A stretch of DNA of 64,000 nt from a virus, in IMG/VR virus record IMGVR_UViG_3300021138_000002, positions 81,097 through 145,096 of that record. One strand, written 5' to 3'. Positions 1-64,000 of this stretch are shown here, one piece after another (the stretch's first letter is position 1; each line of letters begins with the position of its first letter). A program made the translations under genes and the position numbers. The notes beneath the pieces are model-generated. The model was not told the DNA's origin, did not search any database, and saw only the letters and a program-made list of their open reading frames with translations.

Positions 1-1
1 T

Positions 2-568
2 GGGTCCGGCACCGGAAACGGCACAGCCAGCGATTGCGGACAGTGCACCTTGGTAACCAGCGGCACACTTAGCTCTGGTCAAATGAACATGGTATTCAAT
101 GCCAATGGTGGATCAGCTTACGCCAGCCGTCTCACAAACAAGTACATCTGGGATGCCTCAAATACTCGCTATGCTGTAAACTTCTTTGTGGCAGGTACCA
201 ATACTCCGCTTGCTTTGGCCAACGTCACCATCACCGGCAACGCAGGCACATTCACTTGTTCTAACACCAATATTGGTCTAGGCGAATTGATCACAGTCAC
301 TGGCACATTGAGCAACGTGGCCACTGGCACAATCTCTGGTTACAGCAACCCAACCACTTATTATGTGATCAACACTAACGGCGTCAATACCTTTACTTTG
401 AGTACCACAGAAGGCGGTGCCAATATCACTACTGGCACTGGTAATACTACTGGATTGACATTCAACACCATAAGTTCAACCACATTCAAGTCTGGAGCAG
501 ATCCGGTAACTTGGACCAATGGTACTGGCAATTTGATCCTGGCACAGGTTCAGAATTACACATCATAA
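2..568 (+). CDS. C-terminal part of a structural/fibre protein, 5' truncated by the window edge
   Basis: An open frame enters the window at base 2 without an initiation signal and ends at TAA 566-568, leaving 188 codons. The visible protein is rich in Thr, Asn, Gly and Ser with short beta-strand-like stretches, as in phage fibre and baseplate-decoration proteins. It sits upstream of four kilobase-scale fibre genes on the same strand and is followed by a strong intrinsic terminator, so it closes a transcription unit. No specific family is recognised and its N-terminus lies outside the window. Calling it virion-associated is an inference from composition and neighbours. Confidence 0.7.
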   Translation, partial: GSGTGNGTASDCGQCTLVTSGTLSSGQMNMVFNANGGSAYASRLTNKYIWDASNTRYAVNFFVAGTNTPLALANVTITGNAGTFTCSNTNIGLGELITVTGTLSNVATGTISGYSNPTTYYVINTNGVNTFTLSTTEGGANITTGTGNTTGLTFNTISSTTFKSGADPVTWTNGTGNLILAQVQNYTS

Positions 569-584
569 CGCAGTTTTGTGTGGA

Positions 585-611
585 AAAAACCCGTACCTGT
601 TACGGGTTTTT
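585..611 (+). terminator. Intrinsic terminator after the first fibre gene
   Basis: A perfect 11-bp stem (585-595 with 601-611) has a 5-nt loop CCTGT. The stem ends in five A:T pairs, so the right arm supplies the T-run. It lies 16 nt after the TAA of the preceding gene. Confidence 0.85.
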
Positions 612-659
612 AAATGAGTCAAAATTCTAAACACAGTCCCGGTTTTATGCGGGCACTGG

Positions 660-665
660 TAAATA
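660..665 (+). promoter_or_regulatory. T4-type late promoter core TAAATA with leader
   Basis: TAAATA lies 20 nt before the GTG start at 686, and a TAGGAG ribosome site lies between them. The core fits the T4 late consensus TATAAATA, recognised in T4 by gp55/gp33. The same element with an SD-containing leader precedes most structural genes here. Confidence 0.7.
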
Positions 666-685
666 TATCATAATAGGAGAAAACC

Positions 686-3600
686 GTGGCCGTCACAAGA
701 ATAAAAAATAACCAGATCACTGATGCATCAGCTGGCAATACCCAACTTGGTATCAATGCAAATACCAAAGTACAAGATTATAGCGTAACTTCAGTCAAGT
801 TAGCTAACAATATTACCTATGGTTCAGACCTTACCATTTCGGGTAACCTAAGCGTAACTGGTACAACCACAGCGGTTGATACCACATATACCAACATACA
901 AGATCCCCTGATCGTATTAGCAGACGGACAGACTAGTGGTAGCCCGGCCGTGGACATCGGCTATATCGGTCTACGTGGAAACCAAGCCAATATTGCTCTT
1001 ATCTGGAATGAGGCCAACAGCACTTTTGCTGCTACCTATACCAACAGCGGTGTGAACGATAACACCGTTGTTGCGATCAACAGCTATGCCGACTTCAAGG
1101 CCAACAATGTAAACACTGTGACTGATGTTTCAGCAGGCGGTAACGTATCGGGTGGCAATGTCTCTGCCACAACTGATGTATCAGCTGGTGGCAATGTAGC
1201 AGGTGGCAATGTGACTGCTACTACCAATGTGAGTGCTGGCGGAAACGTTTTGGCCAATACTGATGTTTCGGCTGGCGGTAACGTAGTTGGTGGCAATGTA
1301 AATGTAACTACCAACGTAAGTGCTGGTGGCAACATCTACGGTGCAAATTTTGCAACAACAGGATCGGGTGGCAATATCACTGGTGCCAATGTTATTTCTG
1401 CAACTACAGTGACCACTACTGGTGATGTCAGTGCAGGTGGCAATGTTGTAACTGGTGCCAATGTCAGCGTAGGCGGAAACGTTTCAGTTGCTGGCAATAT
1501 TACTGCGGTAGGCAACATTGGTGCTGGTCAGTACCTGTTTGGTGATGGTTATTATATCAGCAACATCAACTCAGGCAATATTGCAGCCAGTAAAATTGTA
1601 AACGGCGGTAGCTTTGCTAATATAGCCACAACTGACGGCAACTTGGTAGTTGCCATTGGTAACGCTTCGAGCACAGTGGCCACATTCTATGACACTGGTA
1701 TCAACACCAACGGCAATCTCAGTGCCAGTGGTAATATACTAGCCGGGGCTGACATAAGTGCTGGTGGTAACGTAACTGCAACTACCAATATCTCAGCCGG
1801 TAGCAATGTTTTGGCCAATACCGATGTTTCAGCAGGCGGTAATGTGTTAGGTGGCAACGTAACTGCCACTACCAATGTTTCAGCTGGTAGCAATGTTCTT
1901 GCTAACACAGACGTTTCGGCTGGTGGTAACGTAATTGGTGGCAATGTAACTGCAACTACTAATGTTTCAGCTGGTAGCAACGTTTTAGCAAATACTGATG
2001 TAAGTGCTGGCGGTAATGTAATTGGTGGTAACGTAACTGCAACTACCAATGTTTCAGCTGGTAGCAATGTTCTTGCCAACACAGATGTAAGTGCTGGCGG
2101 TAATGTAATTGGTGGTAACGTAATCGCAACTACCACCGTGAGTGCTGGCACCAATGTAATTTCTGGACAAGATATCAGTGCAGGCGGCAATGTATTGGCC
2201 TACAACAGTGTTTCTGCTAACGGAAATATAGCAGGTGACAATGTAATTGCTGGCACTACCATTTCATCAGGCGGAAATGTATTGGTTTATGGTTTGGTGA
2301 CAGCTGGTGGCAACATACAGTCCAATCAAAATGTACAGGCTTTCCAGGATGTCAGTGCCGGTGGTAACATAATTGCAAATTACAACGTAACTGCTACAGG
2401 CAACGTAACTGGTGGTAACGTAAATGCGGTTGGTATAGGTGCAGTAGTAAGTGCAGACGGCAACGTGGTTGGTGGCAACATAGTCACTCAAGGCACTATC
2501 ACAGCCACAGGTACATTGGAAGCTGGCAACATAGTCACCGGCGGATATGTAACTGCCACAGGTAACGTACAAGCCGGCAATATCAACACAGCAGGCGACG
2601 TAAGCGCCACAGCCAATGTCAACAGCGGCAACGTAAACAGTGGCACTATCAGTGCCACAGGTGCGATATATGGTGCCAACATCAACAGCAACTATCTCTA
2701 CAGTGCCAACAGCAGTTTGGTTATCAGTGCAGTAGGTACCAATAGCGGTATCAGCATATTCACCAACGGCTCGGGCAACATTGGTGTGGGCAATGCCTAT
2801 ATCAACAACTTGGCTGATCCACAGCAGAATCAAGATGCGGCTACCAAGTTCTATGTTGACAGCGTGGCACAAGGTTTAGCAGTAAAAGCTTCTGTGAGTG
2901 TGAGTGAAGTTTCCACATTGGCCAACGTGACCAACGTGACCAACGTGACTTACAACAACGGCACGTCCGGAGTTGGTGCCACATTGACCATAACCAGTAC
3001 AGCTCAAATCAGTTTAGACGGAGTTAATCTCAGTACATTGCCGGCCAATGCCAGAGTATTGATACAGAACGAAACCGGATCCGGTGCTGGCGATACCAAT
3101 GCTGCCTGGAACGGTATCTATTACATATCAACCAATACTCCAACCAACACTGTGCTCACACGTAGCTTGGATATGAATCAACCGAGCGAATTCTACGGTG
3201 CATTTACCTTTGTTGAAGACGGTACTGTGTACAAGGCCTCGGGTTGGGTATGTACCAATACTGCTGAGGCTAGCCCGATCACGATCGGTACCACAGCAGT
3301 TACTTGGAGCCAGTTCTCGGGTGCAGGTGCTTACACACAAGGCAACGGTATCGCGATTACAGGCACAATCATCAGCACCAGAATCAACACTGGCAATTTA
3401 GAGTATGATGGTAGCGGAAACCTACAAGTATCCAGCTATGCCAATTTGACTTATCCAAATATTGGATCAGCAACTGGTACCACATTGAGCTTGACCGGTA
3501 ATTTGGTTGCCAGTGCGATTGGCTCAACCGACAGCATGAGTGCTGCAGGCAATGTTTATGCAGGCAATATCAGTACAAGTGGCACTGTAGTTGCGGTAGC

Positions 3601-5965
3601 CAACATAACTGGTGGCAACTTGTTGACCGGCAACGTGGTCAGTGCAACTGGTAACGTAACAGGTGGCAATTTGATCACTGCAGGTTATGTTTCTGCTACT
3701 GGCAATTTGTACGGTGGTAACCTCAGCTTGTCAGGCAACGTACTCAGCGATATCAACATGTTGGGCAACATCACTGCAGGTGGATATATCACCGCAGTTG
3801 GCAACGTGTCAGCTGGCAATGTAAACACTGGCATAGTATCAGCTAGCGGTAACATATATTCAGCCAATATATTTGCCACAGGCGCTATTATTCCTACCAC
3901 AGACAACACATTTACACTGGGTAACTCAACCAACAGTTGGCAAAGCCTGTATGTTAGCGGAAGCACCATTTACTTGGGCAACATCCAACTCAAACAAACC
4001 GCGGCAAATACCCTTAGCGTGGTAGCCAGCGATGGTACTACACCAGCCAGCTTGTCTATCAACAGTATCAGTGCCAGTGGAAATATCACTGCTAATGGAA
4101 ACATGAGTGCCGGCGGCAATGTATGGTCTTCGGCAGACGTCAGCGCCACAGGCAATGTGTACGGCAACAATCTTTCAGCAGTCAGCAATGTAGCAGGTGG
4201 CAATATAGTTGCAACTACCGATGTAAGTGCTGGTGGTAATGTTTTAGCCAATACCGACCTAAGTGCTGGCGGCAATGTTGTGGGTGGCAATGTAAACGTA
4301 ACTACCAACGTAAGTGCTGGTGGTAACGTCTATGGTGCCAATTTTGCAACAACGGGCCCAAGTGGCAACATTACTGGTGCCAATGTTATTTCTGCAACCA
4401 CATTCACTGCCAGCGGCAATGTCACTGCCAACAATGTAACAGTTGGAAACATAGTGAGTGCAGTTGGCAATATTGTTACTAGCAACTACTTTGTGGGCGA
4501 TGGTTACTACATCAGCAACATCAACGCCGGCAACGTGGCCACAACCAAAATCTTTAACGGCAACAGCTATGCCAACGTAACTGCCAGCAACGGCAACGTC
4601 ACAATTGGTGTAAACAGCAATTTGGTAGCCACATTCTATGACACTGGTATCAGTTCAACTGGCAATGTAAACGTTGACGGATTAACTATTGCAGTAGGTC
4701 AGAGTTTGATTGGTACCACAGCCAATGCCAATATTACCATAACACCAAACGGATCGGGCGTACTTGCAGTACAAAGTTCCAGCAACGTTGGTATAGTTGT
4801 AAGTACAACTAGTGCTAATTTAAAAAATCAAATTAGAGTGCAGACTGTTGGAACCACCCTGGGCGGAAGCGGCGGCGGAGCATTTGTTGGAACTTATGTA
4901 CTAGGTAACGGCACACCAACACAAAGTCAAAATCGTTTGGTAACCATTGTTGGTGAAGGATCTGAAGACGGCACAACTGCCGGCCCAAGTGCTGCAACCA
5001 AGATCACGTTGGATGCTGCAGCCGATTGGTCAACAGGAAACACACCGGCTCACATCAGTTTTTGGACCACACCAAGTGGAAGCAACGTCAGTGTTGAATC
5101 AGTACGAGCCGAATCCAACGGCGATTTGAGTATTTTTAATGGTAACTTGAATGCAGCCAACGGTAACGTTTACACAACCAGTGTCAGCGCCAGCGGTTCG
5201 ATTGTGGCAGACGCCAATATCACCGGTGGTAATATATACACTGGCGGCGAAATCAGTTCAACTGGTAACGTCACATCTGGCACATTCTTCTATGTTGATC
5301 CTGTAGACAGCACTGTGTTGATCGGCAACAGCTCGATCGTGGCCTGTTCTGTATTGAGTTTGAACACCACAACCAGCTTTGTAGTTCCAGTTGGTAACAC
5401 AGCACAACGTCCAAGTTCAACTTACACTGGTATGGTTCGTTTCAATACCAGCCAAAACAACTTGGAAGTGTACGACAACGCACAATGGAGCCCAGTTGGT
5501 TCAACCACATACACTGTGATTGCTGACGAACAGTTCAACGGCGACGGTGCTACTGTGGCCTTTACATTGGGTAGCACACAAACTACCAACAGTTGTATTG
5601 TAAGCATCAACGGTGTGGTACAGATCCCAACATTGGCTTATGCTGTGTCAGGAACTTACCCAACTTGTGTGTTGACATTCACAGAAGCTCCAGAACTTGG
5701 TGACGTAATTGATGTAAGAGAAATCACAACCACAGTGACCTTGACCGAATTGGCCAGCCAAAGCGGTAATGCAACTGTAACTGTAAGCAACACCAGCGCC
5801 GAAGTTGACATCAAGGGTAACTTGGTAACCACAGTTAATAGCTCAGCTCCAACCCTGTCGACCAACCAGACCTTGAGCTTCCAGCTAGTATCAAATACCA
5901 GCTTGAAGATCTTGGTACGCGGCAGCGACGGTGTAACAAGAAGCGCCACATTGACCCTGAGCTAA
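686..5965 (+). CDS. Giant repetitive tail-fibre/adhesin protein (1759 aa)
   Basis: GTG start, chosen because TAGGAG sits 6 nt upstream and a late promoter lies just before it. Residues 1-130 hold a conserved phage fibre head with a DPLIVLADG motif. Most of the rest is degenerate VSAGGNV / TATTNVSAG / GNVxGGN repeats that should form a long beta-structured shaft. The middle (about residues 710-890) carries the ATKFYVDSVAQGL segment seen in many phage fibre and neck-whisker proteins. The C-terminal 250 residues contain an AQRPSSTYTGMVRFNT segment common in marine phage virion proteins. A module of about 450 bp is duplicated inside the gene. Likely role is host recognition or a long fibre; the specific T4 equivalent (gp34-37) cannot be assigned from sequence alone. 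Confidence 0.8.
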   Translation: MAVTRIKNNQITDASAGNTQLGINANTKVQDYSVTSVKLANNITYGSDLTISGNLSVTGTTTAVDTTYTNIQDPLIVLADGQTSGSPAVDIGYIGLRGNQANIALIWNEANSTFAATYTNSGVNDNTVVAINSYADFKANNVNTVTDVSAGGNVSGGNVSATTDVSAGGNVAGGNVTATTNVSAGGNVLANTDVSAGGNVVGGNVNVTTNVSAGGNIYGANFATTGSGGNITGANVISATTVTTTGDVSAGGNVVTGANVSVGGNVSVAGNITAVGNIGAGQYLFGDGYYISNINSGNIAASKIVNGGSFANIATTDGNLVVAIGNASSTVATFYDTGINTNGNLSASGNILAGADISAGGNVTATTNISAGSNVLANTDVSAGGNVLGGNVTATTNVSAGSNVLANTDVSAGGNVIGGNVTATTNVSAGSNVLANTDVSAGGNVIGGNVTATTNVSAGSNVLANTDVSAGGNVIGGNVIATTTVSAGTNVISGQDISAGGNVLAYNSVSANGNIAGDNVIAGTTISSGGNVLVYGLVTAGGNIQSNQNVQAFQDVSAGGNIIANYNVTATGNVTGGNVNAVGIGAVVSADGNVVGGNIVTQGTITATGTLEAGNIVTGGYVTATGNVQAGNINTAGDVSATANVNSGNVNSGTISATGAIYGANINSNYLYSANSSLVISAVGTNSGISIFTNGSGNIGVGNAYINNLADPQQNQDAATKFYVDSVAQGLAVKASVSVSEVSTLANVTNVTNVTYNNGTSGVGATLTITSTAQISLDGVNLSTLPANARVLIQNETGSGAGDTNAAWNGIYYISTNTPTNTVLTRSLDMNQPSEFYGAFTFVEDGTVYKASGWVCTNTAEASPITIGTTAVTWSQFSGAGAYTQGNGIAITGTIISTRINTGNLEYDGSGNLQVSSYANLTYPNIGSATGTTLSLTGNLVASAIGSTDSMSAAGNVYAGNISTSGTVVAVANITGGNLLTGNVVSATGNVTGGNLITAGYVSATGNLYGGNLSLSGNVLSDINMLGNITAGGYITAVGNVSAGNVNTGIVSASGNIYSANIFATGAIIPTTDNTFTLGNSTNSWQSLYVSGSTIYLGNIQLKQTAANTLSVVASDGTTPASLSINSISASGNITANGNMSAGGNVWSSADVSATGNVYGNNLSAVSNVAGGNIVATTDVSAGGNVLANTDLSAGGNVVGGNVNVTTNVSAGGNVYGANFATTGPSGNITGANVISATTFTASGNVTANNVTVGNIVSAVGNIVTSNYFVGDGYYISNINAGNVATTKIFNGNSYANVTASNGNVTIGVNSNLVATFYDTGISSTGNVNVDGLTIAVGQSLIGTTANANITITPNGSGVLAVQSSSNVGIVVSTTSANLKNQIRVQTVGTTLGGSGGGAFVGTYVLGNGTPTQSQNRLVTIVGEGSEDGTTAGPSAATKITLDAAADWSTGNTPAHISFWTTPSGSNVSVESVRAESNGDLSIFNGNLNAANGNVYTTSVSASGSIVADANITGGNIYTGGEISSTGNVTSGTFFYVDPVDSTVLIGNSSIVACSVLSLNTTTSFVVPVGNTAQRPSSTYTGMVRFNTSQNNLEVYDNAQWSPVGSTTYTVIADEQFNGDGATVAFTLGSTQTTNSCIVSINGVVQIPTLAYAVSGTYPTCVLTFTEAPELGDVIDVREITTTVTLTELASQSGNATVTVSNTSAEVDIKGNLVTTVNSSAPTLSTNQTLSFQLVSNTSLKILVRGSDGVTRSATLTLS
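1116..2200 (+). repeat. Degenerate VSAGGNV-type coding repeats
   Basis: Repeated units encode VSAGGNVxGGNVxATT and VSAGSNVLANTD with many synonymous changes. In the stretch 1840-2130 the units are almost identical at protein level. Repeats stay in frame throughout. Confidence 0.85.
4206..4680 (+). repeat. Second copy of an internal fibre module also found at about 1240-1720
   Basis: Both copies encode, in the same order, a VSAGGNV(V)GGN run, YGANFATTG, ITGANVISATT, a GDGYYISNIN segment and VATFYDTGI. The copies differ by many substitutions, so this is an old in-frame duplication about 3 kb apart. Confidence 0.8.
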
Positions 5966-5981
5966 AAACTATAGGGTTTAG

Positions 5982-6014
5982 AAAAAATAGGACTCTCCGG
6001 AGTTCTATTTTTTT
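5982..6014 (+). terminator. Intrinsic terminator with UNCG-type tetraloop
   Basis: A 14-bp stem (5982-5995 with 6000-6013, one G:U pair) is closed by loop TCCG, a UNCG tetraloop. It ends in a T-run and lies 16 nt after the stop of the giant fibre gene. A late promoter core follows 4 nt later. Confidence 0.9.
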
Positions 6015-6017
6015 GGC

Positions 6018-6023
6018 TAAATA
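6018..6023 (+). promoter_or_regulatory. Late promoter core TAAATA
   Basis: TAAATA directly follows the terminator and lies 21 nt before ATG 6045, with AGGATAGG between as ribosome site. Confidence 0.65.
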
Positions 6024-6044
6024 TACAATAGGATAGGTAAAAAA

Positions 6045-6776
6045 ATGGCTCTAACTAAACCCCGTGCGTATCAGATATACGACATAGATTACAAACAAGC
6101 GACCCGAGTAGTAACAGTTACCAACGTTTCTTTAACTGGCGGAGCCCCAAACAATGTGGACGGAGTAACGCTCAGCCTCAACGATCGAGTGCTAGTCACC
6201 GGCCAGGCTGACCAGACACAAAACGGTATCTACATCATAACCACTGTGGGATCGGGTGCCAACGGAACTTGGGCTCGTAGCAACGATACCAACGAAACAG
6301 GAGAACTATTAGCCGGCACCATTGTCATGGTCACCGAAGGTGTAATCTACGCAGATACTCAGTGGAAACTGATCACAGACAATCCGATCATGATCGGAAC
6401 CACGCCCTTAGTATTCACACAAAATTATTTGGCCAACGTATTACACGCTGGCAACAGCAATGTCACAGTTTACAGCAACGCCAATGTGACCATAACAGCT
6501 GCCGGTGCAGCCAATGTGCTCACCGTAGCCTCGGATGGTGTGTACGTGATTGGCAATGTGTCGGCTTCTGGCAATGTCACAGCCGGTCGTGTGTCAGCTA
6601 CCGGCAATGTGACCGGTAACAATGTGGTTGCTGTGGCAGGATTTTTGGGCAATAATATCAGTGTGTCTGGCAACGTGACCCTGGGCAACCGACTGGATTG
6701 GACATCAAACGGTACCAGTGCGGTATACCAAGTGTACAATGCCAGCACCGGAAGCCTGGATACCATATTTGGGTAA
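6045..6776 (+). CDS. Fibre-associated structural protein (243 aa)
   Basis: The N-terminal ~130 residues form a domain frequent in phage fibre proteins (motifs VATVTNVSL-like, LNDRVLVTGQADQTQNGIY, W-x-R-S/N-D), thought to act as a beta-rich connector. The last 80 residues are GNVSASGNVTAG repeats like those of the neighbouring fibres. The giant fibre also contains a VLIQNETG...NGIYYIST version of this connector, so the two genes share modules. The gene ends 3 nt before the LamG gene, consistent with co-translation. Virion location is inferred. Confidence 0.7.
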   Translation: MALTKPRAYQIYDIDYKQATRVVTVTNVSLTGGAPNNVDGVTLSLNDRVLVTGQADQTQNGIYIITTVGSGANGTWARSNDTNETGELLAGTIVMVTEGVIYADTQWKLITDNPIMIGTTPLVFTQNYLANVLHAGNSNVTVYSNANVTITAAGAANVLTVASDGVYVIGNVSASGNVTAGRVSATGNVTGNNVVAVAGFLGNNISVSGNVTLGNRLDWTSNGTSAVYQVYNASTGSLDTIFG

Positions 6777-6779
6777 TGT

Positions 6780-7649
6780 ATGTCTACATTAGCGACCCGA
6801 CTCACCAGTGATGGCATACTGCTAACCAATGCCTACTTTGACGAAATCACCAAGACCTGGGTCAGTATAGCACCTGATGCTGTGTATGCCGGCCAGTTTG
6901 ACGAAGTTTTTCTAGCCACCGGCAGTTTGTTGTTCTCGGGATCCACCGATTTTCTCTACGGAACCAACTCGGTATTTGACATCAGTGCACCTGGCACAGC
7001 CTGGACATTTGAAACTTGGATTTATCCTGCAACAGCCGGTGCTGTGTTCAGCATCGGCGACGGTACCCAGTACGGGCAGAGTTTTGCATTAGATTGGGGC
7101 GTTACTGCCACTGACAAATTTACGCTAAAGCAAGGTGATGGATCCAGTTATCCCATTTCGATTACCACTGCTGGCACCTATGCCAGCGGATCTTGGTATC
7201 ACGTGGCTGTGAGTTACACTGCCAGCGGCCTGAGAGCCATCTATGTCAACGGTGTGGATGATGCCAGTTACATGGCATCGGTCACGTTGAGTTCGGCCAC
7301 CCAGTGGGTGGTCAACGGCTACTACGACAACAACGGTCTGGGCAATGCTGGCGGATCCGGGCACCTGAGCAATCTGAGATTTGTGTTGGGCACAGCCCTG
7401 TACACAGCCAATTTTACGCCGCCTTACGCACCCCTAGTGCCGGTCACCAACACACAACTGCTGTTGTGCATGCCCGACAATGGTGGTGTCTTGATTGATA
7501 CCAGTGCCAACGCTTTCAAAATTCAGAGCCAAGGAACACCGGTAGCAACTGTTTTAAAACCATTCGTGGTAAATACTGTACAACGAGAATTAAACACAGG
7601 AACCTTACAGGTTTCTGGATATTTTGATGAAGAAACTGGCATCATTTAA
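6780..7649 (+). CDS. LamG/concanavalin-A-like lectin protein (289 aa)
   Basis: Residues about 40-225 form a LamG-type (Laminin_G_3) jelly-roll: FETWIYP near residue 78, a W-Y-H-V-A-V-S-Y strand near 140, IYVNG near 155 and a LSNLRFVLGTALYTANF stretch near 198. Such domains bind glycans, which fits host-surface adhesion. The flanking N-terminal 40 and C-terminal 30 residues match, in order, the 80-residue protein at 9963-10205, so the lectin appears to be inserted into a small host protein. It sits between fibre genes and is probably exposed on the virion. Confidence 0.75.
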   Translation: MSTLATRLTSDGILLTNAYFDEITKTWVSIAPDAVYAGQFDEVFLATGSLLFSGSTDFLYGTNSVFDISAPGTAWTFETWIYPATAGAVFSIGDGTQYGQSFALDWGVTATDKFTLKQGDGSSYPISITTAGTYASGSWYHVAVSYTASGLRAIYVNGVDDASYMASVTLSSATQWVVNGYYDNNGLGNAGGSGHLSNLRFVLGTALYTANFTPPYAPLVPVTNTQLLLCMPDNGGVLIDTSANAFKIQSQGTPVATVLKPFVVNTVQRELNTGTLQVSGYFDEETGII

Positions 7650-7667
7650 CAATTAGGACAATAAAAA

Positions 7668-9950
7668 ATGGCTAAACTGCTATCAGGAACCACGGTATAC
7701 GGAAATGCCGTAATCCAAACATATATAACCGTTACCGGTAACGTGATCGGTGGCAACGTACTAGTAACCGGATCCGGACAGATCAGCACAGCTGGAAATG
7801 TCTATGCCAACAACACAATCATAGCTGGATCAGAAACTGTGACTGGAAATATCACTGGTGGTAACATATTGACAGGTGGACAAATAAGTGCCACTGGCAA
7901 TATCACCATACCGCAAGGCAACTTCTTTATCGGTAATGGTAGCCAACTTACCGGTGTTGTTGCTACTTCGGCCAATGCCCAAACATTGACTGGCACATAC
8001 CTTGCCAACAATGTTGTAACTTCCAATTTGACCAGTTTTGGTCTTGTAACTTCTATCAGCTCAACCGGCAACGTCACTACCACAGGTAATGTAATTGGTG
8101 GCAACGTATTAACAGGTGGTTTGATTTCGGCGGCTGGTACGATCACCAGTGCAGCCAACATCACTGGCGGTAATGTATTAACTGCTGGCTTGATCAGCTC
8201 GACCGGCACAATCACTTCGGCAGCAAACGTGATCGGCGGCAATTTGGTCACTGCTGGATCAGTCACAGCCACAGCCAACATCACCGGCGGTAATGTATTA
8301 ACAGCCGGTTTGGTAAGTGCTACAGGCAATGTCACAGGCGGCAACATAACCACCGCTGGTTTAATCACTGCAACCGGTGCAATCACCAGTTCTGCCAACA
8401 TCACAGGTGGTAATGTACTAACTGGTGGTTTGATCAGTGCCACAGGTAATGTGATCAGCGGCAACATAAACACCGGCAGTATCAGCCAAACCGGAAACTT
8501 ATATGTGGGCGGATCGGCCAACATTATCGGTAACTTGAACGTACAGGGCAATGTAACATTCGTCAACAGCAACGTAATCACTGTAAACGATTTATACATC
8601 GAACTGGCCAACAACATCACTACCTATGCCAACGCTAACAGTGCTGGTTTGGTAGTTGGACCTGCCGGCAACAGCTTGTTCAATTGGCAGTATCTCAATT
8701 CAGCCAATGCCTGGTCAACCAACATCGGTATCAGTGCCCAGGGCAACATAAACGGTGGTAATGTAATCACAGGTGGTTTGGTAAACGCCACAGGCAATTT
8801 AACAGGTGGAAATGTAAACACAGCCGGTCTAATCAGTGCCGCAGGCAATATCTACGGTGGCAATTTGAGCATCACCGGAAGCATTACATTTGCTACAGTG
8901 ACTGGAACTACAATCAGTGTCACTGGTAATGTGATTGGTGGTAATCTATTGACAGGTGGTGGCGTAAGTGCTGCCGGACAGATCAGTGCCACAGCCAACA
9001 TCACTGGTGGCAATTTGCTCACAGCTGGTCTAATCAGCTCAACTGGCTCTATCACCAGTGCTGCGAACGTGACCGGTGGTAATGTATTGACTGCTGGATT
9101 GGTAAGTGCCACGGGTAACATAACTGGCGGTAACATATTAAGTGCTGGCTTGGCCAGTTTGACCGGCAACATCACAGGCGGTAACATATTAACTGCTGGT
9201 TTGATCAGCTCAACTGGCACAATCACCAGTGCTGCTAATATCACAGGTGGTAACGTATTAACTGCTGGTTTGATCAGCTCAACTGGTAATTTGACCAGCG
9301 GCAACATTACAACCAGCGGCTCAGTGACAGCCACAGCCAATATTACCGGCGGCAACATATTAACTGCCGGCTTGATCAGCTCAACTGGTACTATCACTAG
9401 TTCTGCCAACATTGCAGGTGGTAATGTACTCACAGCTGGATTGATATCAGCAACCGGTAACGTAACAGGTAATTACATATTGGGTAACGGTAGTCAATTG
9501 ACCGGTATTGATGTTGGACCACAACCCAACATTGTGAACGGAACTACCAACGTAAGTATTGCCACAGCCAATGCCAATGTGACAGTGAGTGTCGGCGGTG
9601 TTGGCAACGTAGCAGTATTTTCGACAGCCGGACTCAGTGTATCAGGCACAGTACAAGCCAACGGAACTGTCACAGGCGGTAATTTGGCCACAGCCGGCAC
9701 CGCCAGTGCAACCGGCAACATCACCGGCGGTAACATACTGACAGCTGGATTGGTCAGCGCCACAGGCACCATTACTAGTGCTGCCAATATCACTGGTGGT
9801 AACTTGTTAACAGGTGGACAAATAAGTGCTACTGGTAATATTGCCACAAGCGCCTATTTAAACTTGGCCAACAGTGCTAATGCTGCCGGCCCAGGTGGAC
9901 ACATAACTTATAACTCAAGTCTGATCAGCATAGACTTTACCTTTGGATAA
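7668..9950 (+). CDS. Repetitive tail-fibre protein (760 aa)
   Basis: ATG preceded by TTAGGACAA. The N-terminus MAKLLSGTTVYGNA is shared with the short gene at 10214. The body is a series of ITGGNILTAGLISSTG units interrupted by two FIGNGSQLTGV / ILGNGSQLTGI segments and by a 90-residue module ([12 protein letters not shown] ... [10 protein letters not shown]) that is nearly duplicated in the next large fibre. No catalytic motif is seen. The protein is predicted to be an elongated beta-structured fibre or adhesin; role inferred from repeats and context. Confidence 0.75.
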   Translation: MAKLLSGTTVYGNAVIQTYITVTGNVIGGNVLVTGSGQISTAGNVYANNTIIAGSETVTGNITGGNILTGGQISATGNITIPQGNFFIGNGSQLTGVVATSANAQTLTGTYLANNVVTSNLTSFGLVTSISSTGNVTTTGNVIGGNVLTGGLISAAGTITSAANITGGNVLTAGLISSTGTITSAANVIGGNLVTAGSVTATANITGGNVLTAGLVSATGNVTGGNITTAGLITATGAITSSANITGGNVLTGGLISATGNVISGNINTGSISQTGNLYVGGSANIIGNLNVQGNVTFVNSNVITVNDLYIELANNITTYANANSAGLVVGPAGNSLFNWQYLNSANAWSTNIGISAQGNINGGNVITGGLVNATGNLTGGNVNTAGLISAAGNIYGGNLSITGSITFATVTGTTISVTGNVIGGNLLTGGGVSAAGQISATANITGGNLLTAGLISSTGSITSAANVTGGNVLTAGLVSATGNITGGNILSAGLASLTGNITGGNILTAGLISSTGTITSAANITGGNVLTAGLISSTGNLTSGNITTSGSVTATANITGGNILTAGLISSTGTITSSANIAGGNVLTAGLISATGNVTGNYILGNGSQLTGIDVGPQPNIVNGTTNVSIATANANVTVSVGGVGNVAVFSTAGLSVSGTVQANGTVTGGNLATAGTASATGNITGGNILTAGLVSATGTITSAANITGGNLLTGGQISATGNIATSAYLNLANSANAAGPGGHITYNSSLISIDFTFG
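8468..8738 (+). repeat. Fibre cassette, copy 1 (copy 2 at 11648-11918)
   Basis: About 271 bases encoding [19 protein letters not shown] through [11 protein letters not shown] are almost identical in protein to copy 2, with scattered synonymous changes. It is a shared exchangeable module between two fibre genes. Confidence 0.85.
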
Positions 9951-9962
9951 TAGGGGAACACC

Positions 9963-10205
9963 ATGACATTTTTAGCCGCTAGACTGTTGAGCACCGGCAA
10001 CCTGATGATAGCCAACACTATCCAGTTTGACGAAGTCACGTACAGCAATGTACACATTGCTCAGAATGGATGCTATGCGGGATTGCTGGATGAAGTCACC
10101 CAACCAGCCAATGTGCCCATGCGTATACTGAACAACCAAACCATACAAACTGGTAATGTAGCAGGAGCCAACGGAATATTTGACGAGTATACCGGCATAA
10201 GTTAA
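9963..10205 (+). CDS. Small fibre-region protein, lectin-less homologue of the LamG gene (80 aa)
   Basis: ATG with AGGGGA upstream. The protein begins MTFLAARLLSTGNLM and has FDEVT, CYAGLLDEV and a C-terminal IFDEYTGIS. These match the N-terminal (LATRLTSDGILL, FDEIT, VYAGQFDEV) and C-terminal (YFDEETGII) flanks of the 289-residue LamG protein. It also sits in the same position relative to a MAKL..SGTTVYGNA gene as the LamG gene does. Probably a small virion connector; function unknown. Confidence 0.7.
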   Translation: MTFLAARLLSTGNLMIANTIQFDEVTYSNVHIAQNGCYAGLLDEVTQPANVPMRILNNQTIQTGNVAGANGIFDEYTGIS

Positions 10206-10213
10206 AGGATACT

Positions 10214-10591
10214 ATGGCCAAATTACAAAGCGGAACCACGGTATACGGAAATGCCAATGTCACTACATACCTAACAGTTGGAAGCTATGTATCGGCTGCG
10301 GGCAACGTGTATGCCGGCAACATTGTCAGCACCGGTTCAGAATCAGTCGCAGGAAACATTATCGGTGGTAACATACTCACTGCCGGACAGATCAGTGCCA
10401 CCGGTAACATCACAGCTGATCCTAGCAGTTTTTTCATTGGTAATGGTAGTTTACTGACTGGTGTACAAACCAGTAACGGTGGTAATCTATTGGTATTACA
10501 AAGAACAGGCATCCTAAAGGTGCCAATTAGCTATGGTTATCTGCTGGTGGTGGGTCGATCTGGAAATGTACAATGTCCAATTGTTGCATAA
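10214..10591 (+). CDS. Short fibre homologue (125 aa)
   Basis: ATG with AAAGGAT upstream. Residues 1-80 follow the N-terminus of the 760-residue fibre (SGTTVYGNA, ISATGNIT, FFIGNGSLLTGV). The shaft then stops and a distinct 40-residue tail follows, ending in GNVQCPIVA. It may be a real short fibre or a remnant of a larger one. Its TAA stop overlaps the late promoter core of the next gene. Confidence 0.65.
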   Translation: MAKLQSGTTVYGNANVTTYLTVGSYVSAAGNVYAGNIVSTGSESVAGNIIGGNILTAGQISATGNITADPSSFFIGNGSLLTGVQTSNGGNLLVLQRTGILKVPISYGYLLVVGRSGNVQCPIVA

Positions 10592-10594
10592 ATA
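10589..10594 (+). promoter_or_regulatory. Late promoter core TAAATA overlapping a stop codon
   Basis: The stop TAA of the previous gene (10589-10591) is the first half of TAAATA. An AGGATAA ribosome site and ATG 10613 follow 18 nt downstream of the core. Confidence 0.65.
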
Positions 10595-10612
10595 TGATAA
10601 TAGGATAATAAC

Positions 10613-13600
10613 ATGACAAATCGTTTTCCACTAATATCTAATGCAACAGCAAATCAGATACAAGAAATCGCCGTTGGCGATTTTCTAGATTTAAGCCAAA
10701 GTGGTATAGCCAACAGCGGTAATATTACAGTAGCTTCCGGTAGCTTTTTTATCGGAGACGGATCAAAACTAACCGGAGTAACTGCCGAAGGAGCAAATGC
10801 TGCTGAGCTGATAGGAAATACTCTCAGTTCTAATGTGCTTTTTTCAAGTTTAACCTCGGTGGGCACATTGACCACTGTTAGTGTATCGGGCAATATAGGT
10901 GGCGGAAACGTTTTAACCGGTGGCCTGATCAGTGCCAGTGGCAATATTACTGGAAATTACATATTAGGTAATGGTGCTTGTTTGACTGGTGTGATCACTA
11001 GTGTGGCCAATATCAATAACGGTACTTCAAATGTCGCAATCACCACTTCGGGTGGAAATGTCAATGTGGCAATTGCCGGCAATGCTATTGCTGCATTTAC
11101 AGCCAATGGCTTGATGCCAGCTGCTAATGTCACATACAGTCTTGGATCAACTACCCAAAGATGGAAAGATCTTTGGGTCGCTAACAGTACAATTTACATG
11201 GGCAATGTCAGTCTTGCCACAACTGGAGACACATTAACGGTCAACGGTGCTAATGTTTTAACTGGTACCAATGGTGGATTTAGCACTGCTGGCAATATCA
11301 CCGGCGGTAATATTTTAAACAACGGATTGATCAGTTCAACCGGCAACAGCACAGCAGCCAATTATCAGACTGCAGGACTGGTATCAGCCACAGGTAACAT
11401 TACCGGTGGCAATGTGTTAACCGGTGCTGTATCAGCTTCGGGCAACATAACTGGCGCCAACATCTTGACTGTTGGGCTAGTAAGTGCTGGCGCCAACATT
11501 ACCAGTGCAACCAACATCAACGGTGGCAATTTGATTGCAACCGGTATAAACGGTTTTGTGAGTGCTAACGGTAACATTGTGACAGCATTTGGTAGTTTTA
11601 TTGGAACAGCTATGTCTGTGAGTGGCAACATTGCAGGCGGCAATGTCAATACCGGCAGCATCAGTCAAACCGGCAATTTATATGTGGGCGGTAGTGCCAA
11701 CATTATCGGTAACTTGAATGTGTCGGGCAACGTGACATTCGTCAACAGCAACGTGATCACAGTCAATGACTTGTACATTGAGTTGGCCAACAATATTAAC
11801 ACTTATGCCAATGCTAATTCGGCTGGATTGGCTGTTGGACCTGCCGGAAACGCATTATTCAACTGGCAATATCTTAACTCGGCTAACGCTTGGTCAACCA
11901 ACATCGGTATCAGTGCCGCAGGCAATGTCACAGTTGGCAATATTATCAACAAAGGATCTGAGACTGTTGTAGGCAATGTGATAGCAGCCGGATTCCAATA
12001 TGCCAATGGTACTCCGGTACAAGGATCAGGCGCACAAGGCACAACCGGAACACAAGGCACTACTGGAGCTCAGGGCACAACCGGAGCACAAGGAACAACA
12101 GGTGCTCAAGGCACAACTGGAACACAAGGCACAACCGGAGCTCAAGGAACGCAAGGCACTACAGGTGCACAGGGAACCACAGGTGCACAGGGCACAACTG
12201 GAGCCCAGGGCACAACTGGAGCCCAGGGCACAACTGGAGCCCAGGGAACAACTGGTGCACAAGGTACAACCGGAGCCCAAGGAACCACAGGTGCACAGGG
12301 CACAACCGGAGCACAAGGAACCACAGGAACACAAGGCACTACCGGAGCTCAAGGCACAACCGGAGCTCAAGGAACCACAGGTGCTCAAGGCACAACCGGA
12401 TCATTTAATGGCAATTTGACAGCCAATGTAAACGGCAATGGTTTCAGTATCAGCAATGTAGCTTATATCAGTACAAACAATAATATTACAGCTACCGGCA
12501 ACGTAATTGGTGGCAATTTGCTTACCACTCTTGGCATCATCAGCACTGGTGGTAACATTTTTGGCTATCAAGAGTCATTGAGTGGTTCAAGTCAAGCAGC
12601 CAGCTACAGTGCCAGTGGTAACATAACCGGCGGTAACATAAACGCGGCTGTACTAATTTCGTCTGCCGGTAATGTATACGGAAACAATTTTGTAACCGCA
12701 GGTTCGGGCGGAGCATTATCGGGCACAGGTAATATAATTGGCGGTAACTTATTGACCAGTGGTGGCATAAGTGCTACCGGACAGATCAGTGCCACAGCCA
12801 ACGTTACTGGTGGTAATGTCTTAACCGGCGGATTAGTTTCAGCCACAGCCAACGTTACTGGTGGCAATGTCTTAACCGGCGGATTAGTTTCAGCCACAGC
12901 CAACGTTACTGGTGGCAATGTCATAACCGGCGGATTAGTCAGTGCCAACGGTACCATTACTGGCGGTAACATAAACACCGGTGGCGCAATATCAGCCAAT
13001 GGCAACGTCACTATAGGTACAGTTGGCTCAGGATCAGGCACCTATATTTCCGCACAAGGAAATATATCAGCTGCCAATATCATAACAACCGGTGCCAATG
13101 TAAGCAATATCATAATGCCTGGGTCGGGATATATCAGCGCCTATGGCAATATATATGGCGGTAATTTGATAGCAACCGCCGCAAGTGGATTTGTCAGTGC
13201 CAATGGTAATATCGTGACAGCATTTGGTAGTTTTATTGGAACAGCAATGTCTGTGAGTGGCAATGTAAACAGTGGCAACATTAGAACTCTTGGTGTAGTC
13301 ACAGCGTCTGGTAACGTAGTAGCGGCCGGATTCCAATATGCCAACGGTACCGCAGTACAAGGATCTGGAGCTCAAGGCACTACCGGTACACAGGGTACTA
13401 CCGGAGCTCAAGGCACCACAGGTGCTCAAGGCACCACCGGTACACAGGGTACTACCGGAGCTCAAGGCACCACCGGTACACAGGGCACCACCGGTACACA
13501 GGGCACAACTGGGGCTCAAGGCATTCAAGGTGTAGTTGGAACACAAGGTACAGTTGGCACTACGGGTGCTCAAGGAACTGTAGGTGCTCAAGGCATTCAA

Positions 13601-15202
13601 GGTGTAGTTGGAACACAAGGTGTAGTTGGAACACAAGGTACAGTTGGCACCACAGGTGCACAAGGCACAACAGGTACAACTGGATCAACCGGAGCACAGG
13701 GAACCACAGGTGCACAAGGCACAACAGGTACAACTGGATCAACCGGTGCACAAGGAACCACAGGTGCACAAGGCACAACAGGTACAACTGGAGCACAAGG
13801 AACCACAGGTGCACAAGGCATCACTGGATCAACCGGTCTAGGATATTCTGGATTGACATCCTCAAGTAGCCAAACTATTGCATCAAGCGGCACATTCACG
13901 CTTACCACAAACTTGGCATCAACAGCGACAGCGTTTGCCATTGGACAACGTGTACGAGTATTCAACACACCAACTCCGGCCAACTTTATTGAGGGTACTA
14001 TTGCCACGTTCTCTAGTACTTCGATGACTGTAACCATAACTAACAGCGGCGGTTCGGGAACATTCAGTGCTTGGACTATTGTTGACGCAGGTGTACAAGG
14101 TGCACAAGGTACAACAGGTACAACCGGTAGCCAAGGTACCACAGGTAACACTGGTAGCCAAGGTACAGCTGGTACCAACGGAAACAACGGAAGCCAAGGT
14201 ACAACAGGTACTACAGGTAGCCAAGGTACCGCTGGTAACAACGGAAATAACGGAAGCCAAGGTACTGCTGGTAACAACGGAAACAACGGAAGCCAAGGTA
14301 CAACAGGTACAACCGGTAGCCAGGGTGCCACTGGACCACAGGGCAATCAGGGTAACACCGGTACACAAGGTACTACAGGTACAACCGGTAGCCAAGGCAC
14401 AACAGGACCACAAGGCAATCAGGGTAATACTGGTAGCCAAGGTACTACAGGTGCAACAGGTAGCCAAGGTGCGACTGGACCACAGGGCAATCAGGGTAAT
14501 ACAGGTAGCCAAGGCGCAACAGGACCACAGGGCAATCAGGGTAATACAGGTAGCCAAGGTACTACAGGTGCAACAGGTAACCAAGGTAATCCGGGTAATA
14601 CCGGTAGCCAAGGTACTGCTGGATCAACTGGTAGCCAAGGTGCCACAGGTCCAAGCACAGCAATCAATGCCACGGCAGTTAGTACCGGTACATACTATCC
14701 GGTATTTGTTGCCTCAGCTGGATCAAATCAGACTCCAAGCATAAGAACCACTGCTACTGCATTCAGCTTCAATGCTGGAACCAACGTGCTTACTGTTACT
14801 GCAACCACAGCACAATACGCCGACTTGGCAGAATGCTATGCAGCCGATGCCGAATATGCTCCTGGAACAGTAGTAGTGTTTGGTGGAACAAACGAAGTCA
14901 CAATCAGCGATATCGCAAGTAATCCTGCGGTAGCTGGTGTGGTCAGTACCGAACCAGCTCACTTGATGAATGCATTCCAACCGGGCAAAAACATAGTACC
15001 AGTTGCGTTGGTTGGACGTGTGCCTTGTCAAGTTACGGGTACGATCACCAAGGGCGATCGTTTGGTGACCAGCTCCATTCCGGGTGTGGCAGTTCGACTA
15101 GATCCAGATCTATATCAACCAGGTTGCTTGATTGGTAAAGCCCTGCAAGACTACGACAGTGACGCCATTGGCACCATCGAAGTAGCGGTAGGTCGAGCCT
15201 AA
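10613..15202 (+). CDS. Giant fibre with three collagen-like shafts (1529 aa)
   Basis: The N-terminus ([17 protein letters not shown]) resembles a phage virion attachment segment. Then follow [18 protein letters not shown] repeats, and the DLYIELANN cassette shared with the 760-residue fibre. Three collagen-like G-X-Y blocks follow (DNA about 12016-12404, 13363-13845, 14095-14660), using mostly GAQGTTG, GSTGAQG and [10 protein letters not shown] globular insert separates blocks two and three. The last 130 residues ([24 protein letters not shown] ... [11 protein letters not shown]) are a conserved C-terminal domain of phage collagen-like fibres. G-X-Y tracts suggest triple-helical trimers. Likely a long distal fibre. 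No separate chaperone gene is seen nearby. Confidence 0.8.
11648..11918 (+). repeat. Fibre cassette, copy 2 (copy 1 at 8468-8738)
   Basis: Encodes the same 90-residue segment as copy 1, with differences such as [15 protein letters not shown] for [15 protein letters not shown]. Confidence 0.85.
12016..12404 (+). repeat. Collagen-like G-X-Y block 1
   Basis: Nine-base and eighteen-base units encode G-A-Q-G-T-T repeated about twenty times. Codons for Gly, Thr and Gln alternate between synonyms, which breaks up exact DNA identity. Confidence 0.9.
13363..13845 (+). repeat. Collagen-like G-X-Y block 2
   Basis: G-X-Y triplets with GAQGTTG, GIQGVVG, GTTGSTG. Block 2 is preceded by a copy of the same [10 protein letters not shown] leader that precedes block 1. 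Confidence 0.9.
14095..14660 (+). repeat. Collagen-like G-X-Y block 3
   Basis: G-X-Y triplets rich in GSQGTTG, GNNGSQG and GPQGNQG; composition differs from blocks 1 and 2 (more Asn and Pro). Confidence 0.9.
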
Positions 15203-15219
15203 AACACACAAAAATATCA

Positions 15220-15252
15220 GTACTATCATTCGGCAGTCATAAATGATAGTAC
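15220..15252 (+). promoter_or_regulatory. Hairpin and late-promoter-like CATAAATG immediately before a start codon
   Basis: A perfect 11-bp inverted repeat (15220-15230 with 15242-15252) ends at the base before ATG 15253. The loop and right arm contain AGTCATAAATGATAGTA, where TAAATG (15240-15245) resembles the late core. No T-run follows, so it is not a classical terminator. A closely similar AGTCATAAAT element precedes the radical SAM gene at 42589. Confidence 0.5.
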
Positions 15253-16260
15253 ATGATGAACATTGCACAACAAATCAAAAAAACCGGCCTGGTAAAATCC
15301 TCACTTGATCGGGGTGGAAGCATACATCCCTTGATCATTCCAGCCGAGCTCACAAACGGTACTGGGCTGATGAATCCCAGCATTTACTTGGACAACGATC
15401 AACTGGTGGTCAACATACGCCACGTAAATTACACCTTGTATCACTCAGAGAATAAAAAATTCCAACACAGATACGGACCTTTGCAGTACCTACATCCTGA
15501 AAATGACCGTAATCTGCGTACCTGGAACTTTTATTGTACACTGAACGATGATCTTTCTCTGAGCCAAATCACCACAGTGGACACATCAAAACTGGATGTT
15601 GAACCAATCTGGGAGTTTGTTGGCTTGGAAGATGCTAGACTGTTTAGATGGGACAACAAGATGTATCTGTGCGGAGTACGCAGGGACACTACCACAAACG
15701 GCCAAGGTCGTATGGAACTCAGCGAACTCAGTGTCAAAACCAATATTGTAAGAGAAATCAAACGTACCCGGATTCCGGCACCGGGTGCCAACGCTACCTA
15801 CTGCGAAAAAAACTGGATGCCCATCATAGATCAGCCGTTCCACTATGTCAAATGGTCCAATCCTACCGAAGTGGTCCGATTCAATCCGATCGATGGAACT
15901 ACTGTGACAGTGCATCTGGATGAAACCAAATTCATAAGCGGTCAACCTGATTTCCGCGGTAGCAGTCAAGTCATACCCTACGGCGATTACTACCTGGCAC
16001 TCATACACGAAGTTGATTTATTCAAAAGCGAAACTGGCGAAAAAGATGCGGCCTACAAGCATAGATTTTTGGTCTGGGATCGGTCATGGAATATTGTAAA
16101 ATTTACCGACTCATTCACTTTCATGAATGCCGACATTGAGTTTTGTTGTGGTGCTACCTTCTTCCAAGATGATTTACTGTTGAGTTTTGGCTTCCAAGAC
16201 AACTGTGCTTTTATCTTGCGTATGCCCACGACCATGCTGGCAGAATATCTAGGAGTTTGA
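15253..16260 (+). CDS. GH130/GH43-like five-bladed beta-propeller protein (335 aa)
   Basis: The protein has the blade-type motif GLEDARLFRWDNKMYLCGVRRD near residue 117 and an EKNWMPI...YVKWSNPTEVVRF segment near residue 190. Both are typical of beta-mannoside phosphorylase-like (GH130) and related propellers that act on glycans. Two Met codons start the frame; either could be used. It has a hairpin in place of an SD and is separated by one base from the next gene, so the two are probably co-expressed. With the FkbM-like neighbour this suggests modification of a glycan or virion sugar. Catalytic acids are not confirmed, so it may be non-enzymatic. Confidence 0.5.
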   Translation: MMNIAQQIKKTGLVKSSLDRGGSIHPLIIPAELTNGTGLMNPSIYLDNDQLVVNIRHVNYTLYHSENKKFQHRYGPLQYLHPENDRNLRTWNFYCTLNDDLSLSQITTVDTSKLDVEPIWEFVGLEDARLFRWDNKMYLCGVRRDTTTNGQGRMELSELSVKTNIVREIKRTRIPAPGANATYCEKNWMPIIDQPFHYVKWSNPTEVVRFNPIDGTTVTVHLDETKFISGQPDFRGSSQVIPYGDYYLALIHEVDLFKSETGEKDAAYKHRFLVWDRSWNIVKFTDSFTFMNADIEFCCGATFFQDDLLLSFGFQDNCAFILRMPTTMLAEYLGV

Positions 16261-16261
16261 C

Positions 16262-18151
16262 ATGCTGACCCAATGCTTACACGAATATATACAGAATCCC
16301 AATTTGGCCCAGGCCAATTTTGATCTAGGCTGGGCCTATGAATCAATAGGACAAACCGGGGCAGCCATCAGTTTTTATTTGCGTACTGCTGAACGATCTG
16401 AAACTGATCTTGAGCAATACGAAGCCCTGTTAAGGATGGCCTTGTGTTTTGAACGCCAACGCACCAGAGATGACACCGAAAAAGTCATACTGCAAAAAGC
16501 CATCAGCTTGTTACCCAGGAGACCCGAAGCCTATTTCGTATTGAGTCGCTTGCACGAAGTCAATCGCGAATGGCACGATGCTTATACCATGGCCAGCATT
16601 GGATTGTCCACTTGTGATTTTGATTTGCCCGCACTGTCAACTGATGTACAATATCCAGGAAGATATGGACTGCTGTTTGAAAAGGGTGTAGCTGCATGGT
16701 GGGTGGGACAGACCGAACAGTCTAGAGAGATCATGCATGATCTAAAATTCAGTCACCGCATAACCGAAGCGTTCACAAACGCAGTCAACAGGAATCTGGC
16801 CAGCATAGGATGGCCAAACACCACAACTCCGTACAAGCCCGACATGCAATCACGGTCTCGGGTACAATTTGCCGGTATTGCCACAGTTGAAAAGAATTAC
16901 TCACAGAGCTATCAAGATCTTTTTGTGTTATCAGCTACCAACGGAAAACGACAAGGTCGTTATTTGGAAATTGGCAGTGCTGAGCCATTCAAAAACAACA
17001 ACACAGCACTGTTGGAAACTGAATTTGGTTGGACCGGAGTCAGTGTAGATATCAATCAAGCTGTGGTAACCGACTTCATGAACAAACGCAACAATCTTGT
17101 GTTCTGTTTAGATGCTACCAAAATTGACTACGCCAAGTTCCTGGCCACGCTGGGATTTGCTGGCGACATGGACTATTTGCAAGTAGATTGCGATCCGCCC
17201 ACTTACTCGTTTGAAATATTGAAACGCATTCCTTTTGATCAGATGAGATTTGCTACTATCACGTTCGAGCACGATTACTATGTGGATACCACGATCAGGG
17301 ATCAAGCAAGACAATATTTACGATCAAAAGGATATCGGTTGGCCGCTGGCAACGTGGCCTACAACAAGATACACAGCTACGAAGATTGGTGGATACATCC
17401 TGACTTGGTTGATCCGGCTATACAGAAACTGTTGATAGAACCCGATGACACAATTAAATTTGCCGGTGATTATCTTTTTCCGACCGAGACTGTGGCATTG
17501 CCAACCATCGCCGTTGAACCAGATCTGCCGGCAATCAATCGACCCAGATCAGTCATCTCAAGACCCAAGTCTGACTTGATCAATGCCAACTACATGCCGG
17601 GATTCTGGGTGGTGGACAATTTTTATAGTGATCCTGATGCTGTCAGAGCTTTTGCGTTACAACAAGAATATGAGCCCAGTGGTCCGGGAAAACCTTACAT
17701 AGGCAGTCGTACCTACAAGCAATTTTTGTTTCCTGGCCTCAAGGAAGAATTTGAATACATCATGGGCAGAAAAATAACCGAATGGGAATCGCACGGCATG
17801 AACGGTCGATTCCAGTTCAATGTCGAGGGCGAACCCTTGGTCTATCATGCCGATCTACAACAGTGGGCGGCCATGTTGTATCTCACTCCCAATGCTCCTT
17901 ATCAAACAGGAACCATGACACACGCTCTCAAAGGCACAGACATACGACACAGCAGTCATCCTGAGTTTGGTCGCTGTTTTAGACCGGGTTCAAGAAATCT
18001 TGACAAAACACCGTTTGAAGATGTGGATATCCTGGGTAATGTGTACAACCGCCTGGTCATATTCAATGCCGGATACCTGCACAGTGCTTGTGGGTATTTT
18101 GGTTGGACACAAGAAAATTCACGATTGTGGCAAATGTTCTTTTTTGATTAA
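16262..18151 (+). CDS. TPR + FkbM-like methyltransferase + 2OG-oxygenase-like (DUF6445-type) fusion (629 aa)
   Basis: Residues 1-190 are TPR-like helices (LAQANFDLGWAYESIGQ; RRPEAYFVLSRLHEV). Residues about 215-385 resemble FkbM methyltransferases: SQSYQDLFV, RYLEIGSAEP (SAM-binding loop), GVSVDIN, DYLQVDCD. Residues about 440-629 resemble the DUF6445 2-oxoglutarate/Fe oxygenase fold: an H-x-D pair in YHADLQQWAAMLYLTP and a distal NRLVIFNAGYLHS supplying Arg and His. All three parts read as intact. The substrate is unknown; sugar or peptide modification is inferred from the adjacent propeller gene. Stop TAA overlaps a late promoter core. Confidence 0.6.
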   Translation: MLTQCLHEYIQNPNLAQANFDLGWAYESIGQTGAAISFYLRTAERSETDLEQYEALLRMALCFERQRTRDDTEKVILQKAISLLPRRPEAYFVLSRLHEVNREWHDAYTMASIGLSTCDFDLPALSTDVQYPGRYGLLFEKGVAAWWVGQTEQSREIMHDLKFSHRITEAFTNAVNRNLASIGWPNTTTPYKPDMQSRSRVQFAGIATVEKNYSQSYQDLFVLSATNGKRQGRYLEIGSAEPFKNNNTALLETEFGWTGVSVDINQAVVTDFMNKRNNLVFCLDATKIDYAKFLATLGFAGDMDYLQVDCDPPTYSFEILKRIPFDQMRFATITFEHDYYVDTTIRDQARQYLRSKGYRLAAGNVAYNKIHSYEDWWIHPDLVDPAIQKLLIEPDDTIKFAGDYLFPTETVALPTIAVEPDLPAINRPRSVISRPKSDLINANYMPGFWVVDNFYSDPDAVRAFALQQEYEPSGPGKPYIGSRTYKQFLFPGLKEEFEYIMGRKITEWESHGMNGRFQFNVEGEPLVYHADLQQWAAMLYLTPNAPYQTGTMTHALKGTDIRHSSHPEFGRCFRPGSRNLDKTPFEDVDILGNVYNRLVIFNAGYLHSACGYFGWTQENSRLWQMFFFD

Positions 18152-18154
18152 ATA
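18149..18154 (+). promoter_or_regulatory. Late promoter core TAAATA overlapping a stop codon
   Basis: TAA of the upstream gene begins TAAATA; an AAGGAAC ribosome site and ATG 18173 follow. Confidence 0.65.
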
Positions 18155-18172
18155 TTACAACAAGGAACAACC

Positions 18173-18835
18173 ATGGACGCACGATACAGACGAGATTATC
18201 CCGGAGAGTTTGTAATACTAAACACCCGCTGGGCCGGTGGTAAAAAAGAAGAAACACGAGAGTGGATTGCCAACCCTATTGAAAATCATCATATCAGCGG
18301 CCGTGCTGCCTGCATAGGACACACAGCAGAAAAACAATACTTTGACTATACACGACTACAACGCCATCGAGGCGGTTTGCTTGGTTCAAAAAAATTACAA
18401 ACCTATGGCATAGGTGATATAGCTCAAGAAATGCGACTGGATTTCACAATCGAAACACGCAGACCGCAGTTGGCTGACTTGATCGAATCTGGATATACCA
18501 AAAACAACATCGTGTATACTGATGCCAGAAACTGTATCACCAACCCAGGCGAATTTTATCTTATTCCTTACAAGCCCAAATTGCTGGACCTGGTCATACT
18601 CATGTATTTGGCCGCATTTGACGGACACAGCGAAATATTCATGATAGGTTACCACAAAGAAACTGACGCAGGGAATCCCGGCTGGATCGATCAGGTCTGT
18701 GAAGTGATGCGTGCCTATTCGGGTACTCAATTTACTTTTGCTGGTGAACCCACAAACATGCCCGACAGTTGGTTGGATTTGCCCAATGCTCGTGCGTTAA
18801 ACTATCGAGACTTCATAGGCTACTGCGACATTTGA
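18173..18835 (+). CDS. Protein of unknown function (220 aa)
   Basis: A good SD (AAGGAAC) precedes the ATG. The protein is soluble, with no membrane segment. The second half alternates hydrophobic strands and helices (LLDLVILMYLAAF; EIFMIGYH) in a Rossmann-like pattern, but no nucleotide-binding motif is certain. It has its own late promoter and converges with the Nudix gene, the two 3' ends overlapping by 16 nt. No family recognised. Confidence 0.65.
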   Translation: MDARYRRDYPGEFVILNTRWAGGKKEETREWIANPIENHHISGRAACIGHTAEKQYFDYTRLQRHRGGLLGSKKLQTYGIGDIAQEMRLDFTIETRRPQLADLIESGYTKNNIVYTDARNCITNPGEFYLIPYKPKLLDLVILMYLAAFDGHSEIFMIGYHKETDAGNPGWIDQVCEVMRAYSGTQFTFAGEPTNMPDSWLDLPNARALNYRDFIGYCDI

Positions 18836-19260
18836 ATCTGTGCTTCCATCACATGGATTTTGTCTTGCACAGCATCAAAATTCACGGTGCTCCATAGTCC
18901 CGGATGTAAAGGTTTAGGCCAGCGTCCGGATGCTATCCAGGCCCAACCCACGTGCTCGTCGTTTAGGACCGGTGCGAATTCGGCCGACACACTGCAAAAA
19001 AATGTATGATACGCAAAGCCCGAATCGGCTGTGGTAAATTTTTCCAAAGGTACCAGTTTCAAATAGTCGGGCATTGAGCCCAATTCCTCAGTGCATTCTC
19101 GCACCATGGCCTGCATGAGAGTTTCTCCAGGTTCAACACGACCGCCTGGTAATCCCCAGGTGTCTGGATGCTTGTGATCGTTACGCATGAGATACAGGTA
19201 GGTGTTGGTTTTCACACTATAAAACCAAATGCCCACTGCATTTACAATACCAGAGTCCAT
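18820..19260 (-). CDS. Nudix hydrolase (146 aa)
   Basis: Complete Nudix box GX5EX7REUXEEXGU at residues 40-62 (GGRVEPGE ... RECTEELG). It probably hydrolyses a nucleoside diphosphate linked to another moiety. The start at 19260 is chosen because AAGGAGG lies 3 nt upstream (reverse complement of 19264-19270), although an in-frame extension to 19314 exists inside the gp15 gene. It overlaps the 3' end of gene 15 by 19 nt, so it is translated from the gp15/gp14 mRNA. Substrate (8-oxo-dGTP, ADP-ribose, RNA cap) cannot be inferred. Confidence 0.9.
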   Translation of the reverse strand: MDSGIVNAVGIWFYSVKTNTYLYLMRNDHKHPDTWGLPGGRVEPGETLMQAMVRECTEELGSMPDYLKLVPLEKFTTADSGFAYHTFFCSVSAEFAPVLNDEHVGWAWIASGRWPKPLHPGLWSTVNFDAVQDKIHVMEAQIQMSQ

Positions 19261-20645
19261 GAGCCTCCTTTGTATAGACCTTGATAGCTTTTGACCCAAG
19301 CGTCGCCGGTCCATCTATATTGCAGTTCGGTGTTTATGTTGGTCACATACTGATAGTTGTCGGGGCTGGTTGTGCTGTCAAAAGACACCACCCAACTGCC
19401 GCCATCATATTCCACGATGTCATTGGCATTGGCCACCATGGGTTGTCCAGCCAGACCCGACCATGCAGCAGCATTGGCAGTGTTGTCGTTCCAACTGCCG
19501 GTGCTTTCGGTCAGCAAATATCTAGTGCCTTCCGCAGCGTCAGGCAGGCCGGCTCCGGGTCCACTCAACAACGGATTGATAACAGCGTTGACCGGTGACA
19601 GGGTATTGGCTGGCACAGTGTCTATGTTCACATTGAACAACAAGAATCTATCATCGGTAGGATCAAAACTCACAGTGCCGATCACATCGGTGCCGTCGGG
19701 CTGTTCCAGGCTGACATAACTGATTCCCGGTCTCAATGTACCATACATGCCGACCACAGAGGACCACATGAGGTTGCTGTCTGGACTGTCTGGCGGAATC
19801 AAACTGGCGTCAGACTGATCGATCACTTCGGGTGCTCTTAACACTTGTAGAGTGTTGTTGATCAACAACACCTGATAGTTGAAAGGTGTAAAGGCCTGTC
19901 TGGTTCCTAGCAATAGATCGTTATCAGTAATGGCCAAGCTGGCGTCACCGTTGGCATTGTAGATACTAGCCACGATGCGTTCGACCACGCCCAGCTTTTT
20001 GACCTTGGCTGGACTGGAAATCCACATGGGCAATTTGAATCTTAAGGTGGCTATGTCGATGGGATTTTCTGTACCTACCGGAATACTGCGACTGCTCCAC
20101 GTGACATCATCCAAATATAACGTACTGAGACTGGTCCAATCTATGTAGTTATCGGTACTTTGTATTTCTAAACTGGGATTGAATAGCACCAGGATCTGTT
20201 CCAACAACTGCATTTTTTGATTGGTATTCGACGTCCATAGGTCCAAATTTATTGTGAGTTCAAACGGCACTGGCATGACTCGATCTATGGTAAATGCATT
20301 GCCTTGCGTGGTTTCGTAAGTGTCGGTCATGCTGTCGTAGGTTCTTTGACGCACCTGGATGGTGCTGACAAAGTTGGGCTCCTGGATCATGGACCTGTTG
20401 TATTTGAGATCAGTAATATAAAAAGTCATTAACGGCGTGCTGGGCAATTCATTAGCCGAGTTTTGTTGTATGATGGTCTGGGCCTGTCGGCTGCTGTCAC
20501 CGTAGCGTACTGGCACACGAACTAGTGTGTCGTTTTTACCTTCTTCGTTGCGACCGTATTCAACTTGAAAGTTACTAAAAATCCTAGAAAATTGCAAAAG
20601 GAATCTTCTGATCTGGGCATCATAAAAATATTGTGTAACTGCCAT
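19242..20645 (-). CDS. 15: T4 gp15-like tail sheath stabiliser / tail terminator (467 aa)
   Basis: The N-terminal ~230 residues follow T4 gp15 in order: QYFYDAQIRRFLLQFSRIFSN, then VRVPVRYGD, a TPLMTFYITDLKYNR segment and a PFELTINLDLWTSN strand. gp15 caps the tail tube and sheath and joins the tail to the neck. At 467 residues it is much longer than T4 gp15 (272), with an extra C-terminal half of beta-rich repeats. It lies 2 nt downstream of gene 14 with an AGGACG ribosome site, as part of a neck/tail-terminator operon. Confidence 0.85.
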   Translation of the reverse strand: MAVTQYFYDAQIRRFLLQFSRIFSNFQVEYGRNEEGKNDTLVRVPVRYGDSSRQAQTIIQQNSANELPSTPLMTFYITDLKYNRSMIQEPNFVSTIQVRQRTYDSMTDTYETTQGNAFTIDRVMPVPFELTINLDLWTSNTNQKMQLLEQILVLFNPSLEIQSTDNYIDWTSLSTLYLDDVTWSSRSIPVGTENPIDIATLRFKLPMWISSPAKVKKLGVVERIVASIYNANGDASLAITDNDLLLGTRQAFTPFNYQVLLINNTLQVLRAPEVIDQSDASLIPPDSPDSNLMWSSVVGMYGTLRPGISYVSLEQPDGTDVIGTVSFDPTDDRFLLFNVNIDTVPANTLSPVNAVINPLLSGPGAGLPDAAEGTRYLLTESTGSWNDNTANAAAWSGLAGQPMVANANDIVEYDGGSWVVSFDSTTSPDNYQYVTNINTELQYRWTGDAWVKSYQGLYKGGSWTLVL

Positions 20646-20647
20646 GA

Positions 20648-22021
20648 TTATCGTCCTGGTGGTCTTGGGTTTGGTGGTAAATTACCGCCTTGATCCCCAT
20701 TGTCGGCCAAGGGTTTGAGTATTTGGCTGAGACTTTGACGACTCGGTATGTTACCCATATCGGTGGTCGGTACAGTGTATGTATTGTTTACGAAGCTGTT
20801 GCGTTGAGTTTGTGCAGCCGGTGCCAGGTCAAGGTCGGTGCGAACAGCATCTTCGATTGCTATCCATCTGGCACCATCGTAACGGAACAGCCTGTTGGGC
20901 ACATAATCTAGGCGTAATGCGTAGGTTCCGGCAACCGGGTTGGGTGGAAAACTCACACCAGGCACAACTGGCAAGCCGTTTGGCGGTAACAGGTATCCGG
21001 TTTCAGGATCATATCCACCGGTCAAATAACCCAGTGTGTAACCAAATCCAGTTGGGGTGTCGCCCACGCCAGTCTGTGTGCCGCTGACCAAACTGCCATC
21101 ATCACTGGCCAACAGTCCATCTCCACTGGGCCCGCCCAGTTGATTGGTCGGCAATATATAAAATTTTGTAGTGTCGTATCCACTAAACGGCACATCTGCC
21201 TGCGCCTGTGTCAATAATGCATCATTGATCTGTAAGTCTTTGGGACGAGTGCTCATACGATCGCCTACTGTGGCCGGATTGTCAACGGGAGTCCAGTAGG
21301 CGGTATCGGTTATGGGCGTGCCCGGTGGTACCGGTCCATTGGCTTGATAATAGGTGTTGCCATCTAACACAGTGGTTCCTCCTGGATAAAAATTTCCTGG
21401 ATCCCAGATGTTGTCGGGCATGAAAGGTTTGTTCACGATCTGTTGAAACTCTTGGGCATTGACCATTGGTGTGGCCTTCACACGCCACAGGTGCGGCAAC
21501 CAGGTTTGGCTGAATCCTTCTGATGCATAGTCGGCATCTTGTATCACATAATACTTGGGCAACGGTAATGGTATAGTGGGATCCAGCGGATAGTAATCTT
21601 TGAGATTGGGCAATTCCAACACATCACCTGACATCAGTTTACGACCAAAAGTGTCAATCATTTTATTGTAGGCAAATGTAATAAACAAAGTATCATTGGC
21701 TAGGAATAGGCCAAATTGTGTAAGGTCAAAATCAAGGTCTTGCTGGCGATAAACACCACGCATAATGTACACATCGGGATCATATGCTCTATCTCTATTT
21801 TCTAACAACAGTAAGTCTTCGATATACAACGGATTACTACTATCGTAGACTGGCAATGTGGCATCATTGTTGCCAGGATTCGGTGAATTATCCACAATTG
21901 GACCAAGATATTTATGTATCAGTACATCAACACCTCCTACGGTGTACATCTCAGTTATTGTACGATCAAAAAATTGATAATCTTTTGTCCGATTTGGACG
22001 ATACATGGAAAGTCTTGGCAT
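20648..22021 (-). CDS. 14: T4 gp14-like neck protein (457 aa)
   Basis: The N-terminal region (YRPNRTKDYQFFDRTITEMY, then VYIMRGVYRQQDLDFDLTQFG and FITFAYNKMIDTFGRKLMSGD) follows the gp14 neck family: an early conserved segment, then the entry to the collar fold. The C-terminal half is longer than in T4 gp14 (256) and rich in Pro, Gly and Asp. gp14 forms the portal-proximal neck ring with gp13, which lies on the other strand at 26067. A TAAATA core (22029-22034, minus strand) is 7 nt before the ATG, too close to allow an SD leader. Confidence 0.8.
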   Translation of the reverse strand: MPRLSMYRPNRTKDYQFFDRTITEMYTVGGVDVLIHKYLGPIVDNSPNPGNNDATLPVYDSSNPLYIEDLLLLENRDRAYDPDVYIMRGVYRQQDLDFDLTQFGLFLANDTLFITFAYNKMIDTFGRKLMSGDVLELPNLKDYYPLDPTIPLPLPKYYVIQDADYASEGFSQTWLPHLWRVKATPMVNAQEFQQIVNKPFMPDNIWDPGNFYPGGTTVLDGNTYYQANGPVPPGTPITDTAYWTPVDNPATVGDRMSTRPKDLQINDALLTQAQADVPFSGYDTTKFYILPTNQLGGPSGDGLLASDDGSLVSGTQTGVGDTPTGFGYTLGYLTGGYDPETGYLLPPNGLPVVPGVSFPPNPVAGTYALRLDYVPNRLFRYDGARWIAIEDAVRTDLDLAPAAQTQRNSFVNNTYTVPTTDMGNIPSRQSLSQILKPLADNGDQGGNLPPNPRPPGR

Positions 22022-22027
22022 AATATA

Positions 22028-22603
22028 CTATTTAGCGGATTTTATTGTCTTGCAGTTATCCCCGTGCCATCGTTTATAATTAGTACCACCCTTACCGGTA
22101 TGATTACAATTTGGGCACACCCATTTTACAAGAGATGTATGTGTGCCACGATTTATTGAATCTTGTGCTAATGTGTTGCCCAATAAATGATGTGTTCCTG
22201 CTTCTCTGCGACGTTTGTTGCTTTCTCTTTGTATAGCACCACCTAACATATGATGCGTGCCTTCTTGCAAACGTTTAAGCTGAACATTTCTTTGAAATCC
22301 TTCTCTTAAAAATGGATGATCGCCCCTGGCTAATCTAGCTTGAGAGTGCTTACTTGCTAATTCTGATTTTTCTTGAGGAGATATACCCATACGTTTTGAC
22401 ATTATTAAACACGCACCATAATCACCTTGAGAATAGTGTATGGCGTAATGTTCTTCTATGGTTACTAGTTTAAGATTGCTAATATCGTTATTTTCGTGAT
22501 TGCCATCTATATGATGAACTTCGTAACTACGGTTGTTAGCATCTTTGGGAATCTCACCAAAATATTTTTTGTATATAGCTCGTGGGTATATTCTTTTACG
22601 CAT
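22028..22603 (-). CDS. HNH homing endonuclease (191 aa)
   Basis: The HNH core is YEVHHIDGNHENNDISNLKLVTIEEHYAIHYSQ-like, with HH, N and the NNDISNL segment in family order (written here as positions about 27-55). Downstream are two short repeats containing GTHH-x-LG, typical of DNA-binding NUMOD-like tails, and a C-terminal CxxC...C zinc-finger-like end. The ATG at 22603 is chosen because MRKRIYPRAIYKKYFG is the usual start of this family. The gene is clearly AT-richer than its neighbours, fitting a recently mobile gene. It sits 6 nt upstream of gene 14. Confidence 0.85.
   Translation of the reverse strand: MRKRIYPRAIYKKYFGEIPKDANNRSYEVHHIDGNHENNDISNLKLVTIEEHYAIHYSQGDYGACLIMSKRMGISPQEKSELASKHSQARLARGDHPFLREGFQRNVQLKRLQEGTHHMLGGAIQRESNKRRREAGTHHLLGNTLAQDSINRGTHTSLVKWVCPNCNHTGKGGTNYKRWHGDNCKTIKSAK
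22029..22034 (-). promoter_or_regulatory. Late promoter core TAAATA 7 nt before gene 14
   Basis: Minus-strand CTAAATAG is separated by 7 nt from ATG 22021. If the start point is where it is in T4, the mRNA would begin at or beside the start codon. Confidence 0.5.
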
Positions 22604-22608
22604 AAGAG

Positions 22609-22616
22609 TATTTATA
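22609..22616 (-). promoter_or_regulatory. Full late promoter consensus TATAAATA before the HNH gene
   Basis: Minus-strand TATAAATA is an exact match to the T4 late consensus, 5 nt before ATG 22603. No SD can fit between them. Confidence 0.65.
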
Positions 22617-22641
22617 ATAATATGATTGATATAGTAAAAGT

Positions 22642-22670
22642 TTGACCAAAAATCCAAAACAGGATAAAAT
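22642..22670 (+). promoter_or_regulatory. Sigma70-type promoter TTGACC-N17-TAAAAT
   Basis: -35 TTGACC 22642-22647, 17-nt spacer, -10 TAAAAT 22665-22670. ATG 22676 is only 5 nt after the -10 box. Confidence 0.65.
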
Positions 22671-22675
22671 ACTAT

Positions 22676-22930
22676 ATGGACAAATTACTAGAACGAGTAG
22701 AACAGGCTGAACGTCAAATCGCCGCTGTACGCAATCGGACAGCACGCAGAGATCTGATCAAAATGCTCAAACCCATAGATTCTGCTTTGAACCGAATGAG
22801 CCAAGAAAGTGTAGAATGCCGTAGACTACATCGAGCCACAGCACGTTATCAGCAGTTGGAGCAAGAAGCCCAGGATTTGATAAATCATCTGGAAAAATAC
22901 CTGGTGTTTGCCTGTTTGTTGGGCGGTTGA
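22676..22930 (+). CDS. Small coiled-coil protein (84 aa)
   Basis: Heptad-like charged helices fill most of the protein (LLERVEQAERQIAAV; HRATARYQQLEQEAQDLINHLE). No family is recognised. The ATG is 5 nt after the -10 box, so the mRNA may be leaderless; a weak AGGA lies 11 nt upstream inside the promoter. Its TGA stop lies within the -35 box of the next promoter. Probably an early, host-directed or regulatory phage protein. Confidence 0.6.
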   Translation: MDKLLERVEQAERQIAAVRNRTARRDLIKMLKPIDSALNRMSQESVECRRLHRATARYQQLEQEAQDLINHLEKYLVFACLLGG

Positions 22931-22955
22931 CCAAAAACGGCAATGGCGCTATAAT
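22927..22955 (+). promoter_or_regulatory. Sigma70-type promoter TTGACC-N17-TATAAT over a stop codon
   Basis: -35 TTGACC 22927-22932 contains the TGA stop (22928-22930) of the upstream gene; -10 TATAAT is at 22950-22955. ATG 22983 follows with an AAGGAC site. Confidence 0.85.
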
Positions 22956-22982
22956 AAACAACAAAATACTCAAGGACAAAGC

Positions 22983-24134
22983 ATGGTCAAAACTAAAAAA
23001 ACCGCCTCAGAAATCAAATCGTTAAATCCCAAAAGTGCCGATGTAAAATATACCGGAACTGAACCTGCCTGGCGATTGGTCTTGACTGACGGTGATCGCG
23101 TCAGTGCCATGCTCAAGGCCTTTGCTTGGTACAACTATCACTATGGTAAAAAAGAAGCCAAGGACATGATAGCACACTGGCTCGAGCATCACGATCGTGC
23201 TCGAGATGCCAAACTGTTGAGAGGTATTCCTGACAGCCAGATCCGCAGTACCACGGCCTGGGTATGTAGGATGAACATGGTTGGGTTAGAATTGAGTGAA
23301 CACGAGCTGAGTGTTGTTGACTCACAAATTGCCGACATGTTGAAAATCAAACAGGAAGTGGTCAAGACTGTGAGTGCGGAAGAAACTGCACAGGCTCGCA
23401 TGACCATACAAGATCATTTACGAGAGCGTATAAGTGAATGTGCCGGCGAACTAGAAGGCATGCTTGATGAGTTTTTGAATCAAGGTGCCAAGATGTCAGC
23501 TGACTTCAAGCCCATAGCACAGATACGCGGCATGAATGTGGCTCCGCAAATGATAGGTACCATTGCTGATTCTTGGAAACAACGTCTGGCCGAATTTGAA
23601 GAAACCCTAGAAGGTCGTGACGGAGATCTAGTTGAAGCATACGGACATTTGACCAAATTGCAGTTGCGTAACTGCATAAAATTCTGCGAAACTGTGATCA
23701 ACGACTGTGCCAGTTATGTACAGATCAAAAAGGTCGAACGCAAACCCCGGGCTAAAAAAGCTGTGAGCCCAGAAAAATTATCCAGTCGATTCAAGTATCT
23801 CAAACAGTTTGATGAATTGGCGTTGACATCAATCAGTCCGGCCACGTTGGTCAATGCCAGTGAAGCTTGGCTGTACGATACCAAAAAACGCAAACTGATC
23901 CACGTGGTAGCCGACACTCATGTGGGCACGTTCACTGTGAAAGGAAGCAGCATCGTGGCCTTTGATGCGGCCAACAGCTCACAGAAAACCCTGCGTCGAC
24001 CGGCCGAGCAGATCAAGTCCATAACTTCGGTTGGCAAACCAGCGGCTCGCAAAGTGTACAAAGATATCAAGAGCACCGAAATCAAATTCAACGGACGTGG
24101 CAACGAAAACTTGATCATACTACGAGCCTGGTAA
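22983..24134 (+). CDS. Conserved T4-like phage protein of unknown function (383 aa)
   Basis: Start 22983 (MVKTKK) is chosen because it follows the -10 box and an AAGGAC site; the upstream in-frame extension crosses the promoter. The last ~110 residues (SRFKYLKQFDELALTSISPATLVNASEAWLYDTKKRKL..., GTFTVKGSSIVAFD, SQKTLRRPAEQ) resemble a conserved hypothetical seen in aquatic T4-like phages. The middle is helical and charged. Highly expressed early from a near-consensus promoter. Function unknown. Confidence 0.75.
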   Translation: MVKTKKTASEIKSLNPKSADVKYTGTEPAWRLVLTDGDRVSAMLKAFAWYNYHYGKKEAKDMIAHWLEHHDRARDAKLLRGIPDSQIRSTTAWVCRMNMVGLELSEHELSVVDSQIADMLKIKQEVVKTVSAEETAQARMTIQDHLRERISECAGELEGMLDEFLNQGAKMSADFKPIAQIRGMNVAPQMIGTIADSWKQRLAEFEETLEGRDGDLVEAYGHLTKLQLRNCIKFCETVINDCASYVQIKKVERKPRAKKAVSPEKLSSRFKYLKQFDELALTSISPATLVNASEAWLYDTKKRKLIHVVADTHVGTFTVKGSSIVAFDAANSSQKTLRRPAEQIKSITSVGKPAARKVYKDIKSTEIKFNGRGNENLIILRAW

Positions 24135-24137
24135 ATA
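24132..24137 (+). promoter_or_regulatory. Late promoter core TAAATA over a stop codon, 4 nt before a GTG start
   Basis: TAA 24132-24134 ends the upstream gene and starts TAAATA; GTG 24142 lies 4 nt after the core. Confidence 0.5.
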
Positions 24138-24141
24138 TCCA

Positions 24142-25056
24142 GTGACCGACAATCGAATTATAATCCCCAAAGTTGAATTTTATATAACCAATGTTTGTAA
24201 TCTGACCTGTCATAATTGTAATCGTTACAACAATTATGATTTCCGTGGATGGCAACGCTGGAGTGACTATGAAGAAATTTATACCGAATGGGCCAAAAAG
24301 ATAAACATCAAACACATTGTGATCCTGGGCGGAGAACCATTGTTAAATCCCACAATTTGTGAGTGGATTGATGGGATTACCCAATTGTGGGGCCACTCGT
24401 GTCAAATAATAACCAATGGTACATATCTTAACAAAACACCTGGGTTGTACGATCTAGTTAAAAGACACAAGGCCTGGATACAGGTCAGCATACACAATGT
24501 CAACGATCTAGATCGACATTTTCAAAATATTCGAGAGTTTCTTCAAGAGCCAATTGATTTTTTTCAAGACAAAACACAACTAGATGCGCACGGACACTCG
24601 GTTACCAACGGATCTGATTATTTGTTTAAAGATCGTAACGGTGCCCAGGTGGCTGCATCTGTACAAGATTCTTTCTATAACATATCCATCTACCCCAACG
24701 AACGCAATCAGCTGACCTTGCACAACAACGATCCTGAACTGGCACATCAAGATTGTGGATTTGTAAAATATAAAAACTATCATTTCATTCGCGGCAAGTT
24801 GTACAAATGCGGACCAGTGGCATTGTTGCCCGAATTTGATCTGCAATATCCATTGGCCATTTCAGACGCAGATCGACAGCTCTTAAACAGTTATCAACCC
24901 TTGGGCATTGATGAGTTTGAACAACATGGACGAGATTTTTTAAATAACATAGATCGTGTGATACCGCAGTGTAAATTCTGTCCTACCAAATTTGCCAACC
25001 AGCAAATTTTTGCCTTGAACAAAGCCGCAGGGGCCCACAGCTCCTTCAAGAATTAA
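24142..25056 (+). CDS. Radical SAM protein with C-terminal SPASM-like Cys cluster (304 aa)
   Basis: The [4Fe-4S]-SAM motif is CNLTCHNC (CxxxCxxC) at residues 19-26. GGEP at about 61-64 completes the radical SAM signature. The C-terminal third carries further Cys: DCGFVKY, LYKCGPV and CKFCPTKF, positioned like an auxiliary-cluster (SPASM/twitch) domain. There is no N-terminal twitch domain, unlike five other radical SAM proteins here. It is a tandem paralogue of the next gene. The only plausible start is GTG 24142, with no SD. Substrate unknown; SPASM-type enzymes usually modify peptides or sugars. Confidence 0.85.
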   Translation: MTDNRIIIPKVEFYITNVCNLTCHNCNRYNNYDFRGWQRWSDYEEIYTEWAKKINIKHIVILGGEPLLNPTICEWIDGITQLWGHSCQIITNGTYLNKTPGLYDLVKRHKAWIQVSIHNVNDLDRHFQNIREFLQEPIDFFQDKTQLDAHGHSVTNGSDYLFKDRNGAQVAASVQDSFYNISIYPNERNQLTLHNNDPELAHQDCGFVKYKNYHFIRGKLYKCGPVALLPEFDLQYPLAISDADRQLLNSYQPLGIDEFEQHGRDFLNNIDRVIPQCKFCPTKFANQQIFALNKAAGAHSSFKN

Positions 25057-25064
25057 ACGCCCGG

Positions 25065-25070
25065 TAAATA
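25065..25070 (+). promoter_or_regulatory. Late promoter core TAAATA 6 nt before ATG 25077
   Basis: GGTAAATATAGCAC lies between the two radical SAM genes; no SD is present, consistent with a leaderless transcript. Confidence 0.5.
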
Positions 25071-25076
25071 TAGCAC

Positions 25077-26045
25077 ATGATTGATCCTTTAGTCCAGTGG
25101 CCCGACGAATCACCCGATGACCCACGATTATACGTTCCAAACATCGAAGTTTACATAACAAATGTTTGTAATATAGCCTGTAAAAATTGCAATCGATTTA
25201 ACAATTACAATTTTAAAGGTCAACAACTATGGAACGACTACCGAGACATTTACACAGCATGGTCTAAAAAAATCCGACTACAGAAAATCACCATCTTGGG
25301 CGGCGAACCGTTGATGAATCCCACAGTGGTAGATTGGATAAGAGGATTCAATCAGCTGTGGGACAAACGTGTGCAACTGCTGACCAACGGCACACGGTTA
25401 ACCGTGGTACCAGGATTGTACGAAGTCATGCAGGAATATCGTCGAGATGGTGGTAACTGGATAGGTGTGAGCGTACACAACCCACTGGAACTGGATCGTT
25501 ACTTTGAAGAGATACATAAATTTTTAAAAGGTCCTGTCAAAATGTGGAAAGGCAAAGACAGCCTGAATGAGTTTGGCGGCAGTGCCACCTGGGGAGCCGA
25601 TTATGCGTTTGAAGATCGTAACGGAGTACGTGTACATGTGTGGCTGTACGACAGTTTTTACAATGTGGGAATACATCAAAATTTGTCAGGAAACCTGACC
25701 TTGTGCAACAGCGATCCCGAACGGGCACATGACGTTTGTGGCATGGTCAAGTTCAAAAACTATCATTTTGTTCGCGGCAAATTGTACAAATGTGGACCGG
25801 TGGCATTATTTCCTGAATTTGATCAACAACATGCCCTGGCTATTTCAGATGAGGATCGCCAGTTGCTGAACAGTTATCAACCGTTGTCGGTTGATGAATT
25901 TGACCAAAGAGGACGAGATTTTTGGAACAATATCGATCGTGTAATACCGCAATGTAAGTTTTGCCCAACAAAATTCATAAATGAACCATTGTTTGCGACC
26001 AATAAAATAAAAGGTTCTACGACTGTATTTAAAATTACACAATAA
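25077..26045 (+). CDS. Radical SAM protein with C-terminal SPASM-like Cys cluster, paralogue of the preceding gene (322 aa)
   Basis: CNIACKNC (CxxxCxxC) at residues 32-39 and GGEP at about 74-77. The C-terminal Cys set (VCGMVKF, LYKCGPV, CKFCPTKF) is the same as in the previous gene. The two proteins align over their whole length, with long identical stretches around NYHFxRGKLYKCGPVAL and LNSYQPL, so they are an in-tandem duplication. The first ~18 residues are extra. Its TAA stop overlaps the late promoter of gene 13. Confidence 0.85.
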   Translation: MIDPLVQWPDESPDDPRLYVPNIEVYITNVCNIACKNCNRFNNYNFKGQQLWNDYRDIYTAWSKKIRLQKITILGGEPLMNPTVVDWIRGFNQLWDKRVQLLTNGTRLTVVPGLYEVMQEYRRDGGNWIGVSVHNPLELDRYFEEIHKFLKGPVKMWKGKDSLNEFGGSATWGADYAFEDRNGVRVHVWLYDSFYNVGIHQNLSGNLTLCNSDPERAHDVCGMVKFKNYHFVRGKLYKCGPVALFPEFDQQHALAISDEDRQLLNSYQPLSVDEFDQRGRDFWNNIDRVIPQCKFCPTKFINEPLFATNKIKGSTTVFKITQ

Positions 26046-26048
26046 ATA
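26043..26048 (+). promoter_or_regulatory. Late promoter core TAAATA over a stop codon, gene 13
   Basis: TAA of the radical SAM gene (26043-26045) opens TAAATA; CAGGAGC ribosome site and ATG 26067 follow. Confidence 0.7.
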
Positions 26049-26066
26049 TACAACAGGAGCAATCAA

Positions 26067-26837
26067 ATGGCTATCCAATCAGAATCAAGTTTAGAAACAC
26101 TGAAACAAGACCTATTCAAATATGTGCAGTATCAGCTGGGCAGTCAGATCATTGATCTTGAACTGGATGCCGAGCACTATGAAGCAGCCTATAGAAACAC
26201 AGTGGGAACCTATCGTCAGCGGGCACAAAACGCCTACGAAGAAAGTTACACTTTTATGGAACTGGTTACCAATGTCAACATCTATGAATTACCTCAAGAA
26301 GTGTACAGTGTGCGTCAGATCTTCCGCAGAACGTTCGGCGACAGCACTGGCCCATTTGCCAGCAATTTTGACCCGTTTAGCCAAGCATCTCTGAACGTTT
26401 ACTTGATGAATTTCAACGTGGCTGGTGGACTTGCTACCTACGATTTTTACAGCCAATATGTGGAATTGGCTGGACGCATGTTTGGTGCCTACATGAACTA
26501 CACATTCAATCCGGTTACCAAAAAACTACAGTTGATCCGTGACCCCAAAGGCACCGGCGAAGCTGTTCTACTTTGGACCTACAACTACAAGCCCGAATTC
26601 AACATGCTGAGCGATCCTTTGATCAGTCAGTGGATGCGCAACTACATGGTAGGGAACTGCAAGCTCATAATCGGCGAAGCAAGAGAAAAATTCTCAACAA
26701 TCGCCGGTCCACAGGGAGGTGGTACATTAAACGGCACAGCCATGAAAGCTGAAGGCCTGGCAATCATGCAACAGGGCATTGAAGACCTCAAGAACTATGT
26801 GGATGGCAGCCAGCCGTTGGCATGGGTCATCGGCTAA
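26067..26837 (+). CDS. 13: T4 gp13-like neck protein (256 aa)
   Basis: Length and pattern match gp13-family neck proteins: an N-terminal helix (LETLKQDLFKYVQYQLGSQIIDLEL), a YRQRAQNAYEESYTFMEL segment, IYELPQEVYSVRQIFRR, and near the end LWTYNYKPEFNMLSDPLISQWMRNY. gp13 binds the portal and, with gp14, completes the head before tail joining. Gene 14 is on the opposite strand 4 kb away, so the usual 13-14-15 order is split by an inversion or insertion. Strong SD CAGGAG. Confidence 0.85.
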   Translation: MAIQSESSLETLKQDLFKYVQYQLGSQIIDLELDAEHYEAAYRNTVGTYRQRAQNAYEESYTFMELVTNVNIYELPQEVYSVRQIFRRTFGDSTGPFASNFDPFSQASLNVYLMNFNVAGGLATYDFYSQYVELAGRMFGAYMNYTFNPVTKKLQLIRDPKGTGEAVLLWTYNYKPEFNMLSDPLISQWMRNYMVGNCKLIIGEAREKFSTIAGPQGGGTLNGTAMKAEGLAIMQQGIEDLKNYVDGSQPLAWVIG

Positions 26838-26866
26838 CCTTTTTCCAACACTTTTTTCAAGTTTTC

Positions 26867-26875
26867 TGTTATACT
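26867..26875 (+). promoter_or_regulatory. Extended -10 promoter TGTTATACT
   Basis: TGnTATACT ends 6 nt before ATG 26882. No clear -35 box. Spacing suggests a leaderless mRNA. Confidence 0.45.
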
Positions 26876-26881
26876 AGCTGT

Positions 26882-27406
26882 ATGGCAGACTTAATGATCG
26901 ATCTAGAAGGTTTGGGCACTGGTCCTGACACCACAATACTCACTATCGCAGCTCAGAGTTTTGATCCATTGGGGTCAGGCTATCACGAGTCAAAATACTA
27001 TGCCAGAATAACTCTGGAAAGCCAGGAAAACCGTAGCATACAGCAAAGCACCATTGACTGGTGGGCCACCCAGCCTGCAACCGCCAGAGACGAAGCGTTC
27101 AATGAAGAAGGTCGTATACCGTTAGATCAAGCCTTGGATGAACTGGGTCGACTGATCTGGCACAGCAAACGAGTATGGGCCCAAGGTCCCACCTATGACA
27201 TGAATATACTAGAGCACGCCTACAAAAGTTACGGCAAACCCATACCATGGCAGTTTTATGCGGTACGTGATAGCAGAACAGTATTCAGCTTGTGGCCCGG
27301 TCTGCCAAAACCGCCCGTCAGTCACCATGCATTGGAAGATTGTCGCAGGCAGATCGCGTTACTACAAACCACTTTGAAACATTTTAACATAAGGGAATTG
27401 GCATGA
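26882..27406 (+). CDS. dexA: DexA-like 3'-5' exonuclease (174 aa)
   Basis: DEDD-type exonuclease (DnaQ/DexA superfamily). DLEGLG at residues 7-12 supplies the first acidic pair, STIDWW matches the T4 DexA STIEWW segment, TYDMNILEHAY supplies the second Asp, and HHALEDCRRQ supplies the His/Asp pair. DexA degrades DNA from 3' ends in T4. The start 26882 is chosen because MADLMIDLEG puts the catalytic motif at the usual N-terminal position; upstream in-frame codons overlap gene 13. The 3' end overlaps gene 1 by ATGA. Confidence 0.8.
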   Translation: MADLMIDLEGLGTGPDTTILTIAAQSFDPLGSGYHESKYYARITLESQENRSIQQSTIDWWATQPATARDEAFNEEGRIPLDQALDELGRLIWHSKRVWAQGPTYDMNILEHAYKSYGKPIPWQFYAVRDSRTVFSLWPGLPKPPVSHHALEDCRRQIALLQTTLKHFNIRELA

Positions 27407-28056
27407 TTATTGGCCTTGTTGGTTTAATAGGTTCTGGCAAAGACACCATTGCAGATTATCTGGTAAACATACACGAGTTTAAACGTGAAAGTTTTGCCAA
27501 CACTCTCAAAGATGCTGTTGCCCATATATTTGGCTGGGATCGTGAACTGTTAGAAGGTCGTACCAAACAAAGTCGCGCCTGGAGAGAACAACGCGATCAA
27601 TGGTGGAGCGACCGTCTAAAAATGGACATAACACCCAGGTGGGTCTTACAGTATTGGGGCACAGAAGTGGCCCGCCGCAACTTCCATGACGATATCTGGA
27701 TTGCCAGTCTAGAAAACAAACTGCGTAAAATAACCGATGATGTGGTAATCAGTGACTGTAGATTTCCTAACGAAATCGCCGCTATCAAATCAGCCGGTGG
27801 ACGAGTGATACGTGTTGTCCGCGGACCCGAACCCGAATGGTACGAATTTGCCCGAATGGTCAATCAAGGACCTGATCATAATTTACAGTGGAGTTGGGCC
27901 AAAACCCAATTGTCAAAATTCACGATCCATGCCAGCGAAACTGCCTGGATTGGCACTGCTTTCGACGCCGTGGTTGAAAACAATTCCAGCCTTGATGCGT
28001 TATATCAACAGATCACAAGTCTGGTTCAAGATCTCCCGCCCGCCACGGCAAGTTAG
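27403..28056 (+). CDS. 1: Deoxynucleoside monophosphate kinase, T4 gp1-like (217 aa)
   Basis: P-loop GLIGSGKDT at residues 7-15, then the gp1-type segments FKRESFANTLKDAVAHIFGWDRELLEG, TPRWVLQYWGTEVAR and VVISDCRFPNEIAAI. The enzyme phosphorylates dNMPs to dNDPs for phage DNA synthesis. It is translationally coupled to the exonuclease (ATGA), consistent with a nucleotide-recycling pair: DexA releases dNMPs and gp1 rephosphorylates them. The 3' end overlaps the convergent HNH gene by 44 nt. Confidence 0.9.
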   Translation: MIIGLVGLIGSGKDTIADYLVNIHEFKRESFANTLKDAVAHIFGWDRELLEGRTKQSRAWREQRDQWWSDRLKMDITPRWVLQYWGTEVARRNFHDDIWIASLENKLRKITDDVVISDCRFPNEIAAIKSAGGRVIRVVRGPEPEWYEFARMVNQGPDHNLQWSWAKTQLSKFTIHASETAWIGTAFDAVVENNSSLDALYQQITSLVQDLPPATAS

Positions 28057-28360
28057 ATCTGGCAACTTCGATCACGCAGTTTTGACATATGGTTCGTAGA
28101 TTACGAACTGCAACATTGTTCATGTCGCCGTCCATGTGATAGACCAACAACTGTGCCGAATACTTGGATCTAAACCCACAGCGTTCGCAGGTGGGTTTTT
28201 TCTTGTAGCCTTGTGTTTGCCATCTAGGGGCAGGAGCTTTTGCTCGTTGATTCTTTTTGATACAGTATTCGCAACGTGTGCGATAGTGTACCACCTGATC
28301 TCGATGATAGTTTACAGCACAAAATCTCTGCTTGCATACGTTACATATAGGTCTGGACAT
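28013..28360 (-). CDS. HNH endonuclease-like Cys-rich protein (115 aa)
   Basis: Start 28360 (MSRPICNVCKQRFC) is chosen as the family N-terminus; an upstream in-frame extension has no support. Three CxxC pairs (CNVC, CEYC, CERC) and a final CQNC flank a core with H-x-DGDMNN and NLRTIC, an HNH/zinc-finger arrangement. The same type of protein is often found beside gene 18 in aquatic T4-like phages. A TAAATA core (28365-28370, minus) is 4 nt upstream. It converges on gene 1 and diverges from gene 18. Confidence 0.75.
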   Translation of the reverse strand: MSRPICNVCKQRFCAVNYHRDQVVHYRTRCEYCIKKNQRAKAPAPRWQTQGYKKKPTCERCGFRSKYSAQLLVYHMDGDMNNVAVRNLRTICQNCVIEVARSNLPWRAGDLEPDL

Positions 28361-28364
28361 GGTG

Positions 28365-28370
28365 TATTTA
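28365..28370 (-). promoter_or_regulatory. Late promoter core TAAATA 4 nt before the HNH-like gene
   Basis: Minus-strand TAAATA, then CACC, then ATG 28360; no room for an SD. Confidence 0.5.
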
Positions 28371-28422
28371 CAACAAACCTTTGCAAAGGGAATACAACCA
28401 CCTGTCTTTTTGTCTCCGGCCA

Positions 28423-28428
28423 TAAATA
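28423..28428 (+). promoter_or_regulatory. Late promoter core TAAATA, gene 18
   Basis: CATAAATATC with AAAAGGA ribosome site before ATG 28456; the 27-nt gap leaves a normal leader. Confidence 0.7.
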
Positions 28429-28455
28429 TCATTACTAGAAAAAAGGATTTTTGAT

Positions 28456-31400
28456 ATGGCCTTACTATCCCCAGGTGTACAAGTTAGCATAATTGATCAG
28501 AGCAATTATGTACCAGCCGCTACCAATTCGGTTCCCTATATTTTATTGGCAACAGCTCAGAACAAAGTTTCTGGTGCCGGTGTTGGTGTAGCCTCAGGCA
28601 CACTGGCTGCCAATGCAAACAAAACTTATTTGATGACAAGTCAACGAGACTTGCTCAATACTTTTGGTGTTCCGTTCTTTTACAACACCACAGCAGGAAC
28701 TCCGATCAACGGCTACGAGCTCAACGAATACGGACTGTTGGCAGCTTACAGTGCATTGGGCGTTACCAATCAATGCTATGTACAACGTGTTGATATCGAT
28801 CTGGCGGCTCTTACAGCCAGCCTGACTAGACCAACTGGCAAACCAAACAACAATACCTATTGGTTGGATACCACCAACACTGCTTGGGGTATCTTTGAAT
28901 GGAATTCAACAACTGGTGCGTTTACCAACAAGATTCCTAGTGTTATTACCAGCACTGCCAATTTAGAAACTGGTAACACAGTTCCAACTTTTAGTTACGG
29001 TAGTATCGGTGACTACACAGTGGTCGCTGCTGGAACTCAACCGGCCAATGTGGCTGGTGCTTTACAAAATCCTGAATACTACAAGCGTGGTGGTCCAACT
29101 GCCTCACAAACCAGTTCGGCAAATTTGAGTGGTCTATACAACAGCTGGGTATCGGTAGGTAGCGACGATTGGAAAACTGCATGGCCTACCATCAGTGGCA
29201 CACAGGCTCCTGCAAATTTAACAGCTACCAACACTGTGGTAATCAACAACACACATACAATCACTGTTCCATCAAGCCCTAATAATACTCCGGCCAATGT
29301 GTCTATTCAAATTAACTCGGCCAATATTACCGGTGTATATTCTGGCGTAATTGGTGGTGCATTGTTTGTTTATGCCGACAGTCAATCTGTTGGTTTTACT
29401 GGTAATGTCACAGCCGGTACAGCCAATGTTTCTGCTGGTACAGCAACCTTGACATTTACCAATCTTGGTAACGCAGTTCCTACTCCGTATCCGGTTGGTA
29501 GCACCATTACTGTTACAGGTACTGCAAGCAACAATTACGATGGTACCTATGATGTAGTTGCCAGCAGCAATACTTCGGTCACTTTTGATTTTGCCGGAGC
29601 CAATATTGCAACCAGTGGCGGTACAATCACCTGGCCCGACAGCGTCAGCATCAGCGGAACAGCATTGACCAGCCTGGGAATCACAGCCGGATCATACTCA
29701 ACTCCACAATACTTGGCCAGCAACAGTTATCAAAATCCACGCTGGTCCAGCACCAGCGCCACAGCGGCACCAACCGGTTCTGTATGGCAAAAAACCAACA
29801 ATGTGAATCTAGGTACTAACTTTGTTGTTAAAAAATACAACTCAACTCTGGGCGTATTTGTACAACAAAACTGTCCGGTCTACAGCGACGATGCTGCAGC
29901 CTTGTATGCACTCGACCCAGCTGGTGGTGGCACAAATATTGCAGCGGGTTCAACCTATGCTCAAATTGATGCCTACGGCAATGGAACTGGCACCTTTATG
30001 ATCTGGGAAAGATACGCAACTGGACCGACCAACATCACTGGCTATGGAATAGCCAGTGATACATTCACCAGTGGCAATCAATTTACCATATCAGCAACAC
30101 AGGCCGGTAGTACCGGAATCAACACTGCAACTGCCACACTTGAAGGCACTACACCTTCTGACTTCTGTGCCGCAGTATCAGCAGCCGGAGTTCCTTATGT
30201 GAGTGCTACCATAAACAGTTCAGGTTACATAGTATTCTCACACAGCCAAGGTGGCGACATTTATCTTACTCCGATCAGCGGTAGTCCAATCAGTGAAGCC
30301 GGTTTTGATCTTGGACACGGTATTGTTGGGTTAACAGCTCAAAACGTCACAGGCGAAACACTAGTGCTCAGTAACTGGGTAAGCTATCCAACATTTACCT
30401 ACACTGTGAGCAGTGTTGCCCCAGACCAAAATCCATTAAATGGCACTTACTGGTACTACAGCGATACCACACAGGTAGATATCATGATCCAGAACAATGG
30501 ACAGTGGGTGGGTTATCAGACCGTCAACAGCGATTTCCGTGGTTACGATCTCAGCCAGACCAATGCCAGCGGGCCACAGATTTCGGTAACAGCACCGACT
30601 ACACAAAATGACACAGCACAAAGTCCATTGGTGTATGGCGACCTCTGGATTGACATCAGCAATCTTGATCTGTATCCAGTAATCAATCGTTGGGAAAGTG
30701 TCACCGGACAAGATCAATGGGTACAAATTGACAACACCAATCAGACCACTTCGAGTGGGGTGTTGTTTGCAGATGCACGTTGGGCACCAAATGGAACCAC
30801 AGATCCTGTGGCCGATCCATTGCCAACAATCACCAGTTTGTTGACCAGCAACTATCTTGATCCAGACGCTCCAAATCCAGCTCTATATCCAGATGGTATT
30901 TTGTTATGGAACACTAGAAGAAGCGGATTCAATGTCAAGACATTTGAATCAAACTATTTCAATACTACCACATATCCGGCCTATGCCTGGAACGCTTACA
31001 CAGCCTACAGCATTGGTAATCTTGTGATTGATGGTGGTATCGAATACATCTGTCTCAAGGCCAATACCGGTCAAGCCACAGGAACCAATGTTTATTGGAC
31101 TCCGATCACTGTGACCAATACCTGGTTGACAGCCAGCGGCAACAGACCAGATGGTAGTGCATACATGGGTCGTCAAGCACAGCGAGCTATTATTGTAAAA
31201 GCTCTCAAGAGTGGAATTGACAGCAATACAACCATCAGAGAAGAACAAAATCAGTTCAACTTATTGGCCTGCCCGCAATACCCAGAATTGGCACCTAACT
31301 TGGCAGTACTCAATACAGATCGTGGTCAGACTGGATTTGTAGTAGTTGATACTCCGCTAAGATTAACACCAGATGACATCGTGACCTGGGCTGGTAATAA

Positions 31401-32115
31401 CAACGGCTTAGGTTTAGCTACTGCTGATGGTAATCTTGACAGTGGCGATGCTTATGCTGGCGCATTTTATCCAAGCTGTACCACTACAGATTTAAGCGGT
31501 AATCTGGTAGTAACTGCACCAAGCCACATGATGTTGCGTACGATCATACGCAGCGACGAAGTAAGCTATCCATGGTTGGCACCGGCTGGTACACGTCGTG
31601 GTGTAGTAGACAATGCCACACAGATTGGTTATATCGTAGCACAGACCGGTGAGTTTACACCTTTGGGTGTGAGCCAAAGTCTACGTGATGTGTTGTATCA
31701 AAACGACATCAATCCAATTACCTTTATACCAGGAGTGGGTATTACCAACTTTGGTAACCATACCCTACAAGGCACAGCCACAGCACTGGATCGCATCAAT
31801 GTGGCCAGATTGGTCGCTTATCTACGTGCCAGATTGTCACAGATTGGTAAGACTTATCTATTTGAACCAAACGACACTATCACTCGCAATCAAATTACCA
31901 ACAGTATCACTAACTTGATGATTGATTTGGTGGCCAAGCGCGGTATCTATGACTACTTGGTTGTGTGTGATCTTACAAACAACACACCAGCCAGAATCGA
32001 TGCCAACGAACTATGGGTAGATATAGCCATTGAGCCGGTCAAAGCTGTTGAGTTTATATACATACCAGTACGTATACAGAACACAGGAACAATTCAGGCA
32101 CAAACATTAGCATAA
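28456..32115 (+). CDS. 18: Tail sheath protein, T4 gp18-like, greatly enlarged (1219 aa)
   Basis: The N-terminus (MALLSPGVQVSIIDQSNY) and last ~330 residues (LRTIIRSDEVSYPWLAPAGTRRG, GVGITNFGNHTLQG, RINVARLVAYLRARL, LWVDIAIEPVKAVEFIYIPVRI) are clear sheath-family core. The contractile sheath drives DNA injection. At 1219 residues it is nearly twice T4 gp18 (659). The extra ~550 residues (about 150-850) are Thr/Asn/Gly-rich Ig-like and fibre-like sequence, presumably surface domains projecting from the sheath. Late promoter and AAAAGGA ribosome site upstream. Confidence 0.9.
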   Translation: MALLSPGVQVSIIDQSNYVPAATNSVPYILLATAQNKVSGAGVGVASGTLAANANKTYLMTSQRDLLNTFGVPFFYNTTAGTPINGYELNEYGLLAAYSALGVTNQCYVQRVDIDLAALTASLTRPTGKPNNNTYWLDTTNTAWGIFEWNSTTGAFTNKIPSVITSTANLETGNTVPTFSYGSIGDYTVVAAGTQPANVAGALQNPEYYKRGGPTASQTSSANLSGLYNSWVSVGSDDWKTAWPTISGTQAPANLTATNTVVINNTHTITVPSSPNNTPANVSIQINSANITGVYSGVIGGALFVYADSQSVGFTGNVTAGTANVSAGTATLTFTNLGNAVPTPYPVGSTITVTGTASNNYDGTYDVVASSNTSVTFDFAGANIATSGGTITWPDSVSISGTALTSLGITAGSYSTPQYLASNSYQNPRWSSTSATAAPTGSVWQKTNNVNLGTNFVVKKYNSTLGVFVQQNCPVYSDDAAALYALDPAGGGTNIAAGSTYAQIDAYGNGTGTFMIWERYATGPTNITGYGIASDTFTSGNQFTISATQAGSTGINTATATLEGTTPSDFCAAVSAAGVPYVSATINSSGYIVFSHSQGGDIYLTPISGSPISEAGFDLGHGIVGLTAQNVTGETLVLSNWVSYPTFTYTVSSVAPDQNPLNGTYWYYSDTTQVDIMIQNNGQWVGYQTVNSDFRGYDLSQTNASGPQISVTAPTTQNDTAQSPLVYGDLWIDISNLDLYPVINRWESVTGQDQWVQIDNTNQTTSSGVLFADARWAPNGTTDPVADPLPTITSLLTSNYLDPDAPNPALYPDGILLWNTRRSGFNVKTFESNYFNTTTYPAYAWNAYTAYSIGNLVIDGGIEYICLKANTGQATGTNVYWTPITVTNTWLTASGNRPDGSAYMGRQAQRAIIVKALKSGIDSNTTIREEQNQFNLLACPQYPELAPNLAVLNTDRGQTGFVVVDTPLRLTPDDIVTWAGNNNGLGLATADGNLDSGDAYAGAFYPSCTTTDLSGNLVVTAPSHMMLRTIIRSDEVSYPWLAPAGTRRGVVDNATQIGYIVAQTGEFTPLGVSQSLRDVLYQNDINPITFIPGVGITNFGNHTLQGTATALDRINVARLVAYLRARLSQIGKTYLFEPNDTITRNQITNSITNLMIDLVAKRGIYDYLVVCDLTNNTPARIDANELWVDIAIEPVKAVEFIYIPVRIQNTGTIQAQTLA

Positions 32116-32120
32116 TGAAT

Positions 32121-32149
32121 CAGGACAAAATGGCCAAAATTTTGTCCTG
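32121..32149 (+). other. Strong hairpin between sheath and tube genes
   Basis: A perfect 11-bp stem (32121-32131 with 32139-32149) has a 7-nt loop GGCCAAA, beginning 5 nt after the sheath stop. No T-run follows, so it may be a partial terminator or an mRNA 3'-end stabiliser rather than a classical terminator. Confidence 0.6.
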
Positions 32150-32160
32150 GCTCAGTGCCA

Positions 32161-32166
32161 TAAATA
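32161..32166 (+). promoter_or_regulatory. Late promoter core TAAATA, gene 19
   Basis: CATAAATAAC, followed by CTAGGAG ribosome site and ATG 32192. Confidence 0.7.
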
Positions 32167-32191
32167 ACAGTAACTAGGAGATTAAAGAAAA

Positions 32192-32824
32192 ATGGCTACA
32201 TCATCATTAACAAATATGACCGTGCCTCTGGCCAGTGATCAAAGCACCACTAACCAAGGCTTGTTGATGCCAAAACTGAAGTATCGCTTTAGAGTGAGCT
32301 TCCAGAACTTTGGAGTATCGACACCGGTAACAGAATTGACCAAACAGGTGGTTGATTTCCAACGTCCCAATGTGACATTTGAAAATATTGATCTTCCTAT
32401 CTACAACAGCACAATCAAGCTGGCCGGCAAGTATAGTTGGCAAGATATCACCTGCAACCTGCGTGATGACGCTGCTGGCAATGTCAGCAGATTGGTTGGC
32501 GAACAGTTACAGAAACAATTAGACTTTGCTGAAATGAGTTCAGCCAGTTCTGGTATTGACTACAAGTTTACCACTGTGTTTGAAGTACTTGATGGTGGCA
32601 ACGGCAACAATGTTCCGATTGCATTGGAAACCTGGAACATACTTGGTTGCTATCTGCAAGGAGTCAACTACGGCGACATGAACTATGGAACTAATGAAGC
32701 AGCTCAAATTGCGTTGACCATACGCTTTGACAATGCCGTACAGAATCCGCCTGGACAAGGCGTTGGTGCAGTAGTTGGTAGAACATTGGGTGATGTGGCC
32801 ACAGGCGTTGGTGTAGCACAATAA
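32192..32824 (+). CDS. 19: Tail tube protein, T4 gp19-like (210 aa)
   Basis: Immediately downstream of the sheath gene with its own late promoter. The family pattern is visible: KYRFRVSFQNFG near residue 30, VVDFQRPNVTFENIDLPIYNSTIKLAGKYSWQDITCNLRDD-type central strands (residues about 58-98), a YKFTTVFEVLDGG strand and NILGCYLQGVNYGDMNYG near the end. It stacks as hexameric rings inside the sheath. Slightly longer than T4 gp19 (163). Confidence 0.85.
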   Translation: MATSSLTNMTVPLASDQSTTNQGLLMPKLKYRFRVSFQNFGVSTPVTELTKQVVDFQRPNVTFENIDLPIYNSTIKLAGKYSWQDITCNLRDDAAGNVSRLVGEQLQKQLDFAEMSSASSGIDYKFTTVFEVLDGGNGNNVPIALETWNILGCYLQGVNYGDMNYGTNEAAQIALTIRFDNAVQNPPGQGVGAVVGRTLGDVATGVGVAQ

Positions 32825-32837
32825 CTGATCGCTCGCT

Positions 32838-34031
32838 ATGACCAATTTGGCCTCATTTGGCGACAACATACTCCAGGGATTTTTTGGTACCAACGGTCTT
32901 AAAGATTACAGTCACGCCAGCAAGACTTTTAGGACCAACAACTACGAGCTTACTCCTAGAACCAAGTACCTATTTCATTGCTATTTCAATGTCAACATAG
33001 GGCAGATTCCTGCATTACAAGGTCAATTCCAAAACAATGATATCAGCAGCATAGGCCTCATGGTCAAGACTGCAGATCTCCCCAGTTTCCAGATCACCAA
33101 CGAAACACTAAATCAATACAATCGCAAAAGAGTGGTACAGACCAAGATCAACTATCAACCGGTCACTATCACCTTGCACGATGATCAAAGCGATCTTATA
33201 AGAAATCTCTGGTACAACTACTATACCTACTATTACAAAGACCCAACCTACGGCTACAACAATGTGCCCAATCAAAGCGGAAGCCTCGGCAAGTCGGCCA
33301 CATTACAAAATGGGTTTGGCTACAATACCGCCGACACCTATAGTGGTAGACAAAACACCGATTGGGGTTTTATAGGCGAAGGATATGCTGATAGCAGTCC
33401 AGGCACAGCAGATGGTCAAAACAACGGCAAACCCAGATTTTTCAATGATATAACCATTTATGGCCTGGCAGCAAAAAGATTTGCATCTTATGTGTTGATC
33501 AATCCGATCATCACTGATTGGAAAAGTGACCAATACGATTACAGTCAAGGTGGCGGCACCATGAGCCATACTTTGACCATTGCATACGAAACAGTAAAAT
33601 ACAACAGCGGCCCTGTTGGCGGAGCTACTCCTAGCAATGCTGTGGTTGGATTTGCTGACCCATCACACTACGATACAACCAAGAGCAGCTTATCAAGGCC
33701 TGGCGGAACAGCCACAGTGTTTGGTCAAGGTGGTATCGTTGATGCAGTAGAAGGATTTACCGACGATCTACAGGCGTTGGCATCAGGCCAAGGTGGATTG
33801 CAAAATGTATTGGGTGCTGTGCAAACTGCCGGTACTGCTTATAACACATTCAAAAATGTAAATCTTGCACAAGTGGCCGGACAAGAAATTCAAAACATTG
33901 CTACCAATGTGGCACAACAAGGTCTCACCGGCAGTGTAAGACAGGCAATCAATGCCGGTAACGGACAGTTTTTTCCAAGTGCACCACGTTTATCAACCGG
34001 TACCACAGTACAATCACAATTGGGATTTTGA
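32838..34031 (+). CDS. Tail-tube-like paralogue, possible tube initiator or gp54-like protein (397 aa)
   Basis: It shares tube-family features with the preceding gene: YLFHCYFNVN, MVKTADLPSFQITNETLNQYNRK-type strands and RKRVVQTKINYQPVTITLHDD, then FNDITIYGLAAKRFASYVLINPIITDW. Residues about 90-190 carry a Tyr/Asn-rich insert, and the last 130 residues are a Gly/Ala/Gln-rich helical tail. T4 gp54 and gp48, which start tube assembly on the baseplate, have this fold, so a role as tube initiator is plausible but not proven. Confidence 0.55.
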   Translation: MTNLASFGDNILQGFFGTNGLKDYSHASKTFRTNNYELTPRTKYLFHCYFNVNIGQIPALQGQFQNNDISSIGLMVKTADLPSFQITNETLNQYNRKRVVQTKINYQPVTITLHDDQSDLIRNLWYNYYTYYYKDPTYGYNNVPNQSGSLGKSATLQNGFGYNTADTYSGRQNTDWGFIGEGYADSSPGTADGQNNGKPRFFNDITIYGLAAKRFASYVLINPIITDWKSDQYDYSQGGGTMSHTLTIAYETVKYNSGPVGGATPSNAVVGFADPSHYDTTKSSLSRPGGTATVFGQGGIVDAVEGFTDDLQALASGQGGLQNVLGAVQTAGTAYNTFKNVNLAQVAGQEIQNIATNVAQQGLTGSVRQAINAGNGQFFPSAPRLSTGTTVQSQLGF

Positions 34032-34034
34032 TCC

Positions 34035-34394
34035 GTGAGCACAGTAAACTACGCCAACCCTAACAAAGATACCACGGTAAGAATCTTTGATCAATTTTAC
34101 GGTTACGAAACCTATGTGCCAGTTGATACCTATGATGTGGTCAACAGTTATTTTCGCAGTGTGTTTGGCACCGGCGAAGCAGCTGGAAATTTTACTGTTA
34201 GTTTATTTAGAACAGCCGAACTCAGTGGCACACCGGTCTTGACCTTGCTAGAGCAGATACAAGGACAAACAGGCCCAGATCTAACCTTGAGCTTGGCCTA
34301 TTACCTCAATGCCACTCGCAGTACCAGCACCTTATTAGGATTAAACTTGGCCACACAACCCAATTACTATGTGGCACACAACATACGCAGTTAA
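34035..34394 (+). CDS. Conserved small structural-region protein (119 aa)
   Basis: GTG start 3 nt after the previous stop. The protein (RIFDQFYGYETYVPVDTYDVV near residue 17; AAGNFTVSLFRTAE; NATRSTSTLLGL near 95; PNYYVAHNI at the end) resembles a conserved hypothetical that lies next to the tube gene in aquatic T4-like phages. Virion role inferred from position only. Confidence 0.65.
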   Translation: MSTVNYANPNKDTTVRIFDQFYGYETYVPVDTYDVVNSYFRSVFGTGEAAGNFTVSLFRTAELSGTPVLTLLEQIQGQTGPDLTLSLAYYLNATRSTSTLLGLNLATQPNYYVAHNIRS

Positions 34395-34402
34395 GGTAAT
34401 CT

Positions 34403-34846
34403 ATGCCTAAATTTGCACAAGGTCCCTACACAGTACGAAACGCCCAAAAATATGCCGGCAATGGTGTGCCCAAATATCGCAGCAGTTGGGAATGGGCCTT
34501 CATGAATTTTTGCGACGACAACAACAACATAATACAATGGGCCAGCGAACCAGTAAGGATACCCTATCGTCATCCGCTCACTGGTCGAATGACCACCTAT
34601 GTGCCCGACTTTATCGTAACCTACCGCGGGCCCAACAATACTACTAGAGCCGAACTGATTGAAATCAAACCCAGCAGCCAGAGTCGCTTGCTGGAAAAAC
34701 AAAGCCAACGCGATCGTGCCCAGGTGGCCATCAACTACTGCAAGTGGGCAGCCGCCCAGGCTTGGTGCAAACAGAATGGCCTGTTTTTCAGGATCATAAC
34801 CGAAGACGACATTTTCCACCGAGGCGGTAAAAAACGCGGTAAATAG
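34403..34846 (+). CDS. 4: T4 gp4-like head completion protein, PD-(D/E)XK nuclease fold (147 aa)
   Basis: Matches T4 gp4 in order: VPKYRSSWEWAFMNF, IIQWASEPVRIPYRHPLTGR, YVPDFIVTY and ELIEIKP. The Asp of PDF and the E-x-K pair form the PD-(D/E)XK (TnsA-like) nuclease site. gp4 finishes DNA-filled heads before tail joining. It starts 8 nt after the previous gene and is followed 3 nt later by a homing endonuclease gene. Confidence 0.85.
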   Translation: MPKFAQGPYTVRNAQKYAGNGVPKYRSSWEWAFMNFCDDNNNIIQWASEPVRIPYRHPLTGRMTTYVPDFIVTYRGPNNTTRAELIEIKPSSQSRLLEKQSQRDRAQVAINYCKWAAAQAWCKQNGLFFRIITEDDIFHRGGKKRGK

Positions 34847-34849
34847 GTT

Positions 34850-35539
34850 ATGACCCATTATCTCTATAAAAAAACTCACAAAGAAACTGGTTTAAAATAT
34901 TTAGGAAAAACTATATCAAAAAATCCCTACAACTACAAGGGGTCTGGGGTATATTGGAAATATCATATCAAAAAATATGGATACAATGTAGAAACAGAAA
35001 TATTAAAAGAATGTTCAACCGAAGAAGAACTCAAACACTGGGGTCAATATTATAGCAAGTTATGGAACGTTGTTGAAAGTGAAGAATGGGCAAATCTTAA
35101 ACCCGAAGAAGGAAGTGGCGGAGGTATGGTAGCAGGATCTGCCTCTGCTCAAAAACATTCGTCTAAAATGATAGGACATCCAAACTGGTTAAAATCTCAA
35201 TCGGAATCAGCTAAAAAATTAATCAAAAAAGCTCAACAAGAGCTTATATCTAAATTAACACCCGATGAATTAATTTCTCGTATGAAAAATTCTTGTTGTC
35301 GCCCCGACAGTTATACTCCTGAAAGATCTAAAAAGATTAGCGAGGCATTAACAGGAAGGACTCTTAGCGACGAACATAAAAAAAATGTAAGTATCGGAGG
35401 TTCTAAATACAAAAAATCTCTTACACAAGAAGAAAAAATCATCAAATACGGTCGAGCAAATAATGGAAAAACTTGGAAAATTATCAATGGTAAACGAGTT
35501 TGGATGGAAAAAGGAGATCCAAAATTACAAAGAAATTAG
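34850..35539 (+). CDS. GIY-YIG homing endonuclease with NUMOD3-like tail (229 aa)
   Basis: The N-terminal GIY-YIG core is in variant form: HYLYKKTHKETGLKYLGKT at residues 3-21, YKGSGVYWKYHIKKYG near 30 and a catalytic Glu in KLWNVVESEEWANLKPEEG. NUMOD3-type DNA-binding repeat RSKKISEALTGRTLSDEHKK lies near residue 160. Base composition is strikingly AT-rich (13 G/C in 60 bases at 34861-34920, against 33 in 60 in gp4 at 34681-34740). It sits between genes 4 and 16, and its end overlaps the likely ribosome site and start of gene 16. Confidence 0.9.
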   Translation: MTHYLYKKTHKETGLKYLGKTISKNPYNYKGSGVYWKYHIKKYGYNVETEILKECSTEEELKHWGQYYSKLWNVVESEEWANLKPEEGSGGGMVAGSASAQKHSSKMIGHPNWLKSQSESAKKLIKKAQQELISKLTPDELISRMKNSCCRPDSYTPERSKKISEALTGRTLSDEHKKNVSIGGSKYKKSLTQEEKIIKYGRANNGKTWKIINGKRVWMEKGDPKLQRN

Positions 35540-36015
35540 AAGAATTATTTCAGTTCGATCGACTCGACCCTGTCTCGGAACCTGATGAACCCACACTCTC
35601 TGTAGAACAAACTCGTGCGGCCATCGTGGCCATTGACACAAACATAGACAAAATTGATTTGGCATTGCCGGCCGTGCGTGATCTTGACACCAGCGATCAG
35701 GAACTGGATGAGCTGGCCGAGTTGGCCAAACAGAGCTATCAGGATCTCAGTGATCTTGGCATGCAAGTAGAATCGAGATTTGCTGCCGAACTGTTTGCAG
35801 TGGCTGGAACCATGCTAGGGCATGCTCTTACAGCCAAGACTACCAAGCTGAACAAACGATTAAAAATGATTGATCTACAGTTGAAAAAAGCTCGTTTGGA
35901 TCAAACAGCCGTCAAGGAAGAACAGTTGCCCACTGCCGAAGGGCAGATCCTGAGCCGCAATGATTTGTTGGAACGCTTGATTGGCAGTAGAGATCAAAAA
36001 GACAAAAGTTCATAA
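35524..36015 (+). CDS. 16: Small terminase subunit, T4 gp16-like (about 163 aa; ATT start proposed)
   Basis: The C-terminal half ELFAVAGTMLGHALTAKTTKLNKRLKMID matches the gp16 helical oligomerisation region in spacing (compare the EVFATLMGQM segment of T4 gp16), with an acidic N-terminus and charged tail. gp16 recognises concatemer DNA and stimulates gp17. No ATG or GTG exists in frame near the 5' end. A perfect AAGGAG (35511-35516) lies 7 nt before an in-frame ATT at 35524, inside the endonuclease gene. An alternative TTG at 35500 lacks an SD. The stop TAA overlaps a late promoter. Confidence 0.7.
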   Translation: MTKKLEELFQFDRLDPVSEPDEPTLSVEQTRAAIVAIDTNIDKIDLALPAVRDLDTSDQELDELAELAKQSYQDLSDLGMQVESRFAAELFAVAGTMLGHALTAKTTKLNKRLKMIDLQLKKARLDQTAVKEEQLPTAEGQILSRNDLLERLIGSRDQKDKSS

Positions 36016-36018
36016 ATA
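36013..36018 (+). promoter_or_regulatory. Late promoter core TAAATA over the gene 16 stop
   Basis: TAA 36013-36015 opens TAAATA; TAGGGAAA ribosome site and ATG 36037 follow after 18 nt. Confidence 0.65.
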
Positions 36019-36036
36019 TCATATAGGGAAAAACGT

Positions 36037-36645
36037 ATGAAAAAATTTCAAGAATACCTCGCTGAATCAGAAAGAACCTACAATTATCGCATCAAAGTTG
36101 TAGGCGACACTCCTCCAAACTTCATGAAAGACATGGAAGAGAAACTCAAACAATTTGATATTGTCAAAATCTCAGCTCCAAAAACCACACCAGTACAGGC
36201 CAAACCTGCAGATTTTCCAGCGTTTGACAATGACCGTGTGACACATGTGGATGTGGAATTCCGTTATCCGGCCATCGAACCACAGATCAAACAGATAGCT
36301 CAGCTGTTGATGTTTGATCCCAATCGTATTCGCATGCTCACTACACCATACGAAGACAGCATGGATACCGAGCGTGCCAAGATTGAAGAACAAAACAAAG
36401 ATTTATTAACTGATACCGATTTCCCTGCACCTGACAAGGAACAAAAAGCCTTGTACAAAGACTACAGCACCGAATATAACAACCATGCTGTGCTCAAAAA
36501 TGCCTATCGCAGCGACTTCACTGTGGCTGGTGGCAAGACACCAGCGGCCAAAACAACTAACGATCTACCCATGGGCAAGAACAGTCCAATGACCACGATC
36601 AAGTTGCCACCCAAGCCAGCAACTGGCAACCGACCAAGAGGATAA
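36037..36645 (+). CDS. Internal head protein candidate with T4-like capsid-targeting N-terminus (202 aa)
   Basis: The first residues MKKFQEYLAE|SE closely match the T4 capsid-targeting sequence MKTYQEFIAE of internal proteins IPII/IPIII, including the Leu-x-Glu|Ser form of the gp21 prohead-protease site. The rest is soluble and charged (PALEPQIKQIAQLL-like helices; Pro/Lys-rich tail). By analogy it would be packaged in the prohead, cleaved and injected. This is an inference from the N-terminus; no functional domain is recognised. It has its own late promoter. Confidence 0.6.
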   Translation: MKKFQEYLAESERTYNYRIKVVGDTPPNFMKDMEEKLKQFDIVKISAPKTTPVQAKPADFPAFDNDRVTHVDVEFRYPAIEPQIKQIAQLLMFDPNRIRMLTTPYEDSMDTERAKIEEQNKDLLTDTDFPAPDKEQKALYKDYSTEYNNHAVLKNAYRSDFTVAGGKTPAAKTTNDLPMGKNSPMTTIKLPPKPATGNRPRG

Positions 36646-36648
36646 ACC

Positions 36649-38760
36649 ATGGATAACTTTTTTCACAACATAAACAAACGCCTAAACGACATCGACAGTC
36701 GTCAAGATATCGCCGAGAGTGCCGTTAGTGAAATAGCACACGATACTGGCAAAAAGTTGCTGAGCAAAGGCGAACGCAGTGGACTGGCCAAACAGGCTCG
36801 TGCTGGCAAAGACATTGGCAAGCCTGGCAAAATGTTTAAAAAAGTTGCCGGTGATGCCGCCAAGCGTTACGGTAGCAAAGAAGCCGGCGAGCGTGTTGCT
36901 GCCGCGGCCATGTTTAAAAATGCTGCCAAGCACGAAAGTATCAGCAGTACCAGTGGTACCTTGGAAGAAGGACATTGTCCTACCTGTGATTGCTCACCAT
37001 GCAGTTGCAACGAAGGCAATGCATTTAGTGGTGCAGTGGCCAAAGCCAAAGCAGATGGCATCCAAAAAGGCGAAAAGATTCGTGTGGGTGGTAAGACATA
37101 TCCAGTCAAAGAAGCCGATCCAATGGGCATGGAAGAAGGCGCATTTAAAAATCTTGACATAGAACGTCAAGAACGAGAAATGAAAAAAGCACGTCACAGT
37201 TCTTTAAAACAAGTTCCTGGTGTACAAAATCTCAAGCCTGGTGCCAAAGAGCATCCATTAAAGAATGTGGCCAAAGGTATCAAAGCATTTGTGACCGGCA
37301 AAGAAGAGCCAATGGATGAGGCCAAAGCCAAACCCGATTATATCGATCTAGATCATGATGGTGACAAAAAAGAAACAATGAAAAAAGCTGCCGCTGACAA
37401 AAAGCGTAGCACTGGTACAGCGTTTGATCCAGAAGCCCGTAAACAAATGAAAACCGATCGGGAAGGTACTGGCAACTTTGACAAGAAAAAGATCAGCACC
37501 GGTACAGTATATACTCGCCGTCACAAAGAAGATGACGACGAAGAAGTTACGAGCGATCAGCCAAAGAAAAAAGGCCGTCCTAAGGGACCAGCCAAAGGCC
37601 CTGAGCGTGTAACAGCCAAGGCTTGGAAGCATAAAGGTGGTCGTACTGTCAAAGAAATGGAAATTCCTCTAATCAATCGTGGCGAATACGATCAAGAAGG
37701 CGACGAAGTCAAGGGCGACATGCATACCGTGATCCGTCATGCTCAAGAACTTGAAAAGCATTTGAGAGACAGCGAAAACTTGCCGACCTGGATTATCGAA
37801 AAAGTAGGCCAGATCAAAGGCATGATGACCAGCATTAGCGATTACATGTTGTCACAACACGAGCGTAATGCCGAACATGAAACCGGTCAAGAAGGTATCC
37901 GTATTGCCGAGAAGATTACTAAAAATACACCAACCGGTGAAGTGATACATGATTTTGTACACAGCAAGAATCCCAAGTTTGCTGGCAAGAGCAAAAAAGA
38001 ACGTATCAATCAGGCTTTGGGTGCCAGTTATGGTATGAAGAAAAGCAAGATGGAAGAAGAATCTACAGCTGAAAAAGACGATCGTGCTGAGCATGCTGGC
38101 AAGAAGGTTGCCAAAGACATCGAGTATGATGACAAGAAAGACAAAAATTGGACAGCAGAACGCAAAGCTGCCGCAAAGAAAAAAGGCGAATGGGAGCCAA
38201 AAGTTGACGAAACAACAACTTCCGGCAGTGTAGCACCTGTGGCCAATGCTGCACCCAAGGCCAAAGGCATGTCATTTGGCAAAGGCGTATACGAAGGTGC
38301 TATCGCCGAAAGTTTTGACAAAAAATTATCCAGCGTACTCAACGAAGGTATGAATGTAAGCCTAAACATGAATGCCGAAGGTCAAAAATCAATCAATGTC
38401 AGTGCTGACGGTGATGATGCTGAGAAATTGGCTGAAATCCTAAAGTTAGCTGGCATGGGCGGTCATGCTGGTTGTAGTTCATGTGGTGAGTCACCATGTG
38501 GCTGTGACACTGTTGAAGAAGCTTACGGCGATACTACAGCCAACGAGAATCATCCAGATTGGCCAACCGATACAGAAACTGTAGATGCCGATGATCCACA
38601 TTTACGCAGATTCAGTGGCGGCTTGAATGGTCCTAAATCAACCGGACAGACCACAATCCCAGTCATAGCCGGTCAGCGTCGTAGAATGAGCACCATGGAA
38701 GAAAACGTTACTCTTGAACGTAGCCTGTTTAAACTATACAAGGATTATAAAGGTCAATGA
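36649..38760 (+). CDS. Large charged head-interior or core-like protein (703 aa)
   Basis: Very Lys/Glu/Asp-rich and low in hydrophobics. Several (L/I)xE|(G/A/S) sites of the prohead-protease type occur: DIAE|SAV near residue 23, TLEE|GHC near 106, AIAE|SFD near 553 and VLNE|GMN near 563. Two small Cys clusters (CPTCDCSPCSC near 110; CSSCGESPCGC near 620) and an EF-hand-like DLDHDGDKKE near 240 are visible. Such proteins in aquatic T4-like phages are virion or prohead-core associated. It may be a scaffold or internal polyprotein cleaved during maturation. Its stop overlaps the next start (ATGA). Confidence 0.55.
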   Translation: MDNFFHNINKRLNDIDSRQDIAESAVSEIAHDTGKKLLSKGERSGLAKQARAGKDIGKPGKMFKKVAGDAAKRYGSKEAGERVAAAAMFKNAAKHESISSTSGTLEEGHCPTCDCSPCSCNEGNAFSGAVAKAKADGIQKGEKIRVGGKTYPVKEADPMGMEEGAFKNLDIERQEREMKKARHSSLKQVPGVQNLKPGAKEHPLKNVAKGIKAFVTGKEEPMDEAKAKPDYIDLDHDGDKKETMKKAAADKKRSTGTAFDPEARKQMKTDREGTGNFDKKKISTGTVYTRRHKEDDDEEVTSDQPKKKGRPKGPAKGPERVTAKAWKHKGGRTVKEMEIPLINRGEYDQEGDEVKGDMHTVIRHAQELEKHLRDSENLPTWIIEKVGQIKGMMTSISDYMLSQHERNAEHETGQEGIRIAEKITKNTPTGEVIHDFVHSKNPKFAGKSKKERINQALGASYGMKKSKMEEESTAEKDDRAEHAGKKVAKDIEYDDKKDKNWTAERKAAAKKKGEWEPKVDETTTSGSVAPVANAAPKAKGMSFGKGVYEGAIAESFDKKLSSVLNEGMNVSLNMNAEGQKSINVSADGDDAEKLAEILKLAGMGGHAGCSSCGESPCGCDTVEEAYGDTTANENHPDWPTDTETVDADDPHLRRFSGGLNGPKSTGQTTIPVIAGQRRRMSTMEENVTLERSLFKLYKDYKGQ

Positions 38761-39494
38761 AAGCCTTAAGAGATTACATCACCGAAAGTGAACACTGGAT
38801 GCACCATCCGGCCGAGGGCGACGAATTTGCCATTGAGTTGGCCGATGGAACCCTGGTGGAATCTTATATCTTGGAAACAGTGGAAGACTGTATCCTGTTG
38901 GATTCCAACCCAGAGATTGTATCCGTGTTAGAATCCTGGAACCTGCTGAGTGATCAAGAATCCGATGATGCTGTAATACTTGAAACCATGGGCTACGGTA
39001 CCTTAGTTGGTGAAAATCGTGGCGGTAATTACGAAGAAATGGGTTACAGAAAATCAACTTCGGACAAATTTGTTTTACTTGATAGATTCCTTGATGCTGT
39101 TATATTGACTACTAACAGTCTAAGAGAAGCCGAAAAAGAAGCTATAGAATGGGCCGAGCACGACGATATTGAAACTGAAGTTGTTGATCAAAAAACAGGT
39201 CAAACTATATTTTCAGTTGATGGTGCTGCTGGTGCAGAAGAGCATATGGACGAAGCCAAGTATCATGGTAGAGAAGTGCCGTTAGGCAAACCCATGAAGG
39301 GCGATGTAAAAAAATCTAAAGTATATGTGAGAGATCCAAAAACCGGCAACATCAAAAAAGTAAACTTTGGCGATCCCAACATGAGAATCAAAAAAAGCAG
39401 TCCCGCACATAGAAAAAGTTTTAGAGCAAGACATCATTGTGAGAATCCCGGATCACGCCTAAAAGCCCGTTACTGGTCATGTCGTGCGTGGTAA
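38757..39494 (+). CDS. Virion-associated protein with capsid-targeting-like N-terminus (245 aa)
   Basis: The N-terminus MKALRDYITE|SE has the (I/L)xE|(S/A/G) site at the same position as its upstream neighbour. The C-terminal 75 residues (VPLGKPMKGDVKKSKVYVRD; VNFGDPNMRIKK; RKSFRARHHCENPGSRLKARYWSCRAW-type ending) form a basic, conserved domain common in aquatic phage proteins, likely nucleic-acid or virion binding. Coupled by ATGA to the core-like protein. Proposed to be packaged; function unknown. Confidence 0.6.
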   Translation: MKALRDYITESEHWMHHPAEGDEFAIELADGTLVESYILETVEDCILLDSNPEIVSVLESWNLLSDQESDDAVILETMGYGTLVGENRGGNYEEMGYRKSTSDKFVLLDRFLDAVILTTNSLREAEKEAIEWAEHDDIETEVVDQKTGQTIFSVDGAAGAEEHMDEAKYHGREVPLGKPMKGDVKKSKVYVRDPKTGNIKKVNFGDPNMRIKKSSPAHRKSFRARHHCENPGSRLKARYWSCRAW

Positions 39495-39511
39495 ACAAAG
39501 GAAAATAAATT

Positions 39512-39805
39512 ATGGCAGAAGCAAACGTAGTTAGCTCGGCAGGTAATATTACCTGGTACACAGACAAGGCCGAAATAGCCGCCTTGGACAACAGCGTGAC
39601 CTATCAGGTCTATGCTACTGCACTGGGTTCTGCTGCCGCAGTCGGCAACATTTACAGTGCTCCTGTAGCCATACCAAACGGTGTTGTAAGACAGATCTAC
39701 GTTGGAGCTGGCAACAAACTCACTGTGACCGGTACATTTACTGCCAAAGAACTTGGCACACAAAGTTCAGCACAGCATAGCGTATTCAACTCTTCAGGAG
39801 TATAA
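39512..39805 (+). CDS. Small beta-rich structural-like protein (97 aa)
   Basis: AAAGGAAAA ribosome site precedes ATG. The protein is Ala/Val/Thr/Asn-rich and predicted beta (VTYQVYATALGSAAAVGNIYSAP; LTVTGTFTAKELG), with no charge clusters. It could be a head-decoration or small virion protein. No family recognised. Confidence 0.6.
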   Translation: MAEANVVSSAGNITWYTDKAEIAALDNSVTYQVYATALGSAAAVGNIYSAPVAIPNGVVRQIYVGAGNKLTVTGTFTAKELGTQSSAQHSVFNSSGV

Positions 39806-39807
39806 CC

Positions 39808-40200
39808 GTGCGAGCCCGAGAATTTGTAAGTGAGGCAAGATTCAGTCAACGACCTAAGGCCAAGATGCATCACGACCATGCCCAGGTCCAAAAAGGTGTG
39901 CACCTAGCTCGAGATCCTGGTGGATACGATCGTATCTATCATTTGAATCGTCTCATGATGGCCACAGCCTGTGCCGACGGCAAGGGGACCGGCAAGATAC
40001 CCAATGTTGACAGCAGCAGTTGGTACGAAAAATACAACAGCATACATCCTTATACCGAAGAAGAACACAACATGGTCCGGCAGGCCATGGCCACTGTGCC
40101 CACCGACGGTGGAGAAATTGTCGACGATCATCGCAGTCTTGAACCCGATCATGTGCATCGAATCAGTCCTGTAAAAGGATTTCAGGGCTATCCCAGATGA
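39808..40200 (+). CDS. Internal-protein paralogue 1 (MRAREF family, 130 aa)
   Basis: GTG start directly after the previous stop. N-terminus MRAREFVSE|A places a VxE|A protease-type site at residue 9. The end of the protein (EPDHVHRISPVKGFQGYPR) is the family signature shared with the next two genes. Middle: YDRIYHLNRLMMATAC, basic and soluble. The stop overlaps the next ATG (ATGA). Proposed capsid-targeted and injected protein. Confidence 0.6.
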   Translation: MRAREFVSEARFSQRPKAKMHHDHAQVQKGVHLARDPGGYDRIYHLNRLMMATACADGKGTGKIPNVDSSSWYEKYNSIHPYTEEEHNMVRQAMATVPTDGGEIVDDHRSLEPDHVHRISPVKGFQGYPR

Positions 40201-40565
40201 GAGCTCGCGAGTTCGTGATCGAAGGGCGACGAAGCAAGATAGATCACAGCTTCCAACACGCCAATCCTGGTGCCGTTATTCCCGGCAATCGAGACAGATT
40301 CTATGATGGACGCACTTACGATAGTTATCGTATGGCCATGTTGAGCGGTATGCACCCAGATGATCTAGAAAAAGCCGATGTGCATTCCTGGGCCTCAAAC
40401 ATGCCCATGTACAATGCCTACACCCAAGCCGAACACGATAAAATTACTAGAGCCATGAAAAAAATGGGACACACTGTAAAACACATGGCCTATCAAGGTA
40501 GTCAAGAGCCACCAGACACACACAGGGTTAGCCCAGTAAACCAATTTACAGGATACAGTCGATGA
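40197..40565 (+). CDS. Internal-protein paralogue 2 (MRAREF family, 122 aa)
   Basis: MRAREFVIE|G at the N-terminus and EPPDTHRVSPVNQFTGYSR at the C-terminus match paralogues 1 and 3. The middle contains YDSYRMAMLSGM, related to YHLNRLMMATA and YRTYRLGAAIA. Overlaps both neighbours by ATGA. Confidence 0.6.
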   Translation: MRAREFVIEGRRSKIDHSFQHANPGAVIPGNRDRFYDGRTYDSYRMAMLSGMHPDDLEKADVHSWASNMPMYNAYTQAEHDKITRAMKKMGHTVKHMAYQGSQEPPDTHRVSPVNQFTGYSR

Positions 40566-40948
40566 GAGCTCGAGAATTTGTTACCGAAGGTCAACAAACA
40601 CGTCTGCCGGCCTATACTAGAGATCCGCTGGAGCATGCTTATTTTTTACCAGGCATCCGTAACAACGACAGTTATCGTACCTACAGATTGGGCGCGGCCA
40701 TAGCTCGAGCTCGGGCTGAAAAAGATGGCGGTGCTGATAATTTTCCAGAATGGCACCCTGAAAGTGCTTTTGGCGAAAATTCGGTAGTAATAGGTCCTGA
40801 AGTAGATGTCAAAGATATTGTGACCCGTGCATTAGAAATGACCGGATATGGTGGAGGCCTGGCCAGTGTGGGAAGCCACAAGAGCCACGAACCCGAAAGC
40901 GTAAATCAAACCAGTCCTATGCGACCATTCAAAGGATATGCAAGATAA
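40562..40948 (+). CDS. Internal-protein paralogue 3 (MRAREF family, 128 aa)
   Basis: MRAREFVTE|G N-terminus and EPESVNQTSPMRPFKGYAR C-terminus. The third tandem copy of the family; divergence between copies is large, so the duplication is old or each copy has specialised. The stop TAA overlaps the ATG of the Ntn-hydrolase-like gene (TAATG). Confidence 0.6.
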   Translation: MRAREFVTEGQQTRLPAYTRDPLEHAYFLPGIRNNDSYRTYRLGAAIARARAEKDGGADNFPEWHPESAFGENSVVIGPEVDVKDIVTRALEMTGYGGGLASVGSHKSHEPESVNQTSPMRPFKGYAR

Positions 40949-41835
40949 TGTGTGTGATCATAGCCCGACATTTTGATACTCACGGCTGGGTGGCGGTGAA
41001 AAATCGCGACCGCAACTACACACCCGAAATATCATTCAATCGTTATCATGATAAAGATACCGGCATAGAACGCCTGTTGTTTGAAGACGATGTCACACAG
41101 TACTCGGAAGGTATCAACAGTCAAGGTGTAGCCATACTGTCGGCCAGCCTCATGGTACAAGATGACGAAAAAGAAGTGACCAAAAGTGCCAAAGAAAAAA
41201 GCCCCGACGGCGAACGCATACGCAGAGCCTTGCTCAAGGCCACAGCATTTGATGCTGCCCGTGAGTGTGCTCGATTGGGACTGACCGGCAACAGCGTTAT
41301 ACTAGATCGAAAAGAACTGTATCTGTTGGAAAGTTGTAAAAATCGTGCCGGACGCTATCGTTATGATTTGAGGAAAATACCCACCGACCAAACCGTGGCC
41401 CGTACCAATCATGGCATATGGTTGCCCTGGGCCGGTTATCAACGTGGCATCGATGAAAGCCAAGATCTCAGCCGTATCAGCAGTGAAGCACGCCGGGTGC
41501 AGGCCGAAATCGTAGTGGAAACTGCACGCACACCTGAAGACATGATCGATGGCCTGTGCAAGATCATGGTGGACAATCCGCAATTGAACGTGATGCGTAC
41601 CAGTACTGAGCGTAAAAAAATGCGTACCACAGCACAAGAAATGGTGATACCTTGGGAAAATACCCTGTTTGTGCGACCGGTAGCCAGCCACATGACTTTT
41701 GATTTTTGGAAACTAAACCAGGCCGACGCCGACACCTGGGTAGAGATACTAAGCAATAGAGCCTTGTACAAAGATATAAGACCCGAGCAGGAACCTCCGT
41801 TTGCTGAGGTAAATACCACTCACAAAGTGGAATAA
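40948..41835 (+). CDS. Ntn-hydrolase-fold protein, linear-amide C-N hydrolase/acyltransferase-like (295 aa)
   Basis: MCVIIARHF puts Cys at position 2, as in Ntn-hydrolases of the choloylglycine/acyltransferase type, where removal of Met leaves a catalytic Cys1. Supporting motifs are a GWVAVKNRDRNY stretch near residue 13, YSEGINSQGVAILSAS near 52 and VARTNHG near 150. It probably cleaves or transfers an amide. It is coupled to the internal-protein genes (TAATG), so it could be co-expressed with, or even packaged with, them. Substrate unknown. Confidence 0.6.
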   Translation: MCVIIARHFDTHGWVAVKNRDRNYTPEISFNRYHDKDTGIERLLFEDDVTQYSEGINSQGVAILSASLMVQDDEKEVTKSAKEKSPDGERIRRALLKATAFDAARECARLGLTGNSVILDRKELYLLESCKNRAGRYRYDLRKIPTDQTVARTNHGIWLPWAGYQRGIDESQDLSRISSEARRVQAEIVVETARTPEDMIDGLCKIMVDNPQLNVMRTSTERKKMRTTAQEMVIPWENTLFVRPVASHMTFDFWKLNQADADTWVEILSNRALYKDIRPEQEPPFAEVNTTHKVE

Positions 41836-41851
41836 CAAAAAAGGACCAACC

Positions 41852-42565
41852 ATGAAAAAAATTATCGTATTAGCCGCACTGCTGTTTGCATCAGTTGCAG
41901 CACAGGCACAAATCAATGCCCAGTGCCCACAGTTTACTGTGAACGGCACACCACAATATCAAGCTCACCCAGGTGATCAAGAACTTTGTAAAACCAACTA
42001 TGCTGTGATACATCGTTGTGATGTCAAGGCACCTGTGGCCGTATTTGAACACCTGACTGTGGCCGCTATGTCAGGTCCGGCCAAACGCAAAGACAACTTC
42101 AGACCCGATCCCGGTGTGGCTGCACAGTGCCAGGCACAGTTGGCCGACTATGCCACGGCCGGCAACATCTACGATCGCGGACACATGGCTCCAGCTGGCA
42201 ACAACACACAGAACGATGCCATCATGAGCGAAAGTTTTTTCCTGTCAAACATGGTACCACAAGTGGCCAACAACAACAGAGGTATCTGGAAACAGTTGGA
42301 AACTTGGGAACGTGATTGGGCCAGCAAGGGCGGCGATTTTTATATCATTTCGGGCGGCATTTACAACCCTGGACACAAAACCATCGGTAACGGTGTAGGA
42401 GTTCCTGATGCACTCTACAAGATCATCATCAACAAACAGTCTGGACAAGTGATGGCCTATATGATGCCTAATACTGCACTGCCAGTAGCAGATTTGCCCA
42501 AGTATCAAACCACTATGACTGCTGTAGAACAAGCCACCGGCATGCGTTTTAATTTAGGCAAGTAA
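41852..42565 (+). CDS. Secreted DNA/RNA non-specific endonuclease (237 aa)
   Basis: A Sec-type signal peptide (MKKIIVLAALLFASVAAQA, cleavage after AQA near residue 19) precedes a NUC1/Serratia-type nuclease: YDRGHMAPAGN at residues 107-117 contains the DRGH catalytic motif (His 111), and NMVPQVANNNRGIWKQLE supplies the metal-binding Asn region. Such enzymes cut DNA and RNA without sequence specificity. An export signal is unusual for a phage nuclease; possible roles are periplasmic exclusion of competitor DNA or nucleotide scavenging. AAAGGACC ribosome site. Confidence 0.85.
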   Translation: MKKIIVLAALLFASVAAQAQINAQCPQFTVNGTPQYQAHPGDQELCKTNYAVIHRCDVKAPVAVFEHLTVAAMSGPAKRKDNFRPDPGVAAQCQAQLADYATAGNIYDRGHMAPAGNNTQNDAIMSESFFLSNMVPQVANNNRGIWKQLETWERDWASKGGDFYIISGGIYNPGHKTIGNGVGVPDALYKIIINKQSGQVMAYMMPNTALPVADLPKYQTTMTAVEQATGMRFNLGK

Positions 42566-42568
42566 TAC

Positions 42569-42587
42569 CTGTAGTCATAAATTACAG
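42569..42587 (+). promoter_or_regulatory. Hairpin with CATAA loop / late-like TAAATT just before the radical SAM gene
   Basis: A 7-bp stem (42569-42575 with 42581-42587, one G:U) has loop CATAA. TAAATT (42578-42583) lies 5 nt before ATG 42589. The AGTCATAAAT element is the same as before the gene at 15253. Confidence 0.45.
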
Positions 42588-42588
42588 T

Positions 42589-43734
42589 ATGAATAAAACC
42601 TATTGTGCGGCCCCCTGGCGGGGCTTGCACATCAACCCACGTGGAGATGTCAAAACTTGCTGTGCTGGCAACCCTAACATGCTGGGCAATCTCAACAATC
42701 TGACCATTGAACAAATCTTGAATGGACCTGTGTTGCGTGAAATACAGGACACTGTGCGTCTGGGTCAATTACATGATCAATATTGTAAAAACTGTATCAA
42801 TAGAGAAACCGCTGGCGGCGATAGCGAACGAGTTTGGCACAACACAGTCAATGACAATTTCGCTATTGAGTCTGCTGGAGATTTTGAATTTCCTTCTATC
42901 ATAGACATACGTTGGAACACCACTTGCAATTTGAGTTGTAACTATTGCGATCCTAATGCCAGCTCAAAATGGGCCGGTATATTAAAGCAACCGGTAGTAT
43001 CGGGCACTCGACACTACTATGAACAGGTGTGCAACTACATCAAAAAACACTACAATCAAGTACAAGAAGTTGCCTTGGTTGGCGGCGAACCTTTGTTGTT
43101 GAAAGAAAATGAACGTTTGCTAGATGTGATTCCTGACGATTGCGTGGTCACTATTATTACCAACCTTGCCGCAGATTTGGAAAATAACGCTGTGTTCCAA
43201 AAACTGGCCAAGCGATCCAGAGTAGGATGGAGTATCAGTTTTGAAAATGTTCAAGATCGATTTGAATATGTGCGTTATGGAGCCACATGGCAAAAGCTAC
43301 TGCACAATCTTGATCTAGTGCAGGATCTCATGCGTAATCAAGGACATTGGGGAGGCATACACGCGGTCTACAACTTGTTTACTGCCACAAGGTTGCGTGA
43401 AATCAAAAACTTTAGTCAAGAACGTGGACTAACAATTAAATGGCAAAGTTTACATCATCCGAGCCTGCTAGATCCACGATCATACGGATCAGAAATAGCC
43501 GAGTTGGCCGCAAATGAAATCAAACTCATGTATGAAACCTGTCAAGTTGACGCACTGGATCAACAGTTCTTTGACACAGCCTTGACACATTATCAAAATC
43601 AAACCCAGACCAATCCAGCAACTCTGGAACAACTGGACCAATACATACAGAGATTGGAATCTGAATATCATCCTGATCAAGCCGGGCAATTTGCCGTGTG
43701 CTGGCCCGAACTAGAAAGTTTATTATGGCACTAG
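42589..43734 (+). CDS. Radical SAM protein with N-terminal twitch-type Cys cluster (381 aa)
   Basis: N-terminal auxiliary-cluster region: YCAAPWRGLHI, TCCAG and YCKNC, with the PW and CC order typical of twitch-domain radical SAM proteins. Core: CNLSCNYC (CxxxCxxC) near residue 117 and GGEP near 165. SSKW follows the Cys motif as in other members here. No other recognised domain. Its 3' end overlaps the start of gene 17 by 10 nt. No SD precedes its ATG. Substrate unknown. Confidence 0.8.
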   Translation: MNKTYCAAPWRGLHINPRGDVKTCCAGNPNMLGNLNNLTIEQILNGPVLREIQDTVRLGQLHDQYCKNCINRETAGGDSERVWHNTVNDNFAIESAGDFEFPSIIDIRWNTTCNLSCNYCDPNASSKWAGILKQPVVSGTRHYYEQVCNYIKKHYNQVQEVALVGGEPLLLKENERLLDVIPDDCVVTIITNLAADLENNAVFQKLAKRSRVGWSISFENVQDRFEYVRYGATWQKLLHNLDLVQDLMRNQGHWGGIHAVYNLFTATRLREIKNFSQERGLTIKWQSLHHPSLLDPRSYGSEIAELAANEIKLMYETCQVDALDQQFFDTALTHYQNQTQTNPATLEQLDQYIQRLESEYHPDQAGQFAVCWPELESLLWH

Positions 43735-45290
43735 ACGAAAATACTCTGATCAAGGCTCCGTATCGGCGACAATCATTTACTGAACAACAGTTGACCGAGT
43801 TTGTGGCTTGTGCCGATCCGGTGACTGGTCCTGAATACTTCATGGATCATTTCTTTCATATACAGCACCCAACCAAGGGCAAAATGCTGTATCATCCTTT
43901 TGACTATCAAAAACGCCTGATACATACCTATCACAACTATAGATTCAGCATCAGCATGATGCCCAGACAGACCGGTAAAAGTACCAGTGCTGCTGGATAC
44001 CTGTTATGGATGGCCATGTTCCATCCAGACAGTACCATCCTGATCGCCGCGCACAAATATACTGGCTCACAAGAGATCATGCAACGTATCCGTTATGCCT
44101 ACGAGCTGTGTCCGGATCATATTCGTGCCGGAGTGACCAGCTACAACAAAGGTAATCTGGATTTTGAAAACGGGTCAAGGATAGTATCGACCACCACAAC
44201 TGAAAACACCGGCCGGGGTATGAGTATATCCTTGCTATACTGTGACGAGTTTGCGTTTGTGCGACCCACCATAGCCAAAGAATTCTGGACATCCATAAGC
44301 CCTACCTTGGCCACTGGTGGTAAGGCTATTATCACAAGCACACCAAACAGCGACGAAGATCAGTTTGCATTATTGTGGAAAGGTGCCAACCGGTGTGAAG
44401 ATGAGTATGGCAATCCCACAGAAATTGGCATCAACGGATTTAGAGCCTATCGTAGTTACTGGAACGAACATCCAGATAGAGATGAACGTTGGGCCTCAGA
44501 ACAGCGAGCACAACTGGGCGATGATAGATTCCGTCGTGAAATGGGTTGCGAATTTATTTTAGCTGATGAATCTTTGATTGCTCCGGCCAAATTGATAGAA
44601 CTAGTGGGAATTGAGCCAGTGAATAGAACAGGTCAAGTAAGATGGTTCCAAAATCCAAAGGCTGGAAGAATATATGTGGTGGCGCTTGATCCAAGCCTTG
44701 GAACCGGAGGGGATAACGCTGCTATACAAATTTTTGAAGCTAATACCACTACACAAATTGGAGAATGGAAACATAATCGAACTACAATTCCAGAACAGGT
44801 TAAAATTTTAGCAGATATATGTAAGTATATCAATTCTTTTGTAAATGCTCCAGAAAATATTTACTACAGTGTGGAAAACAACACCATTGGCGAGGCAGTT
44901 CTTATCTCTATTGCACAATACGGTGAAGAAAACATACAAGGATACTTTCTTAGCGAAAGTGGAAAAAATAACGGAAGACGATATCGTAAAGGATTTAACA
45001 CGACGCCTAAAAGCAAGATCACAGCCTGCTCAAAATTAAAAACTCTTATTGAAACAAATAGAATGAAACTACGATCTTCGGCACTCATTGGCGAATTAAA
45101 AACTTTCGTAGCACACGGTGTATCTTATGCGGCCAAACCAGGAGAAAATGACGATTTAGTAATGGCGACTATTTTGGCAGTTTGTATGATGCAACTTTTA
45201 CAAAATTATCACACAGAGATGGATACGCAAATGAGAGATCACGGAGACATTGTGATCCCACCAATGCCGTTCATATCAACAATACGCTAA
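43725..45290 (+). CDS. 17: Large terminase subunit, T4 gp17-like (521 aa)
   Basis: ATPase: Walker A MPRQTGKST at residues 79-87, Walker B LLYCDEFAF around 171-179, coupling motif ITSTPN near 204. Nuclease: ALDPSLGTGGDN with Asp 322, then SVENNTIG and a late ENDDLVMAT. gp17 packages DNA and cuts concatemers. Start 43725 (MALDENT) is taken rather than the in-frame extension into the radical SAM gene. Overlaps the radical SAM gene by 10 nt. From about 44560 the gene becomes clearly AT-richer (18 G/C in 60 bases at 44821-44880, against 29 in 60 at 44161-44220). Confidence 0.95.
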   Translation: MALDENTLIKAPYRRQSFTEQQLTEFVACADPVTGPEYFMDHFFHIQHPTKGKMLYHPFDYQKRLIHTYHNYRFSISMMPRQTGKSTSAAGYLLWMAMFHPDSTILIAAHKYTGSQEIMQRIRYAYELCPDHIRAGVTSYNKGNLDFENGSRIVSTTTTENTGRGMSISLLYCDEFAFVRPTIAKEFWTSISPTLATGGKAIITSTPNSDEDQFALLWKGANRCEDEYGNPTEIGINGFRAYRSYWNEHPDRDERWASEQRAQLGDDRFRREMGCEFILADESLIAPAKLIELVGIEPVNRTGQVRWFQNPKAGRIYVVALDPSLGTGGDNAAIQIFEANTTTQIGEWKHNRTTIPEQVKILADICKYINSFVNAPENIYYSVENNTIGEAVLISIAQYGEENIQGYFLSESGKNNGRRYRKGFNTTPKSKITACSKLKTLIETNRMKLRSSALIGELKTFVAHGVSYAAKPGENDDLVMATILAVCMMQLLQNYHTEMDTQMRDHGDIVIPPMPFISTIR

Positions 45291-45293
45291 ATA
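45288..45293 (+). promoter_or_regulatory. Late promoter core TAAATA over the gene 17 stop
   Basis: TAA 45288-45290 opens TAAATA; ATG 45301 is 7 nt after the core, with no SD. Confidence 0.5.
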
Positions 45294-45300
45294 CAACACC

Positions 45301-47634
45301 ATGGCAAAAGAAACCACAGAAAAAAAACTTTACGATCTACTGGCAACTAGAGATTACGACAACTTCCAGGCCCTCGACAGCCGCACGGGAAAAACACCGG
45401 TCAATCCAGAAACTGGTGCACAAGATGTTAGTCGAGCTGACATGTTTACCTTTGACTGGAGCTCCAGCCGTGGTAAAAACTACGGCACAGCAGTGATCCT
45501 GCTCACACCCGAACACGACCTTGAATTGTACTTTGGCGATAATCTGGGCAAAACCATGGAAGACACTGAAGACAAAAACGAGTGGTTTGCGTTCATGGAA
45601 CAGCTGAGACACTTTGCTACAAGAACAAACTTCAACGGATTTAGACCGTTAAATATCAATCAACTGAGACACAGCCTGCAAGGACAGGCTGCGATCAAAG
45701 AAGGCCTGTTTGAATCGTGGCAAGGACGTCGAAACATGAGCTGGAGTGCGGGTCCTACCGAAGCCAGACTCATGATCCGTCACAAACGCGATCTTGATGA
45801 GGCTGATGCACGCCATCTTTATATCGAAAGCCTGTTTATCGAAACGGTAGAAGGTGAGCGTTACAAGTTGCCATTTACTAAATTAGCTGGTGGTAGAGCC
45901 ATGCTGGAACATGTACGCCAAGGTGGCAAGCCCTATGACATTCGCGGTCAACACATTGTAGACATAGTGGAAGAACTCAATGTACTGGGCCGATTTGAAC
46001 GCGGTGTTGCCAGAGAAACAGTGTTGGAAGGAGATACAGCTCAGCTGGTGTCAGAAGCTGCAGAATATCGCAACACACTCAAGACCAGTCTCAAACGTCT
46101 TGGCACCGGCCGTGGATATGCCGAATATTTTGAATCATGGAATCCCATAGACCTTACCGAACAGGATGTGGTAATTGAAAGTTTGAAACACATGTTTGTC
46201 AAACAGACATTGGATGCAAGAATTGAGCAGGCCTTACCTGTGCTGGCTCGTATACAACAACAAGGAAACGCTATGAAAGAAGCCAACATATTTGAAGCCT
46301 GGGCCAATCGCCTGGTAGAAGGAACCTGGAGCACACCGGACACTCCAGAAGCTCAAAAGAAACTGTTAGATTTTATGAGTCGAGAACAACCGGTGGGCGC
46401 CGATGCCACTGACGCCACCGAGCAACTGTATGATTTGTTGGGTGACGATGAGCTATTTGATCAGCTGGATGCACTGGCACAAGAAGATCCTAATGCTGAC
46501 TGTCGTCAACTGGTACTTGATCGCATGCAAGAACTCGGCGACCATCCTGATGTGCGTGCTGTACTTGACCAATTAAACATTGATGCTGATGCCGAAATGA
46601 ATCCGCCTGAGAGCTTGCCAGCTGACTTGGACAATCAAGAACAAGACATGGCCGAAGCAGGATACGCTAGCCGACACCCACGAACTGGCGGTATTGCCGG
46701 CGGTCGAGACGAGTGGGCTCAAATGGCTGGAGGCAAAAAACAAGGTGATACTTTGGCTGGAAGGAGAAAACCCGGACACGAAGTTGCCCATGGTCAAGCA
46801 CTGGGGTGGAAAGATCACGATGAAAAAACCGAGCAAGGCAAACTCAAAGCTGCGTTAAAAGCCAAGATGGGTATAGCAGAAGATGCAGTCAACTCTTTAC
46901 GCAGAGCCGCCGGACTAACAGAAAATGTGTTGCGTGATAGTACCGGCAGTACCTTGGATCATATCGCTGATACATTTAAACGTGATATTCGAGATTTTGA
47001 AGAAACCGGTAATCTCAGCGAAGAATTATATGATGCATTGTACGACTACTACCAAGATGACATGCCATACGGTGTTCAAAAAGCTCGTACCGGTGACCCA
47101 CATCAGTGGATCGCAGATAGAATCACTCAAGACTTAGGGTTACAATCAACCAGTCTAAGCCCATGGGAACAGTTCAAATTACGCAACAATGCGGCTCGTG
47201 ACCAAGCAGGTATGGAACCCAATCCGGATTTCCAAGAAGAACGTGATCCACATTCGGTAGATGGTGGCATGGCGAATGATCTGTTACAAGACAACGTCGC
47301 TGGTCGAGTTGCCGGATCTATCGCCGGAGCAGAATTGGGACCGATAGGATCGGCCATTGGCGGAGCCATTGGTGATGAACTTACTGACGAAGCTGTATGC
47401 AACATGAGCGAAGCCGGTGAACCGTGTCCGGTACATGGCCTAGAAGAGTGCTGGGGTAGTTCAATGCCCGTTACCAACGAAGAAGGATTTGGACTGAACC
47501 CAACTCCGGCCGCCATGGAAGAAAAGTCACCGTTGGCTGGTATCTATGGTCATTCAGGCAAAATGAAGGAAGTGGGCAAAGACACCAGTTGGTTGGATCG
47601 CCTAAAAGAGCTTTCTGGCATGGCCCGTTCATAA
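45301..47634 (+). CDS. Large virion-associated protein of unknown function (777 aa)
   Basis: Acidic, Gly/Ala/Glu-rich. N-terminal ~300 residues look folded (MFTFDWSSSRGKNYGTAV; ADARHLYIESLFIETVEGERYKLPFTKLAGGRAM), then a hydrophilic region with protease-like sites (AIKE|GLF, RLVE|GTW), and a C-terminal Gly/Ala-rich membrane-like helix (VAGSIAGAELGPIGSAIGGAIGDEL) followed by C...CPVHG. Proteins of this style accompany terminase genes in aquatic T4-like phages. Likely head- or injection-associated; not proven. The stop overlaps a late promoter core. Confidence 0.6.
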   Translation: MAKETTEKKLYDLLATRDYDNFQALDSRTGKTPVNPETGAQDVSRADMFTFDWSSSRGKNYGTAVILLTPEHDLELYFGDNLGKTMEDTEDKNEWFAFMEQLRHFATRTNFNGFRPLNINQLRHSLQGQAAIKEGLFESWQGRRNMSWSAGPTEARLMIRHKRDLDEADARHLYIESLFIETVEGERYKLPFTKLAGGRAMLEHVRQGGKPYDIRGQHIVDIVEELNVLGRFERGVARETVLEGDTAQLVSEAAEYRNTLKTSLKRLGTGRGYAEYFESWNPIDLTEQDVVIESLKHMFVKQTLDARIEQALPVLARIQQQGNAMKEANIFEAWANRLVEGTWSTPDTPEAQKKLLDFMSREQPVGADATDATEQLYDLLGDDELFDQLDALAQEDPNADCRQLVLDRMQELGDHPDVRAVLDQLNIDADAEMNPPESLPADLDNQEQDMAEAGYASRHPRTGGIAGGRDEWAQMAGGKKQGDTLAGRRKPGHEVAHGQALGWKDHDEKTEQGKLKAALKAKMGIAEDAVNSLRRAAGLTENVLRDSTGSTLDHIADTFKRDIRDFEETGNLSEELYDALYDYYQDDMPYGVQKARTGDPHQWIADRITQDLGLQSTSLSPWEQFKLRNNAARDQAGMEPNPDFQEERDPHSVDGGMANDLLQDNVAGRVAGSIAGAELGPIGSAIGGAIGDELTDEAVCNMSEAGEPCPVHGLEECWGSSMPVTNEEGFGLNPTPAAMEEKSPLAGIYGHSGKMKEVGKDTSWLDRLKELSGMARS

Positions 47635-47637
47635 ATA
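47632..47637 (+). promoter_or_regulatory. Late promoter core TAAATA over a stop codon
   Basis: TAA of the 777-residue gene begins TAAATA. A sigma70-type promoter follows within 10 nt, so the downstream gene may be transcribed early and late. Confidence 0.45.
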
Positions 47638-47640
47638 TTC

Positions 47641-47669
47641 TTGTAATAAACTAGAACGCATGCTATAGT
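47641..47669 (+). promoter_or_regulatory. Sigma70-type promoter TTGTAA-N17-TATAGT with extended -10
   Basis: -35 TTGTAA 47641-47646, 17-nt spacer, TGCTATAGT ending at 47669. The start ATG 47711 lies about 40 nt downstream. Confidence 0.6.
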
Positions 47670-47710
47670 AACACATGCGTTCAACAGGCAACAGAGATAG
47701 GCAACAACAA

Positions 47711-48448
47711 ATGCAACCATATACATACTTTATTCGATGGACCAAATTAAACATCAACTACTATGGTGTTAGATACGCACAAGATTGCGATCCAACTGAC
47801 CTTTGGAATCCATACAAAACCTCATCAAAACATGTGGCCGAGTTTATTGCCAAATACGGTGAACCCGATGTTATCCAGGTAAGAAAAACTTTTAATGATA
47901 CTCAAGCGGCCCGGTTGTGGGAAAATCGTGTATTGAAACGCATGAAGGTAGTCGGGAATGATAAGTGGTTGAATCAAACAGATAATAAATCCATTGCTCC
48001 ACAATACGGAGAAGACCATCCGCATTATGGTAAAAAGGGCGAGGCCCATCATTGCTATGGTAAACCAAATCCTGGAGCTTCTAAAGCACAAAAACAAAAA
48101 TGGGCCAACTTCATTGGTCCGCATCCTTGGAGTGATCCAGAATTCATAGCTCGCAATGTAGCAAGTAAACTTGGTGATCGCCATCACATGAAACAGCCAA
48201 AGGTAGTAGAAAAGGTATCTGGTAAAAATAATTGGATCTATCAAAAACCCGGGGCACTCGAAGCAAGAAGAAAACAGTTTATAGAAATGAACAAAGCTCG
48301 CAAAGGCACTCATTATCGTAGACTTTGTTGTGAGCATTGTGGAAAAGATTATTCTTCCGTCCAAATTAAACAACATCAAAAACGATGTGAGATGAATTTA
48401 ACCAGTTTAGTAGCAAACACTGACAGCAGAGTGTATAATCAGCTGTAA
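47711..48448 (+). CDS. GIY-YIG/homing-endonuclease-like protein with zinc finger (245 aa)
   Basis: Start MQPYTYFIRWTKLNINYYGVRYA is the usual N-terminus of this endonuclease-like family; ATG 47675 in the same frame is less likely. LWNPYKTSSKHVAEFI follows, then NUMOD-like repeats HPHYGKKGEAHHCYGKPNPGA and a C-terminal CEHCGKDYSSVQIKQHQKRC zinc finger. Located just before gene 32, a common site for homing genes. The ATG is preceded by a repeated AGGCAAC motif also present in the gene 32 leader. Confidence 0.75.
   Translation: MQPYTYFIRWTKLNINYYGVRYAQDCDPTDLWNPYKTSSKHVAEFIAKYGEPDVIQVRKTFNDTQAARLWENRVLKRMKVVGNDKWLNQTDNKSIAPQYGEDHPHYGKKGEAHHCYGKPNPGASKAQKQKWANFIGPHPWSDPEFIARNVASKLGDRHHMKQPKVVEKVSGKNNWIYQKPGALEARRKQFIEMNKARKGTHYRRLCCEHCGKDYSSVQIKQHQKRCEMNLTSLVANTDSRVYNQL
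48434..48439 (+). promoter_or_regulatory. -10 box TATAAT before gene 32
   Basis: Perfect TATAAT inside the end of the endonuclease gene; only a weak -35 (TAGCAA, 17 nt upstream). It would start a leader of about 60 nt that contains the repeats. Confidence 0.45.
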
Positions 48449-48508
48449 GGCAACATTTAAGGCAATCTTAAATCAACATTTTAAATCAACTTAGAAAGGC
48501 AACATAAA
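48447..48508 (+). promoter_or_regulatory. Gene 32 leader with five near-repeats, possible translational operator
   Basis: Units of 11-13 nt: AAGGCAACATTT, AAGGCAATCTT, AAATCAACATTTT, AAATCAACTTAG, AAGGCAACATAA. The last unit supplies AAGG 13 nt before ATG 48509. T4 gp32 represses its own translation by cooperative binding to an unstructured leader; these AU-rich, structure-poor repeats would suit that. This is an inference. Confidence 0.55.
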
Positions 48509-49522
48509 ATGGCTAGCTTATCAGAAATTCGTGCCCGTTTAGCGGCATCAGAAAACAAACCCGGTACAGGTGGATCCGGTGGTGGAGATGGATCAATTTA
48601 TCCTCATTGGAATATGTCAGAAGGTGAAAGCGCCACTGTACGCTTCTTACCCGATGGTAACAGCAAAAACACATTCTTTTGGGCCGAACGACAATTACTT
48701 CGTTTGCCATTCAACGGCATCAAAGGCGAGATGGACTCAAAACAGGTCTACGTGCAAGTGCCTTGTATGGAAATGTGGCAAGAAACTTGCCCAGTGCTTA
48801 CCGAAGTACGCACTTGGTTCAAAGACAAAAGCCTAGAAGAAATGGGTCGTAAGTATTGGAAAAAACGTTCATACATTTTCCAAGGCTTTGTGCGTGACAA
48901 TCCCTTGGCCGATGATAAAACACCAGCCAACCCAATTCGTAGATTTATCATTGGACCTCAGATCTTTGCTATCATCAAAGGTGCCCTGATGGATCCAGAA
49001 TTGGAAGAATTACCAACAGACTTGATGCGTGGCTTGAATTTTACTATCAGCAAAACAGCCAAAGGTGGATTTGCTGACTACAACACTAGCAAGTGGGCTC
49101 GTAAAGAATCTGCCTTGACCGAAGCCGAACAGGCAGCCATTGCCGAACACGGCCTGTATGATCTTGGATCATTTTTGCCCAAAAAGCCAACCGAAGCCGA
49201 AATCAAGGTCATCAAAGAAATGTTTGAAGCATCGGTAGATGGTCAGAGCTATGATATCGAACGTTGGGGTGCATACTTCAGACCAGCAGGTGTAGCAGCT
49301 CCAGCCGGTGCCACACCCGCAGTAGATGATGACGCTCCGGCACCAGTGGTTAAAACACAGGCATCAGGTTATGTGGCACCAAATTCTGGTGCAGTAGCCA
49401 GCGACATCGATGAAGATGACGAACCAGCAGTGGCCACAACACCGGTAGTTGCCAAAGCACCTGCTGGTAACACCCAGGACATCTTGGCCATGATCCGGAG
49501 TCGTCAAAAAACCACTAACTAA
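48509..49522 (+). CDS. 32: Single-stranded DNA-binding protein, T4 gp32-like (337 aa)
   Basis: The N-terminus MASLSEIRARLAASE is the basic cooperativity segment. The OB-fold core is visible: FLPDGNSKNTFFWAERQLLRLPF near residue 46, a short Cys pair (PCMEMWQETCPV near 80), YWKKRSYIFQGFVRDNP near 112 and FTISKTAKGGFADYNTSKW near 178. The C-terminus is acidic and Pro/Ala-rich, then ends in ILAMIRSRQ. gp32 coats ssDNA in replication and recombination. Stop and next start overlap (TAATG). Confidence 0.9.
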   Translation: MASLSEIRARLAASENKPGTGGSGGGDGSIYPHWNMSEGESATVRFLPDGNSKNTFFWAERQLLRLPFNGIKGEMDSKQVYVQVPCMEMWQETCPVLTEVRTWFKDKSLEEMGRKYWKKRSYIFQGFVRDNPLADDKTPANPIRRFIIGPQIFAIIKGALMDPELEELPTDLMRGLNFTISKTAKGGFADYNTSKWARKESALTEAEQAAIAEHGLYDLGSFLPKKPTEAEIKVIKEMFEASVDGQSYDIERWGAYFRPAGVAAPAGATPAVDDDAPAPVVKTQASGYVAPNSGAVASDIDEDDEPAVATTPVVAKAPAGNTQDILAMIRSRQKTTN

Positions 49523-50181
49523 TGTTATCGTATTTAGATCACATTATATTCCCAGACCGCTGTGAGGTAATAGAAGTTGTACCGTCACAGCGGTATGTGT
49601 ATCCAATTTTCAAAAATGGTAGATCAAGTTTATCTATCACTGCTGAAGAAAATAACTGGCGAATAAAAATAAACGATCAAATTAAAAAAATTAACAGTAT
49701 TGATGTAATTTTGAGAGATCCACAGGATAGATTGATTTCAGGAATCAATACATTCATACAGCATACGATCAGGGACAATCCTGGGCTTGATCACAGCACA
49801 GTAGAATGGTTTGCGTTAAATTATTTGTATCTAAATCGACATTATTGCCCACAATTTTTATGGTTAATAAATTTGTCAAGATATTTGAATGCAGATGCAA
49901 CATTGAATTTTTTACCAATGACAGCCGTTGATACCATTACAACTCTCAACACAAAACCAAGAGGTATTGAACCGGCGACCAACAGATTGATCACTCAAGT
50001 CGGCCAGATAAAAAACAACGAAATGTATCATCGAATAGACTGCGTGTTAGTCGGTTGCATTGGTCGATCAATGAGCTTTGATCATCTCATGCAACATATA
50101 AAAACTACCGACCCTGAGGCATATGATTATGTGGTTGGGCACGCACAAAAAATTTTAAATCCAACCTATGCATTGTCCTAG
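49522..50181 (+). CDS. Sulfotransferase-like protein (219 aa)
   Basis: PIFKNGRSSL at residues 28-37 resembles the PAPS 5'-phosphosulfate loop of Sulfotransfer_2-type enzymes, and VILRDPQDRLISGINTF at 62-78 matches the 3'-phosphate-binding RDPxxRxxSGxN motif. The rest is divergent and AT-rich. It would transfer sulfate to a glycan or similar acceptor; acceptor unknown. It is translated from the gene 32 mRNA (TAATG overlap) and overlaps the next radical SAM gene by 14 nt. Confidence 0.5.
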   Translation: MLSYLDHIIFPDRCEVIEVVPSQRYVYPIFKNGRSSLSITAEENNWRIKINDQIKKINSIDVILRDPQDRLISGINTFIQHTIRDNPGLDHSTVEWFALNYLYLNRHYCPQFLWLINLSRYLNADATLNFLPMTAVDTITTLNTKPRGIEPATNRLITQVGQIKNNEMYHRIDCVLVGCIGRSMSFDHLMQHIKTTDPEAYDYVVGHAQKILNPTYALS

Positions 50182-51115
50182 ACTAGATCATTTTGTTAGA
50201 TTCAATCACAATGGCACAGTCAGCCGATGTGGTCACATGATCAACATACGGCAATTTGATTCGTTGGAGGACATGGACTCAAGTGACTGGCTGGCGGATA
50301 TCAAAGAACAATTTGAACAAAATCGGTGGCCCATCGAATGCACCAGATGTAAACAAACCGAAGAAATCAATCAAACAAGTATTCGACTCAACGCTATCGA
50401 ATTTGACAAAAAACAAACTCAAGAAAACTATCTAACGGTAGGAGGAGTATTGGACAATGTGTGCAACAGTGCTTGTTTGACCTGCAACGAACGGTTGAGT
50501 ACAAAAATTGGCAGTTTACGAACATTAGATTATCCTATCATTGATAACACACGGCGTTTTTGGTCTTTGCCATTGGATCGAGTGGTGCATCTGGACATCA
50601 ACGGTGGAGAGCCCAGTGCCAGCAAAAACTACAAAAATATATTGTCTAATCTTCCAGAAAATGTCAAAAGCGTCAGAGTCAATACCAATTGTTCGTTGGT
50701 AATTGCTGAACTGGAAGACATTGTGAAAAAAGGTATTGAAGTCACGGTCACAGTCAGTTTAGACGGAATTGGTCCGGTACACGATTATGTGCGTTGGCCA
50801 ATCAAATGGGATAAATTTTACAAAAATCTAATGACCTACAAGTCAATGGCATTGACCGAATTGAACACCTGGACCACAGTGAGTGCGTTAAATATCGGTG
50901 ATTTTGACAACATCCGTGCGTTTGTCAACGAACACGAGTTGTTGCACTCGTGGGCCTTGTTGAACACGCCGGATGAATTAAATGTTAAATACACAAATAC
51001 ACTGACAGAACCCTATCGTGGAGTCATTGACAATATGGTAGCAGTAGATAAAAACAATCAACAAGAACTAGATAAATTTATCAGTCAACAACATCAATTG
51101 CGAAACATCACATGA
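50168..51115 (+). CDS. Radical SAM protein with N-terminal twitch-type Cys cluster (315 aa)
   Basis: N-terminal Cys set: MHCPRLDHFVRF, SRCGHM and ECTRCKQ. Core motif CNSACLTC near residue 99 and NGGEP near 146. SLDG...VHDYVRWP is the third conserved block seen in all five twitch members. Overlaps the sulfotransferase-like gene by 14 nt, so the two are co-translated. Substrate unknown. Confidence 0.8.
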   Translation: MHCPRLDHFVRFNHNGTVSRCGHMINIRQFDSLEDMDSSDWLADIKEQFEQNRWPIECTRCKQTEEINQTSIRLNAIEFDKKQTQENYLTVGGVLDNVCNSACLTCNERLSTKIGSLRTLDYPIIDNTRRFWSLPLDRVVHLDINGGEPSASKNYKNILSNLPENVKSVRVNTNCSLVIAELEDIVKKGIEVTVTVSLDGIGPVHDYVRWPIKWDKFYKNLMTYKSMALTELNTWTTVSALNIGDFDNIRAFVNEHELLHSWALLNTPDELNVKYTNTLTEPYRGVIDNMVAVDKNNQQELDKFISQQHQLRNIT

Positions 51116-51166
51116 TTTGATGTTTGCAGTATGAAAAATATTTTTTAAAAAATTAACCGGAGTATC

Positions 51167-51715
51167 ATGATGAAAATAGCCATCACTGGACACACAGCTG
51201 GAATAGGACAAGCATTAGCCAATGAATATGCCAGTGCCGGCTATGAAATTCTAGGATTGAGCAAGCGAGAAGGCAACAATATTCGCAACACTCCCAAGAT
51301 CTGTGATCAAATTGAATCTTGCGATGTTTTTGTCAACAATGCCCAAGCTGGATATTCGCAGACTGAATTGTTGTTTGAAATGGTCGATCGTTGGCAAGGT
51401 ACCAAAAAACATATCGTGGTGATCAGTACCATGATGACACAAGACCCGGTATCGGTCCTTCCAGGCCTGGGCATGGATCATTATCGTGTACAAAAAGTTG
51501 CATTGGAAGAAGCAGTCAAGCAAATACGTAACCGTCGATTGGGAGTTAGATTGACTGTAGTAAGGCCCGGAAATGTTGCGACCAGTAGCGACAAAACAGT
51601 ACCTCCGGCGGCTGATGTAACCAACTGGGCACACACTCTGATAAAATTATTTGATCTGGCAGAAACCAACAATTTGTCTATTCCAGATATTTCTCTTGGG
51701 GCATTGAACAAATGA
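51167..51715 (+). CDS. Short-chain dehydrogenase/reductase (182 aa)
   Basis: SDR signature: TGHTAGIG nucleotide loop at residues 7-14, NNAQAG in the NNAG position, and the YRVQK catalytic Tyr-xxx-Lys pair near residue 107, followed by VRPGNVAT. It is shorter than classical SDRs (about 250), as in atypical or sugar-acting members. Two ATGs (51167, 51170) fit; the second has better spacing to CGGAG (7 nt). Its stop overlaps the next radical SAM start (ATGA). Co-expressed with radical SAM genes, so likely to act on the same small-molecule or sugar substrate. Confidence 0.85.
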   Translation: MMKIAITGHTAGIGQALANEYASAGYEILGLSKREGNNIRNTPKICDQIESCDVFVNNAQAGYSQTELLFEMVDRWQGTKKHIVVISTMMTQDPVSVLPGLGMDHYRVQKVALEEAVKQIRNRRLGVRLTVVRPGNVATSSDKTVPPAADVTNWAHTLIKLFDLAETNNLSIPDISLGALNK

Positions 51716-52878
51716 CACCCAAGGATATTTTGACCAATCGACATTTTTGTCCGTTGCCCTGGACTGGATTGATGTACAACTTTGATGGAACTGTAAAAAA
51801 TTGTATTCGCAGTGATAGAGCCACAGGAACACTGGGCAATATTAAAAATACACCTATCAAAGAAATAATGTCAGGTCCTGACAACATGAGCAAGCAAACC
51901 AACATGACAGCAAACAAACCGGCTGCCGGTTGTCATACCTGTTATGATCTGGAACGTGGCAAAGAAGGGTTTGATATTATTAGCGACCGTATTTTTTACA
52001 TACGCGAATTCAAACGTACACCAGTTGATACCTATCAGATTGGTAATTTTGATTTGCAAACCATTGATGTACGCTGGACCAATTTGTGCAATTTTGCCTG
52101 TGTGTATTGTAATGCCAGTTTTAGCAGCCGTTGGGCTGATGAATTAAATTTCAAAATAGAGACACCCTCGGCAACTCAGCTGGCCGATTTTAAAAAATAT
52201 ATCCATGATCATGCTGGTCAATTGAAACATGTGTATCTAGCCGGTGGTGAACCCTTGTTGATGAAAGAAAATCTAGAACTGCTTGCACAACTGGATCCCG
52301 ACGTCAATCTGAGGATAAACACCAATCTCAGTAGGGTTGATACCGGTGTGTTTGATGCTGTATGCAAATTTAAAAATGTACATTGGACTGTGAGTGTGGA
52401 AACTCAAGAAGAAGAATTTGAATACATCAGATTTGGAGGCCGTTGGCAAGATTTTTTGACGAATTTACAAACAATCAATCAATTGGGTCACAAAATAAGT
52501 TTCAACATGCTTTGGTTTTTGCTAAATTACAACAGCGTGTTTGACTGTGTGGACTATTTAAAAGGTTTGGGATTTCATAACAACAGTTTTGTAATCGGGG
52601 CATTACTCACTCCAGAATACCTAAATGTTAGGCATTTGCCTGATCATGTGTTAAACTTGTTAAAGACGAAATTAGAATCACGTATTGCTGAAAATCCGGG
52701 ATATCTACTAGAAGATAGTTATCGAAACATGTTGCACTATATAACACAACCAATTGACCAAGATCTTTCCGGATCGTTTGACCAATTGGCCGTGATGGAT
52801 CAAAGACGTGGTGTTGACAGCAGCAAGATTTTTACAGAATTATACAAATTGAAAGAGGAAAACAATCATGGCCAATAA
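51712..52878 (+). CDS. Radical SAM protein with N-terminal twitch-type Cys cluster (388 aa)
   Basis: FCPLPWTGLMYNFDGTVKNC at residues 12-31 and GCHTCYD near 73 form the auxiliary-cluster region. Core motif CNFACVYC near 125, GGEP near 173, VSVET...EYIRFGGRW near 225. It overlaps the SDR by 4 nt and uvsX by 11 nt, so radical SAM, SDR and UvsX are translationally linked. Substrate unknown. Confidence 0.85.
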   Translation: MTPKDILTNRHFCPLPWTGLMYNFDGTVKNCIRSDRATGTLGNIKNTPIKEIMSGPDNMSKQTNMTANKPAAGCHTCYDLERGKEGFDIISDRIFYIREFKRTPVDTYQIGNFDLQTIDVRWTNLCNFACVYCNASFSSRWADELNFKIETPSATQLADFKKYIHDHAGQLKHVYLAGGEPLLMKENLELLAQLDPDVNLRINTNLSRVDTGVFDAVCKFKNVHWTVSVETQEEEFEYIRFGGRWQDFLTNLQTINQLGHKISFNMLWFLLNYNSVFDCVDYLKGLGFHNNSFVIGALLTPEYLNVRHLPDHVLNLLKTKLESRIAENPGYLLEDSYRNMLHYITQPIDQDLSGSFDQLAVMDQRRGVDSSKIFTELYKLKEENNHGQ

Positions 52879-53932
52879 ACCATTTGACGTATCAAAGTTC
52901 CGCAAGGAAATTACCAAAAGCATCGATGGACTCAGTATAGGATTCAATGATCCTACCGACTGGATCAGCACCGGCAACTATGCCTTGAACTATCTTATCT
53001 CAGGTGACTTCAACAAAGGTATTCCGTTGGGCAAGGTCACAGTGTTTGCTGGTGAATCGGGTGCCGGTAAAAGCTACATCTGTTCCGGCAACATCATCAA
53101 GAACGCACAAGAACAGGGTATTTTTGTTGTGTTGATCGACACAGAAAATGCATTGGACGAAGATTGGCTCAAGGCCTTGGGCGTTGACACCAGTGAAGGC
53201 AAGTTGCTCAAGCTCAGCATGGCCATGATCGATGACGTGGCCAAGACCATATCAACATTCATGAGCGACTACAAGGCCTTGCCCGATGGTGAAAGACCCA
53301 AGGTCATGTTCGTGATTGACAGCTTGGGCATGTTGTTGACACCCACAGATGTGAACCAGTTCGATGCCGGTGAAATGAAAGGCGATCTAGGTCGCAAACC
53401 CAAAGCACTCACGGCCTTGGTGCGTAACTGTGTCAACATGTTTGGCAGTTACAACGTGGGCCTGGTGTGTACCAATCATACCTATGCCAGTCAAGACATG
53501 TTTGATCCTGACGACAAAATTTCAGGTGGACAAGGATTTATCTATGCGTCAAGTATTGTAGTGGCCATGAAAAAACTCAAGCTCAAAGAAGACGAGGATG
53601 GCAACAAGATTTCAGACGTAATGGGCATCCGATCAGCTTGCAAGGTCATGAAAACACGCTATGCTAAACCGTTTGAAGGTGTGCAGGTCAAGATACCGTA
53701 TTCAACCGGAATGAGCCCGTACAGTGGCTTGGTCGACTTGGCCGAGAAAAAAGGCCTGCTAAAGAAAGACGGCAACAGACTCATGTTTGTGACCACAGAT
53801 GGCGAAATCATCAAACAGTTCCGCAAGGCCTGGGAACTTAACGAAGACGGCTGTCTTGATCGAGTCATGGCAGACTTTGCAAATCAACGCGAAACGGTAA
53901 GTACTGAAGAAGACACTGCAACGGAGGAATAA
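52868..53932 (+). CDS. uvsX: UvsX recombinase, RecA-like (354 aa)
   Basis: Walker A GESGAGKS at residues 62-69, Walker B VMFVIDSLGML near 155, and the UvsX-type LVCTNHTYASQDMFDPDD near 199 in place of the RecA L2 region. UvsX catalyses strand exchange in recombination-dependent replication. The C-terminus is acidic, as in RecA. Start lies inside the end of a radical SAM gene. Length matches T4-like UvsX proteins. Confidence 0.95.
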   Translation: MANKPFDVSKFRKEITKSIDGLSIGFNDPTDWISTGNYALNYLISGDFNKGIPLGKVTVFAGESGAGKSYICSGNIIKNAQEQGIFVVLIDTENALDEDWLKALGVDTSEGKLLKLSMAMIDDVAKTISTFMSDYKALPDGERPKVMFVIDSLGMLLTPTDVNQFDAGEMKGDLGRKPKALTALVRNCVNMFGSYNVGLVCTNHTYASQDMFDPDDKISGGQGFIYASSIVVAMKKLKLKEDEDGNKISDVMGIRSACKVMKTRYAKPFEGVQVKIPYSTGMSPYSGLVDLAEKKGLLKKDGNRLMFVTTDGEIIKQFRKAWELNEDGCLDRVMADFANQRETVSTEEDTATEE

Positions 53933-53934
53933 CA

Positions 53935-54192
53935 ATGAGCATTGAACTGAGTAGAGAAATTTGGAATGAATTGAAACGATACATCAACACTGTGGATCGT
54001 GATGAAGCAGCCGAAACACTAGTGTCGGTCTTGATCGATAACGATGCTGATGCAGATGAAATCAAATCCGTTTTCAAAACCGAACCCGACATCAAACGTG
54101 CGGTAACCAGCTACCTCAAAAATCATGACGAAGAAGACGAGGATGATGATTTTCATAACGATGACTACGACGATGAAGAAGACGATTATTAA
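53935..54192 (+). CDS. Small acidic protein (85 aa)
   Basis: Follows uvsX by 2 nt. An N-terminal helical part (LSREIWNELKRYINTVDRDE) is followed by a strongly acidic tail (runs of Asp and Glu from residue 62). Acidic tails like this mimic DNA or bind basic proteins. No family recognised. Overlaps the next gene by TAATG. Confidence 0.65.
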   Translation: MSIELSREIWNELKRYINTVDRDEAAETLVSVLIDNDADADEIKSVFKTEPDIKRAVTSYLKNHDEEDEDDDFHNDDYDDEEDDY

Positions 54193-55448
54193 TGACCAAC
54201 AAATATTTTCCTATAACAACAGAAACTGCATGCAGATTAAAATGGAGTTGGAGTACGCTTTATCTTAATTCGGGCATAACTGGATCATGTCATAGATCCA
54301 GTCTTTCAACGGTTGATGTTGATAATTTTGAAAACTTTCACAACACCGATAAAAAAATACAGTCCAGAGAAGCCATGCTTGCAGGACAATGGCCAGGAGA
54401 TGGGTGCGAATATTGCAAAACGATTGAAGAAGCAGGTGGTATGAGTGATCGCTTGTTTCAAAATCAAGTACCTGATGTATACCCAAGAATTTTAGACTCA
54501 AATCCTCAAGAAACCCGAACAGATCCGGCTGTGCTTGAAGTATTTTTTTCAAACACTTGCAATTTAAAGTGTGTTTATTGTACCGCTAAAGCAAGCTCAT
54601 CGATACAGGCCGAAAATAAAAAATTTGGAGGAGCCATAATTGAGCGAGCCAATTTTGAATATCAAGACAATCAATATAAAAAATTAGCTCCAAAATTTTG
54701 GCAATGGTTTGAGAAAAATTCACAAAAGGTACAAAGATTACAAGTACTAGGGGGCGAACCATTTCTACAAAACGAAGTCAACACATTGTTGACATATTTT
54801 AACAACAATCCGCATCCAGATTTGGAATTTAATGTTGTGACCAATTTGAGTTTGCCAACCAATGTGATTGAAAAAACGTTGAGATTGCTCAGCGAACTGG
54901 TTGACTCAAAAAAAGTAAAAAGGGTTGACATTCAAGTCAGCATTGACTGTTGGGGTCCTGCACAAGAATACATTCGTAATGGACTACAGTTAACTCAATT
55001 TGAAAAAAATCTAAAGTTGTTGATTGGTTTAAAAAATCTTCGAATTGGATTGTTATCCACTGTGACATCATTGTCGATACCGAACATGATGGACTTATGT
55101 ATCAAATACCAGGAATGGAATCAATTACAAACAATCTTCTGGTATAATAATTTGGTACTGCCCTACGATGACAGTGTGTTTGATCCAACAATTTTTGATT
55201 ATAGTGTGTTTGAATCTTATTTTCTTGATCTTGATAAATTGTTGCCCGACCACACATGGGATGATAAAATTACCAAAGAAAAATTTGTTGGTATCAGGAA
55301 AAAATTAGAAAAAAATTGTCAAACCAACATCGACAGACAAAAAGAATTATTCAGATATTTGACCATGAATGATCAACGAAGAAATAGCGATTGGCGCATA
55401 ACATTTCCCTGGCTAGAAAAGGTATTTAAAGAAAATCATGTGGTATAG
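54192..55448 (+). CDS. Radical SAM protein with N-terminal twitch-like Cys cluster (418 aa)
   Basis: ACRLKWSWSTLYL, GSCHRSS and GCEYCKTIEEAGG form the N-terminal Cys region; here the first block is a divergent CxxxW form. Core CNLKCVYC near residue 124, GGEP near 191, SIDCWG near 250. AT-rich (15 G/C in 60 bases at 54661-54720, against 31 in 60 in uvsX at 53281-53340). It overlaps the acidic protein by 1 nt and uvsY by 11 nt. Substrate unknown. Confidence 0.85.
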   Translation: MTNKYFPITTETACRLKWSWSTLYLNSGITGSCHRSSLSTVDVDNFENFHNTDKKIQSREAMLAGQWPGDGCEYCKTIEEAGGMSDRLFQNQVPDVYPRILDSNPQETRTDPAVLEVFFSNTCNLKCVYCTAKASSSIQAENKKFGGAIIERANFEYQDNQYKKLAPKFWQWFEKNSQKVQRLQVLGGEPFLQNEVNTLLTYFNNNPHPDLEFNVVTNLSLPTNVIEKTLRLLSELVDSKKVKRVDIQVSIDCWGPAQEYIRNGLQLTQFEKNLKLLIGLKNLRIGLLSTVTSLSIPNMMDLCIKYQEWNQLQTIFWYNNLVLPYDDSVFDPTIFDYSVFESYFLDLDKLLPDHTWDDKITKEKFVGIRKKLEKNCQTNIDRQKELFRYLTMNDQRRNSDWRITFPWLEKVFKENHVV

Positions 55449-55890
55449 TCGAGTTGTAGCAGATCTAGGTAACATTCCTGATTTCATCAATTACTACGAA
55501 CAAGAATTGGCTGATGCCAAACGCGAATGTCAAGTGGGCGGCCTGGTCGAAAAAAACATCACCACTCTTCCGGGCGTGACCGAACACAGATTCAATCAAC
55601 TGCAAGAAATCGAAGCAGTATTGAACTATCTCAACATACAGTTGAGAAAGATCCGTCGGCGCCACTTCCAAAAATATCTGGAAGGTTATGCACGAGCACT
55701 AACTAGTAGAGATGCTGAGAAATATGTGGACGGTGAAGATGAGGTTGTGGATTTTGAAACCTTGATCAATGAAGTGGCACTGTTACGCAACAAATTTTTG
55801 GGCATAATCAAAGCATTTGAAAGTAAAAATTTCATGCTCGGACACATAGTGCGTTTGCGAGCAGCCGGTATGGAGGATATACAAGTATGA
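55438..55890 (+). CDS. uvsY: UvsY recombination mediator (150 aa)
   Basis: The family pattern is clear: LPGVTEHRFNQLQEIEAVLNYLN near residue 43, RKIRRRHFQKYLEGYARALTSRDAEKYVDGE, and LRNKFLGIIKAFESKNFMLGHIVRLRAAG at the C-terminus. UvsY displaces gp32 and loads UvsX on ssDNA. Its start is inside the end of a radical SAM gene; its stop overlaps the methyltransferase ATG. Confidence 0.9.
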   Translation: MWYSRVVADLGNIPDFINYYEQELADAKRECQVGGLVEKNITTLPGVTEHRFNQLQEIEAVLNYLNIQLRKIRRRHFQKYLEGYARALTSRDAEKYVDGEDEVVDFETLINEVALLRNKFLGIIKAFESKNFMLGHIVRLRAAGMEDIQV

Positions 55891-56648
55891 CATTTTCAAG
55901 TCCACAACAGAGTCATCAACACAGCCTATCTGTGTTGAATCAGCTGTACGAATACGATGATTTTATGGCCAGCATCAACACCTTGGTGGATCTTGGTTGC
56001 GGAAAAGGCCTGGATCTCGAATGGTGGGCTACCCGAACCACCCGAGACGATGTTCCTGAGCCACTAAACATCAAGTGTGTGGGTGTAGACCATGCCGATC
56101 AACTGCCCATGGCAGATGTGTATGCCAACGTGGATTACTATCAAAACGATTTTGAACTGCCGTTGAGATTGTGCCATGACAGCCTGCACTACGATGTGTT
56201 ATGGTGCCATGACAGTTTCCAGTACAGTGTGAATCCCTTGGCGACCCTGACCAATTGGTGGCAGGCCGCCAATGAAGGCGCCATGCTGTATATCGGCCTT
56301 CCACAGACCACCAATCTCTATCGAGGACGACAGGATTTCACTCAGGCCCCTGGTTGCTACTATCATCACACCATGGTCAGTCTCATACACATGCTGGCCG
56401 TGACCGGATGGGATTGCCGTGCTGGATTTTTCAAAAAAGACATACAGGATCCCTGGATACATGCCGTGGTATACAAAAGTGCCGTCGAACCACAGGATCC
56501 TAAAACCGCCACTTGGTACCGCTTGGCCGAGCTGGGTCTTATCCCCGAAAGTGCTGAGCGTAGTGTACAGGCACACGGGTATCTTAGACAGCAGGATCTG
56601 GTGGTAGCCTGGCTGGATAAAAGTTTACAATACATGGGACATCAATAA
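55887..56648 (+). CDS. SAM-dependent methyltransferase (253 aa)
   Basis: Class I methyltransferase: SAM loop LVDLGCGKGLDLEWW near residue 33, acidic strand GVDHAD near 66, and a LPLRLCHDSLHYDVLWCHDSFQY motif IV region near 92. The rest is a typical Rossmann alternation. It begins in the end of uvsY (ATGA) and ends in the cupin start (TAATG). Substrate unknown; a metabolite or sugar role fits the neighbouring cupin, SDR and radical SAM genes. Confidence 0.8.
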   Translation: MTFSSPQQSHQHSLSVLNQLYEYDDFMASINTLVDLGCGKGLDLEWWATRTTRDDVPEPLNIKCVGVDHADQLPMADVYANVDYYQNDFELPLRLCHDSLHYDVLWCHDSFQYSVNPLATLTNWWQAANEGAMLYIGLPQTTNLYRGRQDFTQAPGCYYHHTMVSLIHMLAVTGWDCRAGFFKKDIQDPWIHAVVYKSAVEPQDPKTATWYRLAELGLIPESAERSVQAHGYLRQQDLVVAWLDKSLQYMGHQ

Positions 56649-56968
56649 TGCAAACACAACGTCAATGGGGATATTATCGTGTGATACACGAAGCTGCAGG
56701 AATGAAAGTCAAAGAACTGGTAGTGGAACCCGGTCAAAGCCTCAGCATGCAACGTCATTTCAAACGCAACGAATTTTGGGTGGTGCAACAAGGTGCCTGC
56801 GTGGTCAATCTAGAGTCTGAAACCGTGACCTTACAAACCCACGAAATAATGGCCATTCCGGTAAACGAGTGGCATCAACTGACCAACCCGCACGAAACTG
56901 CCTGCCATATCGTGGAAATACAGTATGGCGAAGCCTGCGTAGAAGAAGATATAGAACGAAAAGGTTGA
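56648..56968 (+). CDS. Cupin, phosphomannose-isomerase-type (106 aa)
   Basis: One-domain cupin resembling type II mannose-6-phosphate isomerase: RQWGYYRVIHE near residue 5, VKELVVEPGQSLSMQRHFKRNEFWVV near 21 and EWHQLTNP near 78. The HxH(x)nE pattern has QRH and E in place of the canonical pair. It could bind or isomerise a sugar nucleotide. Its TGA stop is inside the -35 box of a sigma70-type promoter. Confidence 0.75.
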   Translation: MQTQRQWGYYRVIHEAAGMKVKELVVEPGQSLSMQRHFKRNEFWVVQQGACVVNLESETVTLQTHEIMAIPVNEWHQLTNPHETACHIVEIQYGEACVEEDIERKG

Positions 56969-56993
56969 CCAAAAACTCCAGTTTATATACAAT
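56965..56993 (+). promoter_or_regulatory. Sigma70-type promoter TTGACC-N17-TACAAT over the cupin stop
   Basis: TTGACC 56965-56970 holds TGA 56966-56968; TACAAT 56988-56993; ATG of a 27-codon ORF lies 6 nt after the -10. Confidence 0.7.
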
Positions 56994-56999
56994 AGCATT

Positions 57000-57083
57000 A
57001 TGAAATCGGGTGCTGTAGACCTTGTATTTACGGAGTGTTGTGTTTATACAACACCAAAAAAAACTGTAAAAATCAGTGGTTGA
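57000..57083 (+). CDS. Possible 27-residue leaderless small protein
   Basis: ATG 57000 to TGA 57081-57083 encodes 27 residues beginning MKSGAVDLVFTECC. It starts 6 nt after a TACAAT -10 box, so its mRNA could begin at the AUG, and its stop lies inside the -35 box of the next promoter. No homology is recognised; the exact fit between two promoters is the main support. Confidence 0.35.
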   Translation: MKSGAVDLVFTECCVYTTPKKTVKISG

Positions 57084-57108
57084 CCCAAAATACCCATTTT
57101 GTTATAAT
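57080..57108 (+). promoter_or_regulatory. Sigma70-type promoter TTGACC-N17-TATAAT, AAA+ ATPase gene
   Basis: TTGACC 57080-57085, 17-nt spacer, TGTTATAAT (extended -10) with TATAAT 57103-57108. Near-consensus. GTG 57139 follows with an AGGAG site. Confidence 0.9.
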
Positions 57109-57138
57109 ATTAGTATAGTAATTAAACAGGAGCTGAAT

Positions 57139-58158
57139 GTGAGTAAAGTCAATATCAAAAACGGAATATACCGTAATCAACCAGTAAAAAATGTAGCCTT
57201 TACCTTGGTAAAAGGTTTACAGACTGGCGCCAAGGGCAGTTTTGTCACAGTAGATAGCGAAGGCTATTTTGGGCCAGATTTTGATGTGGTTCGTATCAAA
57301 GTTGATTCTATCGAAGATGTAGAATTTGTGGGCGGAGACACTGAAACAGCCACACCTGCTGTCAAAACAGTGGCACCTGTGGAAACTGATGAAGAAGTCA
57401 TGGCTCGTATTGGCGAGCGTTTTGATATCTTGGATCAAATGACTAAAGCTACAATCGCCGGTGATGTCCGTGCCATGATCGTGGTTGGGCCTCCTGGTGT
57501 GGGCAAGAGTTACGGCGTAGAAAAACAACTGGAACAGTCAGGACTTTTTGACAAGTTGGCTGGACGCAGGATCAAGTACGAAATCATCAAAGGTGCCATG
57601 ACTCCGATTGGCCTGTACTGTACCTTGTACAAGAATTCCGATCCGTGTAACGTGTTGGTATTCGATGACTGCGACAGTGTATTCCAGGACGATGTCAGCT
57701 TGAACATTCTCAAAGCGGCCCTGGATTCTGGCAAGAAGCGTAGGATCTACTGGAATAGTGACAGCTCTATGTTGCGTCGTGAAGGTGTTCCTGACTGTTT
57801 TGACTTCAAGGGTGCCTGTATCTTTATCACCAACTTACAGTTCCAGAATTTAAAGAGCAAGAAATTGCAAGACCACTTGGAAGCCTTACAGAGTCGTTGT
57901 CACTTTTTGGATCTTACACTTAATACACAGCGTGATAGATTCTTGCGTATCAAACAGATCTTCCGCAAAGGTGACCTGTTCCAGGACTATGATTTTACTC
58001 CAGAACAGGGTGAAGAGATTTTAGATTACATGGATGCCAACAAAGATCGTTTGAGAGAGATGAGCTTGCGTATGGCACTCAAGATCGCAGACTTGACCAA
58101 GGTCAGTTCGACCAATTGGAAGGCCCTGGCAGTAAGCACATGTATGAAGAATTCGTAA
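57139..58158 (+). CDS. AAA+ ATPase, phage early protein (339 aa)
   Basis: Walker A GPPGVGKS at residues 117-124 and Walker B VLVFDDCDSV near 172; IFITNLQFQNL near 235 holds sensor 1; an arginine-rich SLRMALKIADL lies near the end. An N-terminal ~100-residue domain precedes the AAA module. It is not the clamp loader gp44 by sequence. The GTG start is chosen for AGGAG 6 nt upstream; the frame extends further upstream through the promoter. Under a strong promoter and followed by two terminators, it forms its own early unit. Substrate unknown. Confidence 0.8.
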   Translation: MSKVNIKNGIYRNQPVKNVAFTLVKGLQTGAKGSFVTVDSEGYFGPDFDVVRIKVDSIEDVEFVGGDTETATPAVKTVAPVETDEEVMARIGERFDILDQMTKATIAGDVRAMIVVGPPGVGKSYGVEKQLEQSGLFDKLAGRRIKYEIIKGAMTPIGLYCTLYKNSDPCNVLVFDDCDSVFQDDVSLNILKAALDSGKKRRIYWNSDSSMLRREGVPDCFDFKGACIFITNLQFQNLKSKKLQDHLEALQSRCHFLDLTLNTQRDRFLRIKQIFRKGDLFQDYDFTPEQGEEILDYMDANKDRLREMSLRMALKIADLTKVSSTNWKALAVSTCMKNS

Positions 58159-58169
58159 ACGGTAGCTCC

Positions 58170-58197
58170 TGGGTTGATTCAACAATCAACCCATTTT
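58170..58197 (+). terminator. Hairpin terminator, first of a tandem pair
   Basis: Perfect 10-bp stem (58170-58179 with 58184-58193), CAAC loop, then TTTT. Confidence 0.8.
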
Positions 58198-58199
58198 AC

Positions 58200-58225
58200 A
58201 CAGGCACTTAGGTGCCTGTCTTTTT
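58200..58225 (+). terminator. Hairpin terminator, second of a tandem pair
   Basis: Perfect 8-bp stem (58200-58207 with 58212-58219), TTAG loop, then CTTTTT. The T-run runs straight into the -35 TTGACT of the next promoter. Confidence 0.85.
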
Positions 58226-58253
58226 GACTTTTTGTTAATAAATATGCTATAGT
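58224..58253 (+). promoter_or_regulatory. Sigma70-type promoter TTGACT-N18-TATAGT with extended -10
   Basis: TTGACT 58224-58229 is fused to the terminator T-run; TGCTATAGT ends at 58253; ATG 58259 is 5 nt later, so a leaderless mRNA is likely. TAAATA at 58238-58243 lies within the spacer. Confidence 0.7.
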
Positions 58254-58258
58254 TATAT

Positions 58259-59380
58259 ATGACTTTTTGCTACTCTCCTTGGACCAATATTGACATCAGT
58301 CCCATGGGAGAAATAACTCCCTGCTGTAAATTCCAAAAACAATATTATACCGAACAATTCAATATACAAACACATTCTCTTGTTGAGTATGTTGACAGCA
58401 ATTTGATCAACGGTATCAAGCAACAATTCCAACAAGGGAGTTGGCCAGTTGGTTGCGAACGATGCAGGATTGAAGAATCACACGGCATTGAAAGCAAACG
58501 ACAGCTAGATTACGTCAGATGGAAAGATCATTATGATTCGTACGATATTAATAGTGGCCGATTTCTTACCACAAGTGTTGCATTTGGTAATACTTGCAAT
58601 CTTAAATGCATAACATGTGGTCCACATGCATCAAGTCGCTGGCAAAAAGAATATCGTGAGCTGTACGGCAAAGACATTCCGCATTTTAAATTTTACAAAA
58701 AAAACTTTGTTCAAGACTTTGTAGCACAGGCACCAGATATTGTTCACTTGGATATTCCCGGCGGCGAACCGTTTTTGAGTGGTATCGACGAACAACAAGC
58801 TCTATTGGAACACTATGTATCAAATGGCCAGGCAAAACATATAACATTACATTACACAACCAACACTCAGATATTTCCGGATTCCGTCTGGTGGGATTTG
58901 TGGGCACACTTCAAAGAAGTAGACATTCAAATGAGTATTGATGGTATTGGGGACAGATACGAATATATCAGGTATCCAGCCAGCTGGGTAACTTTGGTTG
59001 ATCATGTAAAGAAATATCTACAAATTCAACAATCAAATATCAGACTGAGTGTCAGTCATACCGTTAGTGCCTATAACATCTATTATCTTGATGAATTTTT
59101 TGATTGGTGTTATACTATAGGCTTGCCACGCCCTTGGCTGGGTAGAGCTCACAATCCAAAATACCTGCGTCCCGGGGTATGGAGTCGTTCTGCTCGTCAA
59201 GTTATTGTGGATCATTTAAAACATAGCCAGTATTCTGATGTATTGGCCTGGGCCAATTTGATGTCCTTGACGGATGAGTCTGAATTTTTCGATGAGTTTA
59301 GAACCAAATTAACAGCACACGATCAGTACAGAGGTACCAATTTTAAAAATATTTTTCCAGAGTTAGCCAATCACATATGA
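58259..59380 (+). CDS. Radical SAM protein with N-terminal twitch-type Cys cluster (373 aa)
   Basis: FCYSPWTNIDI, TPCCKFQ and GCERCRIEE form the N-terminal auxiliary-cluster region. Core CNLKCITC near residue 117, GGEP near 169, MSIDGIGDRYEYIRYP near 224. AT-rich (17 G/C in 60 bases at 58321-58380). It has its own promoter 5 nt before the ATG and no SD. Its end overlaps uvsW by ATGA. Substrate unknown. Confidence 0.85.
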   Translation: MTFCYSPWTNIDISPMGEITPCCKFQKQYYTEQFNIQTHSLVEYVDSNLINGIKQQFQQGSWPVGCERCRIEESHGIESKRQLDYVRWKDHYDSYDINSGRFLTTSVAFGNTCNLKCITCGPHASSRWQKEYRELYGKDIPHFKFYKKNFVQDFVAQAPDIVHLDIPGGEPFLSGIDEQQALLEHYVSNGQAKHITLHYTTNTQIFPDSVWWDLWAHFKEVDIQMSIDGIGDRYEYIRYPASWVTLVDHVKKYLQIQQSNIRLSVSHTVSAYNIYYLDEFFDWCYTIGLPRPWLGRAHNPKYLRPGVWSRSARQVIVDHLKHSQYSDVLAWANLMSLTDESEFFDEFRTKLTAHDQYRGTNFKNIFPELANHI

Positions 59381-60837
59381 AAACAGCCACAATCGTAATA
59401 CGCGATGAAGTAAACATCAAGATAGAAGGACTTGAACTAGACGCTCGGCGTGCCTTGGTCAAAGCCTTTGAATATGATGTACCTGGAGCCAGATACTTGC
59501 CAGCTGTGAGACTGGGCCGCTGGAACGGCAAGGTCAGTTACTTCCAGCTGGGTGGTAGCAGTTATACCAATCTGTTGCCCGAAATCATTCCCATACTAGA
59601 ACGATTCAATTACGACATTGAACTGGATGATCAACGCGACTACTCAACCACGTTTGAGTTTGAACAAGTGTCCGAAGATTCGTTTGGTCATATAGACTGG
59701 CCAACTGGTCACCCCATGGCAGGTGAACCCATGGCGTTACGCGATTATCAAGTGGACGTGATCAATCGTTTCCTGGCCAATCCACAATGCATACAAGAAA
59801 TAGCCACCGGTGCCGGTAAAACTGTGATAACTGCGGCACTAAGCAATGCAGTGGCACCGCATGGAAGATCAATCGTTATCGTGCCCAACAAGAGCTTGGT
59901 CACACAGACCGAACGGGACTACATCAACATGCAACAGGATGTGGGTGTGTTCTTTGGAGATAGAAAAGAGTGGGGTCGTCAGCATACTATCTGCACCTGG
60001 CAAAGTCTCAATGTGTTGCTCAAGAATACCAAGAGCGGAGTAGGCGAAGTTACCATACAGGAATTTTTAGAGGATGTGGTATGTGTGATTGTTGACGAAG
60101 TGCATATGGCCAAGGCCGATGCACTCAAGTCCTTGTTGACCGGTGTCATGAGTCGTGTGCCGTTGCGTTGGGGACTCACAGGCACAGTGCCCAAAGAACC
60201 GTACGAATTCCAGGCCTTGAGATGCAGTCTGGGTCCAGTGATCAATCAGCTCAGTGCCAGCGAACTGCAAGAGCGTGGAGTGTTGGCACAATGTCATGTG
60301 AACGTGGTACAATTAGTAGACCATGCCGAGTTCAGCAACTATCAAAGTGAACTCAAGTTCTTGCTAGAGGAACCTGATAGATTAAGTACAATAGCACGCC
60401 TGATAGCACAGGTCAATGCCACCGGTAATACACTAGTGTTGGTAGATCGAGTGGCCGCCGGACATGCCTTAGCCGAACGGCTAGGCGAATCGGCTGTGTT
60501 TGTGTCAGGCGCAACCAAAGCAAAGGATCGACAGGATGAATATGATGAAATTAGCGTCAGTGATGGCAAGATTATTATTGCTACCTATGGCATTGCTGCT
60601 GTTGGTATCAATATCCCTAGGATATTTAATCTTGTGCTGGTTGAGCCGGGCAAGAGTTTTGTCAGGGTCATCCAGAGTATCGGGCGTGGCATTCGCAAAG
60701 CGGAGGACAAGGACCACGTGGAAATCTGGGACGTGACCAGCACCTGCAAGTTTGCCAAACGACACTTGACCAAACGCAAAGCATTTTATCGCGAAGCCAA
60801 CTATCCATTCACGCAAGAGAAACTGGAATGGAAATAA
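59377..60837 (+). CDS. uvsW: UvsW-like RNA/DNA helicase (486 aa)
   Basis: Superfamily 2 helicase: N-terminal RYLPAVRLGRWNGKVSYF domain as in UvsW, Walker A ATGAGKT at residues 143-149, DEVH at 240-243, LTGTVPKEP (motif III) near 267, and the VI motif QSIGRGIRKAEDKDH near 431. UvsW unwinds R-loops and branched DNA, switching T4 from origin- to recombination-dependent replication. Start overlaps the radical SAM stop (ATGA). Confidence 0.9.
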   Translation: MKTATIVIRDEVNIKIEGLELDARRALVKAFEYDVPGARYLPAVRLGRWNGKVSYFQLGGSSYTNLLPEIIPILERFNYDIELDDQRDYSTTFEFEQVSEDSFGHIDWPTGHPMAGEPMALRDYQVDVINRFLANPQCIQEIATGAGKTVITAALSNAVAPHGRSIVIVPNKSLVTQTERDYINMQQDVGVFFGDRKEWGRQHTICTWQSLNVLLKNTKSGVGEVTIQEFLEDVVCVIVDEVHMAKADALKSLLTGVMSRVPLRWGLTGTVPKEPYEFQALRCSLGPVINQLSASELQERGVLAQCHVNVVQLVDHAEFSNYQSELKFLLEEPDRLSTIARLIAQVNATGNTLVLVDRVAAGHALAERLGESAVFVSGATKAKDRQDEYDEISVSDGKIIIATYGIAAVGINIPRIFNLVLVEPGKSFVRVIQSIGRGIRKAEDKDHVEIWDVTSTCKFAKRHLTKRKAFYREANYPFTQEKLEWK

Positions 60838-60864
60838 AAGGTCGCATTTGCGTTTTATAACAGT

Positions 60865-60870
60865 TATACT
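60865..60870 (+). promoter_or_regulatory. -10 box TATACT before gene at 60877
   Basis: TATACT ends 6 nt before ATG 60877; only a weak -35 (TCGCAT, 17 nt upstream). Same short spacing as other suspected leaderless starts. Confidence 0.4.
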
Positions 60871-60876
60871 AAACAC

Positions 60877-61377
60877 ATGAGAATACTAACACTAGACAAC
60901 CAACCATTTGATCTTGATCATCTTCCTGAAGAAGTGGATGACATGAGATTTGCCATTCTGGACAACTCAAACACACAAGAGCCCGACTATCACTACATAC
61001 CCTTGATCTTTTTGGAAAGTTTCAACAGTCCGGCTCTGGTATTAAAGATCGGCAACAACAGAATACGTATGCCGGTGGATTGGCAGATCTTGATTGGTGA
61101 ACCTGACCTGGGCGACCTGGAAGTGTTACCACTTACGGCCATAAACGATCGAGGATTCAAAGCATTCCAATTCAATCCACTCAGCAGTTTTAGGCCAAGT
61201 TTTTTAGATATTGAAATCGTGGATGTGTATCAGGAAGTGTCCTGGTATGCACCCAAACTCAAAAATGGACAGTTACTGTGTGTGCCAGTGACCGAAGGCG
61301 ACCAGCCTGACTGTGTGTACTTTGTCAAAGACATCAGTCGTAATTGCGAAATCGTGGACTACAATAGGGCTTGGTAA
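60877..61377 (+). CDS. Conserved T4-like phage protein of unknown function (166 aa)
   Basis: Motifs PLIFLESFNSPALVLKIGNN, MPVDWQILIGEPDLGDLEVLPLT, and LKNGQLLCVPV...CVYFVKD resemble a conserved hypothetical near uvsW in aquatic T4-like phages. No catalytic motif. A short promoter-like -10 box lies just upstream. It probably acts in replication or late transcription by position only. Confidence 0.7.
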   Translation: MRILTLDNQPFDLDHLPEEVDDMRFAILDNSNTQEPDYHYIPLIFLESFNSPALVLKIGNNRIRMPVDWQILIGEPDLGDLEVLPLTAINDRGFKAFQFNPLSSFRPSFLDIEIVDVYQEVSWYAPKLKNGQLLCVPVTEGDQPDCVYFVKDISRNCEIVDYNRAW

Positions 61378-61378
61378 C

Positions 61379-61672
61379 ATGGGCACACTCAAACCTGGAG
61401 CAACTTACATACACGAACGAGTAGGCAACGTGGTCTACGCCAGAGAATTTGGCGCCGATCCTGAGACTAGACAGGTAGTAGGATGGGACTATGATGCCGA
61501 CAATCCCAATTGGGATCCAAGAACCACTTTCAACATACCCATAATTGATCAATTGAAAGAAGACCAACTGTGGGCTGATCTTAGACGTGCCTCAAAAACC
61601 AATGCGGCCGTACAGGATGCAATAAATCAGGCCATAGAAATATATCATTTGAGCAAACGCAATGACCGATAA
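61379..61672 (+). CDS. Conserved small phage protein (97 aa)
   Basis: MGTLKPGATYIHERVGNVVYARE and VVGWDYD are typical of a small conserved protein in aquatic T4-like phages. Start 61379 is chosen over an upstream in-frame start, because the latter lies inside the preceding gene. The C-terminal half is helical (LWADLRRASKTNAAVQDAINQAIEIYHL). Overlaps the next gene. Function unknown. Confidence 0.65.
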   Translation: MGTLKPGATYIHERVGNVVYAREFGADPETRQVVGWDYDADNPNWDPRTTFNIPIIDQLKEDQLWADLRRASKTNAAVQDAINQAIEIYHLSKRNDR

Positions 61673-62117
61673 ACTATCAATCGCCAACGAAATGGCACAG
61701 TTTGACAGCAAGAACAGGCAGTTCTTTGACGAGCTCTCCGAGGAAGAACGCAAGAAGTTTAGTCCGTTTCTCATGATCAGATATGGCAGTTCAGTATCGG
61801 GCAGTCGAGACTTGCAGGAGTTTTACTTGATTGCCACCAACGAGCGACTGAACAAAAGATTTTTTGCTGTAAATACCACACAGCACAAAAAGCTACAGTG
61901 GTTGATGGCCACCACAGTGAGTCCGGGACTGGGTAACTTCAGACACAACTGGATCTCGCCCAAAAAGAAAGAACCCGGGTCGGGCACGATTCGCAAACAG
62001 TTGGCTGAACTATTTCCGGACTACCGAGACGATGAACTGGATTTATTGGCGCAGATAACCAGCAAGCGAGAATTGGATACATACTTGCAAGAACTAGGAC
62101 AGGAGAAATCAAAATGA
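61662..62117 (+). CDS. 62: Putative gp62-like sliding-clamp-loader small subunit (151 aa)
   Basis: The order of features follows T4-type gp62: an N-terminal FSPFLMIRYGSSV segment near residue 33, IATNERLNKRF near 57, KKLQWLMATTV near 76, and a helical Asp-rich end (DDELDLLAQITSKRELDTYLQEL). Similarity is by pattern only and identity is low. If correct, it loads the gp45 clamp with gp44, neither of which is in this window. It lies in a cluster that ends with a DnaE-like protein. Confidence 0.4.
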   Translation: MTDKLSIANEMAQFDSKNRQFFDELSEEERKKFSPFLMIRYGSSVSGSRDLQEFYLIATNERLNKRFFAVNTTQHKKLQWLMATTVSPGLGNFRHNWISPKKKEPGSGTIRKQLAELFPDYRDDELDLLAQITSKRELDTYLQELGQEKSK

Positions 62118-62329
62118 TGGGATTTTTTAAAAAGAAACAGGAAGCACGGTTTCCGGAACACAAGGTAATTTCGTTCGGTGGGTGGCGTTATGCTCCGCAA
62201 CCGGATATCACAGCCTACGAATTGGCTCTACTGGCACCGGTGTTTGGATCGGTCATGCACAGACAAGATATCAAACCGTACATAGAACAAAACAACCTAA
62301 TCAGACACTTCCAACCGCAGGGCGAATGA
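62114..62329 (+). CDS. Small protein of unknown function (71 aa)
   Basis: Overlaps its neighbours by ATGA on both sides (62114 and 62326), which strongly supports expression. Basic N-terminus (MMGFFKKKQEARF), no recognised domain. Confidence 0.6.
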   Translation: MMGFFKKKQEARFPEHKVISFGGWRYAPQPDITAYELALLAPVFGSVMHRQDIKPYIEQNNLIRHFQPQGE

Positions 62330-62997
62330 ATACTTGTCAGTACTGTAAGAAACAATTTGCAAAAGAATCAAGCCTGGCTGTACATTCGTGTGAGCCACGT
62401 CGTCGCAGACAAGAACAGAACGAACCCGGAGTCAGATTGGGCTTCCAGGCCTATCTCAAATTCTACGAACTCACACAAGGATCAGCACGTTTAAAAACAT
62501 TTGACGATTTTGCCGACAGCCCTTACTACAAGGCCTTTGTGCGTTTTGGTCGATACTGTGTAGATATCCGTGCTATCAATCCGGCTAGATTCGTTGAATG
62601 GGTGCTCAAACAAAACCGAAAGATTGATCACTGGTGCCGAGATACGGTGTATACCGAATATCTAATTGGCTATCTACAGGTAGAAAATGTCAATGATGCC
62701 TTGGCCAGAGCCATGGAATTCAGTCTAGACTGGAACGAAAGGACCGGTAATCCACCCGAACATTGTTTGCGGTATGGCAATGTCAACAGCATGGTGTATG
62801 CAGTCACTACTGGTCGTGTCAGTCCTTGGGTGATCTACAACAGTGATTCGGGTCAACATTTTTTAGGAGAACTGGACGCCACTCAGGTGGCCATGATATG
62901 GCCCTATATCGATGCAGACATATGGCAAAAGAAATTTCGAGACTATCCAGCCGATCAAGAATATGCTCGAGAAATGTTAAAGAAAGCAGGTTGGTAA
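62326..62997 (+). CDS. Zinc-finger-start conserved phage protein (223 aa)
   Basis: MNTCQYCKKQFAKESSLAVHSC is a C2H2-like zinc finger (CxxC...H...C). Then follows a conserved domain: FYELTQG, YKAFVRFGRYC, NPARFVEWVLKQNRKIDHWC and a C-terminal VYAVTTGRVSPWVIYNSDSG. Start 62326 is chosen because MNTCQYC begins the zinc finger and ATGA-overlaps the previous stop. Probably DNA-binding; unknown role, next to the DnaE-like gene with which it overlaps by 1 nt. Confidence 0.65.
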   Translation: MNTCQYCKKQFAKESSLAVHSCEPRRRRQEQNEPGVRLGFQAYLKFYELTQGSARLKTFDDFADSPYYKAFVRFGRYCVDIRAINPARFVEWVLKQNRKIDHWCRDTVYTEYLIGYLQVENVNDALARAMEFSLDWNERTGNPPEHCLRYGNVNSMVYAVTTGRVSPWVIYNSDSGQHFLGELDATQVAMIWPYIDADIWQKKFRDYPADQEYAREMLKKAGW

Positions 62998-63575
62998 TGA
63001 GTGCAGATATCGATATTGACTTGGCCGATAGAGAGCAGGTACTACAACTGATCCAGGCTATTCCGGCACGACAGATGCATCAAGGACAGGTGCGTAGGCA
63101 CAACAGTGGAGTATATGCTACAGACATACCTCGTGATCCGGTCAATCAGTGTGCGGCCATAGACTATGAAACGGCCGAACAGCTGGGCTATTTTAAAATT
63201 GATTTACTCAATATGTCAGTGTACCAACTAATCAAGGGTCCTGAACACTATCAGACTATGTTGGATCAAACACCCACATGGAGTCGTTTATGGACCGACC
63301 CAGCTTGGGCACAACAGTTGGTGCACGTGGGCAACTATACAGAATTATTGAAGTCAATGCGTCCAGATAGTATTCCCAGGATGGCTGCATTTATCAGCAT
63401 CATTAGACCAGGCAAGGCACATTTACAGAATCAACCCTGGGATCGAGTGTTTGAGTCAGTTTGGGATGGTGATGATTCTCGAGGTTTTGTGTTCAAACAA
63501 AGTCACGCTATAAGCTATGCGGCCTTGGTAGCATTACATATGAATATACTCAGTCAAGACGTCGCACCAGTGTGA
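62997..63575 (+). CDS. Miniature DnaE-like (family C polymerase palm) protein (192 aa)
   Basis: Five blocks align in order with bacterial DnaE: ADIDIDLADREQV (residues 3-15, like PDFDVDF with D4 and D6 equivalent to catalytic E. coli D401/D403), RHNSGVYATDI (34-44, like KHAGGVVIAP), GYFKIDLLN (64-72, D69 like D555 in KFDFLG), LLKSMRPDS...ISIIRPG (117-139, like LKRLQPDC...LFRPG), and FKQSHAISYAALVALHMN (166-183, like FNKSHSAAYALVSYQT). The PHP, fingers, beta-binding and OB regions are absent. Start ATG overlaps the upstream TAA. Polymerase activity is unproven; it may be a regulator or decoy. Confidence 0.65.
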   Translation: MSADIDIDLADREQVLQLIQAIPARQMHQGQVRRHNSGVYATDIPRDPVNQCAAIDYETAEQLGYFKIDLLNMSVYQLIKGPEHYQTMLDQTPTWSRLWTDPAWAQQLVHVGNYTELLKSMRPDSIPRMAAFISIIRPGKAHLQNQPWDRVFESVWDGDDSRGFVFKQSHAISYAALVALHMNILSQDVAPV

Positions 63576-63927
63576 TGGATTTTTTCTTGCTTTTTTTACG
63601 GGCCATTTCGCTGAGACTGCACACAGGTCCATGCAACACGGTAAGATCTTTGTTGATAAAAGTACGCAAACAAGATCTAAACTGATCCCATTCGGTTTTG
63701 AGGAATATGTTTATGGGTATGCTACGATTGCTTTCCCACCACCAAATGTTGGCCAATTCCAAGAAACGGCGTTTGTCATCCAGGTCCTGTATGCTGCCAA
63801 AATCATAGATGGTGGTTATGACGTCGTCTTGGTTCTGTATAATGCCCACGTATTCGGTACTGGCATACACACAGAGAGTTATAAAAGGGTATTTGTCGGT
63901 CAGTTTTGTAAAAATATCGTTACCCAT
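63550..63927 (-). CDS. Conserved T4-like phage protein of unknown function (125 aa)
   Basis: LTDKYPFITLCVYASTEYVGIIQNQDD, LELANIWWWESNRSIPINIFL and RTFINKDLTVLHGPVCSLSEM are characteristic of a small conserved protein of aquatic T4-like phages. It converges on the DnaE-like gene (26-nt overlap of 3' ends). A TAAATA core on the minus strand (63957-63962) lies 29 nt before the ATG. Function unknown. Confidence 0.75.
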   Translation of the reverse strand: MGNDIFTKLTDKYPFITLCVYASTEYVGIIQNQDDVITTIYDFGSIQDLDDKRRFLELANIWWWESNRSIPINIFLKTEWDQFRSCLRTFINKDLTVLHGPVCSLSEMARKKSKKKSITLVRRLD

Positions 63928-63932
63928 AAATA
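63927..63932 (+). promoter_or_regulatory. Late promoter core TAAATA facing right
   Basis: Lies at the start of the minus-strand gene and could drive a rightward gene starting at ATG 63969, of which only ten codons are in the window. Confidence 0.4.
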
Positions 63933-63956
63933 TCGTATAATAAATTGATCACGAGA

Positions 63957-63962
63957 TATTTA
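63957..63962 (-). promoter_or_regulatory. Late promoter core TAAATA facing left
   Basis: Minus-strand GGTAAATATC, 29 nt before ATG 63927. With the rightward core it makes a divergent pair. Confidence 0.45.
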
Positions 63963-64000
63963 CCAAAAATGAATCTGGCCAAAATGAATACAGGCTTCGC

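What the first reader, a model, noticed from the sequence alone, without database searches (positions are those of the whole stretch)
48447..48508. Five-unit AU-rich repeat leader of gene 32
Between a perfect TATAAT and the ATG of gp32 lie five 11-13-nt near-repeats of AAGGCAACATTT / AAATCAACATTTT type. T4 gp32 represses its own translation by cooperative binding to an unstructured leader; this array could be an independent design of the same autoregulation. A related AGGCAAC repeat is before the upstream endonuclease start.
Basis: partly seen in the sequence, partly recalled or inferred. Interest (0 to 1): 0.6.

Follow-up and report, generated by a model that had tools for sequence, protein, structure and literature searches.

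The report
Structured repeat leader controlling phage gp32
The stretch just before a phage's single-strand DNA-binding protein gene is a real, conserved RNA control element: short repeats plus two small hairpins, one of which hides the start codon. It probably lets the protein limit its own production, as in phage T4 but with a different RNA design; binding by the protein has not been shown.

Summary
Five 11-13 nt near-repeats lie at 48447-48508 between TATAAT (48434-48439) and the gp32 ATG (48509), beyond chance (0 of 200 dinucleotide shuffles). The interpretation needs correcting: the leader is not simply unstructured. Across 68 distinct leaders of relatives, the array resolves into two or three AGGCA(AC) elements around a hairpin (P1; window 48455-48461/48467-48473), followed by a weak helix (P2; 48477-48483/48505-48511) that pairs with the start codon and leaves the Shine-Dalgarno in its loop. 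RNAalifold on 35 related leaders independently predicts exactly P1 and P2. P2 arms change together on the gp32 tree. An exact 5-nt complement to the start codon region occurs in 57 of 67 gp32 leaders but only 5% of other genes in these genomes. A more distant gp32 clade has different, strongly covarying hairpins and almost no AGGCA. In 19 related records the array sits only before gp32 and the GIY-YIG endonuclease inserted upstream of it. This fits gene-specific, probably autogenous, translational control analogous to T4 gene 32. The T4-type pseudoknot is absent in the window, and gp32 binding is untested. Verdict: real; new variant of a known kind.

The parts
48411..48439 (+). Predicted sigma70-type promoter of gp32 (TAGCAA, 17 nt, TATAAT); its -10 lies inside an inverted repeat ACAGC 48423-48427 / GCTGT 48442-48446. 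It overlaps the 3' end of the endonuclease ORF.
   Evidence: Sequence; the same arrangement with covarying arms in L009, L010, L016, L032, L058, L059. Fold z-score of the window's own copy is not significant (0.5).
48447..48507 (+). Five-unit degenerate repeat array; predicted transcription start about 48446, so the mRNA would begin at the array.
   Evidence: 0 of 200 shuffles as repetitive. Start site inferred from the -10 position only.
48448..48454 (+). AGGCAAC element 1
   Evidence: 2.69 AGGCA per leader in 68 related leaders against 0.36 in shuffles.
48455..48473 (+). Hairpin P1: ATTTAAG - GCAAT - CTTAAAT
   Evidence: p=0.004 against shuffles; P1 is predicted by RNAalifold in 35 related leaders; arms differ between subgroups (ATCTAA/TTAGAT, ATGCC/GGCAT, GAGTAGT/GCTACTC, GATACGT/GCGTATC).
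48477..48483 (+). 5' arm of P2 (CATTTTA), complementary to TAAAATG at the start codon
   Evidence: Own-versus-swapped test, contingency, phylogenetic contrasts, background control, RNAalifold.
48494..48503 (+). Shine-Dalgarno GAAAGG fused to the last AGGCAAC element, in the loop of P2
   Evidence: Sequence; in the majority subgroup the SD is a separate AGGAG.
48505..48511 (+). 3' arm of P2 (TAAAATG) containing the gp32 start codon
48509..49522 (+). gp32-type single-stranded DNA-binding protein, 337 aa
   Evidence: phrog_1192; PF08804 below its cut-off; hhalign to T4 gp32 E=4.4e-6; RB69 gp32 structures E=1.7e-5.
47711..48448 (+). GIY-YIG-type homing-endonuclease-like ORF inserted between the virion-protein gene and gp32; its last codons (NLTSLVANTDSRVYNQL) are read from the pre-existing gp32 promoter region. 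Start at 47711 is preferred over 47675 from the L010 homologue.
   Evidence: phrog_314 homing endonuclease E=8.6e-8; GIY-YIG class assigned by eye from the YYGVRYA motif; homologue in L010 (67%); L009 lacks it and shows the continuous intergenic region.
47641..47705 (+). Leader of the endonuclease: TTGTAA-17-TATAGT promoter in an inverted repeat GAACGCATG 47654-47662 / CATGCGTTC 47674-47682, then AGGCAAC 47686-47692 and 47699-47705. Resembles the 5' half of a gp32 leader.
   Evidence: weak match to the gp32-leader model at 47683-47715 (17.6 bits, E=0.38).
47630..47637 (+). CATAAATA, T4-late-promoter-like motif overlapping the stop codon of the virion-protein gene
   Evidence: Sequence; most sites of this kind in the genome lie 13-47 nt upstream of an ORF start.

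Best explanation
The 62-nt leader is a structured cis-acting translational control element (operator) of the gp32 gene. Shown by comparison: AGGCAAC elements flank a 5' hairpin (P1), and a weak A/U-rich helix (P2) pairs with the start codon and leaves the Shine-Dalgarno, fused here to the last AGGCAAC, in its loop. Inferred: when gp32 exceeds the available single-stranded DNA, it nucleates at P1 and the AGGCAAC elements, spreads over the low-structure leader and the P2 loop, and blocks ribosome entry; free ssDNA draws it off and P2, being weak, opens to the ribosome. The logic is that of T4 gene 32, built on a different RNA.
For: Repeats beyond chance. RNAalifold on 35 relatives predicts only P1 and P2. 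P2 own pairing 12.49 against 11.02 (sd 0.18, max 11.5) when arms are swapped between leaders. Arm types match: CT starts have CATAG in 34/35, AA starts CATTT in 8/8, AT starts CATAT in 7/7. On starred branches of the gp32 tree the arms change together in 5 of 5, about 3 of 3 and about 5 of 6 independent contrasts, with almost none opposed. A start-codon complement occurs in 57/67 gp32 leaders against 7/134 other genes. In 19 records, including one of 300 kb, intergenic AGGCA arrays were seen only before gp32 and the endonuclease upstream of it, which favours a gene-specific regulator. Distant gp32 clade: 10 of 17 pairs compensatory, covariation 0.471 against 0.176. T4 and RB69 gp32 are proven autogenous repressors acting on diverged leaders (PMC535899).
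Against: No binding or expression data. The class A leaders fold no better than shuffles by energy (mean z -0.41; window -0.97), so the case rests on covariation. P1 has little covariation inside the main subgroup. A few leaders lack a P2 5-mer (L010, L040, L072, L083 and others), including L010, the closest relative. No pseudoknot is possible between the window's P1 loop (GCAAT) and downstream sequence. That the bound regulator is gp32 itself is inference.
Confidence: 0.6

Rival explanations
1. The leader is a structured translational element, but the regulator is another phage or host factor (a RegA-like protein, S1, or a small RNA pairing with AGGCAAC), not gp32.
For: AGGCA(AC) is strongly conserved in sequence in this clade, more like a recognition site than a generic SSB target. 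No binding data tie it to gp32.
Against: The element was found at gp32 only, not before other replication genes. RegA (PF01818) was not found in this record or in the relatives searched, and was found in the T4 positive control (some records are fragments).
Confidence: 0.2
2. The helices only set translation strength or mRNA stability (a constitutive leader): tandem AGG words act as ribosome standby sites and P2 tunes initiation, with no feedback.
For: Each AGGCAAC unit contains AGG, which can pair with the anti-Shine-Dalgarno; P2 is weak (leader MFE about -5.5 kcal/mol for 48446-48511).
Against: Conservation extends to GCAAC after AGG, which standby pairing does not need; the main subgroup has its own AGGAG in addition. 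Other genes in these genomes rarely have start-codon helices.
Confidence: 0.15
3. gp32 activates rather than represses: as a helix-destabilising protein it melts P2 and opens the start codon.
For: The start codon is in the helix and gp32-type proteins melt helices (general knowledge).
Against: No precedent in the papers read; T4 and RB69 gp32 repress (PMC535899).
Confidence: 0.03
4. The repeats are a chance or slippage-derived A/T-rich array without function.
For: Low complexity, short units.
Against: 0/200 shuffles; conservation and covariation across dozens of lineages.
Confidence: 0.02

Closest known systems
T4 / RB69 gene 32 autogenous translational operator
   Same: Leader of a gp32 gene; 5' folded element followed by A/U-rich repeats that run into the ribosome-binding site; a GIY-YIG endonuclease (SegG in T4) directly upstream whose reading frame runs into the leader region (PMC535899; T4 annotation).
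   Different: The window has a simple hairpin, not a pseudoknot; the repeat is AGGCAAC/AATCAAC rather than UUAAA; the start codon is in a predicted helix, whereas the RB69 region -1 to -45 is unstructured in probing (PMC535899).
RNA phage MS2/R17 coat-protein operator (from general knowledge)
   Same: A hairpin that includes the start codon, with the Shine-Dalgarno in the same structure.
   Different: Different protein, different phage class, much stronger hairpin; resemblance of layout only.
T4 gene 43 (DNA polymerase) operator
   Same: Hairpin upstream of the ribosome-binding site bound by the replication protein it encodes (PMC3014915).
   Different: Single hairpin with specific loop; no repeat array; no start-codon helix described there.
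STAXI motif (tandem pseudoknots near ssb genes)
   Same: Repeated element near single-strand-binding-protein genes (PMC2864571).
   Different: Made of pseudoknots, often with UUCG loops; no Rfam family matches here.

Membership tests
T4-type gene 32 autogenous operator | Lies in the leader of a gp32-type SSB gene | tested here: met
   phrog_1192 E=3.8e-62; hhalign to T4 gp32 E=4.4e-6; PDB RB69 gp32 E=1.7e-5.
T4-type gene 32 autogenous operator | 5' RNA pseudoknot as nucleation site | tested here: not met
   P1 is a plain hairpin; its loop GCAAT has no complement (AUUG or UUGC) in 48474-48511 (read). A pseudoknot candidate does exist in the PA5oct leader (L254).
T4-type gene 32 autogenous operator | Low-structure 3' region with UUAAA/UAAA repeats over the ribosome-binding site | tested here: inconclusive
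   Two UUAAA words exist (48468-48472, 48481-48485) but in or next to helix arms; the main repeat is AGGCAAC/AATCAAC; P2 is predicted in this region.
T4-type gene 32 autogenous operator | gp32 binds the leader and represses its own translation | not testable with these tools
   Needs protein and RNA.
Rfam-described cis-regulatory RNA | Match to a curated covariance model | tested here: not met
   No family at gathering threshold in 144 kb of this genome; only chance-level matches around the leader.
Homing endonuclease inserted next to gene 32 (SegG-like arrangement) | Homing-endonuclease family match, and an empty site in a relative | tested here: met
   phrog_314; L009 has the continuous intergenic region without the ORF. 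Direct relation to SegG and nuclease activity were not tested.

The most novel reading that the evidence does not exclude
A family of gp32 leader RNAs in environmental jumbo phages in which a normally sequence-indifferent SSB reads a specific repeated RNA word (AGGCAAC) and holds the start codon in a switchable helix, with the scaffold rebuilt repeatedly in different clades (AGGCA arrays, covarying hairpins, a pseudoknot candidate in PA5oct) while the feedback is kept.
Probability: 0.3. Interest if true: 0.7.

Novelty: new variant of a known kind. Interest (0 to 1): 0.5.

Why it matters
How gp32 tells its own mRNA from other nucleic acid is an old open question. Known operators come from T4 and close relatives, RB49 was reported to lack the pseudoknot, and wider study was called for (PMC535899, PMC3014915). 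This leader family offers many natural variants with a defined, testable layout: a recognition word, a hairpin and a start-codon helix. It also shows a second case of a GIY-YIG endonuclease settling directly in a gene 32 leader region.

Tried and rejected
1. A genome-wide AGGCAAC regulatory word: rejected, since the word is at chance frequency in the window and outside the two leaders its clusters lie in coding-type sequence. 2. Known Rfam element: none. 3. A T4-like pseudoknot in the window: no complement to the P1 loop. 4. Ordinary thermodynamic significance of the leader: not found, so covariation was used instead. 5. A covariance model from the main subgroup (R1) ranks gp32 leaders on top but finds the window's own divergent leader only at E=0.13, so it does not by itself place the window in that subgroup. 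6. The idea that all TATAAT-type leaders carry an endonuclease: wrong; of the loci examined only the window and L010 have it. 7. RegA as regulator: not found; the first search had no positive control, the second had T4. 8. Kissing loops between hairpins of the distant clade: looked for by eye, not consistent.

Full report
What is there. The window is the last 64 kb of a 145,096-base virus record. At 48509-49522 lies a gp32-type single-stranded DNA-binding protein. T4 gp32 and this family align by profile (E=4.4e-6), and the family profile finds RB69 gp32 in the PDB. Its best relatives in named phages are those of PA5oct-type Pseudomonas phages (50% identity) and other jumbo phages. Between TATAAT (48434-48439) and the ATG lie five near-repeats. 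They are more repetitive than any of 200 dinucleotide shuffles.

Comparison with relatives. The leaders were then read off and identical ones collapsed, leaving 127, of which 68 (the window included) belong to the first set, called class A here. The main layout is CACAGGCAAC - ATCTAA(n)TTAGAT - AGGCAAC - ACATAGGCAAC - AGGAG - ACTATGG (alignment A1). Class A leaders hold 2.69 AGGCA words each, against 0.36 in shuffles; those of the distant clade only 0.25. In the window P1 reads ATTTAAG/CTTAAAT, as in L036, L050, L055 and L080.

Two helices. RNAalifold on A1, without guidance, predicts two helices only: P1, and P2, which pairs the start codon with a stretch roughly 20-35 nt upstream. P2 shows CATAG/CTATG, CATTTTA/TAAAATG, CATATT(A)/(T)AATATG and CCATAA/TTATGG in different leaders. 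Swapping upstream arms between leaders lowers the mean pairing score from 12.49 to 11.02 (sd 0.18; the highest of 500 swaps is 11.5). On a gp32 protein tree the state of the two bases before ATG changes 23 times. In independent contrasts on supported branches the upstream arm follows it, for the AA, AT and CT types, almost without exception; each single test is too small to reach 0.05. For the TT type the link is weaker (8 of 14 leaders have the arm). As a background, a 5-nt exact complement to the last two leader bases plus ATG occurs upstream of 7 of 134 other genes in the same records, 3 of 53 among A/T-rich ones, and 57 of 67 gp32 leaders. Related leaders are not independent, so the Fisher p-values printed there should not be taken at face value. 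Leaders may also move between phages as blocks by recombination, so contrasts may count moves of one paired leader rather than new pairings; the existence of four differently paired types does not depend on that.

Energy. The helices are A/U-rich and weak. The class A leaders have a mean fold z-score of -0.41 and the window -0.97. The structural claim therefore rests on covariation, not on stability. P1 in the window alone beats 99.6% of shuffles.

The distant clade. In the L084-type clade (alignment A2) the leader has other hairpins: a P1 with freely varying, fully paired arms (6 pairs, 5 with compensatory change, 100% of cells paired) and a small hairpin GAGA-CCA-TCTC / AAGA-CCA-TCTT / GACA-CCA-TGTC before the Shine-Dalgarno. 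Whole-structure covariation is 0.471, against 0.176 in shuffles and at most 0.135 when partners are slid. So a structured gp32 leader is general in this group, and the AGGCAAC array is one clade's version.

Specificity. Searching 19 records of relatives with a loose three-unit pattern found the array at gp32 in most of them; the remaining matches look like coding sequence, though they were not annotated one by one. In the fetched loci no other gene has an intergenic array except the endonuclease of L010, a relative of the window's. This is what autogenous control predicts and what a global regulator does not.

The endonuclease. The ORF at 47711-48448 matches a homing-endonuclease family (phrog_314). 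Its relative is present in L010 (67% identity). L009, a close relative, has the virion-protein gene 188 nt before gp32, with no ORF between, and a continuous intergenic sequence that matches both flanks. The ORF's last codons are read from what in L009 is gp32 promoter sequence. T4 has the same situation: segG, a GIY-YIG gene, lies directly before gene 32 and overlaps the pseudoknot (PMC535899). The endonuclease's own leader, with promoter, inverted repeat and two AGGCAAC words, resembles the 5' half of a gp32 leader.

Promoters. In relatives the -10 of the gp32 promoter lies in an inverted repeat whose arms vary (mean fold z -2.64 and -2.62 in the two main groups). Since a transcript from that promoter would contain only one arm, the repeat probably matters for transcripts that start upstream, or as DNA; this is not resolved. 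CATAAATA-type motifs, as in T4 late promoters, are no more frequent than in shuffles (19 seen, 20.6 expected), but most lie 13-47 nt before an ORF start.

Interpretation. Shown: a real repeat array; two conserved helices, one occluding the start codon; gene-specific occurrence. Inferred: translational control; gp32 as the regulator; the order of binding. T4 and RB69 gp32 are proven autogenous repressors on diverged leaders, and each represses the other's (PMC535899), which makes the same logic here likely; but the pseudoknot that T4 needs is absent from this leader. I therefore call it a new variant of a known kind, at about 0.6 for autogenous control and about 0.9 for a functional structured leader. 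No description of this leader was found in the papers searched; that search covers open-licence papers only.

Noticed in passing
window 47711-48448; L009; L010: GIY-YIG-type endonuclease ORF inserted just upstream of gp32, its C-terminal codons made from the older gp32 promoter region; L009 is the empty site. Same arrangement as T4 segG/gene 32.
   Followed up: yes
Class A and L094-L173 leaders, about 60-110 nt upstream of gp32: The -10 box of the gp32 promoter lies in a covarying inverted repeat in most relatives, although a transcript from that promoter would carry only one arm. Purpose unclear.
   Followed up: partly
L254 (Pseudomonas phage PA5oct), about 45-80 nt before gp32: Hairpin AGTTTTGC/GCAAAACT whose loop AACCC can pair with GGGTT downstream: a T4-like pseudoknot candidate followed by A-rich sequence. 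Covariation not tested.
   Followed up: no
L256 (Agrobacterium phage Atu_ph07), last 60 nt before gp32: Another repeat array before a gp32 gene, CACAATTTAG / CACAATTAG / CACAATTTA / CACAACTAAGG, unrelated in sequence to AGGCAAC.
   Followed up: no
L126, L139, L145, L151, L159, L164, L168, L170 leaders: Hairpin such as GTTGTC-TCC-GACAAC whose loop (CUCC) could pair with the gp32 Shine-Dalgarno (GGAG).
   Followed up: no
L092:4718-5150 (record position about 64,718-65,150): About 430 nt without a convincing ORF after a second GIY-YIG-looking ORF, with a P1/AGGCAAC-like start (gp32-leader model 20.0 bits, E=0.11); no Rfam family (best S15 leader, E=0.17, below cut-off).
   Followed up: partly
window 6016, 10587, 28421, 32159, 36011, 45286, 47630: T4-late-promoter-like CATAAATA / GCTAAATA motifs placed 15-45 nt before ORF starts.
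   Followed up: partly
window 50168-52878: Radical-SAM-type proteins (one with a SPASM domain) and an SDR-looking ORF directly downstream of gp32; unusual cargo for a phage replication region.
   Followed up: no
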